This document shows, one piece after another, positions 1-64,000 of a stretch of DNA of 64,000 bases. Position 1 is the stretch's first letter. Each line of letters opens with the position of its first letter. The translations under genes and the position numbers were made by a program. The notes beneath the pieces are model-generated. The model saw nothing but the letters and a program-made list of their open reading frames with translations, was not told the origin of the DNA and did not search any database. The stretch is taken from positions 806,001 through 870,000 of the forward strand of contig NZ_CP132336.1 of assembly GCF_030758315.1 (NCBI RefSeq), in the 5' to 3' direction. The DNA comes from Pararhizobium sp. IMCC3301 (GTDB taxonomy: Bacteria > Pseudomonadota > Alphaproteobacteria > Rhizobiales > GCA-2746425).

Positions 1-87
1 CTATGTGCTTCTGGTACTGATAAGACGTCAGTTCTTTTCCGCGTCGCGGCGCGCCGCGCTGCACAGCCTTGAAGTGGGTCCTGACGC

Positions 88-366
88 GTGAGTGACCTGG
101 AGCACCAGATCGACACAGCCATTTTCGAACACCTCGCATCTTGCGCTGCACACAAGACCATCTGCCCATCCCAAATTGCCCGTGCTCTGGCCGGTTCCGA
201 TGAAAAACAATGGCGGCTGTTGATGAGGCCGATCCGGACCCGCGCCATTGCGCTGGCCCGGGCCGACCGGCTTGTGATCAAACGCAAGGGAAAGCCCGTC
301 GATCCCAGCGAAGGTTTCAAAGGGATTTACCGGCTCGGCAACGCCAAGGAAGAGCCCGAAAGATGA
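88..366 (+). CDS. DUF3253 family protein
   Basis: A 92-residue protein that starts at GTG and resembles the DUF3253 family, small proteins of unknown function with a winged-helix-like pattern. The family signature is visible: KTICPSQIARALAG near residues 24-37, WRLLM near 42-46, and a C-terminal stretch VIKRKGKPVDP followed by IYRLG. The product is basic and has no signal peptide or membrane segment, so it is probably cytoplasmic and might bind nucleic acid (inference). It is not obviously in an operon: the next gene is on the other strand and ends 67 bp away. Confidence 0.8.
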   Translation: MSDLEHQIDTAIFEHLASCAAHKTICPSQIARALAGSDEKQWRLLMRPIRTRAIALARADRLVIKRKGKPVDPSEGFKGIYRLGNAKEEPER

Positions 367-433
367 TCGTCTCCAGTTTGGTGTGCGGTCCGCACCTGAC
401 CCGCCTGGCCAGATTGCGCGAAACTGAGGCTGC

Positions 434-1051
434 CTATTTGATCTCGGCAGAAGATGCGACAACCTTACCGGCCAGACCGTAATCAATCGCTTCTTTGGCG
501 CTCATCCAGTAATCGCGATCAGTATCTTTTTCGATCTGCTCGATCTTCTGCCCGGTCGCATCGGCAAAAATCTTGTTCAAACGGTCGCGCATCTTGATGA
601 TTTCGCGGGCCTGAATTTCAATGTCGCTGGCTGCACCGCCCGCACCACCGGATGGCTGATGCAACAGGAAACGGGTGTTGGTGGTCGCAAAACGGTGCTT
701 TTTCGGCACCGATACATAAATCAGAGCGCCAGCGCTGGCCACCCAGCCGGTTCCCAGAATATTCACGGTCGGTTTGATGAAGCGGATCATGTCGTGGATC
801 ATATCGCCGGATTCAACGTGGCCGCCCGGTGAAGACACAACCACCAGGATCGGATCATCCGACGCCTGCGCAAGAGCCAGCAGCCGCGCCGAGACATCCC
901 GCGCCATATCCTGGGAAACCTGACCAGTTATCAACACCGTCCGCGCATCAAACAGATATTTATCGACGGAAGGCGATTTTTCCTTGTCCTCATCCTTGGA
1001 CTTGATGTCGTCATCGTCTTCAAACAGAGCGGGCATATCAGCGTGGGTCAT
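434..1051 (-). CDS. ClpP-family serine protease paralogue
   Basis: A 205-residue ClpP-fold peptidase. The catalytic serine is Ser106 in WVASAGAL, with His131 in LLHQP and Asp176 in the stretch EKDTDRD. The glycine-rich [11 protein letters not shown] loop at about 73-83 matches the oxyanion region. It differs from housekeeping ClpP in reading SAGA instead of SMGA at the nucleophile and in having a very acidic N-terminus (residues 10-25 nearly all D, E and K). No clpX or clpA lies nearby, so it may be a second ClpP that forms mixed rings or uses another unfoldase (inference). I chose the start that gives MTHADMP; a longer open frame continues upstream but runs into the divergent frmA gene. Confidence 0.85.
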
Positions 1052-1243
1052 GGAATGGTTCCGTAAATGAGGCGGGAATTTCGTTGTTCCGATATGGCAC
1101 TTGGGCTGATGCGAAACAAGTGAAAGATCACACATAAGCCGGATCGCTGCATGTTTACCGGAACTGCAGGCACGGGTTACAAAACCGTTGCACCTGCACA
1201 CCAGCCGTGTAGTTTGGCACAAGGAAACGCTGAGGATGAAACA

Positions 1244-2353
1244 ATGGATGTAAGAGCGGCTGTCGCTTTTGAAGCAGGCAAACCTTTGGAAGTCACCACG
1301 GTTCAATTGGGCGGACCCAAGGCTGGCGAAGTTCTGGTCGAAATCAAGGCAACCGGGATTTGTCACACTGATGAGTTTACCCGCTCAGGTGATGACCCTG
1401 AGGGAATTTTTCCTGCCATTCTGGGCCATGAAGGCGCTGGTGTGGTTGTCGAAATCGGCTCCGGTGTGACCTCTCTCAAGCCGGGCGATCATGTCATTCC
1501 GCTTTACACGCCGGAATGCCGCGAATGCGAATATTGCCTGCATCCCAAGACAAATCTCTGCCAGTCCATCCGCACAACCCAGGGACAGGGCCTGATGCCG
1601 GACGGCACATCGCGGTTTTCCATCGAAGGCAAGCCGATCATGCATTATATGGGCACATCCACCTTTGCCAACTATACGGTGTTGCCGGAAATCGCGCTGG
1701 CAAAAGTCCGCAAAGACGCGCCGTTCGAGACAATCTGCTACATCGGCTGCGGCGTCACAACCGGCATCGGCGCTGTCATCAACACCGCCAAAGTCGAGCC
1801 CGGCTCGAACTGTGTGGTGTTTGGTCTGGGCGGCATCGGCCTGAACGTCATTCAGGGCTGTAAACTCGCCGGAGCCAACATGATTGTTGGCGTTGATCTC
1901 AACGACAACAAGAAGGAATGGGGCGAGAAGTTCGGCATGACCCATTTCGTCAACCCCAAAGAAGCGGGCGATGATCTGGTGTCCTATCTGGTCGATCTGA
2001 CCGGCGGCGGCGCGGATTATTCGTTTGAATGTATCGGCAATACAAATGTCATGCGCCAGGCGCTGGAATGCTGCCACAAGGGCTGGGGCGAATCCATTAT
2101 CATCGGCGTTGCCGGTTCCGGCCAGGAAATTTCCACCCGGCCGTTCCAGCTTGTCACCGGCCGCTCCTGGCGCGGCTCCGCCTTTGGCGGTGCCCGGGGC
2201 CGCACCGACGTGCCCAAAATCGTCGACTGGTATATGAACGGCAAAATTCAGATCGATCCGATGATCACCCACACCATGCCGCTGGACGACATCAACAAGG
2301 GTTTTGATCTGATGCATTCCGGGGAATCCATCCGCAGCGTTGTTCTGTATTAG
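1244..2353 (+). CDS. frmA: S-(hydroxymethyl)glutathione dehydrogenase (class III alcohol dehydrogenase)
   Basis: A 369-residue zinc-dependent dehydrogenase that oxidises S-hydroxymethylglutathione, the spontaneous adduct of formaldehyde and glutathione, to S-formylglutathione with NAD. Catalytic zinc ligands are Cys40 (TGICHTD), His62 (GHEGAG) and the Cys of YIGCGVTTG. The structural zinc site is the four-cysteine loop C92, C95, C98, C106. The nucleotide-binding motif is GLGGIGL. It is followed after 39 bp by the S-formylglutathione hydrolase gene, so the two form a complete formaldehyde-to-formate route in the cytoplasm. An upstream in-frame extension exists, but the start at MDVRAA fits the family length. 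Confidence 0.96.
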
Positions 2354-2392
2354 AACGCTTCGATATGAACAGCACATGATCCGGGAGCGGTA

Positions 2393-3235
2393 ATGCCAGA
2401 GTTGAAACTGATTGAGGAACGGCGCTCTCACGGCGGCTCCCAGCGGGTCTACAGCCATTGGAGCGAAGCCTGCCAATGCACCATGACATTCGCAATATTT
2501 CTGCCGCCGCAGGCAGCTGAAGGCCCCTGCCCGACCCTGACCTATTTATCGGGCCTCACCTGCAGTCATGCAAATGTCATGGAAAAAGGCGAATACCGCG
2601 CAGCCGCGGCCCGGCACGGCCTGATTGTCATTTGCCCGGACACCAGTCCGCGCGGCGACGACGTTGCCAATGAGGAAGTCTACTATTTCGGACAGGGCGC
2701 CGGCTTTTATCTGAATGCGACACAACCGCCTTATGCCACCCATTTCAATATGGAACGCTACATCACCGCGGAACTGCCGCATCTCATCTCTCAGAATTTT
2801 TCTGTAAGCGACTCAAGAGACTCTATTTTCGGCCATTCAATGGGGGGCCATGGCGCCTTGACACTGGCGCTGAAACATTCCGGCCTTTACCGCTCTGTTT
2901 CCGCCTTTGCGCCGATTGCCAACCCAGCCACCAGCGCATGGGGCAAGTATGCGTTGCCGCGATATTTGGGCGACGATGACACGGCCTGGCGGTCGGCAGA
3001 TGCCGTTGCTCTGATCGAGGATGGCCACCAGGTCGATGACATCCTGGTGGATCAGGGCCTCGCCGATGAATTTTTGCAGGACAATCTGAAACCGGATGCG
3101 CTGGAAGCTGCCTGCCGCTCGGCTGGCATCGCCCTGACGCTCCGGCGCCACGAAGGCTATGACCACTCCTATTATTTCATTTCCAGCTTTATGGCTGACC
3201 ATATTGCATGGCATGCGGAGCGGCTGGTCGAGTAG
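2393..3235 (+). CDS. fghA: S-formylglutathione hydrolase
   Basis: A 280-residue alpha/beta-hydrolase of the esterase D type that splits S-formylglutathione into formate and glutathione. The nucleophile elbow GHSMGG places the catalytic Ser at 149; the HEGYDHSYYF stretch near the C-terminus carries the histidine, and the Asp is probably in DQGLADEF. The conserved LTC and PDTSPRG segments of the family are present in the first 90 residues. It lies directly downstream of frmA on the same strand and is probably co-transcribed with it. It converges with pccB, 53 bp away. Confidence 0.96.
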   Translation: MPELKLIEERRSHGGSQRVYSHWSEACQCTMTFAIFLPPQAAEGPCPTLTYLSGLTCSHANVMEKGEYRAAAARHGLIVICPDTSPRGDDVANEEVYYFGQGAGFYLNATQPPYATHFNMERYITAELPHLISQNFSVSDSRDSIFGHSMGGHGALTLALKHSGLYRSVSAFAPIANPATSAWGKYALPRYLGDDDTAWRSADAVALIEDGHQVDDILVDQGLADEFLQDNLKPDALEAACRSAGIALTLRRHEGYDHSYYFISSFMADHIAWHAERLVE

Positions 3236-3288
3236 CGCGCATCCAGGTCTCCAGCTTCAGGATGAAATACAGATAGATCGTTGGATGA

Positions 3289-4821
3289 TTACAAAGGGAT
3301 GTTATCGTGCTTTTTCCAGGGGTTTTCCAACTGTTTGTTGCGTAAAAGCCGCAGCGCCCGCGACACCCGCCGCCGTGTCGAGTGCGGCATTATGACATCA
3401 TCGATATAGCCGCGTTCAGCTGCAACGAAAGGCGACAGAAAGCGCTTCTCATAGCCCTTTGTGTGTTCTGCGATGCGTTCGGAATTCTCGATATCCTTGC
3501 GGAAAATGATTTCCACCGCACCCCTGGCACCCATCACCGCAATTTCGGCACTTGGCCAGGCGTAATTCACATCGCCGCGCAGATGTTTTGACGCCATCAC
3601 ATCGTAAGCGCCGCCATAGGCTTTTCGCGTAATGATCGTGATTTTTGGAACGGTTGCCTCGGCATAGGCAAACAGAAGTTTGGCACCGTGCTTGATCAGA
3701 CCGCCATATTCCTGCGCCGTCCCTGGCAGAAAGCCCGGGACATCGACAAAGGTGATGATTGGAATGTTGAAACAATCGCAAAACCGCACGAACCGGGCCG
3801 CCTTCCGGCTCGCATCGCTGTCCAGTACACCTGCCAGCACCATTGGCTGATTGGCCACGACCCCGACCGTGCGGCCCTCCATACGGCCAAAACCAATAAC
3901 GATATTGGCCGCGTGTTTTTCCTGAATTTCAAAGAAATCGCCGTCATCCAGCGTTTTGACGATCAGTTCCTTCACATCATAGGGTTTGTTGGCGCTGTCG
4001 GGAATGATCGTGTCGAGCGATGGTTCGATTCGCTCCGGATCATCCTGCTGTGCAAGTTCGGGAAGGTCGGAAATATTGCTGGCCGGCAGAAAATCCACCA
4101 ACCGCCGGATTTCCAGCAGGGCCTCCACATCATTGTCGTATGCGCCATCGGCAATTGATGATCGGGTGGTGTGAATCGAGGCCCCACCCAACTGCTCGGC
4201 AGTGACAGTCTCATTGGTCACCGTTTTCACAACATCTGGACCGGTTACAAACATGTAGCTGGTATCACGTACCATATAGATGAAATCGGTCATGGCCGGC
4301 GAATACACATCGCCACCGGCGCATGGTCCCATGATTACGGAAATCTGCGGAATCACGCCGGAGGCCAGCACATTGCGCTGAAACACTTCGCCATAGCCGC
4401 CAAGAGCCGCCACGCCTTCCTGAATACGTGCTCCGCCCGCATCGAACAGTCCGATGATCGGCGTGCGGTTTTTCAGCGCCATATCCTGAATCTTGCTGAT
4501 TTTCAGAGCATGCGTTTCGGAAAGCGAACCGCCGAAAACCGTAAAATCCTTGGCAAACACAAACACCGGACGGCCGTTGATCGTACCCCAGCCGGTAACC
4601 ACGCCATCCCCGGCAATCCTGGTGTCTTCCATGCCGAAATCGGTACAGCGATGCTGTACGAACATGTCGTATTCTTCAAATGAGTCTTCATCGAGCAGAA
4701 TCTTCAGCCGTTCGCGGGCGGTCAGCTTACCCTTGGCATGCTGGGCTTCGATGCGCCGCTTGCCACCACCAAGCCGCGCATCGGCGCGGCGGGCTTCCAG
4801 TTCAGCCAGTACAGATGTCAT
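3289..4821 (-). CDS. pccB: Propionyl-CoA-type carboxylase beta chain
   Basis: A 510-residue biotin-dependent carboxyltransferase, the length usual for PccB. It moves the carboxyl group from carboxybiotin to an acyl-CoA, probably propionyl-CoA, giving methylmalonyl-CoA. The N-terminal [10 protein letters not shown] segment and the crotonase-like glycine motifs ([44 protein letters not shown]) are all present. The biotin carboxylase/carrier subunit (pccA) is not in the window, so it must be encoded elsewhere. Substrate choice between propionyl- and other short acyl-CoAs cannot be told from the sequence. I chose the second possible start (MTSVLAEL), since the ten residues before it are not family-like. 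Confidence 0.93.
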
Positions 4822-4898
4822 AGAATTCCCAGTCTGGTATCGTGCCTGCAGCAATACTGAACAGGATTACCACGCAAAACAAGACAACGAGAAGATAA

Positions 4899-5663
4899 TC
4901 ATTGGTCTGACAGATGGGCGGCGGCCAAAAGCGCGACGTCGAACTCGCGGCGCCGGAAGGCGCGCCTCGCCTGTGCTTCTGCATCGGCACCCCAATGCGA
5001 GATGTTCCAGTCTTCATCGACATGAGCCGCTGCCCAGGCTGAATGACCTGTAAGCGCACCTTCGGCTGCTGCCAGGGCAATCAGGACCGATCCGGTCAGT
5101 GACGTCATGACCTGAAGACCGGCCAGACAGAGCGGATCAGTCTTGTAATTTGCTACCAGAGCGGAAATTCGGGCGACGCTCTCAGCCGGCTGGTCCAGAT
5201 ACATCATGCCTTCGGCGAGCAGAAACCGCGTCTCATACTGGACCTTGAAAAAGTCCAGAACCGGATCCCAGTGCTGGCTTTGCAAAGCCACCAGATCATC
5301 CGGCTGCCCGGCCCGGTAGAACAGAAGATCGCTTTGCGCATAGGCAGAGGTTTCCACCGCCACTGCGTCCAGCGCTGATGCAACGCCGTCAATCGCCGAA
5401 TTGGCCAACCGTGTAAACGGCATCTGCACCGGGTTGATATGCTGTTTCTGGTTCGCCCATTCTTTGACCAGTTCATCGGCGAAAGCGGTATGGCGGATGG
5501 CCAGCGGATGCTTGGCCGGTGTGCGGGCAGGACGACCGTCAAGCAGCAGCTGACAGGCCCCATCGCGTTCGGCAAGGCTGGCTTCCTTATAGAAACGTTT
5601 CGGCAATTCCGGAGCCAAGTGTTTTTGCGCCCGTTTGACCGGGTCCGTATCCAATGGAGTCAC
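4899..5663 (-). CDS. ATP12-family F1-ATPase assembly chaperone
   Basis: A 254-residue protein of the ATP12 family, found in mitochondria and alphaproteobacteria, which helps the F1 alpha subunit assemble into ATP synthase. Typical features are KRFYKEA near the N-terminus, LLDGRPARTPAK, the helical EWANQKQHINP segment with PFTRLANSAID, and the aspartate-rich DLLFYRAGQPDDLV stretch before WDPVLDFF. It starts at GTG and overlaps the stop of the upstream HAD gene by four bases (GTGA), so translation is likely coupled. The ATP synthase operon itself is not in the window. Confidence 0.9.
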   Translation of the reverse strand: MTPLDTDPVKRAQKHLAPELPKRFYKEASLAERDGACQLLLDGRPARTPAKHPLAIRHTAFADELVKEWANQKQHINPVQMPFTRLANSAIDGVASALDAVAVETSAYAQSDLLFYRAGQPDDLVALQSQHWDPVLDFFKVQYETRFLLAEGMMYLDQPAESVARISALVANYKTDPLCLAGLQVMTSLTGSVLIALAAAEGALTGHSAWAAAHVDEDWNISHWGADAEAQARRAFRRREFDVALLAAAHLSDQ

Positions 5664-6328
5664 GATCTCTGGCCACTCTGATCTAACAGCAGGTGGCTCT
5701 GAAGCTCGGCAAAGCTATCGAACAATGCGCCGGCACCGGCCTGCATCAGCGCTGCCGGCTGGTGATAGCCCCAGGTCACGCCCAATGCCTCAATCGAGGC
5801 GTTTCGCGCCATCATCATGTCAAAACTGGTATCGCCGATCAGGACCGTCTCAGCGGCAGAAGCGCCTGTTTCCCGCAAAGCCTGCTGCACCATGGCGGGG
5901 TCCGGCTTGGAAGGTGCATTATCCGATGTCTGAATGGTGACGAACCGGTTCTGCAGCGAATGCAGATCTAAAATAGCGTCGACACCGCGCCGCGACTTGC
6001 CTGTTGCAAGACCCAGCAACACGTCGTCCTGTGCGGCAAGTGCGTCAAGACAGGCTTTGGCGCCCTCATAGAGCGGCTCGTGATAATCCGGATCACTGCG
6101 CAACTCAAAGAAACTCTTGCGGTAGGTCGTCACCAGCTTTTCGATGGGGTGATCCGCATCGGTCAGATCAGTCATGGCTTCATGCAGCGAACGGCCGATG
6201 ATCGCAAGAGTGCGCTCACGGGAGGGCGGCTCCAGCTCAAGCGCCGTGAAAGCTCTGTCCATCGCCGCTACGATCATGTGCTGACTGTCAATCAAAGTGC
6301 CGTCGCAATCAAACAATATCAGGCGCAT
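5660..6328 (-). CDS. HAD-superfamily hydrolase (phosphoglycolate-phosphatase-like)
   Basis: A 222-residue HAD-IA hydrolase. Motif I is FDCDGTLIDS (nucleophile Asp8, acid/base Asp10); motif III lysine lies in the SKPDP stretch and motif IV is IGDTSFDMMMA. The cap domain is helical, as in Gph-type phosphatases. The physiological substrate is unknown; small phosphorylated metabolites are usual for the family. It lies 3 bp downstream of the pseudouridine synthase gene and overlaps atp12 by four bases, so it belongs to the same transcription unit. Confidence 0.88.
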   Translation of the reverse strand: MRLILFDCDGTLIDSQHMIVAAMDRAFTALELEPPSRERTLAIIGRSLHEAMTDLTDADHPIEKLVTTYRKSFFELRSDPDYHEPLYEGAKACLDALAAQDDVLLGLATGKSRRGVDAILDLHSLQNRFVTIQTSDNAPSKPDPAMVQQALRETGASAAETVLIGDTSFDMMMARNASIEALGVTWGYHQPAALMQAGAGALFDSFAELQSHLLLDQSGQRS

Positions 6329-6331
6329 GGA

Positions 6332-7339
6332 CTAGAATTCTTCCTCGTCAGACATGCCGTTTTCCTCATCAAAGCCAAGCAGATTGAAAGTCTGCTTGAT
6401 ATGCGGTGACAAGGGCGCTGAGATATCCAGAACCGGAATACCAAGATGCGGTGCCGGATGCGGAATGACAATGCGCTGGGCATGCAGATGCAGCCGCTTT
6501 TGAATTCCGTTGGGCAGTTCCCAGTTCTCGATATCGAAATATTTCGGATCGCCGATGATCGGAGTTCCGATGTACTGGGTGTGTATCCGCAACTGGTGAG
6601 TTCGCCCGGTGACCGGCTTCAATTCAAGCCAGGATAACCGGTCTCCGGCTTTTTCGATGACCCGGTAATTGGTAACTGCGTGGTCGGCATCCGGCTCGCC
6701 GTGACGCGCGATGCGCATGCGATCGCCATCATCCGTCGATTCTTTCAGCAGATGAGTTGAAATCCGCCCTTCATTCGGCCGCGGTACGCCTTTGACCACA
6801 GCCCAATAGGTTTTTCGCGTATCGCGGTGACGGAACGATTCAGCCATCGCCTTGGCAGCGCTGCGGGTCTTGGCAATCAGCATAACGCCGGTTGTGTCCC
6901 GGTCGAGCCGATGCACAAGACGCGGTTTCTGCCCCTTGCGGTCGCGGAACGCTTCCAGCATGCCATCGACATGCCGGTTGATGCCGGAGCCGCCCTGAAC
7001 AGCCAATCCAAAAGGCTTGTTCAGAACCATCACATGTTTGTCGTCATGCAGGATAAGCGAGCGCAGAAATGTGGCATCGTCTTCGCGCCAGGCCGCTTTT
7101 GACTGACCCAGGGCCTGATCGGGCGCCGCAGCGCCGGTTATCGGCGGAACGCGGACCATCTGGCCGGCCAGAAGCCGTGTCGACGTCTTGACCCGGCCGC
7201 CTTCCACCCGGATCTGCCCGGAGCGTATAAGTTTTTGCAACTGGCCGAAGCCGAGGCCCGGAAAATGCGCCTTGAACCAGCGGTCAAGCCGCATATCAGC
7301 TTCATCCACATCGACTTTCTTCATTTGAACCGCGTTCAT
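6332..7339 (-). CDS. rluC: RluA/RluC-family 23S rRNA pseudouridine synthase
   Basis: A 335-residue pseudouridine synthase that isomerises uridines in large-subunit rRNA. It has an N-terminal S4 RNA-binding domain (about 12-75, with RLDRWFKAHFPGL) and the catalytic domain with the HRLDRDTTG motif containing the nucleophilic Asp, plus VTGRTHQLRIH in the C-terminal half. The start is decided by an ATGA overlap with the end of crcB; an upstream in-frame extension runs inside crcB and is not family-like. The RluC label is by general similarity; RluA and RluD types share the same core. Confidence 0.88.
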   Translation of the reverse strand: MNAVQMKKVDVDEADMRLDRWFKAHFPGLGFGQLQKLIRSGQIRVEGGRVKTSTRLLAGQMVRVPPITGAAAPDQALGQSKAAWREDDATFLRSLILHDDKHVMVLNKPFGLAVQGGSGINRHVDGMLEAFRDRKGQKPRLVHRLDRDTTGVMLIAKTRSAAKAMAESFRHRDTRKTYWAVVKGVPRPNEGRISTHLLKESTDDGDRMRIARHGEPDADHAVTNYRVIEKAGDRLSWLELKPVTGRTHQLRIHTQYIGTPIIGDPKYFDIENWELPNGIQKRLHLHAQRIVIPHPAPHLGIPVLDISAPLSPHIKQTFNLLGFDEENGMSDEEEF

Positions 7340-7710
7340 GCAAATGCCCTTATCAGCTTTGCCCCGGCAACGATGGCGGCCAGACACAGCGCCACCTGGC
7401 CGGCAACATACAGCGCAGCAATCCCGCCCTCGCCACGTTGCCATAGCATAAGCGACTCCAGGGAGAAGGCGGAGAAGGTTGTGAAACCGCCCAGCAATCC
7501 CGTCATCACAAACAGACGCAACTCATCAGAGCCACCTTTCAGCACGAAATGACCGGCCACTGCTCCCATCAAAAATGACCCGACTACGTTTACAAACAGC
7601 GTTCCCAGAGGATAGGCACCACCAGCCAGGCGCAGGATCAGCAGTCCCGATCCATAACGCAAGCAGGCTCCCAATGCACCCCCAACAGCAACAGCCAGCA
7701 ATCCGGTCAT
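7336..7710 (-). CDS. crcB: Fluoride channel CrcB/Fluc
   Basis: A 124-residue membrane protein of the Fluc family, which forms dual-topology dimers exporting fluoride from the cytoplasm. Four hydrophobic helices are visible and the family signatures are intact: GGALGACLRY near the N-terminus, NVVGSFLMG in helix 2 and GGFTTFSAFSLE in helix 3 (the Phe-box residues). It overlaps its upstream and downstream genes by four bases each. I saw no fluoride riboswitch before it, so expression probably follows the operon. Confidence 0.93.
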   Translation of the reverse strand: MTGLLAVAVGGALGACLRYGSGLLILRLAGGAYPLGTLFVNVVGSFLMGAVAGHFVLKGGSDELRLFVMTGLLGGFTTFSAFSLESLMLWQRGEGGIAALYVAGQVALCLAAIVAGAKLIRAFA

Positions 7711-8570
7711 GAAGGCGCAAGGCCGAAAATCCAGCCTTCCCTTTGCGCTGCGGCAACCCTGCGCGGATCAGAAAACAGGGTCGGGTCCGCCGCCAACGCG
7801 CGCAACGCCGCCACAGAAATCACCGCGTCAGCCTCGTCCTGGATACTCATCCGCGGGGGGCTGCCGGAGTGAAAATAAGCCAGCGTATTCTGGATGGTTT
7901 CGTGATCATAAGCACGCTTTAGACCAGCCATTTGATAAAACAGGCTCGGATACATTTCGCACAGAACCACATTGGCATCCTCGATCGGGTCAAACGGCCA
8001 GATCGCAATGCGGTGGTCGTTGACCGCTCGTAAGGCGTGAAACATTCTCATGCCGGCAAATGAACCGGGCCCGATCTGCTTGGCTCCCATACAGTGATAA
8101 ATGCTGGCCGGCTTTGGCGACAACTGACTCTCGGTTTCACGAAACCGGTCAAAGCGAAACTCGTCGCCCCGGTACCGATCACACAGAATATAAGGCGCGA
8201 ACGCTGACTCCATACTGCGAATGGCAGGGCCTGCGTAGTAATGCGCCTCTCCCGAACAGATATTTTCCACCAGATCCCACAGCTCTTCCACCCGGTCCAG
8301 CGGCGCTTCGCCTTCCGGCAGCGGGCCCTCTTCCGGCCACGGCACCGAAAAACAGAAATCCAGGCCCACAAGGGTCCGTCGATCCGCTCTCGCCAGTTTC
8401 ATCAAAAGATTCTTGATGACTACCCGGCCCCAGTTCTTGGCATCCGGCAGACGCATGAGAACAGGGCCAGTACCCGCCTCAATATCGAGATAGGCGATCT
8501 GAATGCCACGTTGCCGCTCGCCCATGGCGCCGGACCAGTCGATCGCCAAAAACCTGTCAAACCGGTTCAT
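7707..8570 (-). CDS. Uncharacterised protein with an RNase H-like (DUF429-type) pattern
   Basis: A 287-residue cytoplasmic protein that I cannot name firmly. Its N-terminus FLAIDWSGA, the second acidic strand VGLDFCFSVP, the central CEMYPSLFY and the C-terminal DEADAVISVAALRAL follow the order of acidic residues in DUF429 and related RNase H-fold proteins, which suggests a metal-binding nuclease-like core (inference). It ends in a four-base overlap with crcB and starts directly after the rarA stop, so it lies in the rarA-to-pccB row. No membrane segment or signal peptide. Confidence 0.6.
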   Translation of the reverse strand: MNRFDRFLAIDWSGAMGERQRGIQIAYLDIEAGTGPVLMRLPDAKNWGRVVIKNLLMKLARADRRTLVGLDFCFSVPWPEEGPLPEGEAPLDRVEELWDLVENICSGEAHYYAGPAIRSMESAFAPYILCDRYRGDEFRFDRFRETESQLSPKPASIYHCMGAKQIGPGSFAGMRMFHALRAVNDHRIAIWPFDPIEDANVVLCEMYPSLFYQMAGLKRAYDHETIQNTLAYFHSGSPPRMSIQDEADAVISVAALRALAADPTLFSDPRRVAAAQREGWIFGLAPS

Positions 8571-9896
8571 TCAGTCCTCATTCTTTAGGTGTCGAGTGCG
8601 GTCCTGCCGCAGTTTGTCCCAGTAGTCCAGCCGTTTTTGAAGGTCACGTTCAAATCCGCGCGGGACAGGATAGTAAAACTGCGCATCACCCAGTTCATCA
8701 GGCAGGTAACGCTGTCCGGAAAAGGCTTCGGGCTGATCATGATCATACAGATAGCCGCCGCCATACCCTTCCTGTTTCATCAGTTTGGTCGGCGCGTTCA
8801 GAATCTGTTTCGGCGGCATCAGAGAGCCATTGGATCTGGCCGCATTCATGGCCTGTTTGTAAGCGGTGTAGAGCGCATTGGATTTGGGCGCGGTGGCAAG
8901 ATACACCACGGCCTGAGCCAACGCCAATTCGCCCTCCGGACTGCCCAGAAACTCAAACGAATCCCGCGCAGCGATACATTGCGCCAGCGCTTGCGGGTCA
9001 GCCAGCCCGATATCTTCCGATGCCATGCGCACCAGCCGGCGCGCCAGATAGAGCGGGTCTTCACCGGCATCCAGCATACGGCACAGATAATACAGAGAGG
9101 CCTGCGGATCGGAGCCGCGCACCGATTTGTGCAGCGCGGATATGAGATTGTAATGCCCGTCTTCACTCTTGTCGTAAATCGGCGCCCGCCGCTGCAGCAC
9201 GGTCTGCAACATCGCCGCATCAAACAATTCGTCTTTGCCGGCAGCGCGCCAAACCTCTTCGGCAAGGCTCAGCGCCGCACGGCCATCTCCATCTGCCATC
9301 CGGATGAGCGAAGATCTGGCTTCAGAATCCAGCGGTAGTTTGTGCTCCATAAATGTTTCGGCACGGGTCAACATCGCCCCGATAGCGGTGTCATCAAGCG
9401 CTTTGAACACCAGCACCTGCGCGCGAGACAGCACCGCCGAATTCAGCTCGAATGACGGATTTTCCGTGGTCGCACCGACCAGTGTGACCGTGCCGTCTTC
9501 CATGACCGGCAAAAAGGCGTCCTGTTGCGCCCGGTTGAAGCGGTGGATCTCGTCGACAAACAGCAACGTGCCCTGCCCGGTGCTGCGCCGGTGGCGTGCG
9601 GTTTCGAAGATTTTTTTCAGATCCGCCACACCCGAGAAAATCGCCGACAATTGCTCAAAATGAAGATCAGTTTCATTCGCGAGCAATCTGGCGACTGTGG
9701 TTTTCCCGGTGCCGGGCGGACCCCAGAACACCAGAGAGCCGACACGGCCGCTGCGCAACATGCGCGTCAGCGTTCCTTCTGCGCCGACGATATGATCCTG
9801 TCCGACCACATCTGCAAGCGCAGCCGGTCTCAGCCGGTCAGCCAGTGGTCGTGGCGCATCTGCACCCATATTGGCTGCATCAAACAGCGAAGGCAC
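8571..9896 (-). CDS. rarA: Replication-associated recombination protein A (AAA+ ATPase)
   Basis: A 441-residue RarA/MgsA protein, an AAA+ ATPase related to clamp-loader subunits that acts at stalled replication forks. Walker A is GPPGTGKTT (about 60-68), Walker B is DEIHRF, and sensor 1 follows as LVGATTENPSF. The C-terminal half has the tetramerisation region with GSDPQASLYYLCRMLDAGEDP and the GGGYLYDHDQP motif typical of the family. It starts at GTG and follows degP by 3 bp, so it is probably expressed with it. Confidence 0.95.
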   Translation of the reverse strand: MPSLFDAANMGADAPRPLADRLRPAALADVVGQDHIVGAEGTLTRMLRSGRVGSLVFWGPPGTGKTTVARLLANETDLHFEQLSAIFSGVADLKKIFETARHRRSTGQGTLLFVDEIHRFNRAQQDAFLPVMEDGTVTLVGATTENPSFELNSAVLSRAQVLVFKALDDTAIGAMLTRAETFMEHKLPLDSEARSSLIRMADGDGRAALSLAEEVWRAAGKDELFDAAMLQTVLQRRAPIYDKSEDGHYNLISALHKSVRGSDPQASLYYLCRMLDAGEDPLYLARRLVRMASEDIGLADPQALAQCIAARDSFEFLGSPEGELALAQAVVYLATAPKSNALYTAYKQAMNAARSNGSLMPPKQILNAPTKLMKQEGYGGGYLYDHDQPEAFSGQRYLPDELGDAQFYYPVPRGFERDLQKRLDYWDKLRQDRTRHLKNED

Positions 9897-9899
9897 GTT

Positions 9900-11333
9900 C
9901 TATCCACCCACCGCAAATCGAATGATTCTGCCAGCGCGGTCCAGTTTGAAGCGCCACATCTGGCTACCGCGATCAATCCGTCTGGCAAGCTGTTTCGTAT
10001 CATCCATGTCACGGCCGTTGAGTTCGAGAATCATGTCGCCTGGGCGGAATCTGTACCGCGCAGCGGGCGAGCCTGGCTCGACCGACAGAATGACCACACC
10101 GGAATTCTTGAGTGCGCCGATTTCCTGCGCCAGGGCCGGAGACAGATTGGCAATGGTTGCCCCGGCGAGAGGCGATCTGCCGGTCAGCAACTGCTCATCC
10201 CGCGGCACTGTCTCGGGGGGCGGTTGCATGGTCAGGGATATGCGCATCCGTTTTTTGCCACGGCGTATCAGGAACGAGACCTCATCGCCAAGCTGCCTTG
10301 TTGCCAGCCTGTATCCCAACTCATCCGGGTCATCGAGCCGGTTGCCTTCCATCCGCACAACCAGATCGCCAACGCGAATTCCGGCAAGGTCAAAGGGACC
10401 GTTCTTCTCCACACCGGTGACCAGAGCACCACGCGGGCGATCAAGCCCGAGGCTGTCTGCAATATCTGAAGAGACTGGCTGGAAAGTCGCGCCAAGCCAG
10501 GGCCGCTGGACGATATCGCCCATATCCGACGCCGCCACGACGACACTGACCATGTTGGCCGGAATGGCAAAACCAACGCCGTTCGATCCGCCGGAGCGCG
10601 AGAAAATCGCTGTATTGATACCGACCAGAAATCCCCTTGTGTCCACCAGTGCGCCGCCGGAATTTCCCGGATTGATCGCCGCATCCGTCTGAATGAAGAA
10701 CTGGTAGTCGGTGACGCCGACCCTGGTGCGTGCCAGCGCCGAAACAATGCCGCTGGTCACAGTCTGACCGACACCGAAGGGGTTTCCGATTGCCAGCACA
10801 AGATCGCCAACCTCCAATGCATCACTGTCGGCGAAATCCAGATAGGGAAATGTTTCGCGGCGGCCATCCAGATTGATACGCAGAATGGCAAGATCGGTGC
10901 GTTCATCCTTCAGAACTATTTCAGCTTCAAATTCACGCTTGTCGGCGAGGACGACCTTGATGCTGCTGGCATCCTGGATGACATGATTGGCGGTCACCAC
11001 AATACCGCTCGGATCGACGATGACGCCCGAGCCCAGAGAACTGGTCTGCCGGCTGCGTTGTGGGCGCGAGCCCGGGACCTGATCACCGAAGAAACGACGG
11101 AAGAAGGGATCATTGCCGAAGGGCGTCTGCGGCCGCTGGCTGACCATGCGCGTGGCGTAGACATTCACCACTGCTGGCGCGACACGCTTGACGATGGGGG
11201 AAAAGCTGAACCGCATCTGTGCCTGGTTGTCCGGCACGCGCTGGCCGGCAGCAGGCTGTGCTGCCGACAGGGCAATAAGACAGAAGGCGGCAAGAATCCG
11301 GAGCGTTCCGGTATAGCGATGAAGAAAAGACAT
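9900..11333 (-). CDS. degP: Do/DegP-type periplasmic serine endoprotease
   Basis: A 477-residue HtrA protease and chaperone acting on misfolded envelope proteins. Residues 1-31 form a signal peptide ending near PAAG. The catalytic triad is His in TANHVIQD, Asp in DERTDLAIL and Ser in NPGNSGGAL, followed by two PDZ domains (around 270-360 and 385-470). A phenylalanine-rich loop (FGNDPFFRRFFGDQ) lies before the catalytic domain, as in DegP-like proteins. The start at MSFLHRY gives a proper signal peptide; the longer frame upstream runs into the rplQ terminator. DegQ is an equally possible label. Confidence 0.92.
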   Translation of the reverse strand: MSFLHRYTGTLRILAAFCLIALSAAQPAAGQRVPDNQAQMRFSFSPIVKRVAPAVVNVYATRMVSQRPQTPFGNDPFFRRFFGDQVPGSRPQRSRQTSSLGSGVIVDPSGIVVTANHVIQDASSIKVVLADKREFEAEIVLKDERTDLAILRINLDGRRETFPYLDFADSDALEVGDLVLAIGNPFGVGQTVTSGIVSALARTRVGVTDYQFFIQTDAAINPGNSGGALVDTRGFLVGINTAIFSRSGGSNGVGFAIPANMVSVVVAASDMGDIVQRPWLGATFQPVSSDIADSLGLDRPRGALVTGVEKNGPFDLAGIRVGDLVVRMEGNRLDDPDELGYRLATRQLGDEVSFLIRRGKKRMRISLTMQPPPETVPRDEQLLTGRSPLAGATIANLSPALAQEIGALKNSGVVILSVEPGSPAARYRFRPGDMILELNGRDMDDTKQLARRIDRGSQMWRFKLDRAGRIIRFAVGG

Positions 11334-11399
11334 GCTGATTTCCCAACTGTGGATCAAGTGCTGTGAATGATGTGCTCTGAGAACAGACAAGGCAAAGAA

Positions 11400-11423
11400 A
11401 AAGGCGGCACGAAGGCCGCCTTT
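11400..11423 (-). terminator. Rho-independent terminator after rplQ
   Basis: On the minus strand a perfect 9-bp stem (AAAGGCGGC with GCCGCCTTT) and a 6-base loop are followed by a U-rich stretch. It lies between the rplQ stop and the degP start and closes the long ribosomal-protein superoperon. Confidence 0.85.
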
Positions 11424-11579
11424 ACACAGTTTTGCCGGAATCAAATACGGCTTCCGAACCTGCGTTGAGCGGCTTCGGTTTTAAACGATTCGCCGGAGCG
11501 CAAGTGAAACACATTCCGGCAGTTACACGATCAGCAGACGCCCCAAAACGCATGGGGCTCACACTTTTATTGCGGCAGA

Positions 11580-12008
11580 TCAGGCAGCGACGGTTTCGGC
11601 GGCTTCTTCGCTTTCGGTGCGGGCATGATCGGCAGCACCTTTCGCGTCGACATCGCGGTCAACCAGTTCAATGACGCCAACCGGCGCATTGTCGCCGAAA
11701 CGGAACCCGGCCTTCAGCACCCGTGTGTAACCGCCCTGACGGTCCTTATAACGCGCGGCAAGCGTATCAAACAGTTTGCCCACCGCCGCAATATCGCGAA
11801 TCTGCGAAATCGCCTGACGTCGGGCATGCAGGTCACCGCGTTTCGCCAATGTGATCAGCTTTTCGACAACCGGGCGCAATTCTTTCGCCTTTGGCAGGGT
11901 AGTGACGATCTGCTCATGGGTAATGAGCGACGCCGACATGTTCGCAAACATCGCCTTGCGGTGACTCGATGTACGGTTGAGCTTGCGGCCTGATTTGCGG
12001 TGGCGCAT
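11580..12008 (-). CDS. rplQ: 50S ribosomal protein L17
   Basis: A 142-residue L17 that begins [17 protein letters not shown], the nearly invariant N-terminus of the family, which sits near the peptide exit tunnel. The last 30 or so residues form an Ala/Glu-rich acidic tail, longer than in E. coli and common in alphaproteobacteria. It is the last gene of the alpha segment (rpsM-rpsK-rpoA-rplQ) and is followed by a strong terminator. Confidence 0.97.
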
Positions 12009-12105
12009 GGCCCTCTCCTCTTTCTATGATGCCCCGGACGGTGTGGATATCCACGGTGTATCCGGGGGCTTTCTCAAATTAAGCGGCTTGCACCGCATCT
12101 GTTAG

Positions 12106-13122
12106 TCAGTACTGATCTTCGAAACGCTTCGCCAGATCGTCGATATTTTCCGGCGGCCAGTTTTCGACTTCCATGCCAAGATGGAGGCCCATGCCCGCCA
12201 GAACTTCCTTGATCTCGTTCAGCGATTTGCGACCGAAATTCGGTGTGCGCAGCATTTCGCTTTCGGTTTTCTGGATCAGATCACCAATATAGACAATGTT
12301 GTCGTTCTTCAGGCAGTTTGCCGAACGCACCGACAATTCCAGTTCGTCCACCTTCTTCAGCAGCGCCGGATTGAATGCCAGTTCAGGGGCCTGATCTTCG
12401 ACAACCTCTTTCTGAGGTTCTTCGAAGTTCACGAAGATCGACAATTGATCCTGCAGAATACGGGCAGCGAAAGCGACCGAGTCTTCCGGGGAAATCGAAC
12501 CGTCGGTTTCGACCGTCATCAGCAGTTTGTCATAATCCAGAACCTGGCCCTCACGGGTGTTTTCCACCTTGTAGGACACTTTGCGGACCGGCGAATACAG
12601 GCTGTCGACCGGAATCAGGCCAATCGGCGCATCTTCCGGGCGGTTGCGTTCAGCGGACACATAGCCCTTGCCGGTATTGACAGTGAATTCAATGCGCATT
12701 TCCGCATCTTCATCCAATGTGCACAGCACCAGGTCTGGGTTGAGAATTTCAACATCGCCAACAGTCTGAATATCAGCTGCGGTAACGGCTCCTGGACCCT
12801 GCTTGCGCACGGTCATGCGTTTCGGGCCATCGCCTTCCATCTTGACAGCAATCGCTTTCACGTTGAGCACGATATCAGTCACGTCCTCACGAACGCCAGG
12901 AATGGAGGAAAACTCGTGAAGCACGCCATCGATCTGGACCGCGGTCACTGCAGCACCCTGCAGCGATGACAGCAGAATACGGCGCAGCGCATTGCCGAGT
13001 GTCATGCCGAATCCGCGTTCCAGCGGCTCAGCGACAATCGTTGCAATCCGGTGCGGCTCATCGCCCGGCTTTACCTCAAGCTTGGTTGGCTTGATCAGTT
13101 CCTGCCAATTTTTCTGGATCAT
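12106..13122 (-). CDS. rpoA: RNA polymerase alpha subunit
   Basis: A 338-residue alpha subunit. The N-terminal dimerisation domain (about 1-235) shows [23 protein letters not shown]; the C-terminal domain (about 255-320) has [16 protein letters not shown] and the DNA-contacting [15 protein letters not shown] segment, here [12 protein letters not shown]. Alpha nucleates core polymerase assembly and its C-terminal domain contacts UP elements and activators. It is separated from rpsK by 192 bp that include a terminator-like hairpin, so its level may be set separately from that of the ribosomal proteins. Confidence 0.98.
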
Positions 13123-13274
13123 GTGCTAATCCTTTCTCGGCCTTTTCAAAGGCTTTGTTCAGCGCCGGGTTGTCAATCCCTGTCAGTGGATCAATTCCGG
13201 CAAATTCGTTTCTCGGTTACAGCAACAGGCCCGGATCTTGGAGATGTGGGCAGGCCAGCCTGAAAACGCCAAAA

Positions 13275-13299
13275 GACTGCAGGGAAATGCCCTGCAGTC
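13275..13299 (-). terminator. Terminator-like hairpin between rpsK and rpoA
   Basis: A perfect 10-bp stem (GACTGCAGGG with CCCTGCAGTC) with a 5-base loop, followed on the minus strand by four T residues. It lies inside an operon, 16 bp after the rpsK stop and 153 bp before rpoA, so it would act as a partial terminator (attenuator) or a 3' end stabiliser, with a possible rpoA promoter in the remaining gap. Confidence 0.6.
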
Positions 13300-13314
13300 A
13301 AAACTCTGATGAAC

Positions 13315-13704
13315 CTAAACGCGACGCCGTTTCGGAGGACGGCAACCATTGTGCGGAATAGAGGTTACATCCCGGATGGTGGTGACCGTAAAGCCTGCAG
13401 CCTGCAGCGCACGCAATGCCGACTCGCGGCCTGAACCGGGTCCACGAACTTCAACTTCAAGTGTCTTCATGCCATGTTCCTGCGCCTTTTTTGCGGCGTC
13501 TTCACTGGCAACCTGTGCAGCGTAAGGGGTCGATTTACGGGATCCCTTGAACCCCATTGTTCCGGCGGAGGACCACGCAATCGTGTTGCCCTGGGCGTCG
13601 GTAATGGTGATCATGGTGTTGTTGAACGTGGAATTAATGTGAGCCACGCCGGAAATAATATTCTTTTTCTCGCGGCGACGCACGCGGGAGCTTTCTTTTG
13701 CCAT
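13315..13704 (-). CDS. rpsK: 30S ribosomal protein S11
   Basis: A 129-residue S11 of the small-subunit platform. Typical segments are [23 protein letters not shown] and the conserved C-terminal block [13 protein letters not shown] and [12 protein letters not shown]. It lies between rpsM and rpoA as in most bacteria. Confidence 0.98.
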
Positions 13705-13781
13705 CGTATAGTCCTTTCGATCTCAGCACCGCCGTCAAGCCAGCGGCTCCACCGAACAATCCGGGGAATGTCAGTTGTTGA

Positions 13782-14150
<369 letters not shown>

Positions 14151-14338
14151 AACCGTCTCTCCTTGGTAGATCACCGGCACCAACGCCAATGAAGTAAATC
14201 TGCATCCATCAGAACAAACATGACCACCTCGGCCCCGGATTCTCCCGGCCCCAATGTGGTCAGTCATTCCATGTGTTTGCGGGTATCTATAGGAGTTGTA
14301 GCCGACTCGTCAACCGCCAATTCCATACAGATGGTCCG

Positions 14339-14605
14339 CTAGAGCGTTTCATGACTAGATTGAATCATTTGACCGGGTTTGTGCGTCTGCCGGCGAGGCA
14401 CACTTCGCGCCGTGGTCTTCATGACCACAAGCGGAGTGTAACGACGTCCGCCGGGCGTACAGGCCCGGCCTTCGGTGCTCCAGATCAGCCCACCGGACAG
14501 CGTTAGCCAACTTGCCCGATGCGCCGCATCGAGCGGCGTTGCCTGCCTTGCCGATGAACTGATCTGGAGCATCAAATGGTTCAATCTAATCATGCAACGC
14601 TCTAG
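14339..14605. repeat. MITE-like or intergenic mosaic element with CTAGAGCG terminal inverted repeats
   Basis: A 267-bp element bounded by imperfect 32-bp inverted repeats (14339-14370 and 14574-14605) that begin CTAGAGCGTT and differ at three or so positions. Just inside lies a second, perfect 13-bp inverted pair (14476-14488 and 14559-14571, TGCTCCAGATCAG). It codes for no recognisable protein. The shape fits a non-autonomous repeat such as the intergenic mosaic elements of Rhizobiales (family resemblance from memory). Its right end, CTAG, overlaps the adk stop codon. Confidence 0.75.
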
Positions 14606-15180
14606 GCCACCTCTTTCAAGGTCATCTCGACTGACGACCTCACTTCACCCATCGATTGCATCCCGTCGACCGAGCGCAACAAGCCGGTTCCGTGGTAATA
14701 ATCAATCAATGGCTGGGTCTGCTCACGATAGACTGACAGGCGTTTTGCAAGTGCATCCGCATTGTCATCCGCGCGCGGACCTCCTTCCGTTTCCTCTGCC
14801 CGTTTGATGATACGGTCAAGAAGTATTCCTTCATCAACGGCAATTTCGATCACCGCATCGAGTTTCAGGCCCTTGCGTTCCAGCATCTGGTCCAGCGCTT
14901 CTGCCTGGGCAACTGTTCGGGGAAATCCGTCGAGAATAAACCCCTTCGCGCAATCCGGCTGGTCCACCCGCTCTGATACGATTCTGACAACCACATCATC
15001 GGAGACCAGATCGCCCCGGTCCATGATTTCTTTAACCTGAAGACCGATCGGCGAGCGCGCCGCAACTGCCGCTCTGAGCATATCCCCGGTGGACAGCTGG
15101 GCAAAACCATGCCGTTCAGTCAAGAATTTCGCCTGGGTCCCCTTACCTGCCCCTGGAGGCCCCAGCAATATCAACCTCAT
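14602..15180 (-). CDS. adk: Adenylate kinase
   Basis: A 192-residue adenylate kinase that interconverts ATP, AMP and ADP. The P-loop [10 protein letters not shown] is at 7-16, the AMP-binding segment [12 protein letters not shown] follows, and [11 protein letters not shown] carries the second nucleotide contacts. It is the short form: the LID lacks the zinc-finger insertion. The start overlaps the secY stop by four bases (ATGA), so the two are probably coupled. The TAG stop codon is formed by the terminal CTAG of the neighbouring repeat element, so the very last residues may have been altered by its insertion. Confidence 0.97.
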
Positions 15181-16511
15181 CTACGTTTTCCCCCGCGCAA
15201 CTTCGACTTTTTGACAAGCCCCTCATATTGATGCGCCAGAAGATGGCCTTGCACCTGAGAAACTGTATCCATGGTTACGCTGACCACGATCAAAAGGGAA
15301 GTGCCACCAAGGTAGAACGGAACACCGGTTGCGGAAATCAGGAATTCCGGCAGCAGACTGACCACCACCAGGAATATTGCGCCAACGACAGTAATGCGTG
15401 TCAGCACATAATCGATATAGGTCGCGGTACGATCACCGGGACGAATGCCGGGAATGAACCCGCCATGGCGTTTCAGATTGTCGGCCGTATCCGCCGGATT
15501 GAACACAATCGCTGTGTAGAAGAAACAGAAAAATACGATCATCGATGCGAAAAACAACATGTAAAGCGGCTGGCCGTGACCCAGCCATGCGGCGACAACA
15601 TTCAGCCATTCCGGGCCGGTGCCACTGGCAAAGGTCGCCACTGTGGTCGGCAGCAGCAACAGCGAAGACGCAAAGATTGTCGGAATGACGCCAGCCGTGT
15701 TCAGCTTTAACGGCAGGTGCGAGGAATCGCCCTGGAACATCCGATTGCCCATCTGGCGCTTGGGATACTGGATCAGCAATCTGCGCTGAGCCCGCTCAAC
15801 GAAGACAATCAGCATGATTGTGCCAATCGCCAGAACGAGAAGGGCAAGAATCAGCAGGGTCGACATCGCACCCTGCCGGCCAAGTTCAAGAGTACCGGCA
15901 ATGGCCCCCGGCAGACCGGCCACGATCCCAGCAAAGATAATCAGCGAAATGCCGTTCCCGATGCCACGGGCGGTAATCTGTTCGCCGAGCCACATCAGGA
16001 ACATCGTTCCTCCGGTCAGCGAGATGATGGTTGACAGTTTGAAGAACCAGCCCGGATCGGAGACAATGTTTGTGCCGCCTTCCAGACCTGCCGCAATACC
16101 GTAGGATTGCAACACCGCCAGCAGAACAGTACCGTAACGTGTGTACTGATTGATCTTCTTGCGGCCTTGTTCGCCCTCTTTCTTCAGTTGTTCCAGAGTG
16201 GGAACCACTGTGGTCATCAACTGGATGATAATCGAGGCGGAAATGTAAGGCATGATCCCGAGCGCAAATATCGCCATGCGCTCAACCGCACCGCCGGAGA
16301 ACATGTTGAACAGGCCGATAACACCCTGCTGCGCCTGACCAAAGGCCAGCGCAAACGCATCGGGGTTGATGCCGGGCAAGGGAATATATGTGCCGAGCCG
16401 ATAAACAAGCAGCGCACCCAGTGTGAACCAGATGCGCTTTTTGAGCTCGGTCGCTTTGGAAAAAGCGCCAAAATTGATATTTGACGCTAGTTGTTCAGCT
16501 GCAGAAGCCAT
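15177..16511 (-). CDS. secY: Protein translocase subunit SecY
   Basis: A 444-residue SecY, the channel of the Sec translocon in the inner membrane, with the expected ten hydrophobic helices. Recognisable segments are the N-terminal [16 protein letters not shown], the plug region [38 protein letters not shown] and the cytoplasmic loop [23 protein letters not shown]. It lies between rplO and adk as in the standard spc operon; secE is encoded at the far end of the superoperon. Confidence 0.98.
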
Positions 16512-16598
16512 TCATTTCTCTCCACACCGGCTTGTTGAAACCCGGCTGGCGACGAGAAGAAAACGTTGCCTCTGGCCTGGCTTCCAAACGGGGTCTAA

Positions 16599-17093
16599 TC
16601 AGGCTTTGCTGCCTGCTTCCTGGGCGTCCGGTCCGTTCTCGATAATCGTCACAGACCCGCCAACTTTTTCCACCGCGGCAAGAGCCGGCTTTGAACCGCC
16701 TGCGACAGCGAGTGAAATCTTGCTTTTCAGTTCGCCGCCACCGACAAGCCGCACACCGTCTTTCGCCTTGCGCACAACGCCGGCCGCGATCAGCGCCTCG
16801 ACATCAATCGATTTACCAGCGTCCAGCTTGCCCGCATCAATCGCGATCTGCAGCCGGCCCAAAGACACTTCCGTGAACTTCTTGGCAAAAATATTGTTGA
16901 AACCGCGCTTTGGCAGGCGACGGTGAAGCGGCATCTGGCCACCCTCAAATCCCTTGATGGACACACCGCTGCGGGACTTCTGACCCTTGACGCCACGGCC
17001 ACCGGTCTTGCCCTTGCCGGACCCGATCCCGCGCGAAACACGCATCCGGTCCTTTACAGCACCATCATTGTCCTGAAGTTCGTTGAGTTTCAT
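16599..17093 (-). CDS. rplO: 50S ribosomal protein L15
   Basis: A 164-residue L15 with the family's basic glycine-rich N-terminus ([24 protein letters not shown]) and the [14 protein letters not shown] segment. It is a late-assembly large-subunit protein. It is slightly longer than the E. coli protein because of a C-terminal tail ending in an acidic/alanine stretch. It lies between rpmD and secY. Confidence 0.97.
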
Positions 17094-17203
17094 TGTTTCA
17101 ATTCCAGACTTGCCGCGAATGTAACGCAGTCATAGAGCCAAATATCGCGGTTACGACCGCCAATTTCAAGGCAGCCATGATGAAAGTTTTCTCAGTGGCT
17201 GGT

Positions 17204-17395
17204 CTATTCGACCACACGCACCAGGTGACTGACCTTGCGGATCATGCCGCGAACGGCAGGCGTATCTTCCAGCGTGGCGCTGCGCTGCATCTTGTTCAGC
17301 CCCAGGCCGACCAGAGTTGCGCGCTGTTCCTGCGGACGGCGCAATGGGCTTCCCGTCTGCACAACTGTAACAGTATTCTTCTTGCTATCAGCCAT
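17204..17395 (-). CDS. rpmD: 50S ribosomal protein L30
   Basis: A 63-residue L30, with [21 protein letters not shown] and the C-terminal [17 protein letters not shown] chose the start at MADSKKN rather than four codons upstream because it agrees with the family. It lies between rpsE and rplO in the spc order. Confidence 0.96.
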
Positions 17396-17440
17396 GATGG
17401 CCTCCACTCAATTCTTTGAAAAGCAACAGCGAATAAATGC

Positions 17441-17989
17441 TTATGCTTCTGCCACTTCGCCGCCCTCAGCCGGGGTCCGGCGTGACTGCAACGTTGACAC
17501 TTTAATACCACGGCGAGAGGCCACACTGCGCGGGCTGTTCTCATTTTTCAGCGCTTCAAAAGTAGCGCGGATCATATTGTAAGGATTTGATGTGCCGACA
17601 GATTTGGCAACCACATCCTGAACGCCCAGCGTTTCAAAAATCGCGCGCATTGGGCCACCAGCAATAATTCCGGTACCCGCAGGTGCGGAGCGCATCGTCA
17701 CGCGTCCGGCACCATGGCGGCCTGAAGCATCGTGATGCAACGTCCGGCCTTCACGCAGTGGCACACGGATCATGCCGCGTTTGGCCGCTTCAGTTGCCTT
17801 GCGAATCGCTTCAGGAACCTCACGGGCCTTGCCGTGACCAAAGCCGACACGGCCTTTCTGGTCGCCAACAACCACCAGGGCTGCAAATCCGAAACGGCGG
17901 CCACCCTTGACCACTTTTGCCACACGGTTGATGTGTACAAGCTTATCGACGAATTCGCTGTCGCGCTCTTCACGATCTCTGCCAGCCAT
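17441..17989 (-). CDS. rpsE: 30S ribosomal protein S5
   Basis: A 182-residue S5, which helps set decoding accuracy near the mRNA entry site. The double-stranded RNA-binding N-terminal domain shows [27 protein letters not shown] and [17 protein letters not shown]; the C-terminal domain has [15 protein letters not shown]. The spectinomycin loop KVVKGGRRF is the wild-type form. A longer frame adds 12 residues, but MAGRDREER is the usual start. Confidence 0.97.
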
Positions 17990-18052
17990 GTTCACTCTTT
18001 CCAATTTTATGGGACCCTGTCCCAATTAGTATCGATCAGGTTGCACCTGAAC

Positions 18053-18415
18053 CTAGAATTCCAGACCGCCTTCGCGGGCAGCATCACCAAGCGCCTTGAC
18101 GCGGCCATGATAGATAAAGCCGCCACGGTCAAATACGACCTGCTTGACGCCGGCGTTAACCGCACGTTCCGCAACCAGCTTGCCAACGGCCGCAGCTGCG
18201 TCCCTGTCAGCGCCTGTTTTCAAATCTGAACGCAATTCCTTGTCCAATGAGGACGCAGCAGCAAGAGTCTTGCCTGCGACATCATCGATGATCTGCGCAT
18301 AGATATTTTTTGACGACCGGTGCACGCTCAAACGCGGGCGACCGGTGGATGTCTTGTGAAGCGAACGGCGAACACGGGCGCGACGACGTTCGAAAAGTGT
18401 CAAATTCTTTGCCAT
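18053..18415 (-). CDS. rplR: 50S ribosomal protein L18
   Basis: A 120-residue L18, which binds 5S rRNA in the central protuberance. The basic N-terminus ([25 protein letters not shown]) and the C-terminal [25 protein letters not shown] are characteristic. It sits between rplF and rpsE. Confidence 0.97.
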
Positions 18416-18426
18416 GATATCAGCCG

Positions 18427-18960
18427 TTACTTCTTCTTGCCTTCTTTGCGGAAGATGTATTCGTCCGCATATTTGACGCCTTTGCCCTTATAGGGCTCGG
18501 GCGGACGATATTTGCGAATTTCAGCCGCAACCTGACCGACTTTCTGTTTGTCGATACCGGACACAGAGATTTCCGTCGGCTTGGCACACGCAATCTGAAT
18601 GCCTTCCGGAATTTCGTACAGAACTTCGTGGCTGAAACCCAGCGCCAGTTGCAGGTTCTTACCCTGAACGGCGGCACGATAACCAACCCCATTGATCTGA
18701 AGATCTTTTTTGAAGCCCTCGGTGACACCGAGAACCAGATTTTCCACGATGGTGCGGGACATGCCCCACATGGCACGCGCCTCATTTGATCCATCAACCG
18801 GCTTCACTTCAATGCCGCTATCCCCCATGGAGGCCAGAACCTTATCAACCAGAACAGCTGACAGTTCCCCCTTGGGGCCTTTGACATTGACCTGTTGGCC
18901 ATCAATCGTGGCTGTTACTCCCGAAGGAACCGCCACTGCTTTTTTACCAATCCGAGACAT
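18427..18960 (-). CDS. rplF: 50S ribosomal protein L6
   Basis: A 177-residue L6, which lies near the sarcin-ricin loop and the factor-binding site. MSRIGKKAV at the start and the C-terminal [24 protein letters not shown] block are diagnostic. It is 11 bp upstream of rplR. Confidence 0.97.
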
Positions 18961-19009
18961 CTGACTTACCTGTCCAATTCTCGTTAAACTTCACGACCAT
19001 GCACACGTC

Positions 19010-19408
19010 CTAGAAGACGCGGCACAATACCTCACCACCAATATTCTGGGTCCGCGCTTCGTGATCTGCCATCACACCGCGTGGCGTGGACACAATCGAA
19101 ACACCCAGCCCATTGGCCACACGCGGAATACCGTCCGCACCGGCGTAAACACGCCGGCCGGGCTTCGACACCCGCTCGATTTTCTGAATCACGGGATCGC
19201 CGTCAAAATATTTCAGTTCGATCTGAAATTCCGACTTGCCCTTTTCATACTCAACTTCACTATATCCGCGAATGTAGCCTTCGGACTGGAGCACATCCAG
19301 AACGCGTGCGCGCAACTTGGATGCCGGTGTCGAGCATGAGCTCTTGCCGCGCATCAAAGCGTTACGGATACGTGTCAGCATATCGCCGAGTGGATCAGAC
19401 ATTGACAT
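19010..19408 (-). CDS. rpsH: 30S ribosomal protein S8
   Basis: A 132-residue S8, a primary 16S rRNA binder; in E. coli it is also the translational repressor of the spc operon, which I infer may hold here. [13 protein letters not shown] at the start and [12 protein letters not shown] near the C-terminus are typical. Two ATG codons lie close together (first and third residue); the first is 7 bases after GGAGA and was chosen. Confidence 0.97.
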
Positions 19409-19420
19409 GACTGTTTCTCC

Positions 19421-19726
19421 TTACCAGCTGGACTTGACGAGGCCAGGCACTTTGCCGGCGGAACCAAGTTCACGCAGCGCAATACGCGACATTCTCAATT
19501 TGCGATAAAAACCGCGTGGACGTCCGGAGACTTCGCACCGGTTCCGCACACGGGTTTTCGACGAATTCCGGGGCAGTTCAGCCAGTTCCAGCTGAGCCAG
19601 AAAGCGTTCCTCGGCAGGAACACTTTGATCCCGTGTCTTCGCCTTCAGGGCCGCACGCTTTGCAGCATACTTTTCCACCAATTTGCGGCGATCATTATTC
19701 TTTTCAACAGCGCTTTTTTTAGCCAT
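19421..19726 (-). CDS. rpsN: 30S ribosomal protein S14, zinc-independent form
   Basis: A 101-residue S14 of the long type. Only one cysteine ([16 protein letters not shown]) is present, so it lacks the CxxC pairs of the zinc-binding form. It is a head protein near the A site. It lies between rplE and rpsH. Confidence 0.97.
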
Positions 19727-19761
19727 GCGTCCTAGTCCTTAGCGACTCGTTTCCAGATCCG

Positions 19762-20319
19762 TTACTGACGGAACGGAAAGTTCAATGCCTTGAGCAATGC
19801 CCGTGCTTCATCATCATTGTCTGCGGTTGTGCAGACAATCACGTCCATGCCCCAGACCTGTTCCACTTTGTCATATTCGATTTCGGGGAACACGATATGT
19901 TCCTTGATACCCATGGCGAAATTGCCATTGCCATCAAAGCTCTTCGGGTTCAGACCACGAAAGTCACGAACGCGTGGCAATGCAATCGTCACCAGACGAT
20001 CCACAAATTCATACATTCTGATCTTGCGAAGTGTAACCTTCGCACCAAGTGCCATTCCATCGCGCACCTTGAAGCCCGCGATCGATTTGCGCGCTGTCGT
20101 AATGACGGCACGCTGACCTGCGATCAGCGAAAGATCTTCGGCAGCTGCCTTCACCTTCTTCTGGTCACCAACGCCTTCGCCGATGCCCATATTGATCACA
20201 ACCTTGTCGAGGGCCGGAACCTGCATCGGGTTCTTGTAACCAAACTGTTCAATCAGTTTGGCGCGAATAACCTCTTCATACTGCCCTTTAAGCCGGGCTT
20301 GCACTGCAACATCAGCCAT
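19762..20319 (-). CDS. rplE: 50S ribosomal protein L5
   Basis: A 185-residue L5, part of the 5S RNP and of the bridge to S13. Diagnostic stretches are [38 protein letters not shown] and the C-terminal [21 protein letters not shown]. Its start overlaps the end of rplX by eight bases, pointing to coupled translation. Confidence 0.97.
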
Positions 20320-20629
20320 CGATCATTTCTCCGGAACGCTTCGCAAAGCGAACCTTCTTGCCTTCATCATTTACCTTGAAACCAACACGGGTCGGCTTGC
20401 CATCCTTGGGATCTTCCAATGCCAGATTGGACAATTGGATAGCGGCTTCCTTGTTCACGATACCGCCTTCAACATCGGCGCTCTGGCGCTGGTGGCGCTT
20501 GACCATGTTGATACCGCTGACCATGGCGCGGCCCTCTTTCGGCATGACCCGGATAATTTCGCCATTACGGCCCTTATCCTTGCCTGTCAGCACGACAACG
20601 CGGTCGCCTTTTTTCAATTTAGCAGCCAT
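20312..20629 (-). CDS. rplX: 50S ribosomal protein L24
   Basis: A 105-residue L24, one of the two proteins that start large-subunit assembly. The KOW motif is in the N-terminus ([20 protein letters not shown]). It overlaps rplN by one base (TAATG) and rplE by eight. Confidence 0.97.
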
Positions 20630-20997
20630 TACAGCACCTCTGGCGCAAGCTGGATGATCTTCATGTGGTTCTTGGCGCGCAATTCACGCGGGATCGGACC
20701 AAAAACACGGGTGCCGATCGGCTCCTTGTTATTATTCACGATCACCGCTGCATTGCCGTCGAACCGGATGACGCTGCCATCAGCGCGGCGCAGATCCTTG
20801 CGGGTCCGCACAACAACCGCTTTCAGCACGTCGCCCTTTTTCACACGGCCACGGGGAATAGCTTCTTTCACGCTGACGACAATAATGTCGCCAACCGATG
20901 CATATTTGCGCTTGGAACCACCAAGCACCTTGATGCACTGCACACGTCGTGCGCCGGAATTATCGGCCACTTCGAGGTTGGTTTGCATCTGAATCAT
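20629..20997 (-). CDS. rplN: 50S ribosomal protein L14
   Basis: A 122-residue L14, which binds 23S rRNA at the subunit interface. [19 protein letters not shown] and the C-terminal [23 protein letters not shown] are nearly invariant. It is preceded by an 87-bp gap after rpsQ. Confidence 0.98.
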
Positions 20998-21084
20998 AAC
21001 TGGCTGCCTTTATGTTGTTGAACAGCAATTTCCGACTGCTGAACGTTCCAGTTGTTTGATCCTGGAGAAATCAAATCCGCCGGT

Positions 21085-21318
21085 TCAGGCGTTTTCGACC
21101 ACGATCCAGGTTTTATCCTTCGAAATCGGTTTGGTTTCCTCAATGGACACCAGTTCTCCGACCTTGCGCTGATTGTTCTCATCATGCGCTTTATACTTTT
21201 TCGACCGGCGCACAGTCTTTTTCAAAAGCGGATGCGTAAAACGCCGTTCCACTTTCACCACGATTGTCTTGTCGCTCTTGTCGCTGACAACGACGCCCTG
21301 CAAAATACGTTTTGGCAT
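21085..21318 (-). CDS. rpsQ: 30S ribosomal protein S17
   Basis: A 77-residue S17, a primary binder of the 16S 5' domain. [21 protein letters not shown] and the [14 protein letters not shown] stretch are typical. It follows rpmC by 10 bp. Confidence 0.97.
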
Positions 21319-21328
21319 CGAGGCCTCC

Positions 21329-21532
21329 TTAGCCTGCCGCAGCAGCTGTGCGCTTTTGCACCGCTACTGTATTAATCCGCGCAATATCCCGACGTAACTG
21401 CCGAAATCGCGCTGTGTTCTCCAACTGACCCGTTGCACGCTGAAACCGCAGATTGAACTGCTCTTTTTTCAACTTAACCAGCTCGTCGTCGAGCTGATCA
21501 ACGGTCATCGTTGCCAAATCATCTGCCTTCAT
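21329..21532 (-). CDS. rpmC: 50S ribosomal protein L29
   Basis: A 67-residue two-helix protein at the tunnel exit, where trigger factor and SRP dock with L23. The [22 protein letters not shown] segment is the family core. Confidence 0.97.
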
Positions 21533-21565
21533 GGCTCAAACCTTCACCAAATTCTCTAATCTCGG

Positions 21566-21979
21566 CTATTCGCCGATACGTTGCACAAAACGGGTCTTGA
21601 TCGGCAGTTTAGCTGCCGCCAAACGAAACGCTTCACGCGCAACTTCCGGGGTTACACCGTCAATCTCGAACATGATCCGGCCCGGTTTTACGCGAGCGGC
21701 CCAAAAGTCCGGCGAACCCTTACCTTTACCCATACGGACTTCGGTAGGCTTGCTGGAAACCGGGACATCCGGAAAAATACGGATCCAGACACGGCCTGCA
21801 CGCTTCATATGACGTGTCATCGCACGGCGAGCAGCTTCGATCTGTCGCGCTGTAATACGCTCTGGTTCCAATGCTTTCAAGCCAAAAGCACCAAAATTCA
21901 AATCTGTTCCGCCTTTGGCGATACCGTGAATACGGCCTTTATGCGCCTTGCGGAATTTTGTTCGCTTCGGTTGCAGCAT
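21566..21979 (-). CDS. rplP: 50S ribosomal protein L16
   Basis: A 137-residue L16 near the A site of the peptidyl-transferase centre. [16 protein letters not shown] at the start, [18 protein letters not shown] and [17 protein letters not shown] in the middle are diagnostic. Confidence 0.98.
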
Positions 21980-22023
21980 GGTTGCCTGCCCTCGTTCTTA
22001 TTTCTATGGCGTCCGCTCAGCGC

Positions 22024-22722
22024 TTAGGCTGCTGAACGACGACGATTTGCATCAGGACCTTCGCTCATACGGCGCTCGGATGCCATGGGATCGTGTTCCA
22101 TGATTTCGCCCTTGAAGACCCAAACCTTAATTCCAATGATACCGTAGGCCGTTGTGGCTTCGTAGGTGCCATAATCGATGTCAGCGCGCAAAGTGTGAAG
22201 CGGCACGCGACCTTCGCGATACCATTCGACCCGGGCAATCTCGGCACCGCCGAGGCGTCCGCCGCAATTGATCCGGATGCCTTCGGCACCCAGGCGCATG
22301 GCATTTTGAACCGCACGCTTCATCACCCGGCGGAACGATGCACGGCGCTCCAGCTGCTGAGCAATCGACTGGGCAATCAGATTGGCGTCGATTTCCGGCT
22401 TGCGCACTTCAACGATGTTGAGATGCACTTCGGATGTGGTCATCGAACCGATCTTCCTGCGAAGCTTCTCGATGTCCGCGCCCTTCTTGCCGATAACAAT
22501 GCCCGGACGGGCGCTGTAAATCGTGACACGGCATTTCTTGTGTGGGCGCTCGATGACGATCTTCGACACCGCTGCCTGTTTCAACTCGTCTTCCAGGAAT
22601 TTGCGGATGCGCATATCTTCATGCAGCAACACACCATATTCGCCGGTGTTGGCGAACCAGCGTGAATCCCAGGTGCGGTTGATACCGAGGCGCAGGCCGA
22701 TCGGGCTGACTTTATTTCCCAT
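22024..22722 (-). CDS. rpsC: 30S ribosomal protein S3
   Basis: A 232-residue S3 of the mRNA entry channel. The N-terminal KH domain includes [18 protein letters not shown] (here [11 protein letters not shown]), and the C-terminal domain has [30 protein letters not shown]. It overlaps rplV by one base (TAATG). Confidence 0.98.
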
Positions 22723-23102
22723 TAAGCTGTCTCCTCAACTTCACGCACGACGATTGTCAGATTTGAAAATGGCTTTACAATGCGACCGACACGGCCACGT
22801 GCGCGAGGCTGCCAGCGCTTCATGACGATGCTCTTGCCGACATAGGCTTCTGCCACCACCAACGCATCAACATCCAGATCATGATTGTTTTCAGCGTTTG
22901 CAATTGCAGATTCCAGCCCGGCCTTGACACTGCTCGCGATACGACGGGGTGAGAAAGTCAGATCGGCCAGAGCCTTCTCAACTTTCTTGCCGCGGATCGT
23001 TGCAGCGACCAGGTTCAGTTTCTGAGGGCTGACGCGCAGATTGCGAACTACAGCTTTCGCCTCACTGTCCTTCAATACGCGTTCGCGTTTTGCCTTACCC
23101 AT
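22722..23102 (-). CDS. rplV: 50S ribosomal protein L22
   Basis: A 126-residue L22; its long hairpin lines the exit tunnel. [24 protein letters not shown] and the C-terminal [18 protein letters not shown] are typical. It lies 2 bp downstream of rpsS. Confidence 0.97.
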
Positions 23103-23104
23103 GG

Positions 23105-23383
23105 TTACTTCCTCTTCGCCTTCTTATCGGCGCCGTGACCGTAATAGGTGCGGGACGGAGCAAATTCGCCAAATTTATGGCCAATCATATCTTCCGAAAC
23201 CTGCACCGGAATGTGCTTATGACCGTTGTAAACGCCAAAGGTCAGACCAACGAACTGCGGCAAGACAGTGGAGCGACGGCTCCAGATCTTGATCACGTCA
23301 TTGCGACCGGAAGCCTGAGCTTTCTCGGCCTTTTTCAACATGTATCCGTCGACAAACGGACCTTTCCAAATAGAACGTGCCAC
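23105..23383 (-). CDS. rpsS: 30S ribosomal protein S19
   Basis: A 92-residue head protein. [18 protein letters not shown] at the start, [17 protein letters not shown] and [18 protein letters not shown] are near-invariant for S19. Confidence 0.98.
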
Positions 23384-23392
23384 AATTAACCT

Positions 23393-24229
23393 CTAACGAC
23401 CTTTGCGCGCATGACGCGAGCGCAGAATGAATTTGTCAGTCGCTTTGTTGCGACGTGTCTTTTTGCCTTTTGTCGGCTTGCCCCATGGGGTTACCGGATG
23501 ACGGCCACCTGAGGTCCGGCCTTCACCACCACCATGCGGGTGATCAACCGGGTTCATGGCAACACCACGAACACTTGGACGGCGGCCCATCCAGCGCGAA
23601 CGTCCGGCTTTGCCAAGGCTGATATTGCTGTGATCCGGGTTTGAAACCGCACCGACAGAGGCAATACATGCAGCAGGAACGCGGCGCTGCTCGCCGGAAT
23701 TCAACCGGATAACCGCATAGTCGGAATCCCGGCCCACGAGTTGGGCGTAAGCACCGGCGGAGCGGGCAATCTGGCCGCCTTTGCCTGGCTTCATTTCCAC
23801 ATTGTGGATGATGGTCCCAACCGGCATCGCGCTCAATGGCATGGAGTTACCTGGTTTCACGTCAGCGCGTTCGCTGGCAATCACCTTGTCACCAACCTGC
23901 AGACGCTGCGGTGCCAGAATATAAGCCTGCTCGCCATCCGTATACTGGATCAGGGCGATAAAGGCGGTCCGGTTCGGATCATATTCCAAACGCTCGACCC
24001 TGGCTTCCACATTCAGCTTCGTGCGTTTGAAATCAATCACACGATAGGTCCGCTTATGCCCGCCGCCGCGACGGCGTGAGGTAATGCGGCCGCTATTGTT
24101 ACGACCACCGGACTTGGAAAGGCCCTCGGTCAGGCTCTTGACCGGTTTGCCCTTCCAAAGGCCGGACCGATCCACAATCACCAGCTGGCGCTGGCCCGGT
24201 GTATTCGGTTTGAACTTTTTCAATGCCAT
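23393..24229 (-). CDS. rplB: 50S ribosomal protein L2
   Basis: A 278-residue L2, needed for subunit association and peptidyl transfer. The functional loop around the conserved histidine is visible in [21 protein letters not shown], and the SH3-like core includes [15 protein letters not shown]. It lies 32 bp downstream of rplW. Confidence 0.98.
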
Positions 24230-24261
24230 TGTTCTTGCCTATTCCCTTGTCGCAACCCGGC

Positions 24262-24555
24262 CTAAAGGCCAGTTGTCACGTCGATGGTCTCACCGTCTTT
24301 CAACGTGACGATTGCTTTCTTCACGTCGGACTGGCGACCTTTGATACCGCGAAAGCGCTTTGTCTTACCCTTGCGTACAAGTGTATTGACGTGGTCGACC
24401 TTCACCCCAAAAAGCGTTTCAACCGCAGATTTGATTTCTGGCTTGGTTGCTGTCGGCGCCACATTGAAAACAACCTGATTATGCTCCGAAGCGTTGGTTG
24501 ATTTCTCGGTGATAACCGGGCTGACGATCACATCATATGCTGACAATTTGATCAT
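24262..24555 (-). CDS. rplW: 50S ribosomal protein L23
   Basis: A 97-residue L23 at the tunnel exit, docking site for trigger factor and [24 protein letters not shown] and the [14 protein letters not shown] stretch are typical. Its start overlaps rplD by four bases. Confidence 0.97.
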
Positions 24556-25172
24556 TTGAAACGCTCCTCAAGCGCGCCCAGAGCGGCTTTGGTCAAAACC
24601 AGAACATCGCGGCGCAGAATGTCATAAACATTGATGCCCTGAACCGGCAGCACATCAAGCTGAGCAATGTTACCGGCAGCGCGTGCGAAGTTTTCATTCA
24701 CCTCCGCGCCGTCAATCACCAGAGCGTTGCTGAGCCCAAGCTCTTTCAGTTTGGCGAGCAGGATCTTTGTTTTCGCATCTGACAGATTTGCATCTTCCAG
24801 AACGATCAACTCCGAAGCTTTCGCCTTGCTCGATAAAGCATGTTTCAGCGCCAGGGCCCTGACTTTCTTGGGAAGCGCCGTCGCATGGTCACGAACGACA
24901 GGACCGAAGGCCCGGCCACCACTGCGGAACTGAGGCGCTTTCTTATTGCCGTGACGAGCGCCGCCGGAGCCCTTCTGTTTGACAAATTTCTTTGTCGAAC
25001 CGGTCACGTCGGCGCGGTTTTTGACCGCATGTGTTCCGGCGCGGCGTTTGGCGAGCTGATAGCGGACCATGCGGTGCAGAATGTCGGCACGCGGCTCCAG
25101 GCCGAATACTTCATCTGCCACGGATACAGACCCTGCATCGGCGCCATCAAGTGTTTTAACAGCGAGTTTCAT
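24552..25172 (-). CDS. rplD: 50S ribosomal protein L4
   Basis: A 206-residue L4; its extended loop ([26 protein letters not shown]) reaches into the exit tunnel. In E. coli L4 represses the S10 operon; whether it does so here is not shown by the sequence. It overlaps rplC by one base and rplW by four. Confidence 0.97.
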
Positions 25173-25918
25173 TATTCTGCACTCTCTTCACTAGCTGGCG
25201 CTTCGGCAGGCGCTTCTTCAGCGGCAGGCGCGCCAGCGGATGCACGAATGGCAGCCGGAAACGGAGCCTCAGCAGGAAGACTGCGCTTTACAGCGTCAGA
25301 AATCATGATCCAACCACCCTTGGCACCAGGAACAGAGCCCTTCACCAGGATCAGTCCACGGTCGGCATCGGTCTTGACGACAACAAGGTTCTGGGTGGTC
25401 ACCCGTTCAGCACCCATATGGCCAGCCATCTTCTTGCCTTTGAAAACCTTGCCCGGATCCTGACACTGGCCGGTTGACCCGTGTGCGCGGTGGGAGACGG
25501 ACACGCCGTGAGAGGCACGCATGCCGCCAAAATTGTGGCGCTTTATCGCACCGGCAAAACCTTTACCGATGGAAGTCCCCACAACGTCCACATACTGACC
25601 GGAAACAAAATGATCAGCGGTGATTTCCGCACCGACATCGACCAGATTGTCTTCGCTGACGCGGAATTCGGCAACACGACGCTTCGGCTCAACCTTGGCA
25701 GCCGCGAAATGGCCACGCAGAGCTTTTGGCGTGTTTTTGACTTTACGGGTACCCACACCAAGCTGAAGGGCTGTGTAGCCATTCGACTCAGTCGTGCGTT
25801 GAGCTACCACCTGGCAATTGTCCAGTTTCAGGACCGTTACCGGGATGTGTTCACCTGCGTCACTATAGACACGGGTCATACCCACTTTTTGTGCGATTAC
25901 ACCAGAACGCCTGGTCAT
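25172..25918 (-). CDS. rplC: 50S ribosomal protein L3
   Basis: A 248-residue L3, an early assembly protein near the peptidyl-transferase centre. [17 protein letters not shown] at the start and the [23 protein letters not shown] segment (with the glutamine that is methylated in E. coli) are clear. The last 35 residues form an Ala/Glu/Pro-rich tail. Two ATG codons lie two codons apart; the second has a 7-base spacing from GGAGG and was chosen. Confidence 0.96.
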
Positions 25919-25936
25919 CTTCATTCCTCCGCCGCT

Positions 25937-26245
25937 TTAAAGCTTGATCTCGACATCGACACCGGCCGCAAGGTCGAGCTTCATGAGCGCGTCCACTGTC
26001 TGCGGAGTAGGGTCGATAATGTCGAGAAGACGCTTATGTGTCCGAATTTCGAACTGTTCGCGACTTTTTTTGTCGATATGAGGTGAACGGTTCACCGTGA
26101 ATTTTTCTATGCGCGTCGGCAGTGGTACTGGCCCACGCACCTGAGCACCCGTGCGCTTGGCTGTGGAGACGATTTCTTTCGTCGACACGTCCAGCACGCG
26201 GTGGTCGAACGCCTTGAGGCGAATGCGGATGTTTTGACCGTTCAT
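25937..26245 (-). CDS. rpsJ: 30S ribosomal protein S10 (NusE)
   Basis: A 102-residue S10, a head protein that also acts with NusB and NusG in antitermination. [19 protein letters not shown] and [26 protein letters not shown] are family-typical. It is the first gene of the S10 cluster, 64 bp after tuf. Confidence 0.98.
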
Positions 26246-26261
26246 GGATCTGTCCTTTGAA

Positions 26262-26292
26262 GACCTGCCTCGACATGATTGCCAGGCAGGTC
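26262..26292 (-). other. Intercistronic hairpin between tuf and rpsJ
   Basis: A perfect 9-bp inverted repeat (GACCTGCCT with AGGCAGGTC, 13-base loop) fills most of the 64-bp gap between tuf and rpsJ. No U-run follows on the minus strand, so it is more likely an mRNA stabiliser or processing site than a terminator. Confidence 0.5.
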
Positions 26293-26309
26293 CGGATGGC
26301 TCTTAAGGG

Positions 26310-27485
26310 TTACTCGATGATGCTTGCGACGATGCCGGCCCCGACGGTACGTCCGCCTTCACGAATGGCAAAGCGCAGCCGCTCTTCCATGGCGATCGGA
26401 ACGATCAGTTCGACATCCATCTCGACATTATCACCCGGCATCACCATTTCCGTGCCTTCGGGAAGATGAACAATACCGGTCACATCCGTTGTCCGGAAGT
26501 AGAACTGGGGACGGTAATTGGTCAGGAATGGCGTATGACGCCCGCCCTCTTCCTTCGTCAGAATATAGGCTTCCGCCTTGAACTTGGTGTGGGGCTTCAC
26601 AGTACCCGGCTTGCACAGAACCTGGCCGCGCTCAACATCTTCACGCTGAACACCGCGCAGCAGTGCGCCGATATTGTCACCCGCCTGGCCGCTGTCCAGC
26701 AGCTTGCGGAACATCTCAACACCGGTACAGGTCGATTTCTGCGTATCGCGAATGCCGACAATCTCAATCTCGTCGCCAACCTTGATGACGCCACGCTCAA
26801 CACGACCGGTCACAACCGTACCGCGACCGGAAATCGAGAACACATCTTCGATCGGCATCAGGAACGCCTGGTCAATCGGACGCTCGGGCTGCGGAATATA
26901 CTCGTCAACCGTCTTCATCAGCGCGCGGATCGCTTCTTCACCGATCTTCTCATCACGGCCCTCAAGCGCCGCAAGCGCGGACCCCATCGTTACCGGAATA
27001 TCATCGCCAGGATACTCATAGGCTACCAGCAACTCGCGGATTTCCATCTCGACAAGCTCAAGCAGTTCCTCATCGTCAACCTGGTCAACCTTGTTCATGA
27101 AAACCACAAGCGAGGGAACACCAACCTGACGCGCCAGCAAAATGTGCTCGCGGGTCTGTGGCATCGGGCCATCAGTCGCGGACACAACCAGAATCGCACC
27201 ATCCATCTGAGCCGCACCGGTGATCATGTTCTTCACATAATCCGCGTGGCCCGGACAATCGACATGGGCGTAGTGGCGCGCATCCGTTTCATACTCAACG
27301 TGAGCAGTGGAAATCGTAATGCCGCGTGCCTTTTCTTCCGGTGCACCATCAATCTCGTCATAAGCCTTGAATTCACCAAAATATTTCGTAATCGCTGCCG
27401 TCAATGTCGTCTTGCCGTGGTCAACATGACCAATCGTGCCAATGTTCGCATGCGGCTTATTGCGTTTAAACTTTTCCTTGGCCAT
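26310..27485 (-). CDS. tuf: Elongation factor Tu, copy in the str cluster
   Basis: A 391-residue EF-Tu, the GTPase that delivers aminoacyl-tRNA to the ribosome. G1 is [11 protein letters not shown]3 is DCPGHADY and G4 is NKVD; the domain 2-3 region has the [18 protein letters not shown] segment. It encodes the same protein as the copy at 43455-44630; I count four silent nucleotide differences between them. It follows fusA by 70 bp, as in the standard rpsL-rpsG-fusA-tuf order. Confidence 0.98.
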
Positions 27486-27555
27486 CGGAACTTCTCCGTC
27501 TTTCGTGCCACCGCAGTGGCAACATCTGATCTTCGTTTATGTCAACCGCGTAGAT

Positions 27556-29628
27556 TTACGCGTATTTTTCCTGGACTTCTTTAGCGACCTGCTGAGGCAC
27601 CTGCTCGTAATGGTCAAACTGCATGGTGTATTGTGCCCGGCCCTGGCTCATAGAGCGCAGATTGTTCACATAACCAAACATGTTCGCCAGTGGCACCATG
27701 GCACCTATGACAGTCGCAATTCCGCGGCTCTCAGAGCCGGTAATCTGACCGCGCCGCGAATTCAGATCGCCAATGATATCGCCCATATAATCTTCCGGCG
27801 TAACCACTTCGACAGCCATGATCGGTTCCAGTAGAACCGCACCGGCCTTCTCGGCGCCTTCACGGAACGCAGCGCGGGCTGCAATCTCGAAGGCGAGAAC
27901 GCTGGAGTCAACATCATGGTAGGCGCCGTCAATCAGCGTTGCCTTGATATCAAGCATCGGGAACCCTGCAACAGGACCGGACGACATGACACTGCCAACA
28001 CCTTTTTCAACGCCGGGGATATATTCCTTCGGAATGTTTCCGCCGACAATCTTGCTTTCAAACACATAACCGGACCCGACTTCACCAGGCTCGAAAATGA
28101 TCTTGATGCGGGCAAACTGACCGGAACCACCAGACTGCTTCTTGTGGGTATAGTCGATTTCGGCCACACGAGTGATGGTTTCACGATAGGCAACCTGAGG
28201 CGCGCCGATATTCGCTTCAACCTTGAATTCACGCTTCATGCGGTCAACGATGATGTCGAGGTGCAATTCGCCCATACCGGCAATAATCGTCTGACCGGAT
28301 TCTTCGTCCAGCTTGACCCGGAAAGAAGGGTCTTCGGCAGCCAGACGATGCAGGGCAACGCCCATTTTCTCCTGATCAGCCTTTGTCTTCGGCTCAATCG
28401 CAATTTCGATAACAGGCTCGGGAAACTCCATCCGCTCCAGAATGGCGGGTTTCAGAGGATCACACAGCGTATCGCCGGTTGTCGTGTCCTTCAGACCAAC
28501 GATGGCAACAATATCACCGGCATAGGCTTCTTTGATCTCTTCGCGGGAATTGGAGTGCATCTGAACCATGCGGCCAACACGCTCGCGCTTGTCCTTGACT
28601 GAATTCAGCAGCGTTGTGCCGGTTTCCAGCTTGCCGGAATAAATCCGGCAGAAGGTCAGGGAACCGTATTGATCATCCATCAATTTGAATGCCAGCATCG
28701 ACAGTGGCGCGTCGTCACTTGCAGCACGGGTCAGTTCGCCATCGGTTTTCGGGTCGATACCCTTGATCGGAGGAACTTCTGTCGGGTTTGGAAGATAATC
28801 AACCACCGCATCAAGAAGAGGCTGCACGCCTTTGTTCTTGAATGCAGAACCGGCCAGGATCGGAACAAATGTATTGGAAATCGTTCCACGGCGGATCAGG
28901 CTCTTGAGGGTCGCAATGTCAGGCTCATTGCCTTCCAGATAGGCTTCCAGCGCATCTTCGTCGACTTCGACGGCCGCTTCAACCAGCTTCTCGCGATATT
29001 CTTCTGCGCGCTCCTGCAGATCAGCAGGAATATCAACATAGTTGAACTTCGCACCAAGATCTTCAGTTTCCCAGATGATGCCGCGCATTTCGACCAGATC
29101 AACCACACCGGCAAAATCATTTTCAGCGCCAATCGGCAGCTGGATCACCAGCGGGTTGGCACCAAGACGGGTACGCACCATGTCGACGGAGCGGTAGAAA
29201 TCCGCACCCAGCTTGTCCATCTTGTTGATGAACATCATCCGCGGCACTTTATATTTGTCGGCCTGGCGCCAGACAGTCTCGGTCTGCGGCTCAACGCCGG
29301 CATTGGCATCCAGCAGAGCAACAGCACCATCCAGTACCCGCAGGGAACGTTCAACTTCAATCGTGAAATCAACGTGACCTGGCGTGTCAATGATGTTCAG
29401 ACGTTTGTCTTTCCAGAACGTGGTCGTCGCAGCGGAAGTAATGGTGATCCCACGCTCCTGCTCCTGCGCCATCCAGTCCATTGTGGCAGCGCCGTCATGG
29501 ACTTCACCAATCTTGTGGCTTTTGCCGGAATAGAACAACACCCGCTCGGTGGTGGTTGTCTTGCCCGCGTCAATATGGGCCATAATGCCGAAATTGCGGT
29601 AGTCTTCGATTTTGTGACTGCGAGTCAT
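27556..29628 (-). CDS. fusA: Elongation factor G
   Basis: A 690-residue EF-G, the translocation GTPase. G1 is [14 protein letters not shown]3 is DTPGHVDF, G4 is NKMDK; five domains are expected from the length. The C-terminal region has [27 protein letters not shown]. It lies 20 bp downstream of rpsG. Confidence 0.98.
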
Positions 29629-29648
29629 GGCTTATAGTCTCTCAAAAA

Positions 29649-30119
29649 TTACCAGCGATAATGCGAGAATGCTTTATTCGCGTCTGCCATTTTATGGGTG
29701 TCTTCGCGCTTCTTGACAGCAGAGCCGCGATTATTGGCAGCGTCCAGAAGTTCGCCCGACAGACGGTCAACCATGGTTGTTTCGTTGCGCTTGCGCGCTG
29801 CGATGATCAACCAGCGAATGGCCAGCGCCTGACGGCGCTCATTACGCACTTCGACCGGAACCTGGTAAGTCGCACCGCCCACACGGCGGGAGCGAACCTC
29901 GACCGAAGGCATGACGTTTTCAAGGGCCTGATGGAACAGAACAACCGGATCCTGGCTGGTCTTTGCACTCATGATATCCATGGCACCGTAAACGATATTT
30001 TCCGCGGCAGATTTTTTGCCATCCTTCATGACGCTGTTCATGAATTTGGAAACGATGATATCGCCAAATTTCGGATCAGGAATGATATCGCGTTTTTCAG
30101 CTCTGTGACGACGAGACAT
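29649..30119 (-). CDS. rpsG: 30S ribosomal protein S7
   Basis: A 156-residue S7, which starts assembly of the 30S head; in E. coli it also represses the str operon. [20 protein letters not shown], the [13 protein letters not shown] stretch and the C-terminal NKAFSHYRW are typical. Confidence 0.98.
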
Positions 30120-30131
30120 GTCTATGCCCTC

Positions 30132-30503
30132 TTATTTCGGACGCTTAGCGCCATATTTGGAACGACGCTGCTTACGGTCTTTAACGCCCTGCGTATCCAG
30201 AACGCCGCGAATGACGTGGTAGCGCACACCCGGCAAATCCTTCACGCGGCCGCCACGGATCAGCACCACGGAGAATTCCTGAAGGTTGTGACCCTCACCT
30301 GGAATATATCCAATGACTTCAAAACCGTTGCGCAAGCGAATCTTGGCAACTTTACGCAAAGCCGAGTTCGGCTTTTTGGGAGTGGTTGTGTACACGCGAG
30401 TACATGAACCCTGTTTCTGAGGGTTTGCCTCAAGCGCTGGAACCTTGTTCCGCTTGACTGGCGCCTTGCGTGGCTTCCGGATCAACTGGTTAATCGTTGG
30501 CAT
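30132..30503 (-). CDS. rpsL: 30S ribosomal protein S12
   Basis: A 123-residue S12 of the decoding centre. The loops that carry streptomycin-resistance changes are of the sensitive type: [12 protein letters not shown] and [12 protein letters not shown]. The start at MPTINQL is the family start; a longer frame adds 13 unrelated residues. First gene of the str cluster, after a 413-bp leader. Confidence 0.98.
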
Positions 30504-30916
30504 GCCGTCTCTCTCAGCCGGTGGGCTTAAAATCTCTAACAAATGACTGGATATCGAACCCGTTCACCGGCTTGCGTATAAGCATACGCAAAAGCCCCAC
30601 TCCATCGGCAAAGATGGGGGAGCCGGCTAACCAGAGGACCACAGCATAGCCGCGGTCATGAACCCGTATTTTCAGTCGCTTACATAAGACAGTGTTTGAA
30701 ACTTATATCTTTGGCGCGTCGCCGCAGAATGCCTGTTTCACGACCTGTCTTGTGATGGCGCGGAACATATGGCTATCCCCGTCACGCGTCAACCCTATAT
30801 TCATGACTTTTTTCAGGTCCCGCAATTGCCGCAGACATTGCTGAATCCTGCGCAAAACCTGATCAGGCTTTGCAATAATTGCGTCGCAGGAGTGTCCTTC
30901 GCCACAATTTCGAGAA
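30504..30916 (-). promoter_or_regulatory. rpsL upstream/leader region
   Basis: This 413-bp stretch upstream of rpsL has no supported gene. It holds a GCGTAT/ATACGC hairpin at 30574-30589 and, just before it in transcription, an imperfect CCATC/GATGG-centred hairpin (about 30594-30625) followed by CTTTTG, which could be an attenuator. A promoter for the str cluster should lie here, but I could not fix -35 and -10 boxes. One open frame on the minus strand (30703-31005) is treated as unproven. Confidence 0.4.
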
Positions 30917-31225
30917 TCAGTCCTCTTCTGTGCCTGAAGAGGCATAGATGATCGCTGCAACATCCCCGGCCAGCGCCCTCTCATAGGCTTCTTCGAGCTC
31001 TTCATCGATTATGGATTCGGCAACGGCGCCGCCTTTTTGCCAATCGATTCCCTGCCAGCCTTCCTGTTCCAGATACTCGGCTGCAACGGCAACCGCCTGC
31101 TCCAGATCTTCAGCCTGCAGAAAAACCTGAAAACCGTATTCCGGCTGGTCCCTGGGACCGGCTTCTCCGATGAGGGTCTGGTGAACACCGCCCTCGCCTA
31201 TCACAACATAAACTTCTTTAGCCAT
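30917..31225 (-). CDS. Small acidic protein of unknown function between rpoC and rpsL
   Basis: A 102-residue acidic protein that I do not recognise. It starts MAKEVYVVIGEGGVHQ, has a helical middle with EDLEQAVAVAAEYLEQEGW and an acidic end (EELEEAYERALAGD, then TEED). There are no cysteines, signal peptide or membrane segments, so it should be cytoplasmic. It begins 24 bases after the rpoC terminator hairpin and lies before the str cluster. Codon use looks like its neighbours. The place in the superoperon suggests a link to translation or transcription, but nothing in the sequence proves it. Confidence 0.65.
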   Translation of the reverse strand: MAKEVYVVIGEGGVHQTLIGEAGPRDQPEYGFQVFLQAEDLEQAVAVAAEYLEQEGWQGIDWQKGGAVAESIIDEELEEAYERALAGDVAAIIYASSGTEED

Positions 31226-31248
31226 GGTCTCTCACTTGCAAAAGCAAA

Positions 31249-31273
31249 GCCGCCGGGGTATGCGCCCGGCGGC
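31249..31273 (-). terminator. Terminator after rpoC
   Basis: On the minus strand a 9-bp GC-rich stem (GCCGCCGGG with CCCGGCGGC, 7-base loop) is followed by TTTGCTTTT. It lies 27 bp after the rpoC stop and separates the rpoBC unit from the acidic unknown and the str cluster. Confidence 0.75.
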
Positions 31274-31299
31274 TCTCAATGCGTTGGCAGTCTGGGGCC

Positions 31300-34200
31300 C
31301 TAAGAGGCTTCCTTTACGCCTTCAAATGCAACGTCAGCTGCCGAGGCTAGCGATGTTTTCTTGCGCTCATCCAGAATGAGATCATCGCGACGACCGGCAA
31401 TAGTCTTCATCCGGCTCATGGCACCACCGGTGCCAGCCGGGATCAGACGACCCACAATCACGTTCTCCATGAGGCCTTCAAGCGTATCCGCCTTGCCGTT
31501 AACAGCCGCCTCAGTCAGGACACGTGTGGTTTCCTGGAAAGACGCTGCCGAGATGAACGACTTGGTCTGCAAGCTTGCCTTTGTGATGCCGAGCAGAACC
31601 GGTGTCGCTTTCGCAGGTGTCTTGCCTTCTGCCACCAGCTTTTCATTTGCCGTTTCAAAGTCGATCCGGTCGACCTGTTCGGCATTCAGATAATCGCCAT
31701 CATTGACCTCGGTGACTTCGACCTTCTGCAGCATCTGACGCACGATCACTTCAATATGCTTGTCGTTGATCACAACACCCTGCAGGCGATAGACATCCTG
31801 GATTTCATTGACGAGATAGGAAGCAAGCTCCTCCACCCCTTTAATGGCCAGAATATCATGCGGTGCCGGCAGGCCGTCCATGATGTAGTCGCCCTTTTCC
31901 ACCACATCGCCATCCTGCAGATGGAACGGCTTGCCTTTTGGAATGAGATATTCCATCGGCTCCATGGTTTCATCAAGCGGCTCGATGACAATCCGGCGTT
32001 TGTTCTTGTAGTCGCGCCCAAAACGGATTGTGCCACCGATTTCAGCAATGATGGCGTGGTCCTTTGGACGACGGGCCTCGAACAATTCAGCCACACGCGG
32101 CAGACCACCGGTAATATCACGGGTCTTGGCGCTTTCCAGCGGAATACGTGCCAGAACATCACCGGCTTTCACGGTTGATCCCGGATCGACCGACAGCACC
32201 GAGTCCACAGACAATTGGTAGCGCGCTTCACGGCCACGATCGAGTTTGTAAACTTCGCCCTTTTTGTCTTTCACCGCCAAGGCGGGTTTCAGATCACCAG
32301 CCTTGGCGTTGCTGCGCCAGTCGGTGACCACACGCTTGGTGATGCCGGTTGCCTCATCAGCATTTTCCGAAACCGACACGCCATCGACCAGATCTTCATA
32401 CTCGACCACACCCTCTACTTCGGTGAGGACCGGACGTGTATAAGGATCCCATTCGGCAATACGCTGGCCGGATTTGATCTTGTCGCCGTCATCCACATGC
32501 ACACGGGCACCATAATTGATGCGGTGAACCGAAACTTCGACGCCAAGCTCATCATTGATGACCACCGACATGTTGCGGCCCATGGCAATCAGCTTGCCAT
32601 CGGAGTCCCGCACCACATTGCGATTGCGCAGGCTTACATTCCCGTCGAAATTACTTTCGATGAAGGAACTGTCCACCACTTGAGCGGCCCCGCCGATGTG
32701 GAAGGTCCGCATGGTCAATTGTGTGCCCGGCTCGCCGATCGACTGAGCCGCGATGACGCCGACAGCTTCGCCCATATTGACAGTTGTGCCACGGGCCAGA
32801 TCGCGCCCATAACAGGCGCCGCAGACGCCAACCTTGTTCTTGCAGGTCAGAACCGAGCGGATTTTGACGGACTGAATGCCGGCCGTTTCAATGGCATCGA
32901 CTTCCTTTTCCTGGATCAGTATGTTCTGCGCAACGACAACTTCACCATCGGCGTTGATCACATCAGCCGCAGTTGTACGGCCAAGGGTACGCATGCCCAG
33001 GGTCGCGACAACCTGTCCGGAATCCACCACAGCCTGAACGGTCAGACCGTCATCGGTTCCGCAATCCTCTTTGGTGATGATGCAATCCTGTGCAACATCG
33101 ACCAGACGGCGGGTCAGATAACCGGAGTTGGCGGTTTTCAGTGCCGTATCCGCGAGACCCTTACGGGCACCGTGGGTGGAACTGAAATATTCCATCACCG
33201 TCAGGCCTTCCTTGAAGTTGGCGATGATCGGAGATTCGATGATCGACCCGTCGGGACGCGCCATAAGGCCACGCATACCGGCCAGCTGTTTCATCTGTGC
33301 GGGCGATCCGCGCGCGCCGGAATGGGACATCATATAAACCGAGTTCATCGGTTTCTGGCGTCCGGTTTCCTCGTCCACCTGAACCGAAGAGATGCGTTTC
33401 ATCATCTCATCGGCAACCTTGTCGGTACATTTCGCCCAGGCATCCACAACCTTGTTGTACTTTTCGCCCTGCGTGATCAGGCCGTCATTGTACTGCTGCT
33501 CATATTCCTTGGTCAGCGTGCGGGTTTCTTCCACCAGACCCTTTTTGGTATCAGGAATAACCATGTCGTCCTTGCCGAACGAAATGCCGGCTTTGAACGC
33601 GTTGCTGAACCCAAGCTGCATGATGCGGTCACAGAAGATCACACTCTCCTTCTGACCACAGTGGCGGTATACCACGTCGATCATGCCGGAGATTTCCTTC
33701 TTGGTCATCAGGCGGTTGCAAGTGTCATAGGGCACATTGTGATGTTTCGGCAGAAGATCGCCGATCAACATGCGGCCCGGTGAGGTTTCATGAATGCCGG
33801 TAACCTTGTTGCCATCTTCATCGGCCGTGACAAAACGGCCCCTGATCTTGGAGTGCAGTGTCACCACGCCATTGTCGAGCGCGTGCTGAACCTCGGCAAT
33901 ATCGCCGAACGCCATGCCTTCACCAGGCTCGTTATCCGACTGCAGTGACAGATAATACAGACCCAGAACAATATCCTGCGAAGGAACAATGATCGGCTGA
34001 CCATTGGCCGGATGCAGAACATTGTTGGTCGACATCATCAGCACGCGGGCTTCGAGCTGAGCTTCCAGCGACAGCGGCACGTGGACGGCCATCTGATCGC
34101 CATCAAAGTCGGCATTGAACGCTGCGCAGACCAGAGGGTGCAGCTGAATGGCCTTGCCTTCAATCAGCACGGGCTCAAATGCCTGAATACCAAGCCGGTG

Positions 34201-35493
34201 CAGCGTCGGTGCCCGGTTCAGCATAATCGGATGTTCACGGATCACTTCATCCAGAATATCCCAGACTTCGGGCCGTTCTTTTTCAACCAGTTTCTTGGCC
34301 TGTTTGACCGTCGAGGAATAGCCTTTTGCGTCAAGCCGCGAATAGATAAACGGCTTGAACAGCTCCAGCGCCATTTTCTTCGGCAATCCGCACTGATGCA
34401 GCTTCAATTCAGGACCCACCACGATCACCGAGCGGCCTGAATAATCGACGCGCTTGCCGAGCAGATTCTGGCGGAATCGGCCCTGCTTGCCCTTCAACAT
34501 GTCTGACAGGGATTTCAGCGGACGTTTGTTGGTGCCGGTGATGACACGGCCACGGCGGCCATTGTCGAACAGCGCGTCAACCGCTTCCTGCAGCATGCGC
34601 TTTTCATTGCGGATGATGATGTCCGGCGCGCGCAATTCCATCAACCGCTTCAAACGGTTGTTGCGGTTGATCACACGGCGGTACAGATCATTCAGATCGG
34701 ACGTTGCAAAGCGGCCGCCATCCAGTGGCACCAGCGGACGCAGATCCGGTGGAATCACAGGAACAACAGTCATGATCATCCATTCCGGCCGGTTGCCGGA
34801 GTCGATGAAGGCCTCGATGACTTTCAGACGTTTCGCCAGTTTCTTCGGCTTCAACTCGGTCGTGGCCTCCGCGATTTCAACGCGGATTTCCTCACTGAGG
34901 CGCTGCAGATCGAGAGACATCAGCATTTCGCGGATCGCCTCGGCGCCGATCATCGCGGTAAACGCATCAGGTCCGTACTGGTCCTGAGCTTCAACGATTT
35001 CGGTCTCTGACAGAAGCTGACGCTCTTTAAGAGCGGTCAGGCCAGGCTCGATGACAACATAATTTTCAAAATAAAGAATCCGTTCCAGATCCTTCAGCGT
35101 CATGTCCATCAGCAGGCCGATGCGCGATGGCAATGATTTCAGGAACCAGATATGAGCGACCGGTGCCGCCAGTTCGATATGGCCCATACGCTCGCGCCGA
35201 ACCCGGGACAAGGTAACTTCGACACCGCATTTCTCGCAGATAATACCTTTGTATTTCATGCGTTTATATTTGCCACAAAGACACTCATAGTCCTTGATCG
35301 GGCCAAAGATACGTGCGCAGAACAGGCCATCGCGTTCCGGTTTGAAGGTCCGGTAGTTGATGGTTTCTGGTTTCTTGATCTCGCCGAATGACCAGGAAAG
35401 GATTTTTTCCGGGCTGGCGATAGAAATCTTGATCTGGTCAAACGTCTGTGCCGGCGCCTGGGTGCCAAAAACGTTCATCACATCCTGATTCAT
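31300..35493 (-). CDS. rpoC: RNA polymerase beta' subunit
   Basis: A 1397-residue beta' subunit. The catalytic magnesium loop [12 protein letters not shown] is intact; the zinc ribbon near the N-terminus has the [20 protein letters not shown] pattern (about 70-90) and the second zinc site is [13 protein letters not shown]-like ([17 protein letters not shown]). The trigger-loop region and the C-terminal sandwich hybrid motifs are present at normal spacing. The start at MNQDVMNVF was chosen over an 11-residue extension because of the AAGGAG just before it. It lies 87 bp after rpoB. Confidence 0.98.
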
Positions 35494-35580
35494 GGATTTC
35501 TCCTTTAGAGCGGCCAGTCGGTGCAATTCCGATCGGCCTAAAAAACGGTATGTCCAGCAGTCTCAGTTCGCGCGGTGGGT

Positions 35581-38500
35581 TTATTCCGCCGCGTCGATCT
35601 GTGGTTGTTCGTCATTCTCGGCCTTGAGGTCTTCCAGGGTGTTTTCCAACTCCACATTCAGACCAAGTGACCGCATTTCCTTGACCAGCACATTGAAGCT
35701 TTCCGGAATGCCGGCTTCGAACGTATCGTCGCCGCGGACGATCGCTTCATAGACTTTGGTGCGTCCGGCCACGTCATCGGATTTGACGGTCAGCATTTCC
35801 TGCAATGTGTAGGCAGCGCCATAAGCCTCAAGAGCCCACACTTCCATTTCACCGAACCGCTGGCCGCCGAACTGCGCCTTACCACCCAGCGGCTGCTGAG
35901 TGACGAGGGAGTATGGTCCTATCGAACGGGCGTGGATCTTGTCATCGACAAGGTGATGCAGTTTCAGCATATAGATGTAGCCCACCGTGACCTGACGGTC
36001 GAACTGGGTTCCTGTCCGTCCATCATACAGCGTGCTTTGTCCAGAGCCGTCCAGCTTGGCCTTCTCAAGCATGGTAACCACATCAGGTTCCCGCGCACCG
36101 TCAAACACCGGTGTTGCCATCGGCACACCGCGTTTCAGGTTGTTGGCAAGCCTGACCACGGAATCATCATCCAGATCGACAATATTGTCATTCTGTGCAT
36201 TCTGCCCGTAAATATCTTCCAGAATTGCCCGCAACGGTTTGATATCTCTGGATTTTTCGAAATCGCGAACCTGTTTGCCGATCTGCAATCCAAGCCCTGC
36301 ACAGGCCCAGCCGAGATGGGTTTCCAGGATCTGGCCGACATTCATCCGGCTTGGCACGCCAAGCGGATTGAGAACGATGTCCACCTGGGTGCCATCTTCC
36401 AGATAGGGCATGTCTTCAATCGGAACAATACGCGAAACCACACCCTTATTGCCGTGACGTCCGGCCATTTTGTCACCCGGTTGAAGCTTGCGCTTCACGG
36501 CGACAAACACTTTTACCATCTTCATCACGCCGGGCGGCAGCTCATCACCACGTTGCAGCTTGTCGATTTTGTCGAGGAAGCGCGTTTCAAGCTCCTTGCG
36601 GCTGTCATCATACTGCTCTTTCAGAGCTTCCAGCTCGCCCATCAACTTGTCGTCTTCGACCGCCAGCAGCCACCACTGTGACCTCGGATACTCTTCCAGA
36701 ACCTCGTCGGTCACCTCGGTGCCCTTCTTGAAGTTCTTGGGACCGGCCACAGCCTTCTTGCCACGGATCATATCCGACAGTCGGCTATACACGTTGCGGT
36801 CAAGAATGGCCTGTTCGTCGTCGCGGTCCTTCGCCAGAGTTTCGATCTGCTCGCGCTCGATCGCCATGGCCCGCTCATCTTTTTCGATGCCGTGACGGTT
36901 GAACACCCGTACTTCGACAACCGTTCCGGTAACACCTGGCGGCAGGCGCAGGGACGTGTCGCGCACGTCCGAGGCTTTCTCGCCGAAAATGGCCCGCAGA
37001 AGCTTTTCTTCCGGAGTCATCGGGCTTTCACCCTTCGGCGTGATCTTGCCGACCAGAATGTCGCCAGGATCAACCTCGGCACCGATATAGACAATGCCGG
37101 CCTCATCGAGGTTTTTCAGAGCCTCTTCAGAGACATTCGGAATATCGCGGGTGATTTCCTCAGGCCCAAGCTTGGTGTCACGCGCCATCACCTCAAATTC
37201 TTCAAGGTGAATGGACGTGAACACGTCATCGCGCACGATGCGCTCGGAAATCAGGATCGAATCCTCGAAATTGTAGCCATTCCAGGGCATGAATGCGACC
37301 AGCACGTTCTTGCCAAGCGCCAGATCACCCAATTCGGTCGATGGGCCATCAGCGATGATGTCACCCTTCTTGACCTGCTCGCCAACCTCGACCAGCGGCC
37401 GCTGGTTGATGCAGGTATCCTGATTGGAGCGTTGGAATTTCATCAGGCGGTAAATATCAACGCCGGATTTTGACGGGTCCAACTCTTCGGTTGCACGGAT
37501 CACGATACGGGTCGCATCGACCTGATCCACCACACCGGTGCGGCGGGTGGTAATGGCAGCACCGGAATCACGCGCGACAACGGATTCCATACCGGTTCCG
37601 ACAAAAGGAGCCTCTGCCTTCAGCAGCGGCACTGCCTGACGCATCATATTGGAGCCCATCAGAGCCCGGTTCGCATCATCGTTTTCCAAAAACGGAATCA
37701 GAGCCGCGGCAACCGAGACCAGCTGCTTTGGCGACACATCCATCAGTGTCACGGCGTCTGCCGGCATTGACAGCACATCGCCTGATTTGCGGCAGGTCAC
37801 CATTTCATTCAGGAAGCTGTTATCATCGCCCAGAAGCGCATTGGCCTGGGCCACCACGTGCTTGGCCTCTTCCATGGCTGACAGATAGACCACATTATCG
37901 GTCACCTTGCCGTCTTCCACGGTGCGGTAAGGGCTTTCGATAAAGCCATATTTATTGACGCGTGCGAAGGTCGCCAGCGAGTTGATCAGGCCGATATTCG
38001 GACCTTCCGGCGTTTCAATCGGGCAGATGCGGCCATAATGGGTCGGATGCACATCGCGCACCTCAAAACCGGCGCGCTCACGGGTCAGACCACCTGGTCC
38101 AAGTGCCGAAAGACGGCGCTTGTGGGTGATTTCCGAAAGCGGATTGGTCTGATCCATGAACTGCGACAATTGCGATGAGCCGAAGAATTCACGCACTGCG
38201 GCGGCAGCCGGCTTGGCGTTGATCAGATCCTGCGGCATCACCGTGTCGATTTCCACCGATGACATGCGTTCCTTGATGGCCCGCTCCATACGCAGAAGGC
38301 CAACCCGGTACTGGTTTTCCATCAACTCGCCGACCGAGCGCAGACGGCGGTTGCCGAGATTGTCAATATCGTCAATCTCGCCCCTGCCGTCGCGCAGACC
38401 TACAAGGGTCTTGACGACTTCCAGAATGTCATCCTTGCGCAGCACGCGAACTGTATCTTCGACATCCAGATCCAGACGCATATTCATCTTCACCCGGCCA

Positions 38501-39723
38501 ACAGCCGACAGATCATAGCGCTCGGAATCAAAGAACAGCGAGGTGAACATCGCTTCCGCGCTTTCCATGGTGGGCGGCTCGCCCGGACGCATGACGCGGT
38601 AAATGTCGAACAGAGCGGTTTCGCGGCTTTCATTCTTGTCAGCCGCCAGCGTGTTGCGGATGTAAGGACCGGCATTGGCATAATCGATGTCCAGAACCGG
38701 CACATCATTATAACCCATTTCCTCAAGCAGCACGAGATTGTCCTCGGTGATCTCATCACCGGCTTCCATGAAAATCTCACCGGTTTCCGTGGAGACGATT
38801 TCCTCTGCGATGAATTCACCGATCAGATCTTCATTGCTGACTTTGAGCGCCTTGACACCTTTTTCTTCCAGATCGCGTGCAGAGCGGGCTGTCAGTTTCT
38901 TGCCTGCTTCAACAATCACTTCACCGCTATCCGCGTCGATCAGATCAACAACAGCTTTGGTTCCGCGCATCTTGGACGCTTCGAAAGGCTTGCGCCAGCC
39001 ATCCTTGATGCGGCTGAAGGTGATGATATTGAAGAAGGTGTCGAGGATTTCCTCACTGTCCAGGCCAAGCGCGAACAGCAGTGTCGTCACTGGAATTTTG
39101 CGGCGGCGATCGATGCGCGCGTGAACGATATCCTTCGCGTCGAACTCGATGTCGAGCCAGGAACCGCGATAGGGAATAATGCGTGAGGCGAAAAGCAGCT
39201 TGCCGGACGAATGGGTTTTGCCCTTGTCATGGTCGAAAAACACGCCGGGAGAGCGGTGCATCTGCGAGACAATCACCCGTTCCGTGCCATTGACCACAAA
39301 GGTGCCATTGCCGGTCATCAGCGGCATGTCGCCCATATAGACGTCCTGCTCCTTGATATCCTTGACCGATTTGGCACCGGTGTCCTCATCAATATCAAAC
39401 ACGATCAGACGCAGGCGTACTTTCAGCGGCGCAGCAAAGGTGATGCCACGCTGACGGCACTCCTCGACATCATATTTCGGGGCTTCAAATTCATACTCAA
39501 CAAATTCCAGAAGCGAAGAGCCGGCGAAGTCGGAAATCGGGAATACTGATTTGAAAACTGCCTGAAGCCCTTCCTCAGGCCGCTCGCCTGGCAACTTGTC
39601 AGCCTGAAGAAACTGATCATAAGAAGCCTTCTGGACCTCGATCAGGTTCGGCATGCTTGCCACTTCTCGAATGGAACCAAAAAATTTACGAACTTGTTTG
39701 CGACCGGTATATGTCTCAGCCAT
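35581..39723 (-). CDS. rpoB: RNA polymerase beta subunit
   Basis: A 1380-residue beta subunit. The rifampicin region reads [16 protein letters not shown] then [15 protein letters not shown]: the positions that usually mutate to resistance (D516, H526, S531 in E. coli numbering) are wild type, with a natural Thr in place of one Asn. Other conserved blocks are [13 protein letters not shown] and [13 protein letters not shown]. It is separated from rplL by 227 bp that hold two strong hairpins. Confidence 0.98.
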
Positions 39724-39870
39724 TTGGCACCTCATGTCGTCCTAAAAACATATGTCATTTCAGACATTTGTTCAAAAATCCCGCTCGATTACGCTGCAGC
39801 GCGGGCCTTCAAAACAAGTGTCTCTCCTGCACACTATTCCGCCCTGCGAAACCGTGCGCCAGAGACGCGT

Positions 39871-39933
39871 AAAAGCGCTTTAAAAAAAAGCGCTTTCAAC
39901 AGGTCAAATCCGGGCCGCCAGGCGGCCCGGATT
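39871..39933 (-). terminator. Tandem hairpins between rplL and rpoB (attenuator)
   Basis: Reading on the minus strand, the rplL stop is followed by a perfect 12-bp stem (39907-39918 with 39922-39933, AATCCGGGCCGC and its complement, 3-base loop) and then by a second hairpin made of two AAAGCGCTTT blocks around eight T residues (39871-39896). Such a pair between rplL and rpoB fits the partial termination or RNase processing known at this junction in other bacteria; the exact effect here is inferred. Confidence 0.6.
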
Positions 39934-39950
39934 CAAGGATGTCTTCGAAC

Positions 39951-40328
39951 TTATTTGAGTTCGACAGTCGCGCCAGCTGCTTCGAGCTTGGCTTTGATAT
40001 CTTCTGCTTCACCTTTTGAGGCAGCTTCCTTGACGGCCTTGGGAGCAGATTCAACCAGATCTTTTGCTTCTTTGAGGCCCAGGCCGGTAATGGCACGGAC
40101 TTCTTTGATCACGTTGATTTTCTTTTCGCCGGCAGCCATCAGCATAACGTCGAATTCGTCTTTTTCTTCTTCAGCAGCAGCTTCGCCGCCGCCACCTGGA
40201 GCTGCAGCAACAGCAACAGCAGCAGAGGCCGAAACGCCCCATTTTTCTTCCAGCATCTTGGACAGCTCGGCGGCTTCCAGAACACTGAGATTCGACAGGT
40301 CATCTACGATTTTTTCAAGATCAGCCAT
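39951..40328 (-). CDS. rplL: 50S ribosomal protein L7/L12
   Basis: A 125-residue stalk protein that recruits translation factors. The N-terminal dimerisation part ([22 protein letters not shown]), an alanine/glycine-rich hinge (about 35-55) and the C-terminal domain ([26 protein letters not shown]) are all clear. A longer frame would add 41 unrelated residues. It follows rplJ by 58 bp. Confidence 0.98.
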
Positions 40329-40386
40329 TTTCATTTCTTTCAAGTTTGCTTTGGTTTGAACCAATAGAGTTGAGTTGCATTCGGCC

Positions 40387-40905
40387 TTACGCCGCTTCGT
40401 CCTTTTTGGCATATGCCCCAAACACACGCGCCAGCTGGCCGGCGGGTGCATTGATGAGCTGAGCGATACGGGTTGCAGGTGTATTGATCATACCCACAAG
40501 TTTCGCGCGCAATTCATCAAGCGACGGCATGGAAGCAAGTTCTTTCACACCGGAAGCATCAAGGGCTGTGGCTCCCATCGTGCCGCCGAGAATGACAAGC
40601 TTGTCATTCGTCTTGGCAAAATCGGAGGCCACTTTTGGCGCTGCTACCGGATCTTCCGCATAAGCGATCAGGGTAGGCCCCTGAAACAGATCCGACATTG
40701 ATTCAGCGTCGGTACCTTTAAGAGCGAGCTTGGCAAGGCGGTTTTTTGCAACTTTGACGGACGCACCCTGGTCGCGCATCTGATTGCGTAAAGCAGTCAT
40801 CTGGGCCACGGTGAGACCGGCATAATGAGCAACAACCACACTGCCTGATGCATTGAATACATCACCCAGTATGGATACCATTTCGGTTTTTTCCGCTCTA
40901 TCCAC
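40387..40905 (-). CDS. rplJ: 50S ribosomal protein L10
   Basis: A 172-residue L10, the base of the L7/L12 stalk. [21 protein letters not shown] and the [15 protein letters not shown] stretch are family-typical. It starts at GTG, with GGAGAAGAG upstream. In other bacteria the L10-L7/L12 complex represses its own mRNA through a leader; that leader is recognisable here. Confidence 0.96.
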
Positions 40906-41213
40906 TGCGTCTCTTCTCCATTTGACCTCTCGGGCGAAAATCGCCTAAGGGGCCGGTTTACGAATGCCGCGTCAGCCTCTTGAAAGATGCTGCTGCGGCG
41001 CGATACCCTGCCCCCTTGCAATGTGCCTACGCGCGCACTGCCAGGTCCGTTGGTTCAAACCAGCAAGGTTCCCTGCGGAACCGCAAGCTGGTTATTCCCT
41101 ATCTGTGCGGGCGATTTTTAAACCATCTCGTTGTTTAGAACGATCCGGTGCCAGCAGTCTCGGACAGGTTTGCCATCTTTTCAGATGACCACCCCGCCAG
41201 CGAACCGGCGGGG
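40906..41213 (-). promoter_or_regulatory. rplJ leader with L10-leader motif
   Basis: A 321-bp gap between rplA and rplJ. On the minus strand, bases 41142-41170 read CCTGTCCGAGACTGCTGGCACC, close to the L10-binding leader known from many bacteria (family knowledge), some 250 bases before rplJ. A GC-rich hairpin (41192-41198 with 41207-41213, loop 8) lies directly after the rplA stop but has no U-run, so it is part of the leader or a 3' end structure rather than a terminator. Confidence 0.65.
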
Positions 41214-41226
41214 AATTCTCTTTTTG

Positions 41227-41925
41227 TTAAGCGTTTGAAACGCTTGTCGGATCAACGTGAATGCCAGGACCCATTGTCGAGGTGATGGCAAAACGCTTCA
41301 CAAAAGTACCCTTGGCACCGGTTGGACGCGATTTGGACACCGCGTCTGCAAAGGCCTGGATATTCTCGACAATCGCATCCTTTGTGAATGATGCTTTGCC
41401 GACGCCGGCATGCAGAACGCCGGCCTTTTCAACGCGAAACTCTACGGCACCGCCTTTGGCGGCAGCTACGGCAGCGGCAATATCCATGGTGACGGTGCCA
41501 ACCTTCGGGTTCGGCATCATGCCACGGGGGCCGAGCACCTTACCCAGGCGACCGACCAGCGGCATCATATCCGGAGTTGCGATACATCGGTCGAAATCGA
41601 TGTTGCCCTTCTGAACTTCTTCCATCAGATCTTCAGCACCGACAACATCGGCGCCGGCCTTTCGGGCTTCATCGGCTTTGGCATCTTTTGCAAATACGGC
41701 GACACGAACATTGCGGCCCGAACCGTTGGGCAGATTGCACACGCCGCGCACCATCTGGTCAGCGTGACGCGGGTCCACGCCCAGATTCATTGCAACTTCG
41801 ATAGTCTCGTCAAATTTTGCATTGGCGTGTTGTTTCAGCAGATTGACCGCTTCGGACAAATCATACAGCTTGTGCCGATCGATGGCTTCACCGTTGTTGC
41901 GAACTCTTTTACCTGATTTTGACAT
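41227..41925 (-). CDS. rplA: 50S ribosomal protein L1
   Basis: A 232-residue L1 of the stalk near the E site; in E. coli it represses the L11 operon. [44 protein letters not shown] and the C-terminal [11 protein letters not shown] are diagnostic. It lies 5 bp downstream of rplK. Confidence 0.98.
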
Positions 41926-41930
41926 TGTCT

Positions 41931-42359
41931 TTACCCCGCAACCTTAAGACCCATCGAACGCGCAGACCCGGCAACCATCCGCATGGCAGCTTCCAGATCA
42001 TTTGCATTCAGGTCCTGCATCTTGGCTTCAGCAATCTCCCGCACCGCAGCGCTGGAAACAGATCCGGCAGAGGTTTTCCCGGGTGTCTCGGAACCTTTTT
42101 TCAGTTTTGCAGCCTTTTTCAAAAGAAATGAAACCGGCGGGGTTTTCATCACAAATGTAAAAGATTTATCCTGGTAAATGGTCAGGATTACCGGAATCGG
42201 CTGGCCTTTTTCCATTTCCTGCGTCTTGGCATTGAATGCCTTGCAGAATTCCATGATATTAACGCCGCGCTGACCAAGGGCCGGCCCGATAGGCGGGGAC
42301 GGATTGGCTGCGCCGGCTGGTACCTGAAGCTTCAGATACCCGGCAATTTTCTTCGCCAT
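41931..42359 (-). CDS. rplK: 50S ribosomal protein L11
   Basis: A 142-residue L11 of the GTPase-associated centre, needed for RelA activation and bound by thiostrepton. [37 protein letters not shown] is the family N-terminus with the conserved prolines; the RNA-binding C-terminal domain includes ARSMGL. Confidence 0.98.
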
Positions 42360-42467
42360 AGTTCACTCCGTGTCATGCCGGCACCGCCGGCGTTGGGTGT
42401 CCGTGGTCCGGAAAGTTCGGGTGTGGCGCACCCGACCTGCCTTCCACGATTCAAACATCAGATCAAC

Positions 42468-42998
42468 TTAAAGTTTTTCGACCTGATTATACTCCAGTTC
42501 AACCGGCGTCGGCCGGCCGAAAATGGAAACTGCTACCTTGAGCCTTGCACGCTCTTCATCGACCTCTTCGATATGGCCATTGAACGAGGCCAGCGGCCCA
42601 TCCGATACGCGTACCTGCTCACCGATTTCAAAACTGATCGAGGGTTTCGGACGCTCAACACCTTCCTGAACCTGTTGCAGAATGCGCATCGCCTCTGCTT
42701 CGGGAATAGGCATCGGTTTGTTTTCAGAGCCCAGAAATCCGGTCACTTTCGGTGTATTCTTGATGAGATGAAATGCTTCATCCGTCAGATCCACCTTCGC
42801 CAGAATATATCCGGGAAAGAATTTACGCTCTGTATCGACCTTGCGGCCACGGCGCACTTCAACCACTTTTTCGGTTGGTACCACGACCTGTTCGAACTGA
42901 TCTTCAAGGCCGGCAGATGCAACGCGTTCCATAATGGAAGCGGCAACCTTGTTCTCAAAGTTCGAATATGCCTGAACGATATACCAGCGTTTCGCCAT
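42468..42998 (-). CDS. nusG: Transcription termination/antitermination protein NusG
   Basis: A 176-residue NusG. The NGN domain starts KRWYIVQAYSNFENKV and includes RKFFPGYILAKVDL; the C-terminal KOW domain has EIGEQVRVSDGPLASFNG. It binds RNA polymerase and, through KOW, Rho or S10. The start at MAKRWY was chosen; the longer frame runs into secE. It lies 14 bp downstream of secE. Confidence 0.97.
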   Translation of the reverse strand: MAKRWYIVQAYSNFENKVAASIMERVASAGLEDQFEQVVVPTEKVVEVRRGRKVDTERKFFPGYILAKVDLTDEAFHLIKNTPKVTGFLGSENKPMPIPEAEAMRILQQVQEGVERPKPSISFEIGEQVRVSDGPLASFNGHIEEVDEERARLKVAVSIFGRPTPVELEYNQVEKL

Positions 42999-43012
42999 GT
43001 ATTGTACCTTCC

Positions 43013-43210
43013 CTAGCGGCCCAAAGTCAGAAGCTGTCCAACGCCCCAACCCAGAAGTTGATCTGCCAAAAAGAAGAAAATCGCGGCCAAAAACACCATG
43101 ATCAGAACCATCACAGTCGTAACGAGGGTTTCACGGCGTGAAGGCCATGTAACTTTGGACACTTCAGCGCGGACCTGCTGAATAAATGTGAAAGGATTTG
43201 TTTTTGCCAT
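43013..43210 (-). CDS. secE: Preprotein translocase subunit SecE
   Basis: A 65-residue SecE of the short, single-spanning type. The amphipathic segment FIQQVRAEVSKVTWPSRRET carries the conserved WP, followed by one membrane helix (about 30-55). It partners with SecY, encoded in this window 27 kb away. tRNA-Trp lies upstream. Confidence 0.96.
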   Translation of the reverse strand: MAKTNPFTFIQQVRAEVSKVTWPSRRETLVTTVMVLIMVFLAAIFFFLADQLLGWGVGQLLTLGR

Positions 43211-43369
43211 AAAGCGCGCTCAAATGGGCCGAGCGCACTAGCATCAGGCTGGCGCGCTTCGGTCATGACTAAGGTCAACGTTGATAGCCGCCATATAAGA
43301 CAGCAGCCAGAAAGATACAAGCGAATAATGCCGGGAACCGGGCCGGCAAGGTCCGCTTGTATCCAATTT

Positions 43370-43445
43370 TGGCAGGGGCAGCAGGATTCGAACCCGCGAC
43401 CTACGGTTTTGGAGACCGTCGCTCTACCAACTGAGCTATACCCCT
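43370..43445 (-). tRNA. tRNA-Trp (CCA)
   Basis: A 76-nt cloverleaf on the minus strand with anticodon CCA in the loop CTCCAAA, acceptor stem AGGGGTA with TGCCCCT, a GGTTCGAATC T-loop and an encoded CCA end. It sits between the second tuf and secE, the same place as in many alphaproteobacteria. Confidence 0.97.
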
Positions 43446-43454
43446 AAGCTTCGA

Positions 43455-44630
43455 TTACTCGATGATGCTTGCGACGATGCCGGCCCCGACGGTACGTCCG
43501 CCTTCACGAATGGCAAAGCGCAGCCGCTCTTCCATGGCGATCGGAACGATCAGTTCGACATCCATCTCGACATTATCACCCGGCATCACCATTTCCGTGC
43601 CTTCGGGAAGATGAACAATACCGGTCACATCCGTTGTCCGGAAGTAGAACTGGGGACGGTAATTGGTCAGGAATGGCGTATGACGCCCGCCCTCTTCCTT
43701 CGTCAGAATATAGGCTTCCGCCTTGAACTTAGTGTGGGGCTTCACAGTACCCGGCTTGCACAGAACCTGGCCGCGCTCAACATCTTCACGCTGAACACCG
43801 CGCAGCAGTGCGCCGATATTGTCACCCGCCTGGCCGCTGTCCAGCAGCTTGCGGAACATCTCAACACCGGTACAGGTCGATTTCTGCGTATCGCGAATGC
43901 CGACAATCTCAATCTCGTCGCCAACCTTGATGACGCCACGCTCAACACGACCGGTCACAACCGTACCGCGCCCCGAAATCGAAAACACATCTTCGATCGG
44001 CATCAGGAACGCCTGGTCAATCGGACGCTCGGGCTGCGGAATATACTCGTCAACCGTCTTCATCAGCGCGCGGATCGCTTCTTCACCGATCTTCTCATCA
44101 CGGCCCTCAAGCGCCGCAAGCGCGGACCCCATCGTTACCGGAATATCATCGCCAGGATACTCATAGGCTACCAGCAACTCGCGGATTTCCATCTCGACAA
44201 GCTCAAGCAGTTCCTCATCGTCAACCTGGTCAACCTTGTTCATGAAAACCACAAGCGAGGGAACACCAACCTGACGCGCCAGCAAAATGTGCTCGCGGGT
44301 CTGTGGCATCGGGCCATCAGTCGCGGACACAACCAGAATCGCACCATCCATCTGAGCCGCACCGGTGATCATGTTCTTCACATAATCCGCGTGGCCCGGA
44401 CAATCGACATGGGCGTAGTGGCGCGCATCCGTTTCATACTCAACGTGAGCAGTGGAAATCGTAATGCCGCGTGCCTTTTCTTCCGGTGCACCATCAATCT
44501 CGTCATAAGCCTTGAATTCACCAAAATATTTCGTAATCGCTGCCGTCAATGTCGTCTTGCCGTGGTCAACATGACCAATCGTGCCAATGTTCGCATGCGG
44601 CTTATTGCGTTTAAACTTTTCCTTGGCCAT
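43455..44630 (-). CDS. tuf: Elongation factor Tu, second copy
   Basis: A 391-residue EF-Tu with the same protein sequence as the copy at 26310-27485. I see only four nucleotide differences (near 43731, 43971, 43974 and 43983), all silent. Identity stops within a few bases of the start and stop codons, so it is confined to the reading frame. It lies between tRNA-Gly and tRNA-Trp, the tufB position. Confidence 0.98.
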
Positions 44631-44740
44631 CGGACCGGATTTCCTTGCAACTATCAGGTGGCGGCGCCACCGAATTCCTGTTTCAGGCTGGCTATCAGCC
44701 TGTATCTCGCGCCCGGTCTGCTTTTCTGCAGCCCGGCAGT

Positions 44741-44814
44741 TGGAGCGGGTAGCGGGAATCGAACCCGCGTCTTCAGCTTGGAAGGCTGTTGCTCTACCTC
44801 TGAGCTATACCCGC
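44741..44814 (-). tRNA. tRNA-Gly (TCC)
   Basis: A 74-nt cloverleaf on the minus strand, anticodon TCC in CTTCCAA, acceptor GCGGGTA with TACCCGC, and an encoded CCA. It lies 110 bp upstream of the second tuf and is probably cut from the same transcript. Confidence 0.97.
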
Positions 44815-44849
44815 CTGTAGTTCGAATTTGGCCCGTCGTTCGAATTTGA

Positions 44850-44934
44850 TGGTGGAGGGAGCTGGATTTGAACCAGCGTAGGCATAGCCAACGGATTTAC
44901 AGTCCGCCCCTTTTAACCGCTCAGGCATCCCTCC
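44850..44934 (-). tRNA. tRNA-Tyr (GTA)
   Basis: An 85-nt class II tRNA with a long variable arm; the anticodon loop CTGTAAA gives GTA. Acceptor GGAGGGA with TCCCTCC, encoded CCA. It is the first gene of the Tyr-Gly-tuf-Trp string. The short spacer to tRNA-Gly contains two copies of GTTCGAATTTG. Confidence 0.97.
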
Positions 44935-45230
44935 GAAATCAAACCCTGTCTGGGTCGGCACACCTGCCCAAACAAAAACGCCCGCAATTTCTCGCAGGTG
45001 CTTCGGTGGCCGTGGTTATGCAGATGCTGATGCAACATGTCAACGCAGGATTCAACGTCGCCACGGCTTTTTTGGCCCAATTGCGCCCAAGACCCGGAAT
45101 CTGCCCCTTGCACCGTGCTGCGGCAGGCATTCCGCCACCACAACCAGTGTGTTTCGGACTAACACTGAGATGGGGATTACCGGTGCGATTTCAAAGTCGC
45201 CACCACAGCAATTGGTCGAGCGGTAAAATT

Positions 45231-45269
45231 GTTGCAGCCCCCAATTGCAGTCCCCAGTTGCAGCCCATC
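45231..45269. repeat. Three tandem 13-bp units (GTTGCAGCCCCCA type)
   Basis: Three head-to-tail copies of a 13-base unit (GTTGCAGCCCCCA, ATTGCAGTCCCCA, GTTGCAGCCCATC) with a few differences. The region is non-coding. Function unknown; slippage or a multi-site protein target are both possible. Confidence 0.7.
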
Positions 45270-45357
45270 AGGCCGGTTTTTACCGTAGCTCCATTTACAG
45301 AGCATCAGAAATTCGCGATACCTTCACTCCGGCGATGACATTCCAGCGATGTTGAGG

Positions 45358-45391
45358 GCTGACCACCGGGATAAGCTGACCACTGGGATAA
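45358..45391 (+). repeat. 17-bp tandem duplication at the rlmB ribosome-binding site
   Basis: Two adjacent copies of GCTGACCACYGGGATAA, differing at one base, end exactly one base before the rlmB ATG. The likely Shine-Dalgarno GGGATAA is therefore present twice, at two distances from the start codon. Confidence 0.8.
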
Positions 45392-45392
45392 C

Positions 45393-46235
45393 ATGAGCAA
45401 ACACAACCACAAAACCGGCCACAAATCCGGCCACAAAAATGACCGCAAGCGCGAGCATCAGGACAAGGGTCAAAGTTTCGGCAAGCCCCGTGATCTGGAC
45501 GAAACCGTCAAGCTTTACGGTTACCATGCTTGCGAAGCGGCGCTGCGCAACGCCAACAGGCGCATCATTCAGGCCAGCATCACCCGGAACCTGGCTGACA
45601 GGTTGATTGCGGAAGCCGTTGCCTTGCCGGAAGGCTGGCGCGAAGTGCGTCCCAGGGACCTTGACCAGTTGGTCGAACGCGACGCGGTCCATCAGGGCAT
45701 CGTTCTGGAGGCGGAACGGCTTTCCCAACCAACTCTGGAAGATGTACGGCATCATGATCTGGTGGTTGTGCTTGACCAGGTGACCGATCCGCACAATGTC
45801 GGGGCGATCATCCGTTCAGCCTGTGCCCTTGGGGCCGGCGCGGTGGTGACAACCCTGCGCAACGCGCCGCATGAAAACGGCCTTCTGGCCAAGACTGCGT
45901 CCGGAGCGTTTGAACATGTCCCCTATATTCAGGTGACAAACCTGGCACGCGCTGTGGAGGAAATCAGGGCGTTGCAATTTTCCGCGATAGGTCTCGACAG
46001 CGAAGGCCCCAGCGATCTGATCAAGAGCCTTGCCGATCATGGCGGTGAAAAAATTGCACTGATTCTGGGGGCTGAGGGCCGCGGCCTGAGACGTCTGACG
46101 CGCGATCTGTGCGATGCTCTGGCCCGTCTCGACATGCCGGGTCCGATCAAGAGCCTGAATGTCTCGAATGCCGCCGCCTTGTCTCTGTTTGTCTGCCGCC
46201 AGTCGCTGGATGCTCAGGCCGGCTCTGCCGATTAA
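45393..46235 (+). CDS. rlmB: 23S rRNA (guanosine-2251-2'-O)-methyltransferase RlmB
   Basis: A 280-residue SPOUT methyltransferase of the TrmH group that 2'-O-methylates G2251 in the P loop of 23S rRNA. After a basic, His/Lys-rich N-terminal tail (residues 2-20, with repeated GHK units) comes the substrate-binding domain (about 30-110) and the knotted SPOUT core with DPHNVGAIIRSA, LGAEGRGLRRL and LNVSNAAALSLF. The N-terminal tail, rich in repeats at DNA level too, is not part of the family core and could help RNA binding (inference). It converges with the Hpt gene. Confidence 0.92.
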   Translation: MSKHNHKTGHKSGHKNDRKREHQDKGQSFGKPRDLDETVKLYGYHACEAALRNANRRIIQASITRNLADRLIAEAVALPEGWREVRPRDLDQLVERDAVHQGIVLEAERLSQPTLEDVRHHDLVVVLDQVTDPHNVGAIIRSACALGAGAVVTTLRNAPHENGLLAKTASGAFEHVPYIQVTNLARAVEEIRALQFSAIGLDSEGPSDLIKSLADHGGEKIALILGAEGRGLRRLTRDLCDALARLDMPGPIKSLNVSNAAALSLFVCRQSLDAQAGSAD

Positions 46236-46262
46236 TTCTGTCACGCTCGACAGACCTGAAAT

Positions 46263-46832
46263 CTAGGAGACCTTCAACCGCTTACCTCTGTCTGCAGCGA
46301 CGAAGGACTGGGCGATTTTCGTCAACTCCTCGCTCAGCCTCGAAGCCAGGTCATCTGCACTTGGTTCCGAGCTTTCACGGTGCATTGCCGCTATCGCATT
46401 GACATGTTGTTCAATCAGGGCTGGAGGCACGACCGCCAGTGTTTCCGGATCTTCAAGAATCATGCACAGGCTGGCCGCCACAGTTGCGATATAAGGTTTG
46501 CCGTAAGTCGCAGCCTGGCCCTTAAGATCATGAGCGGCGCGAAACAGCGGGGCGATCGCCCCTTCCGCGTCCTGATCGACCGGTTCGCTCGCAGTGATGT
46601 AGTCCTCCCAGGCTTGTTTCAGGCGGGAGATATCGCTCTTAATCCACTCGTCAAACTGCGGTTCCAGTTTTTTCAATTCGCGCTCGGCCCTTGCCACCGG
46701 ATCTTCAAGAGGCTGGCCTTGGGCTTGCAGAATCGGCTTTACCTTGTCTTTCAACTTGTTCGGCGGCTCGATGAGCTCATGAGCGGAACTGCCGGAGCCC
46801 ACCATACGGGTCGGAACGTCTGGATCTGTCAT
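46263..46832 (-). CDS. Histidine phosphotransfer (Hpt) domain protein
   Basis: A 189-residue protein with a C-terminal helical Hpt domain. The phosphorylatable histidine is His101 in FRAAHDLKGQAATYG, the classic HDLKG motif. The first 75 residues are charged and probably helical. It has no kinase domain, so it would pass phosphate between a kinase and a receiver. It starts one base after the stop of a response-regulator gene, so the two are almost certainly translated from one mRNA and likely work as partners. Confidence 0.85.
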   Translation of the reverse strand: MTDPDVPTRMVGSGSSAHELIEPPNKLKDKVKPILQAQGQPLEDPVARAERELKKLEPQFDEWIKSDISRLKQAWEDYITASEPVDQDAEGAIAPLFRAAHDLKGQAATYGKPYIATVAASLCMILEDPETLAVVPPALIEQHVNAIAAMHRESSEPSADDLASRLSEELTKIAQSFVAADRGKRLKVS

Positions 46833-46833
46833 A

Positions 46834-47412
46834 TCATGCCACCGATTGTTCCTTGGGATGTTGAATCAGGCCCGCGACTTCGGTTACCTGACCAATGCTG
46901 TCTTCATTGCCACGACGTTCTTCTCCGCCATAGGCCATTGGAGTGATGACGCGCCTGCGGTCAGGGCCGAAAAAAGTCTTGGTTCTGATAAACGGCCGGG
47001 GCGACACGACCGACAGAACAATGCGCTGATAGAGCGCCTTTGCAGACAGGGGTTTGCAGACAAATTCCGTCACGCCCGCATCCCGCGCTTCAATAACCCG
47101 CTTCTTGTCAGAATGGCCGGTGATCATGATAATCGGCACATACGGGTAAATGCTGGTTTCCTTGTTGCGCAGCATGCGGGTCAGTTCAAGCCCGTTGAAA
47201 ATTGGCATTGACCAGTCAAGAATAATGAAATCCGGTGAGCTGGATTGAAACAGCTCCAGACCAGAGGCGCCATCCTCGGCCTCGATCACTTCCCGGATGC
47301 CAAATCCTTGAAGCAACATGCGAACAATTCGCCTCATATGCGCATTGTCATCGACGACAAGACATCTCAGCGCCGATAAATTAACTGGTCTCATAGGGTG
47401 AGAAACTTTCAT
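46834..47412 (-). CDS. Single-domain response regulator with a basic C-terminal extension
   Basis: A CheY-like receiver: acidic pocket Asp21-Asp22 (VVDDN), phospho-acceptor Asp66 (ILDWSMP), the Thr of MITGHSD and the Lys of FVCKPLS. There is no DNA-binding domain; instead about 50 residues follow with RPFIRTKTFFGPDRRR. Such receivers with this tail are common in alphaproteobacteria, but I know no assigned role. The start is uncertain: MKVSHP (used here, 192 residues) or the ATG 18 bases downstream; neither has a good ribosome-binding site. Operon partner is the Hpt gene. Confidence 0.82.
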   Translation of the reverse strand: MKVSHPMRPVNLSALRCLVVDDNAHMRRIVRMLLQGFGIREVIEAEDGASGLELFQSSSPDFIILDWSMPIFNGLELTRMLRNKETSIYPYVPIIMITGHSDKKRVIEARDAGVTEFVCKPLSAKALYQRIVLSVVSPRPFIRTKTFFGPDRRRVITPMAYGGEERRGNEDSIGQVTEVAGLIQHPKEQSVA

Positions 47413-47574
47413 TCCCTGTAACTTCAGCCGAACCACAAAATTAGCCGGTGAGGTCTTAATAGTCCGTTTCCTGCCAGGCCGGATTGGTACACAGGGTTTT
47501 ACACCGGGCACGGGATTTAACCGGGCTGACAGTCTGTTTCAGCACAACTGGCAGAGACGGACAGAGCAGCCTCT

Positions 47575-47612
47575 TTCGTATTTCTTCGTTTGACACTCAT
47601 ATATCTTCGTTT
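47575..47612 (+). promoter_or_regulatory. Phased TTCG repeats upstream of glpD (candidate GlpR-type operator)
   Basis: TTCG occurs at 47575, 47585 and 47606, i.e. 10 and 21 bases apart, and the nine-base TCTTCGTTT is repeated exactly at 47583-47591 and 47604-47612. DeoR/GlpR-type regulators often bind phased TTTCG-like repeats (family knowledge), and the downstream gene is glpD. No glpR is in the window, so this is a hypothesis. Confidence 0.35.
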
Positions 47613-47673
47613 TATGACAAACCAAACGGCAGGAGACGCGCCCCCGAAAAACCCGTCTCCAGAGATCCGCCCC

Positions 47674-47703
47674 CGAGAGAACCATCCTCGAGAGAACCAT
47701 CCC
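47674..47703. repeat. 15-bp tandem duplication before glpD
   Basis: CGAGAGAACCATCC is present twice head to tail with a 15-base period, ending 13 bases before the glpD start codon. It overlaps the 5' untranslated region, where it would place two copies of a weak purine-rich stretch near the start. Confidence 0.7.
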
Positions 47704-47716
47704 TGAGAGCCCCTCG

Positions 47717-49318
47717 ATGAGCCAGCCCACATCCCGCGCCTCCGATAGTTCCAATGCGCAGGGCGGCGATTCACCCGGGCCCGATCAGACACCCTATCCC
47801 GACCAGACTCCCTATGATGTGTTCATCATTGGCGGTGGCATAAATGGGGTTGGCATCGCGCGCGATGCAGTTGGACGCGGCTACACGGTGGCTCTTGCGG
47901 AAATCAATGATCTGGCCTCCGGCACATCTTCATGCTCGACCAAACTCATCCATGGCGGACTGCGCTATCTGGAACATTATGAATTCCGCCTTGTCCGCGA
48001 AGCGCTTATGGAACGCGAAACACTCTGGGCCATGGCCCCGCACATCATCTGGCCACTGCGATTTGTCCTGCCGCATCACAAGGATACCCGGCCGGCCTGG
48101 CTGATCCGTATCGGCCTGTTTCTTTACGATCATATTGGTGGCCGCAAAAAGCTGCCCGGCACGACAACGCTTGATCTTGCAAATGATCCTGCGGGACTGC
48201 CGCTAAAACCGCATTTCAGAAAGGCTTTCGAATATTCCGACTGTTGGGTCAATGATGCCCGACTGGTGGTCCTGAATGCGCGCGATGCGGCGGACCGGGG
48301 CGCACAAATCGATACGGCCACTAAAGTTGTCTTGATCCGGCGGGCGGGCCAATTATGGCAGATCGGACTTGAGGACAGGCTGACCGGCAAATCCCGGCAG
48401 GTCGAGGCCCGCTGCCTTGTCAACGCGGCCGGACCCTGGGTCGATCACATTCTGAAAGATGCTCTTGGCCGAAAAGATACCCACAATGTCCGTCTGGTCC
48501 AGGGCAGCCATATCGTCATCAAGCGGAAATTCGACGATCCGCGCGCCTATTTCTTTCAGAACAATGATGGCCGCATCTTTTTCGCAATTCCCTATGAACG
48601 GGATTTTACCCTGATCGGCACCACCGACCGGGATTATCAGGGCGATCCGAAAAATGTCACGATCAGCGATGAGGAAACTGACTATCTGATCAACGCTGCG
48701 GCAGAATATTTCAGCGAACCGGTTCAGAGGTCGGATATTGTCTGGACCTATTCCGGTGTCCGCCCGCTCTATGACGACGGCGCATCGAAGGCCCAGGAGG
48801 CAACACGGGATTATGTCCTGAAGAGCGAAGGCAAACCGGAAGAGCCCAAACTGATCAACATTTTTGGTGGAAAAATAACCACTTACCGCAGGTTAGCTGA
48901 ATCGATGCTTGAGAAGATTGAAGATGCAATCGGCTCCAAAGGCAAACCCTGGACAGAGGGTGCCACCCTGCCCGGCGGCGGTTTTGATGCGCTTGCCTTT
49001 GACAGCGAACTGATGCGCTTTGAGGCCGAATTCCCTTTCCTGCAACCGGATCATGCCTGGCGCCTGTTCCGGCTTTACGGCACGCGCGCCCGGACAATCG
49101 TCAAGGATGCAACGAGCATTGCGGATCTTGGAGAGAATTTCGGGTCTGATCTGACCGAATCGGAAGTGCGTTATCTGATGCGCGAGGAATGGGCCCGCAC
49201 CGCCCAGGATGTTTTATGGCGCCGGACGAAACGCGGGCTGGTGATACAGGATGAAGCGGATATTGCCCGCCTGGACAATTTCATGGCAGAACAATTGCCC
49301 GCCTTCCTCACGGTTTGA
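47717..49318 (+). CDS. glpD: Aerobic glycerol-3-phosphate dehydrogenase
   Basis: A 533-residue FAD enzyme of the inner-membrane face that oxidises sn-glycerol-3-phosphate to dihydroxyacetone phosphate and feeds the quinone pool. The FAD-binding motif is IIGGGINGVGIARDAVGRG at about 37-55, followed by SSCSTKLIHGGLRYLE; the C-terminal helical domain is complete. The first 33 residues are an unusual Ser/Gln/Asp/Pro-rich extension with DQTPY repeated twice and are not part of the fold; a later start cannot be excluded, but no ATG lies before the FAD motif. Uptake and kinase genes are not nearby. Confidence 0.93.
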   Translation: MSQPTSRASDSSNAQGGDSPGPDQTPYPDQTPYDVFIIGGGINGVGIARDAVGRGYTVALAEINDLASGTSSCSTKLIHGGLRYLEHYEFRLVREALMERETLWAMAPHIIWPLRFVLPHHKDTRPAWLIRIGLFLYDHIGGRKKLPGTTTLDLANDPAGLPLKPHFRKAFEYSDCWVNDARLVVLNARDAADRGAQIDTATKVVLIRRAGQLWQIGLEDRLTGKSRQVEARCLVNAAGPWVDHILKDALGRKDTHNVRLVQGSHIVIKRKFDDPRAYFFQNNDGRIFFAIPYERDFTLIGTTDRDYQGDPKNVTISDEETDYLINAAAEYFSEPVQRSDIVWTYSGVRPLYDDGASKAQEATRDYVLKSEGKPEEPKLINIFGGKITTYRRLAESMLEKIEDAIGSKGKPWTEGATLPGGGFDALAFDSELMRFEAEFPFLQPDHAWRLFRLYGTRARTIVKDATSIADLGENFGSDLTESEVRYLMREEWARTAQDVLWRRTKRGLVIQDEADIARLDNFMAEQLPAFLTV

Positions 49319-49355
49319 AGCCGGGTCCAACAAGTCGCCATGACCATCAATTTCA

Positions 49356-50114
49356 CTAATATTGAAATTGTTCGGCCAGTATTCTTTCATCCCACGAATG
49401 ATCCGGATCAAACAGCAGGCCGCACTGGCTTTCGGGGTCCTCCCAGGCAACGACCCTTTCGACAGTTTTGAATTCCGTGTGGTCCGCCACCGCATTGACC
49501 GGCCGCTTGTCTGCATCCAGCACATCAATGGTCAATTTGGCCCTGTTGGGCAACAACGCTCCGCGCCATCGCCTGGGCCGGAACGGACTGATCGGCGTGA
49601 GAGCCAGCAGTGGCGCATTGATCGGCAGAATCGGGCCATGTGCCGACAGATTGTAAGCTGTGCTGCCCTGCGGCGTCGCCAGCAAAATCCCGTCACAGAT
49701 CAATTCCCGCATGCGAACCCGGTCATCTACTGAAATCTGCAGCTTGGCGGCCTGATAGGATTGCCGCAGCAGTGAAACTTCGTTCAGCGCATAGGCGCGC
49801 TCGGCCTTTCCGCCCGCCAATGTGACTTCCATGACCAACGGATGAATTATCGTAGACACTGCATTCAGAATGCGCTGTTCCAAGAGTTCAACCGCAAATT
49901 CATTCATCAGAAAGCCGATTGAACCGCGATTCAGGCCGTACAGCATTTTTCCTGAATTCATATAGGTGTGCAGCGCCCGCAACATGCTGCCATCGCCGCC
50001 AAGCACGACAATGACATCTGCATCCTGGGAGGCCACGGTGCTGTAGTGCGAGCGAAGTTCGGAAAGAGCCTGCTGGGCGTCCTCCGCGTCGCTCGCTTCA
50101 AATGCGAATTTCAT
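49356..50114 (-). CDS. nadK: NAD kinase
   Basis: A 252-residue ATP-NAD kinase that makes NADP. The GGDG motif is at 39-42 (LGGDGSMLRALH), the NE motif is YALNEVSLLR and the third signature is DGILLATPQGSTAY. The start codon and its upstream AGGCGG lie inside a perfect 13-bp inverted repeat, so translation may be controlled by RNA folding. It converges with glpD. Confidence 0.95.
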   Translation of the reverse strand: MKFAFEASDAEDAQQALSELRSHYSTVASQDADVIVVLGGDGSMLRALHTYMNSGKMLYGLNRGSIGFLMNEFAVELLEQRILNAVSTIIHPLVMEVTLAGGKAERAYALNEVSLLRQSYQAAKLQISVDDRVRMRELICDGILLATPQGSTAYNLSAHGPILPINAPLLALTPISPFRPRRWRGALLPNRAKLTIDVLDADKRPVNAVADHTEFKTVERVVAWEDPESQCGLLFDPDHSWDERILAEQFQY

Positions 50115-50153
50115 GCCGCCTACCTTGTTTGCTAAGCTTCGGTAGGCGGCATG
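50112..50153 (-). promoter_or_regulatory. Hairpin enclosing the nadK start codon and ribosome-binding site
   Basis: Perfect 13-base arms (50112-50124 and 50141-50153, CATGCCGCCTACC and its complement) with a 16-base loop. In the mRNA, the downstream arm is GGTAGGCGGCATG, so the Shine-Dalgarno-like AGGCGG and the nadK ATG are both paired. The upstream arm also holds an ATG that opens a six-codon frame (MPPTEA) ending at TAG in the loop. This could be a thermo- or metabolite-sensitive switch, or a short translated leader. Confidence 0.6.
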
Positions 50154-50200
50154 TCACAAAGTGCAGAACTATTTGTCAATCATTCCGTTACGGATGAACG

Positions 50201-50308
50201 TTAAAGCAACACAACGGACAGCGTCATCGCACCCCAAAGTGCAACTGCAAAACCAAATCCGAGTGCATAACGACGATCAAAGCAGGTGGCAGATTCAAGG
50301 CAGTTCAT
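50201..50308 (-). CDS. Predicted 35-residue membrane peptide
   Basis: A short frame with a strong ribosome-binding site (GGAGG, 8 bases before ATG). Residues 1-13 are polar with cysteines at 3 and 9 and a DRR pair; residues 14-35 form one hydrophobic helix (YALGFGFAVALWGAM, then TLSVVLL) that ends at the stop codon. I do not recognise the peptide. It lies between the YHYH gene and nadK on the same strand as both. Small single-span peptides of this kind often modulate a larger membrane complex, but no partner is evident. Confidence 0.55.
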   Translation of the reverse strand: MNCLESATCFDRRYALGFGFAVALWGAMTLSVVLL

Positions 50309-50501
50309 GGGGTAAACCTCCATTTGGTGTTGATGAGACCTTAGCCAGCCTGCCGGTCAATTGAAAATCAAATGGATGTGAGGCGGATGTCATCGGGCTG
50401 CCCGACAAGCGCGCATCCAGCGCCAAGCATCCAGCCCATGGCTGCTTTATAGCCAACAAGGGAACTCACCCGGAGATTTTGCATGTCTGGTGACGCGCAG
50501 G

Positions 50502-51548
50502 TTACTGCTGGGGAGGCCCAGGCATGGCGGCCCGAAGATCCTCGACACTGATGCCAAGGCTTTCTGCGGCAGCCTCAAAATTGGGTGGCATTGACGTGCC
50601 AAGCGCATCAATCAATTCGTTTTGACTCACTCCCAGTTCTTCTGCGAGCGCTGCAAAATCCAGCCCACCGCCACCGGGGCCACCTTGGGATGAAACAATC
50701 TCGACCTCACCATGGTAACAATCAATCATATAGGGCGCTTCATCTGCTGTCAGATGGTAGTGATAAATCCCATCTGGAAACTCCGGCGTGACGTCGACAT
50801 GACCGCTGCATTCGTCCAGAACATCATCTGTAACGATCGCTCCGGCCTGACCTTTGTTGCCGTAGACCGGAAAGCCGTCTTCAAGCACACCAATCATGAT
50901 CGAATGTTCGCCTGATTGATCCAGGCTGTCGCTGATGCAGACCGGAATACCGTGGTAGTGGTAATTGGTTCCGTTGACCAAAGTATGCCCGTTGCATTCG
51001 TCCACGAACGGCACGTGATCGTGGATGACATTGTCATCCATGGCCACAACAGAACGTTCGGGATTTTCATAATCGTTGAAAATCTGCGCGCCACTAAGGG
51101 CGACACCGATGCGGCCCAGTGATGTGTCCGTCACCTCGTCGACATAAATTGGCAGTGTGGTGATGGTGGTGTCGAGCGGAATTTCGGTAAAGTAATCGGC
51201 CGAATTGACGACCGTAAATGCATCCGCCGATTTGTCCTGAAACGGCTGCTCATTCGGATTTTTGGGGATCAGATACTGCTCTGCGAACCCGTGGCTTGGG
51301 ATACCGTTCGATTCAAAGCGAAACGTGTTCGCCGCCTCGTCGACAGTAATTGTAACATTGTCGCTCCAGTTTGCGGCCGCAACAGCCGATCCCGTGTCAA
51401 CCAGACCCGTAGTTGATCCATCGGCTTCTTGCGCGTTCGCAGACAGCTACGTCAGAACTGACGTAGCTGTCAGTGCAAGGACAGCAACCATTACCAAAGC
51501 TGCTGCCATTCTATATATTGGCGTTCTATCTAAACGTCTGTGTTTCAT
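50502..51548 (-). pseudogene. YHYH-domain secreted protein gene with an amber codon in the signal peptide
   Basis: The full frame would code for 348 residues: a signal peptide (MAAALVMVAVLALTATSVLT, then LSANAQEA with cleavage after ANA) and a mature part with the YHYH domain. Its motifs are NGTNYHYHGIP, ECSGHVDVTPEFPDGIYHYHLT and a third stretch with APYMIDCYHG; two repeated helical segments follow near the C-terminus. Codon 34 is TAG (51447-51449), inside the signal peptide. Translation from a later GTG (51134) would give a 210-residue protein without a secretion signal. Unless the stop is read through or is an error, the gene is broken. It lies 6 bp downstream of marR and is probably co-transcribed with it. 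YHYH proteins are of unknown function; metal binding by the histidines is plausible. Confidence 0.75.
51442..51471. repeat. Perfect 30-bp palindrome carrying the amber codon
   Basis: Two exact 14-base arms (GACAGCTACGTCAG and its complement) around a 2-base centre. It falls in the signal-peptide coding part of the YHYH gene, and the TAG codon is formed by its right arm (left arm on the plus strand). A perfect palindrome of this length in coding DNA is what a quasi-palindrome template-switch mutation leaves behind. Confidence 0.85.
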
Positions 51549-51554
51549 GATGCT

Positions 51555-52082
51555 TTACCTCTCGGGCAAGTTATTAAATTTACGGTTTTCGTCATTACGG
51601 TTTTCGTCATCAATGTGTTCGTGTGAGATGACTGATTCAGATGCGCGGCGACCAGGCGCATGACCGCCCAAACCATCGCGCAGGTCGCGAGTCAAGCTCC
51701 CGAGGTCAGCGGCTTTTTCAGCGCCGATCTGCTCGGCGATCATCGCATCGATCTCGCGCCAGGCTGTGTGGATCTCCGACAACAGGCCGCGCCCGCGATC
51801 AGTCAGGCGCAAAAGATTGCTGCGTGCCTCGGACGGATCGATCTCGCGCGTGATGAAACCAGCCTCTATCAGCCGGGTCGTCATCGTGCTCATGCTGGCC
51901 GGAGTTACATCGAATGCGCGGGCAAGGCTGACTTGCGAAGCAGGTTCCATGCGGGCAAGTGCGTCGAGCACGCGTGCCTGCCGTGGTCGCAACTCGATCC
52001 GGGTGAGACGCCGACGCAAATGTTCTTCCACGAGATCGGCGGAGTGCAGAAGGAAATGCAGCAAGGAGGCATCAGTTTTCAT
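51555..52082 (-). CDS. MarR-family transcriptional regulator
   Basis: A 175-residue winged-helix regulator. The helix-turn-helix lies at about 50-75 (SQVSLARAFDVTPASMSTMTTRLIEAG) followed by the wing with DPSEARSNLLRLTDRG, where the Asp-x-Arg of the wing is conserved in form. The last 20 residues (DDENRNDENRKF) are polar and come from a 15-bp tandem duplication. A 26-bp palindrome begins one base upstream of the start codon, so autorepression is likely. The YHYH gene follows 6 bp downstream. Confidence 0.88.
   Translation of the reverse strand: MKTDASLLHFLLHSADLVEEHLRRRLTRIELRPRQARVLDALARMEPASQVSLARAFDVTPASMSTMTTRLIEAGFITREIDPSEARSNLLRLTDRGRGLLSEIHTAWREIDAMIAEQIGAEKAADLGSLTRDLRDGLGGHAPGRRASESVISHEHIDDENRNDENRKFNNLPER
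51580..51609. repeat. 15-bp perfect tandem duplication in the marR 3' end
   Basis: TTACGGTTTTCGTCA is present twice head to tail. It lies in frame in the last codons of marR and duplicates five residues (DENRN), so it changes the C-terminal tail but not the fold. Confidence 0.85.
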
Positions 52083-52083
52083 G

Positions 52084-52109
52084 CTAACAGTTAGTATACT
52101 AATTATTAG
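52084..52109 (-). promoter_or_regulatory. Palindromic operator at the marR start
   Basis: CTAA-N3-TTAGTATACTAA-N3-TTAG, symmetric over 26 bp with a perfect 12-bp centre. It begins one base before the marR start codon. The size and position fit a MarR dimer site that would block transcription of marR and the YHYH gene; it also lies near the promoter of the divergent sialidase-tlpA unit. Confidence 0.65.
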
Positions 52110-52192
52110 GCTGGTGCAAGTTCCCTGTTCAAACGGTTGTTCGCAGTGATTGAGAAACCCGCGGCGGCGCTGGCTGCCAAACTCCCCGAAAC

Positions 52193-52276
52193 CGGTCGTA
52201 GCAGGGTTGCTTTCCAGTCAGCTCGCCCACCGGGTAAGCCTGATCAGCAATGTATTGTTAGATTGCATTCCCGACA
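52193..52276. repeat. Diverged direct repeat, copy A
   Basis: Aligns without gaps over 84 bp to 54652-54735 with about 75% identity, including a fully identical 16-mer ATTGTTAGATTGCATT (52254-52269). The match continues more weakly towards 52305. It lies between marR and the sialidase-like gene, upstream of the sialidase-tlpA unit. Confidence 0.75.
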
Positions 52277-52368
52277 CGAGCTTTTCTAAATTTTAATCAC
52301 AATGCTTTGAAAAACAGGCGTGACGGAAACACCTGATACCGCTTACAGTAAGTTAGTGAGGTAAATCA

Positions 52369-53649
52369 GTGCTCTTGAAAACGAAACTTTCAGTCAACCC
52401 ATTGATAGGCCTGCTGGCAGTTATGGCGGTTCTTGTAACCAACGCCCCAATTGCCTTTGCTGACGATGCGCTCTTTACTTCGGTCACAGATCTGTCCGCG
52501 CCTGTAGCTGATGGCGCGCGTGAACCGTCACTTTCTACCATGATCGATGGTCGTGTGCTGATGAGTTGGACCGAACCGCAAGGACAAGGTTTTGCAGTGA
52601 AGGTCGCGATTTTTGATGGGTCCGGCTGGTCAAAGCCGCAGACAGTCGTTGAAAGGGATGATCTCTTTGTGAACTGGGCGGACTTCCCTTCCGCCATTGC
52701 ATTGGCAGACGGCACGCTTGTCGCCCATTGGCTTCAGATTAATGGCGATGCATCTTATCAATACGACGTCAGAATTGCGCGGTCGGATGACGAAGGCAAG
52801 ACATGGTCAAAATCCTTTGTACCCCATGATGACCGTTCACAGCGCGAACATGGGTTTGTGACCCTACTACCGACACAGAGCGACGACTTCATGGCGATCT
52901 GGTTGGATGGACGCAACTACGACATCTATGCTTCTCAAGAGATTGAGGAGAACGCCATGCAATTGCGTGCACGCTCGATCACCGGGAACTGGGAGATGAG
53001 CGACGATGCATTGATTGATGCAAGGACCTGCACATGCTGCCAGACATCGGCTGTTGTCGCTGACAATGGAGATATTGTTGCGGTCTATCGCGACCGGTCG
53101 CTCGAAGAAATTCGCGATATTTCAATCGTGCGTTATACGCCGCAGGGATGGTCTGCCCCAACCCCGGTCAGCCCGGACGGCTGGCACATAGAAGGCTGTC
53201 CCGTGAACGGTCCCGCAATCGATGCGGATGATGGCCAGACAGTCGTTGCCTGGTTCACAGCAGCCAATGACGTTCCCAAAGTTAAAGTTGCGTTTTCGAG
53301 CGATGACGGTGTGACCTTTGGGAAGGCTTTTGAGATCGATAATGGTGCACCATCTGGAAGGGTTGATGTCATTCAGCAGGCAAAGGGATCGGCACTGGTT
53401 ACTTGGGTCGAACAAACGGCGCAAGGTGAGGTTGTCTTGATTTGCGCCGTCGACCCGAAGGCCGGCTGCGAGCATCCCAGAGTTGTCGCTGTCAGTTCAG
53501 TTGGAAGAACGGTTGGTTTCCCGCGCATGGCATTGGGTGAGCAAGGCGTTTTCATAGCATGGACAGAACCCTCGCAAGAAGCGACAACGCATCCCGAAGG
53601 CGGGACAACAATCCGCACGATTTTGGCCAGGACAGGTGAAGTAAAATGA
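52369..53649 (+). CDS. Secreted sialidase-fold (BNR/Asp-box) protein with a CxCC motif
   Basis: A 426-residue exported protein. It starts at GTG, with GAGG 8 bases upstream, and has a signal peptide (residues 1-31, ending AFA). Asp-box motifs typical of sialidase-like propellers are visible as SDDEGKTW (139-146) and SSDDGVTF (310-317). Six cysteines remain after cleavage: C221, C223, C224 in RTCTCCQTS, then C277, C359 and C367. The sialidase catalytic arginine triad and tyrosine are not evident, so enzyme activity on sialic acids is doubtful; the cysteine motif suggests metal or disulfide chemistry. The end overlaps tlpA by four bases (ATGA), so the two are co-translated. Confidence 0.8.
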   Translation: MLLKTKLSVNPLIGLLAVMAVLVTNAPIAFADDALFTSVTDLSAPVADGAREPSLSTMIDGRVLMSWTEPQGQGFAVKVAIFDGSGWSKPQTVVERDDLFVNWADFPSAIALADGTLVAHWLQINGDASYQYDVRIARSDDEGKTWSKSFVPHDDRSQREHGFVTLLPTQSDDFMAIWLDGRNYDIYASQEIEENAMQLRARSITGNWEMSDDALIDARTCTCCQTSAVVADNGDIVAVYRDRSLEEIRDISIVRYTPQGWSAPTPVSPDGWHIEGCPVNGPAIDADDGQTVVAWFTAANDVPKVKVAFSSDDGVTFGKAFEIDNGAPSGRVDVIQQAKGSALVTWVEQTAQGEVVLICAVDPKAGCEHPRVVAVSSVGRTVGFPRMALGEQGVFIAWTEPSQEATTHPEGGTTIRTILARTGEVK

Positions 53650-54185
53650 AGCAGTTGATACGCTGGATATTTCCTTCGTTGGTGTTGTTTTCGATGCATT
53701 CAGGAGCTGCCGTCGCAGAAGAGGGAAAGTTCTCCTTTGGCATTCATTCAGCATCCAAAGAGTTGCCAAGGATCGAGTTCAGTGACGCCGCAGGCAATCA
53801 ATTTATGCTCGAAGACTTCAAGGGCAAATATGTTCTTTTGAATATCTGGGCGACCTGGTGTCCACCTTGCCGCAAAGAACTACCCGACCTGCAGGGCTTG
53901 CAACAGGAACTTGGTGGGGATCAATTTCAGGTCATTGCCTTATCGACAGATGCGGGTCGACTTACAAATGTTCAGCGGCTTTACCAACAGCTTGGTCTGG
54001 ATGAACGTGCCATATTCATTGATGAATCTGGTACTGCTATGCGTAAACTTGGCGTATTTGCGATGCCAACAACTCTCCTGATAGGTCCGGATGGGCGAGA
54101 ATTAGGTCGCAAGCCTGGACCAGCGGATTGGGATAGCACTTCAGCTCTGGCATTCTTTACAGTGCAGATGGCTGACCAGGACTGA
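53646..54185 (+). CDS. TlpA/ResA-type thiol-disulfide oxidoreductase
   Basis: A 179-residue thioredoxin-fold protein with an N-terminal signal peptide or anchor (residues 1-24). The active site is WATWCPPCRKELP (Cys72, Cys75), and the cis-proline loop is AMPTTLLIGPDGR. Such proteins reduce disulfides or metal-bound thiols in the periplasm. Coupling to the upstream gene by an ATGA overlap suggests that its substrate is the CxCC-containing protein (inference). No cytochrome c maturation gene lies nearby. Confidence 0.9.
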   Translation: MKQLIRWIFPSLVLFSMHSGAAVAEEGKFSFGIHSASKELPRIEFSDAAGNQFMLEDFKGKYVLLNIWATWCPPCRKELPDLQGLQQELGGDQFQVIALSTDAGRLTNVQRLYQQLGLDERAIFIDESGTAMRKLGVFAMPTTLLIGPDGRELGRKPGPADWDSTSALAFFTVQMADQD

Positions 54186-54430
54186 TTGCTTCAAAGTCCA
54201 GGGGCGCAGCAGGTTTTTGAGCCTGCATTGACTGTCTGCAAGGATGGCTTGGATATAATCAGCGCCGTCATTCCCGATGCAACACCGCGTTCTGCTGCGC
54301 CTCTTGGGTCTGGTCCTATCCGCGTTGTGTTCAGAGTGCGCCGACCAGGATTGCCTGCCGTTTGCGTTTGCACTGGTGTGACCGATGCAGCCTCCGGTGA
54401 AAGCAGCAACCTACCTTCGGATGGCTGAAA

Positions 54431-54577
54431 ATGTCTTCAAGAGACCACGATGCCCTAGCCGATGTCACCCGCGCCGAACATACCCGCAAATTCACACGTC
54501 ATCCAAGCGATCTGATTGACACCGAATGTCAGCCGGCCGCACCAAAAGCGCGCATCGAACCCGCGCAGGCATCGTGA
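54431..54577 (+). mobile_element. Possible relic of an IS5-type transposase N-terminus
   Basis: A 48-codon frame contains FTRHPSDLIDTECQPAAP, which resembles the RYPSDLTDAEW beginning of IS5/IS402-type transposases. It stops soon after and has no terminal repeats. The likeness rests on about ten residues, so it is only a suggestion of decayed mobile DNA. Confidence 0.25.
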
Positions 54578-54651
54578 GTAAATCATCTGCATCTGCGGCA
54601 GAGAATACACCTTGGAATCAGGCGACGCGGGCGGACGAAACGATCCAGATC

Positions 54652-54735
54652 CAATCGTCGCAGAGCTGCTGTGCAGTCGGGTCGGGCTCAGGGTCCACCT
54701 AATCAGAAATGCATTGTTAGATTGCATTTCTGACA
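54652..54735. repeat. Diverged direct repeat, copy B
   Basis: Partner of copy A at 52193-52276, same orientation, offset exactly 2459 bp. Within it lies a perfect 11-bp inverted repeat, TCAGAAATGCA and TGCATTTCTGA around TTGTTAGAT; in copy A this symmetry is degraded. The two copies bracket the sialidase-like gene and tlpA. Confidence 0.75.
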
Positions 54736-54885
54736 ACGACTTTTCCAGTCATAAAATTTAATCAAATCGTCCGAATTCCCTTAAATCCGGCTTATCCAGT
54801 TTCCAAACTCGCAGTGAACCAATTGAGTTTTGATGCATTTCTAAATTGTAATCGCAAGTTTAGCACCATGAAGAAAGGGAATATC

Positions 54886-55515
54886 ATGAGCATTCACACA
54901 CGAACAATCAGCATGCCTGTTTTGGCTTCTGTTTTTGGCATGGCTCTTCTGGCCAGCGTGAGCAGCAGCGCCATTGCCCAATCGGTTGACGCAAATGCAT
55001 CGACAGACGGCGGCGGAGCAGATGCATCCGTCAGTGTCAGCACCGGCGGCACCAGCGGCAGCGGATCAGCCAGTGTCGGCGGCGGCAGTGACACGGATGC
55101 ATCCGCAAGTGTCAGTACCGGTGGTACAACCGGAACGGCAACGATTGGCTCCGGGGACGATGGCACTGCGGCCAATGTCCAAATCGGAACCGGTGACACA
55201 ACGGGCACTGCAACTCTTGGTGCAGGCGGCGATGGCGCGGCAGGCAATGTCAGCATCGGCACCGGCAGCGCCACTGCCACCGGAACTGCCGCAGCTGGCA
55301 ATGGTGCCAACGCCAATCTGAATGTGTCATTGCAGGATGCCAACCAGATCGGTTCGCTTTCCAGCATGTCCAGTCAGGAACTCACAGCGGTTCTCGCCGG
55401 ACTTGATTCCTCGGCGGTCACCAAACTGCGCATGAATTGCGACGCTATTCTGGCAGCTCCCGGTAATTATCCCGCCGACACGGTCACCGTATGTCAGGTC
55501 ATTGTCTCGCTTTAA
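54886..55515 (+). CDS. Secreted Gly/Ser/Thr/Ala repeat protein with a two-cysteine C-terminal domain
   Basis: A 209-residue exported protein. Signal peptide 1-32 (cleavage near AIAQS). Residues 33-150 are built of low-complexity repeats such as SVSTGGT, TGTATIGSGDDG and TGTATLGAGGDG, with a beta-repeat look. The last 60 residues are different: an ordered domain with Cys185 and Cys203 (NCDAILAAPG, then VTVCQVI) that could form a disulfide. Related alphaproteobacterial proteins exist as far as I recall, but no function is known. The start was placed at MSIHTRT, 6 bases after AAGGGA. A strong hairpin follows the stop. Confidence 0.75.
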   Translation: MSIHTRTISMPVLASVFGMALLASVSSSAIAQSVDANASTDGGGADASVSVSTGGTSGSGSASVGGGSDTDASASVSTGGTTGTATIGSGDDGTAANVQIGTGDTTGTATLGAGGDGAAGNVSIGTGSATATGTAAAGNGANANLNVSLQDANQIGSLSSMSSQELTAVLAGLDSSAVTKLRMNCDAILAAPGNYPADTVTVCQVIVSL

Positions 55516-55540
55516 CCAGCTGAACAAACACAAAATCATT

Positions 55541-55589
55541 CCCGGCGGGAAGACGGTGCATCGACTGCACACACCGCCTTCCCGCCGGG
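55541..55589. terminator. Long hairpin after the repeat-protein gene
   Basis: 18-base arms (55541-55558 and 55572-55589, CCCGGCGGGAAGACGGTG) that pair with a single G-T, and a 13-base loop. It lies 26 bp after the stop codon. There is no T-run on either strand, so it may be a Rho-assisted or 3' end-protecting structure. Confidence 0.5.
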
Positions 55590-55671
55590 GGATGCAACAC
55601 CATAGACAGCGGTATGCAGACTTGTTCCGCGAACAGATCTGCAACTGAGACAACAAAAATTTTGGGAAAAA

Positions 55672-55747
55672 TGGTGCCGGCACCAGGATTCGAACCCGGG
55701 ACCTACTGATTACAAATCAGTTGCTCTACCAGCTGAGCTATACCGGC
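55672..55747 (-). tRNA. tRNA-Thr (TGT)
   Basis: A 76-nt cloverleaf on the minus strand; anticodon TGT in the loop TTTGTAA, acceptor GCCGGTA with TGCCGGC, encoded CCA. Its 3' end faces the accessory segment at 50-55.6 kb, the side on which tRNA-targeted integrases insert; I found no second copy of the tRNA end. Confidence 0.97.
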
Positions 55748-55817
55748 GACACAGGCGCAGTTTGCGCTGACGAAGCGCTTCCTAAGGGAAAATATCCGCT
55801 CTGTCCAGCCGCCATTT

Positions 55818-56420
55818 TCAGCTTCCCGGCCGTGTCAGCTGGAATACTTCATCGATCACCGCATAATCCCGGTAACCCAGCCGTGCGATGGGTTTTAACA
55901 GTGTGATGTCCAGCAACCCGTCAACCAGACAGGCATCGTCTATGTGAATGCCGAGAACCTGACCGATGACCATTGTGTAATCCGCCGCCTGACCGGACCG
56001 GTCGACCAGTGGCTTCACTTCCAGGGTTTCACATTCCAGCACCACAGCCGCCTCTGCCACCCGAGGTGCATTGATCAATGTGCACGGAACCGGCGTCAGA
56101 CCGGCACGGTCAAATTCACTGACCCCATGAGCAAGAGGCGCAGACGAGGCATTCATCGCGTCTTTCAGCGCAAAGGTGGCCAGATTGCAGGCAAACACGC
56201 CGCTCTCACGGGCATTGCTGGCGCTGTCCTTCATCCCGTCTGACGAGAAAAAGACGATTGGCGGTCTGTCACTCAGCGCATTGAAAAAGCTGTATGGCGC
56301 CAGATTGTGCCGGCCGGCGGCGTCCTGGGTTGACACCCAGCCAATCGGACGTGGTGTAACAATCGCCTTGAACGGGTCATGGGGCAATCCGTGGTTCTTC
56401 TTGATAGCGTCGTAAAACAA
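55818..56420 (-). CDS. Flavin reductase family protein (FMN-binding split barrel)
   Basis: A 200-residue protein of the flavin-reductase/DIM6-NTAB type that binds FMN. The family N-terminus FYDAIKKNHGLPHDPFKAIVTPRPIGWVST is complete, followed by NLAPYSFFNALSDRPPIVFFSS and ARESGVFACNLAT. The start was set at a TTG with GGAG 8 bases upstream because it matches the usual MFYD beginning; another TTG start 39 bp upstream is possible. It lies just downstream of a nitroreductase gene, so the pair may act on flavins or nitro/quinone compounds. Confidence 0.85.
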   Translation of the reverse strand: MFYDAIKKNHGLPHDPFKAIVTPRPIGWVSTQDAAGRHNLAPYSFFNALSDRPPIVFFSSDGMKDSASNARESGVFACNLATFALKDAMNASSAPLAHGVSEFDRAGLTPVPCTLINAPRVAEAAVVLECETLEVKPLVDRSGQAADYTMVIGQVLGIHIDDACLVDGLLDITLLKPIARLGYRDYAVIDEVFQLTRPGS

Positions 56421-56469
56421 CGTCTGATCTCCGTTTGCAGAATCGTGCCGCTCAGGCAAATTAGGCCAC

Positions 56470-57048
56470 TCAGGCCGGCCAGTCTGTCGTGATTGCTGTT
56501 ATGTCCGGCCGGGCACGCTCGACCGGTGCCTGCTGCGCCGTGCCGATGTGAAAAAACCCGGCGATCCGTTCCGGCTCACTGACGCCGAGTAATCCAATTA
56601 CTTTGTCATCATAGGCCATCCAGCCGGTCAGCCATTGCGCAGAAAAGCCCAGCGCCTTGCTGGCGTGCAGCAGGTTCATTCCGACCGCCCCGACCGCGAG
56701 TTCCTGTTCCCACAGTGGAATTTTCTGGTGACCCTGGGCCGTGGAGACCAGCACCACCACCAGCGGCGCATTGCTGAATACAGTTGCGGTCTTGTTGATT
56801 TCCGCTTCGCTGAGTACGCGTCCTTCATCCAGCGCTCGGGATTTTTCGCGCTCGACACAGAACTCACCCAGTTTCTGAAGCCCCTCGACGTAGATGACGA
56901 TAAACCGCCACGGCACCAGCTTGCCATGATCCGGGCTGCGCGACGCCAATGTCAGCAGCTCGGAACATTGCTGTCTGTCAGGTCCCGGACCGCTCAATTG
57001 GGCGGAGGGAATCGTTCGCCGCGAAGACAGATAGGTCTTCAAGTCCAT
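56470..57048 (-). CDS. Nitroreductase family oxidoreductase
   Basis: A 192-residue FMN-dependent NAD(P)H oxidoreductase. Family marks are RRTIPSAQL near the start, ASRSPDHGKLVPWRF (FMN phosphate contacts), and the glycine-rich GAVGMNLLHASKALGFSAQW. It has an AGGAG site 7 bases before ATG. Substrate unknown; quinones, nitroaromatics or flavins are usual for the family. The flavin-reductase gene follows on the same strand. Confidence 0.9.
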   Translation of the reverse strand: MDLKTYLSSRRTIPSAQLSGPGPDRQQCSELLTLASRSPDHGKLVPWRFIVIYVEGLQKLGEFCVEREKSRALDEGRVLSEAEINKTATVFSNAPLVVVLVSTAQGHQKIPLWEQELAVGAVGMNLLHASKALGFSAQWLTGWMAYDDKVIGLLGVSEPERIAGFFHIGTAQQAPVERARPDITAITTDWPA

Positions 57049-57355
57049 ATATTCTCCTGAGTGTTTTCATTGGCCGAAGGCTCATCGCTAGGTATCGCAA
57101 TAGAGCTTAAAACCTTTGAAACAATAGAAATCAACCGAGCGGGCGACTTTCCACCCAGTTCCTTTGCGTGCACAGAATGTCAATTCGGCGCGTTGGCACT
57201 TTTAAACGCCTGTTGGACGCTGTATTCAGACAATCAGGTTTGCGGAATGATCCGGCCATCAAAAGGCCAATCTATCGTTCCATCCAAACCTGTAACAAGG
57301 TGTGCTCGGACTATGAGCGGGACAGCGCATCAATACGAAGGTCAGCAACGAATTC
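57049..57355. other. Intergenic region between divergent genes
   Basis: A 307-bp gap between the nitroreductase (minus) and a secreted protein (plus). No gene is supported and I see no clear repeat or operator; promoters for both sides must lie here. Confidence 0.4.
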
Positions 57356-58360
57356 ATGAAATTTTTGACACACGCTATAACAGCGGCATTGTTTCGGATT
57401 GTGGGTGCGCTCCTGCTGCTGGGTGTCACCGCCACAGCAGTTTCTGCCCAAAGCGCGCCATTGCCAAGGGCAAAACCCGGCGCCGGTGAGAACGCCATCA
57501 ACCCGGCGCAGAACCTTCTCGATGTTCTGCCGCAAATTCTCGGGGCGCCGCCAGCCGGCAGCGCTCAGGACCTGCCGCCTGTCGATGCCAATGCCGGACC
57601 GGCCAAGGCTGTACTCGTTGCCAAACTGATTGAAGACGGCGAACCCATTCCGTTCGGTGTTGTGTGGCGCATTTACGACCAGGTGCCAGAGGAGAGCGGC
57701 ACCTATCCGCTGGTTGCCAGCGGACGCGGTGGTGACTGGAGCCAGACCCTGCAGCCCGGCAATTATCTGGTTCACGCCTCTTACGGCAAGGCATCCTCAA
57801 CCGCCGTGTTGCGCATGGCCGGGGATCCGGTCACCGAAACCATTATCCTGGGTGCCGGTGGACTGCGCCTTCAGGCCCAACTGACTGGAGATGTCACCAT
57901 CCCTGCCGACAAGGTGAAGTTTCGCGTCTCCGAAAGCAATTCGGAAACCACCGATGAAACCCTGATTGTGGACGGCGCCCGCCCGGGCCTGATTCTGCCG
58001 TTGAATGCCGGCACATACCGGGTTGAAAGCAAATATGGCAATGCCAATGCCACCGTCAGTGCCGATATTACCGTGGAAGAAGGCAAACTGACCGATGCAA
58101 CCCTGTATCACAGAGCTGCGGAAGTCACCCTGAAGCTGGTCAACGAACCGGGCGGCGAAGCAATTGCCAACACAAAATGGACATTGCTCTATCCCAATGG
58201 AGAAGTGATTGCTGAAACCGTCGGTGCGTTTCCCGAATATGTTCTGGAAGAAGGCGATTATGCGGTGGTCGCAACCCACGAGGACACGCCTTACAACCGC
58301 AATTTTTCAGTCGAAGCCGGCCGCAACCGCGATGTCGAAGTTCTGCTGCAAGGTCAATAG
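57356..58360 (+). CDS. Secreted protein with repeated beta-sandwich (carboxypeptidase-regulatory-like) segments
   Basis: A 334-residue exported protein of unknown function. Signal peptide 1-31 (ending TAVSAQ). After a proline-rich linker, three similar segments follow (about 78-160, 165-245, 250-334), each with a pattern like GEPIPFGVVWRIY, a glycine turn, L(Q/N)PGNYLVHASYG or LNAGTYRVESKYG or LEEGDYAVVATHE. This pattern is that of prealbumin-like or CNA-B-like beta-sandwiches. There are no catalytic residues I can name and no cysteines. It probably acts in the periplasm or on the surface. Confidence 0.75.
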   Translation: MKFLTHAITAALFRIVGALLLLGVTATAVSAQSAPLPRAKPGAGENAINPAQNLLDVLPQILGAPPAGSAQDLPPVDANAGPAKAVLVAKLIEDGEPIPFGVVWRIYDQVPEESGTYPLVASGRGGDWSQTLQPGNYLVHASYGKASSTAVLRMAGDPVTETIILGAGGLRLQAQLTGDVTIPADKVKFRVSESNSETTDETLIVDGARPGLILPLNAGTYRVESKYGNANATVSADITVEEGKLTDATLYHRAAEVTLKLVNEPGGEAIANTKWTLLYPNGEVIAETVGAFPEYVLEEGDYAVVATHEDTPYNRNFSVEAGRNRDVEVLLQGQ

Positions 58361-58411
58361 GCCCGCCAGGGTTTCACGACTGGATTTTCACCATCGGGCC
58401 GGCAAATCAAC

Positions 58412-58447
58412 GCGCGGTACCAATCCCTGCACAGGGCGGCACCGCGC
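58412..58447. terminator. Hairpin between convergent genes
   Basis: GCGCGGT and ACCGCGC arms enclose an inner CCCTG/CAGGG stem. It lies 10 bp after the thrS stop (minus strand) and 51 bp after the plus-strand gene; no U-run, so weak evidence for a two-way terminator. Confidence 0.35.
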
Positions 58448-58457
58448 GGCAACAACT

Positions 58458-60392
58458 TTATTGCGCCTGCAGACGGGCAAGATCGGGCGGCAGAGCTTCC
58501 TCAACCAGACTTTTTATGGCTTCGTCCAGGCTCATCACTGTCTGATGTTTGGAGCCGATGCGGCGGATTGACACAGAGCCGTCTTCCGATTCCCTGGACC
58601 CGACCGCTATGATGGCCGGGACTTTGCCGAGACTGTGTTCGCGAACCTTGTAGTTGATCTTTTCATTGCGCAGATCCGCCTCAACCCTGAGGCCCGCAGC
58701 GCGCATCGCATCACGCACTTTCACAGCATATTCATCGGCTTCCGAAGTGATGGTCGCGATCATGATCTGCAGGGGTGCCAGCCACAGCGGAAAATGGCCC
58801 GCATGATGCTCAATCAGAATGCCGGTGAACCGTTCCAGAGATCCGAAGATTGCGCGATGCAGCATCACCGGAAGGTGCTTCTCGCCATCAGAGCCGATAT
58901 AGAACGCGCCCAGCCTTTCCGGCAGGTTCAAATCCACTTGCAGCGTGCCGCATTGCCAGTCACGTCCAATGGCGTCACGCAGCACATATTCCAGTTTCGG
59001 ACCATAGAAAGCGCCCTCGCCGGGGTTCAGCGTATAGGCATCTCCGGCAGCTTCCACCGCAGTTATCAGTGCTGCCTCCGCCTCGTCCCAGACTTCATCT
59101 GAACCGACCCGTTTTTCCGGTCGATCGGAAAACTTGATGCGGATGTCAGTAAATCCGAAATCGGCATAGATCGACAGCAGCAGATTGTGGATCGCCAGGC
59201 ATTGTTCGGTGATCTGCTCTTCGGTCACAAACACATGAGCATCGTCCTGGGTAAAGGAGCGAACCCGCATCAGGCCATGTAGAGCGCCGGACGGTTCGTA
59301 GCGGTGCACTTTGCCGAATTCGCTGATCTTGGCAGGCAGATCCCGATAGGATTTCAGACCATTCTTGAACACTTGAACATGGCCGGGGCAATTCATCGGT
59401 TTCAGCGCAAACACGCGTTCATCAGGCGTGGTTGTGGTGAACATGTTTTCGCCGAATTTCTCCCAGTGGCCGGAAGCCTCCCAGAGCGAGCGGTCGAGCA
59501 TGTCCGGCGTGTTCACCTCATCATAATCCGCGCCGTCATTGCGGCGGCGCATGTAATTGATAAGGTTTTGAAACAGGGCCCAGCCCTTTTCATGCCAGAA
59601 CACCGAACCCGGGCCTTCATCCTGGAAGTGGAACAGATCCATTTCGCGCCCGAGTTTGCGGTGATCGCGTTTTTCAGCTTCTTCAAGCCGTGTCAGATAG
59701 GTTTGCAGATCTTTTTCATTGGACCATGCAGTTCCGTAAATACGGGTCAGCATGGCGTTGTCGCTGTCGCCGCGCCAATAGGCTCCGGCCACCTTCATCA
59801 GTTTGAAGGCCTGCCCGACCTGCCCTGTGGACACCATATGCGGCCCGCGGCACAGATCGAACCAGTCACCCTGATAGTAAATCTTGACGTCTTCGCCTTC
59901 GGGAATCGCGTCCAGCAATTCAACCTTGTAGCCTTCGCCCAACTCGGAAAATACGCTGGCAGCCTTGTCCCGCGACCAGACCTCGCGGGTGAACGGCGCA
60001 TTGCGCTGAATGATTTCCTTCATCTTGGCTTCGATCTTCGGCAGATCGTCCAGTGTGAATGGCTCATCGCGGGCAAAATCGTAGAAAAATCCGTCTTCAA
60101 TGACCGGCCCGATCGTCACCTGGGTGCCGGGATACAATTCCTGCACCGCTTGGGCCATCACATGAGCCGTGTCATGGCGGATCAACTCCAGCGCCCGCTC
60201 ATCATCCCGTGTGACAATCTCGACCTGCGCACCATCATGCAGCGGATCAGCAAGATCGGTCAGCGCGCCATCGAGCACCATGGCGACGGATTTTTTTGCC
60301 AGTGATTTTGAAATGTTCTCGGCCAGATCCTTGCCGCTGGAGCCGTTCTCCAGGGATCGCTCTGAACCGTCCGGTAATTTAATGGAAATCAT
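58458..60392 (-). CDS. thrS: Threonyl-tRNA synthetase
   Basis: A 644-residue class II synthetase. The N-terminal TGS domain (1-60), the editing domain with [17 protein letters not shown], the catalytic core with [11 protein letters not shown] (zinc-binding cysteine) and [25 protein letters not shown] (motif 2), and the anticodon-binding C-terminal domain are present. The start has AGGAGACAG upstream. No T-box is seen, as expected for this group. It precedes nothing on its strand. Confidence 0.97.
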
Positions 60393-60526
60393 CAGTCTGT
60401 CTCCTGCTCACTCTCTGCCAACGAATGCAGGTAAGCTTTTGTGTTGAATACGGGCGCGGGTTTAACGCGGCAGCATTGCTGATGCAAGTGGCCGGCGCCG
60501 GATTGACCGGGACGTCTGCGCGCCCT

Positions 60527-60565
60527 GTTGCGGACGGGAGTTGCGGACGGGAGTTGCGGACGGGG
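60527..60565. repeat. Three tandem 13-bp units (GTTGCGGACGGGA) between yidD and thrS
   Basis: Three copies, the first two identical, the third changed in its last base. The region is non-coding, 15 bp after the yidD stop. Same unit length and copy number as the set at 45231-45269, and both begin GTTGC, but the rest differs. Confidence 0.8.
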
Positions 60566-60579
60566 GCTGAAGACAAGGA

Positions 60580-60858
60580 TCAGTCCAGCCGGGTTGCCGG
60601 GTCGATATGCCCGCCCGTCCAGCGCCCATAGCGCCATGGCCGGTACCAGCAGGCATTTTCCGGCAGCGTTTCAGGTGCCGGATCATATCCTGAGGCCCCG
60701 AGAGGATTGCACCTGCTGAACCGCGCCAGTGTCATCCACCCCCCGGCCCACAGGCCAAACCGGGAAATCGATTCGGCACCATAGCTCGAGCATGTCGGCG
60801 CATAGCGGCACGATGAACCCAGAAGTGGCGATATCACCTTCTGATATATCCGGATCAA
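60580..60858 (-). CDS. yidD: Membrane protein insertion efficiency factor YidD
   Basis: A YidD protein that assists YidC-dependent insertion. The core is LIRIYQKVISPLLGSSCRYAPTCSSYG with the conserved cysteines, then RFGLWAGGWMTLARFSRCNPLG and a YDPAP motif. No ATG exists in the right place: the coordinates use a TTG. The frame stays open 17 codons further upstream to an ATT (60907-60909), which is preceded by TTGAGGTGAAA, giving PDFPFLRKWPAYFGLA as N-terminus, typical of the family. The true start may therefore be ATT (109 residues). Confidence 0.85.
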   Translation of the reverse strand: MIRIYQKVISPLLGSSCRYAPTCSSYGAESISRFGLWAGGWMTLARFSRCNPLGASGYDPAPETLPENACWYRPWRYGRWTGGHIDPATRLD

Positions 60859-60977
60859 CGCCAGACCGAAATATGCCGGCCATTTGCGAAGGAATGGAAA
60901 ATCTGGAATTTTTCACCTCAAGGTTTCAGCGTTATTGCGTGCTTGTCTGACACATCATTTCACGGCATTCTTATCAC

Positions 60978-61616
60978 ATGACACGTCGCCAACTTAATAT
61001 ACTGATTCCAGTGGTAAGCATTGCCATTCTCATGGGCATTGTCTGGGGCTGGCTGGCCGGCAACACCGGCAAGATCATCTATGTCCTCACGCCCACGGAT
61101 CTGGAAGACCCCGTCCGGGTTGAACAACTTGTCACCGGGCCAATGAAAGACAATCTCAAAACCTCCGGCGACGTTGGCCGGATCACAGGTGTCAGCATTG
61201 CGGGTCTGTCTGCGATTGCGGCCGAACCGGCTGGATTTGCCGTTTCCATAGACAGTTTGACCCGCGAGCTGACCACGCTGGCATCCAGTCAGATCACCGA
61301 AGATCCGCCTTTACGGCCGTCAGTGATCGGCGTTGATCGCAATGATATCATCCATGTCTTCCGCATCTACAATGATGTCTCCGACGAACGATTGATGATT
61401 TCGGCGGCGGACCTTCTGATCCGCGAATTGAAAACCCTGAATCTGCGCGTATTCGCCAATCCGCAAAATGCCGAATCTGCTGCTGATGAGCAGACCTATG
61501 TGGCTTTGGGTGCCGTGCCGGAAGAGGCATTTTCCGAGATGATCGAAGGCATTCAGAACAGAATTCCGCCGGAAATCTATCTGAGCGCTTATTACGAGAT
61601 TTCAGGTCGCTTCTAG
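60978..61616 (+). CDS. Membrane-anchored protein of unknown function
   Basis: A 212-residue protein with one N-terminal membrane helix (about 8-28) and a soluble domain that should be periplasmic. The soluble part has alternating strands and helices (LTPTDLEDPVRVEQLVTG, then HVFRIYNDVSDERLMISAADLLIRELKTL) and no cysteines. I do not recognise a family. It is divergent from yidD, 68 bp or more away, and converges with the IscU-like gene. Confidence 0.7.
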   Translation: MTRRQLNILIPVVSIAILMGIVWGWLAGNTGKIIYVLTPTDLEDPVRVEQLVTGPMKDNLKTSGDVGRITGVSIAGLSAIAAEPAGFAVSIDSLTRELTTLASSQITEDPPLRPSVIGVDRNDIIHVFRIYNDVSDERLMISAADLLIRELKTLNLRVFANPQNAESAADEQTYVALGAVPEEAFSEMIEGIQNRIPPEIYLSAYYEISGRF

Positions 61617-61644
61617 TTCGAAATAAAGCTCCTTGAACGCACCC

Positions 61645-62097
61645 TCAACAGGCAGTCGCCTGGATTTTTTGCGCTGCTTCGATCTGGTCCAGTGCGTCCA
61701 CCACCGCATCGAATACCAGCAGGGTTGAGGCATGGCGCGCCCGGTAATCGCGCACCGGTTGCAGAAATTTCAGGGCGGAAAACCGCCCCTCCGGCGCAGG
61801 GCCAGCCTGTTTCAGCATGGCATACATAGTGGTCTTCAGGGCGCGCAGTTCATCTGCATGTGCGCCGACAATATGAGATGCCACAATCGAGGCTGACGAC
61901 TGGCCGAGCGCACAGGCTTTCACCTCATGCGCATAGTCGGTAACAATGCCATCGCTGACCTTCAGATCGACAGTGATGGTTGAGCCACACAGCTTGGAAT
62001 GCGCTTTGGCGGATGCATCAGGGGCATCCAGTTTTCCCAGTCGCGGAATATTTCCGGCAAATTCCAGAATCTTCGCATTGTAGACATCGTCGATCAT
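61645..62097 (-). CDS. IscU/NifU-like protein lacking the third cysteine
   Basis: A 150-residue protein of the iron-sulfur scaffold family. Two of the three ligand cysteines are present, Cys37 (KLCGST) and Cys62 (KACALGQSSAS); at the third position the family has Cys, but here the stretch is RARHAST with His122. A cysteine is also the very last residue (150). From memory, alphaproteobacterial homologues next to folE share this change, so it may be a distinct subfamily that does not hold a cluster in the usual way. Divergent from folE. Confidence 0.82.
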   Translation of the reverse strand: MIDDVYNAKILEFAGNIPRLGKLDAPDASAKAHSKLCGSTITVDLKVSDGIVTDYAHEVKACALGQSSASIVASHIVGAHADELRALKTTMYAMLKQAGPAPEGRFSALKFLQPVRDYRARHASTLLVFDAVVDALDQIEAAQKIQATAC

Positions 62098-62139
62098 GGC
62101 GGATAATGCCTGCTGTCCAGAGTTTTACGTCACAATTCA

Positions 62140-62183
62140 TGACAATTTCTGTCAGTATATAATCACGTTTGCGGAAATTGTCA
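62140..62183. promoter_or_regulatory. Inverted repeats in the iscU-like/folE divergent promoter region
   Basis: TGACA-N5-TGTCA at 62140-62154, and the ten bases TGACAATTTC (62140-62149) return inverted as GAAATTGTCA at 62174-62183. A TATAAT lies between (62158-62163). The arrangement suggests a regulator site over a promoter; the regulator is unknown. Confidence 0.4.
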
Positions 62184-62316
62184 GGGCTGCAGCTTGCCTC
62201 ATACAAGATCAGCCTTATGTCTGCGTGTGGCAGCCGGCCAGCCCCCGGCTGGCGCTATGCGGCAAAATCGGCTTATAAACAGCGCACCAATCCAGCCTGC
62301 CCTTCAGGAGTTTAAC

Positions 62317-62949
62317 ATGGATGCAATTCTTGATCCGTTCAAAAAGACCGGTTCAGCACCAGACATAAAAACCGCCCGCCCTTCTCGCGAAGAGGCGGAA
62401 GCTGCGGTGCGCACACTGATTGCCTGGACAGGAGATGATCCGGCGCGCGAAGGTTTGCTTGATACGCCTAAACGGGTGGTGAAAGCCTATGAGGAATTTT
62501 ATCGTGGGTATGATGAAAACGCGCAGGAAGCGCTGGCCCGCACATTTGAAGATGTCGGCGGCTATGATGACATTGTTGTGGTCCGCAACATTCCGTTTTA
62601 TTCCCACTGCGAGCACCACATGGTGCCCTTCACAGGCAAGGCCCATATAGCATATTATCCGATTGAAGGCGTTGTCGGTCTGTCCAAACTGGCACGGGTT
62701 ACCGATGTCTTCGCCCGCCGCATGCAGACCCAGGAACATCTGACCGCCCAGATTGCCGACGCTATTGACGAGGCGCTGCAGCCTCGTGGTGTTGCGGTGT
62801 TTCTCGAAGCCGAGCATATGTGCATGTCATTGCGCGGCGTGCAGAAGCACGGCGTCTCCACCATCACCACCCAGTTCAAGGGCGTGTTCCGCGACGATCC
62901 CAACGAGCAGATCCGGTTTCTGGCTCTGGTGCGCGGCGAGTCAGCATAA
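62317..62949 (+). CDS. folE: GTP cyclohydrolase I (type IA)
   Basis: A 210-residue enzyme that converts GTP to dihydroneopterin triphosphate, the first step of folate synthesis. Zinc ligands are Cys98 and His101 ([10 protein letters not shown]) and Cys169 (HMCMSLRG). [14 protein letters not shown] and the C-terminal [13 protein letters not shown] are typical. The start is 7 bases after CAGGAG. Its neighbour on the other strand is the IscU-like gene. Confidence 0.97.
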
Positions 62950-63034
62950 ACAACTGAGCCGTTTGCAAGACACAGGCGTTTGCATTGCCGCAATGCATAT
63001 CGCATAAATGCCTTTCATCCAGATGGAGGCTGTT

Positions 63035-63562
63035 ATGCCGAGCTACGAACTTGATGGTATTGCACCGGACTACGCGGAAAACTCCAGTATTTGGATCGCG
63101 CCGGACGCCCATATCATTGGACAGGTGCATCTTGGCAAACAGGTCGGCATCTGGTTCGGCGCCGTCTTGCGCGGTGATAATGAGCGCATCTCAATTGGCG
63201 ATGGGACAAACATTCAGGAACACACCATGGTCCATACCGACCCGGGGTTTCCTGCCACAATCGGTCACAACTGCACCATCGGCCACCGCGCCATCATTCA
63301 CGGCTGTACAATCGCGGATAATACCCTGATCGGTATGGGTGCCATCGTTCTGAATGGGGCCAGGATCGGCAGCAATTGCCTGATCGGTGCCGGGGCACTC
63401 ATCCCCGAAGGCAAAGTCATCCCCGACAATTCCCTGGTGGTGGGCATGCCCGGCAAGATCATCCGCACGCTGACGCCGCATGATGCCGCAAAACTGACTG
63501 CATCGGCCCTGAATTATCAGCGAAATGCAAAGCGATTCGCGGCAGGCCTGAGACCGCTTTGA
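63035..63562 (+). CDS. Gamma-class carbonic anhydrase-like protein
   Basis: A 175-residue left-handed beta-helix (hexapeptide repeat) protein. Metal-binding histidines are His67, His84 and His89 (TMVHTD, TIGHRAIIHG). The start at MPSYEL has GGAGG 6 bases upstream. Proteins of this type bind zinc or iron; some hydrate CO2 and others belong to complex I or have metabolic roles. Follows folE by 85 bp on the same strand. Confidence 0.9.
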   Translation: MPSYELDGIAPDYAENSSIWIAPDAHIIGQVHLGKQVGIWFGAVLRGDNERISIGDGTNIQEHTMVHTDPGFPATIGHNCTIGHRAIIHGCTIADNTLIGMGAIVLNGARIGSNCLIGAGALIPEGKVIPDNSLVVGMPGKIIRTLTPHDAAKLTASALNYQRNAKRFAAGLRPL

Positions 63563-63617
63563 GCGGACCGGGTCAAAACCGGTCCGGTAATGCCGACGTC
63601 CTTCGCCGGGACTTTTG

Positions 63618-64000
63618 CTATTCTGTGCTGGCGGTCAAGGTCGGTGCGACGTGGCGGGTATTGTCCACCGCTTCCCATTTCGCAGGATGCTTGCTGGATT
63701 GCCGCTTCAGATAAGTATATGGCGTCTCGGCCCAGTTTTTGACCAGCGCTTCGAGATTATCGAGGATGAAATCGCCGCGGTCTGTTTTGACCGTCAGAAC
63801 CGCATGCCCGCCCCCGTCAATGTCCAGCGCAACCGTGATCAGCAGGCTGCCGGCGGGCCAGCCGGCCTGCATCAGAAAATGCCGCTTCAGCAGCGCAAAA
63901 TCTTCGCAATCGCCATATTTTCCAGGAAACGCCCAGACTTCAGGACGCGCATAGAGTTCCATGTCCGTCACCGCCGTAACCGACTGGTTGACGAGATGAT
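63618..64000 (-). CDS. Transglutaminase-like cysteine peptidase (BTLCP), 5' end cut off
   Basis: The C-terminal part of a bacterial transglutaminase-like cysteine proteinase. The catalytic cysteine is in GDCEDFALLKR, the histidine in GGHAVLTV and the aspartate in FILDNL; the YTYLKRQS end is typical. The frame stays open to the edge of the window, so the signal peptide and N-terminal part lie outside. Members are periplasmic; in some bacteria (LapG) they cleave adhesins, but LapG identity is not shown here. Confidence 0.85.
   Translation of the reverse strand, partial: HLVNQSVTAVTDMELYARPEVWAFPGKYGDCEDFALLKRHFLMQAGWPAGSLLITVALDIDGGGHAVLTVKTDRGDFILDNLEALVKNWAETPYTYLKRQSSKHPAKWEAVDNTRHVAPTLTASTE

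Follow-up and report, generated by a model that had tools for sequence, protein, structure and literature searches.

In the genome of Pararhizobium sp. IMCC3301, a gene for a secreted YHYH-domain protein is interrupted by a TAG at codon 34, inside the signal peptide, and this stop codon is part of an exact 30-bp palindrome. The nonsense allele is likely to be real and recent, and we favour, with more reserve, a quasi-palindrome template switch as its cause. The window referred to below is the whole stretch of 64,000 nucleotides that was analysed (positions 806,001 to 870,000 of contig NZ_CP132336.1), and coordinates are positions within it unless a related locus is named.

The interrupted gene and its MarR neighbour

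The minus-strand frame from 51548 to 50502 consists of 33 signal-peptide codons, TAG as codon 34, and then 314 open codons with a terminal stop, and its translation reads M...SVLT*LSANAQ.... Both the stop within the signal peptide and the 314 open codons after it had been reported in the first-pass annotation, a reading of the letters alone, and both are found in the translation. The sequence GAGAGG ends 9 nt upstream of the ATG at 51548. The features of the locus are as follows.

50502..51446, minus strand: mature YHYH part (PF14240), 314 codons plus stop, intact according to the translation, the Pfam match and the intact motifs
51442..51471, no strand: exact palindrome, with AA as its centre on the plus strand
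51447..51449, minus strand: in-frame TAG, codon 34, falling within the 3' arm of the transcribed hairpin
51450..51548, minus strand: signal-peptide part, 33 codons from the ATG at 51548, aligning with the signal peptides of the related loci L016 and L017
51555..52082, minus strand: gene for a MarR-family regulator, directly upstream of the YHYH gene and on the same strand, an arrangement with a homologous counterpart in L017

Downstream of the stop, the frame encodes a YHYH protein (PF14240, E 4e-23, 82.8 bits against a curated cut-off of 25), in which the HDH, YHYH and CYHGE stretches are all intact, and no other YHYH gene was found in the genome. For the YHYH domains of jumbo phages, a metal-dependent hydrolase has been predicted (PMC7824862). 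The earliest in-frame ATG, GTG or TTG past the TAG is at 51134, 104 codons on, and would give 210 residues; consequently, the interrupted frame is hidden in lists of open reading frames (ORFs).

In L017, the MarR and YHYH genes are arranged as in the window, with the MarR stop overlapping the YHYH start. In L016, a MarR match (residues 48-163) lies just upstream of the YHYH gene, contains at least one internal stop and has no in-frame N-terminal part. In this respect L016 is the reverse of the window: the defective gene is the MarR homologue (L016:2538-2885) and the YHYH gene is intact, while in the window it is the YHYH frame that is interrupted, beside an intact MarR gene. A MarR homologue is also present about 1.3 kb upstream in L023. 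Altogether, a MarR match within the stretch compared was found in 4 of 26 related loci, so the tight MarR-YHYH link is seen among the nearest relatives only. Within the genus, the YHYH gene of genome G001 adjoins a MarR homologue, which is on the other strand. The MarR gene of the window also carries an exact 15-bp tandem duplication at its 3' end (51580-51609), which is another event of the replication-slippage type within 150 bp of the palindrome.

A rare palindrome

The palindrome is composed of two arms of 14 nt (51442-51455 and 51458-51471) that are 100% complementary, pairing at 14/14 positions across a gap of 2 nt, exactly as the first-pass annotation had described it. Base composition predicts 0.0008 perfect inverted repeats with arms of at least 14 and a gap of 0-2 in 64 kb of sequence, and 0.06 in the whole genome. 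When the window and 31 stretches of 20 kb were taken together as a 684-kb sample, 8 perfect repeats with arms of at least 14 and a gap of no more than 8 were counted, the present palindrome among them, and only this one and one other have a gap of no more than 2. Ten first-order Markov replicas of the sample yielded no arms of at least 14.

None of the 8 repeats falls within an ORF retained by a greedy caller, a status that for the other seven comes from the caller only, without one-by-one classification; the present palindrome is scored outside ORFs because the TAG terminates its frame. The sole arm of at least 12 within an ORF of the sample is one of 13 nt (39907-39933), next to the repeat at 39872-39896. 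These two consecutive perfect inverted repeats (39872-39933), with arms of 13 and 10 nt, respectively, lie in an ORF of 666 nt, which may be spurious.

The palindrome also folds strongly. As single-stranded DNA, its hairpin has a fold z of -5.0, equalled by 0 of 200 shuffles, while the 181-nt RNA around it has a fold z of -3.4, equalled by 2 of 200. A six-base inverted repeat, GCTGTC / GACAGC, with an 8-nt spacer overlaps the palindrome (51466-51485), and the outer part of the 5' arm of the hairpin therefore has two possible partners.

Several ordinary roles for such a structure could be set aside. An origin from a repeat family or REP-like element was ruled out, since the 4.58-Mb genome has no second copy of the whole palindrome at up to 3 mismatches; single arms have two more matches inside the window, with 2 mismatches each. 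A terminator or attenuator was ruled out because neither arm is followed by a run of T, and a MarR operator because, on inspection, the palindrome before the MarR gene (52084-52109) differs in sequence. The upstream 33 codons are not a leader peptide either, since relatives show a signal peptide there.

The palindrome site in related loci

The relatives of the YHYH protein share 58-76% identity with it, and the nearest are L016 (76%, from a MAG labelled Aurantimonas) and L017 (75%, Pseudoruegeria). The signal-peptide region is open, without a stop, in 22/22 related loci, a count in which the rows of L020 and L127 are identical; L126, whose match begins past the signal peptide, and L132, the second Loktanella salsilacus copy, are excluded from it. 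Signal peptides were called on visual inspection, where the N-terminus was positive and a hydrophobic stretch was present. In none of the 22 loci does an exact inverted repeat with an arm longer than 7 and a gap of no more than 8 occur within 200 nt to either side. The same code recovers the 14-nt arm in the window, which serves as the positive control, and in the 22 loci it found one 7-bp arm, in L125; a separate scan of 15 relatives, run without a positive control, listed no arms of 7 or more. Comparison with close relatives had been proposed as a check in the first-pass annotation; in these 22 loci, neither the palindrome nor the stop is present.

The same comparison bears on a possible internal start at the GTG at 51134, from which a shortened YHYH protein of 210 residues would be translated and stay in the cytoplasm. 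In favour of it, the best Pfam stretch starts at this very GTG, at residue 105 of the frame after the stop. Such a start is nevertheless very improbable, as the GTG is about 300 nt from the stop and the proteins of all 22 loci begin with a signal peptide.

An ungapped alignment with the signal peptide of the window, from the hydrophobic core to SANAQ, could be made by eye for L016 and L017 only. When the 14+2+14 register of the palindrome is laid over these two loci, 7/14 positions pair in L016 (shuffle P 0.05) and 8/14 in L017 (shuffle P 0.018). Singly, 5.5% of L016 registers reach 7 and 2.1% of L017 registers reach 8; jointly, both values are reached at 8 of 975 registers (about 0.8%), the palindrome register included, in what is a test of one site in two related sequences. 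The other 18 anchored loci have signal peptides out of register and show 1-6 of 14 pairs, with the score of L022 meaningless, as this locus is anchored in the mature part; L021 and L030 are without an anchor. The pairing in L016 and L017 would fit an older quasi-palindrome that was later perfected by a template switch.

The differences between the arms were then compared. The outer six bases of L017 are identical to the window at 6/6 positions of the 3' arm and at 5/6 of the 5' arm, while the inner eight bases of these arms show 7 and 4 differences, respectively. Had the 5' arm of a quasi-palindrome been copied into the 3' arm to make the repeat perfect, such a trace would be expected. However, it is weak evidence, and the inner 3'-arm change in the window is not special, because 6/8 of these bases are also different between L016 and L017.

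Then, could ordinary substitutions have produced the same site? The TAG would be a point mutation, and the palindrome would either have existed before or have arisen stepwise by drift in a fast-evolving signal peptide. The region does change fast, with 12/28 arm bases differing from the window in L017 and 16/28 in L016, many codons are one change away from a stop, and the outer bases are mostly paired already in L017. Against this, the chance expectation of a perfect 14-bp stem is the very low one given above, and an exact arm longer than 7 was seen in none of the relatives examined. We therefore regard ordinary substitutions as unlikely, though worth keeping in mind.

Constraint and age of the stop

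The remainder of the gene has not decayed, in keeping with the recent event suggested in the first-pass annotation. When 21 sequences were aligned, 88 columns were invariant in the 20 relatives, and the window departs from 1 of them; when each of the 20 relatives is left out in turn, 0-3 breaks of 74-90 invariant columns are obtained. On a tree of 20 rows, which leaves out the short L126 and in which most deep forks are unresolved, the end branch of the window has 0.18 changes per column, compared with a median of 0.26. The identity to L018 is also similar, at 73% for the window, 74% for L016 and 72% for L017. Pairwise dS (NG86) is near saturation or not computable. Of two marks of a pseudogene, a frame interrupted in comparison with intact orthologues is present, and relaxed constraint after the break was not found in these columns.

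Unconstrained mutation was simulated for comparison: at 2% per site, no more than one new break appeared in 10% of runs, and at 3% per site, in 1.8% of 600 runs. Taken with the undecayed remainder, this suggests that, unless the protein is still required and produced, the stop is younger than about 2-3% neutral change; the intact remainder by itself is also compatible with a protein that is still made.

An undecayed remainder would also be seen if a hairpin-forming site had been misread in sequencing or assembly and the real gene had no stop, and hairpins can disturb polymerases. Such an error is improbable here. The genome is a single contig with an estimated completeness of 98.19 and contamination of 0.44, and perfecting a 14-bp palindrome without a frameshift would be an odd error.

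Decoding of the TAG

If the protein is still made, the stop could be read through or bypassed, so that export continues under control. The apparent constraint on the gene and the strong RNA hairpin around the stop speak for this. However, TAG is in common use, terminating 122 of the 451 ORFs of at least 200 residues in the 684-kb sample, and none of the 39 tRNAs found by ARAGORN has a CTA anticodon, in a set that is incomplete, Ile-GAT and Ala-TGC being missing from it. The amber suppression mentioned in the first-pass annotation is disfavoured by both observations. Furthermore, most readthrough signals have their structure downstream of the stop, whereas here the 3' arm of the RNA hairpin contains the UAG itself, and a ribosome will have melted the stem by the time it decodes this codon. 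Nor does any of the 22 related loci have the stop or a comparable palindrome. Taken together, we consider readthrough or bypass quite improbable.

Proposed origin of the nonsense allele

Based on these comparisons, the following course of events may be proposed. The signal-peptide region of a MarR-linked YHYH gene would already have had an imperfect inverted repeat, with GACAGC / GCTGTC as its outer bases. During replication, the nascent strand would have taken the other arm as template, by folding back on it or by switching to it, and would have returned once this arm was copied. A single event would thereby have made the palindrome perfect and introduced the in-frame TAG. The template was probably the arm nearer the start codon. 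Translation would then end after 33 residues and, as there is no usual start codon close downstream, no exported protein would be expected from this allele.

The template switch had been put forward in the first-pass annotation, and it stands as a plausible cause, because the two nearest relatives hold a partial palindrome at the exact register and because a perfect 14-bp stem is unlikely to be assembled by independent substitutions. It falls short of proof, as the nearest relative has 76% protein identity, synonymous sites are near saturation, and none of the four other genomes of the genus that were searched has an orthologue at E 1e-60. The phase-varying hairpin also mentioned there found no support in this analysis. 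As a reversible switch of this kind, repeated template switching would alternate between a perfect palindrome (stop, no export) and an imperfect one (open, export), so that a fraction of the cells would gain or lose the MarR-linked secreted protein; we consider this very improbable.

Distribution of the YHYH gene

Most of the relatives come from genera of Rhodobacterales, an order stated in the records for Limimaricola and Loktanella. Within the order of the window, a search of 397 genomes at E 1e-60 returned its own genome as the sole match, and at class level only the window's own match was found in 385 genomes at E 1e-40. The four other genomes of the genus have no orthologue at E 1e-60, and three of them have weaker YHYH matches (best 3e-20). 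The gene is sparse in the order, and it was therefore probably acquired. For the genomes around G424 (120 genomes, E 1e-80), G424 itself is the sole match, while those around G425 gave matches in 8/394 at 1e-60 and in 8/390 at 1e-80, none nearer than L016 and L017. Viral contigs contained no closer orthologue, and 16 plasmid records matched, with a best identity of 71.8%. In addition, the YHYH frame of Amylibacter kogurei (L028:3001-3810) stops early with an unrelated C-terminus, GGGGPKFCRSCRATGHH, as if frameshifted.

Comparison with known template-switch systems

The window shares the family match with the secreted proteins of the YHYH family (PF14240) and differs from the 22 unstopped related loci by the stop in its signal peptide. 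As to the mutation, template switching in E. coli is described as making imperfect repeats perfect or more perfect, and the quasipalindrome mutations of the E. coli thyA hotspot, the lacZ QP reporters, T4 rIIB and yeast CYC1 are likewise cases of templated repeat perfection (PMC7202029; PMC6357072). Those events were seen in mutant selection, whereas the present one is seen in a genome, and its precursor is inferred from relatives at 75-76% protein identity. A similar process has been reported for Saccharomyces cerevisiae genes, where clusters of substitutions perfect short inverted repeats in coding DNA and arms were lengthened from 4 to 11 bp (UTP5) and from 5 to 16 bp; there, both the ancestral and the derived forms are in hand (PMC8604942). 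That survey dropped gene sets with premature stop codons (PMC8604942), so an outcome like that in the window could not appear in it. For RNA genes, the case has been made that new hairpin stems arise in single events by template switching (PMC8794818).

To the best of our knowledge, work on quasi-palindrome mutation in bacteria has relied mainly on reporter genes and selected mutants; no comparable case was found in the open-licence literature on quasipalindromes and template switching. The window case is a good example of a known mutation type, not a new kind of system, and it changes no known mechanism. It is also a caution for annotation, since gene callers will give a 210-residue cytoplasmic protein at this locus. 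If the template switch is true, this complete alphaproteobacterial genome would hold a natural case of a gene inactivated in one step through the correction of a quasi-palindrome.
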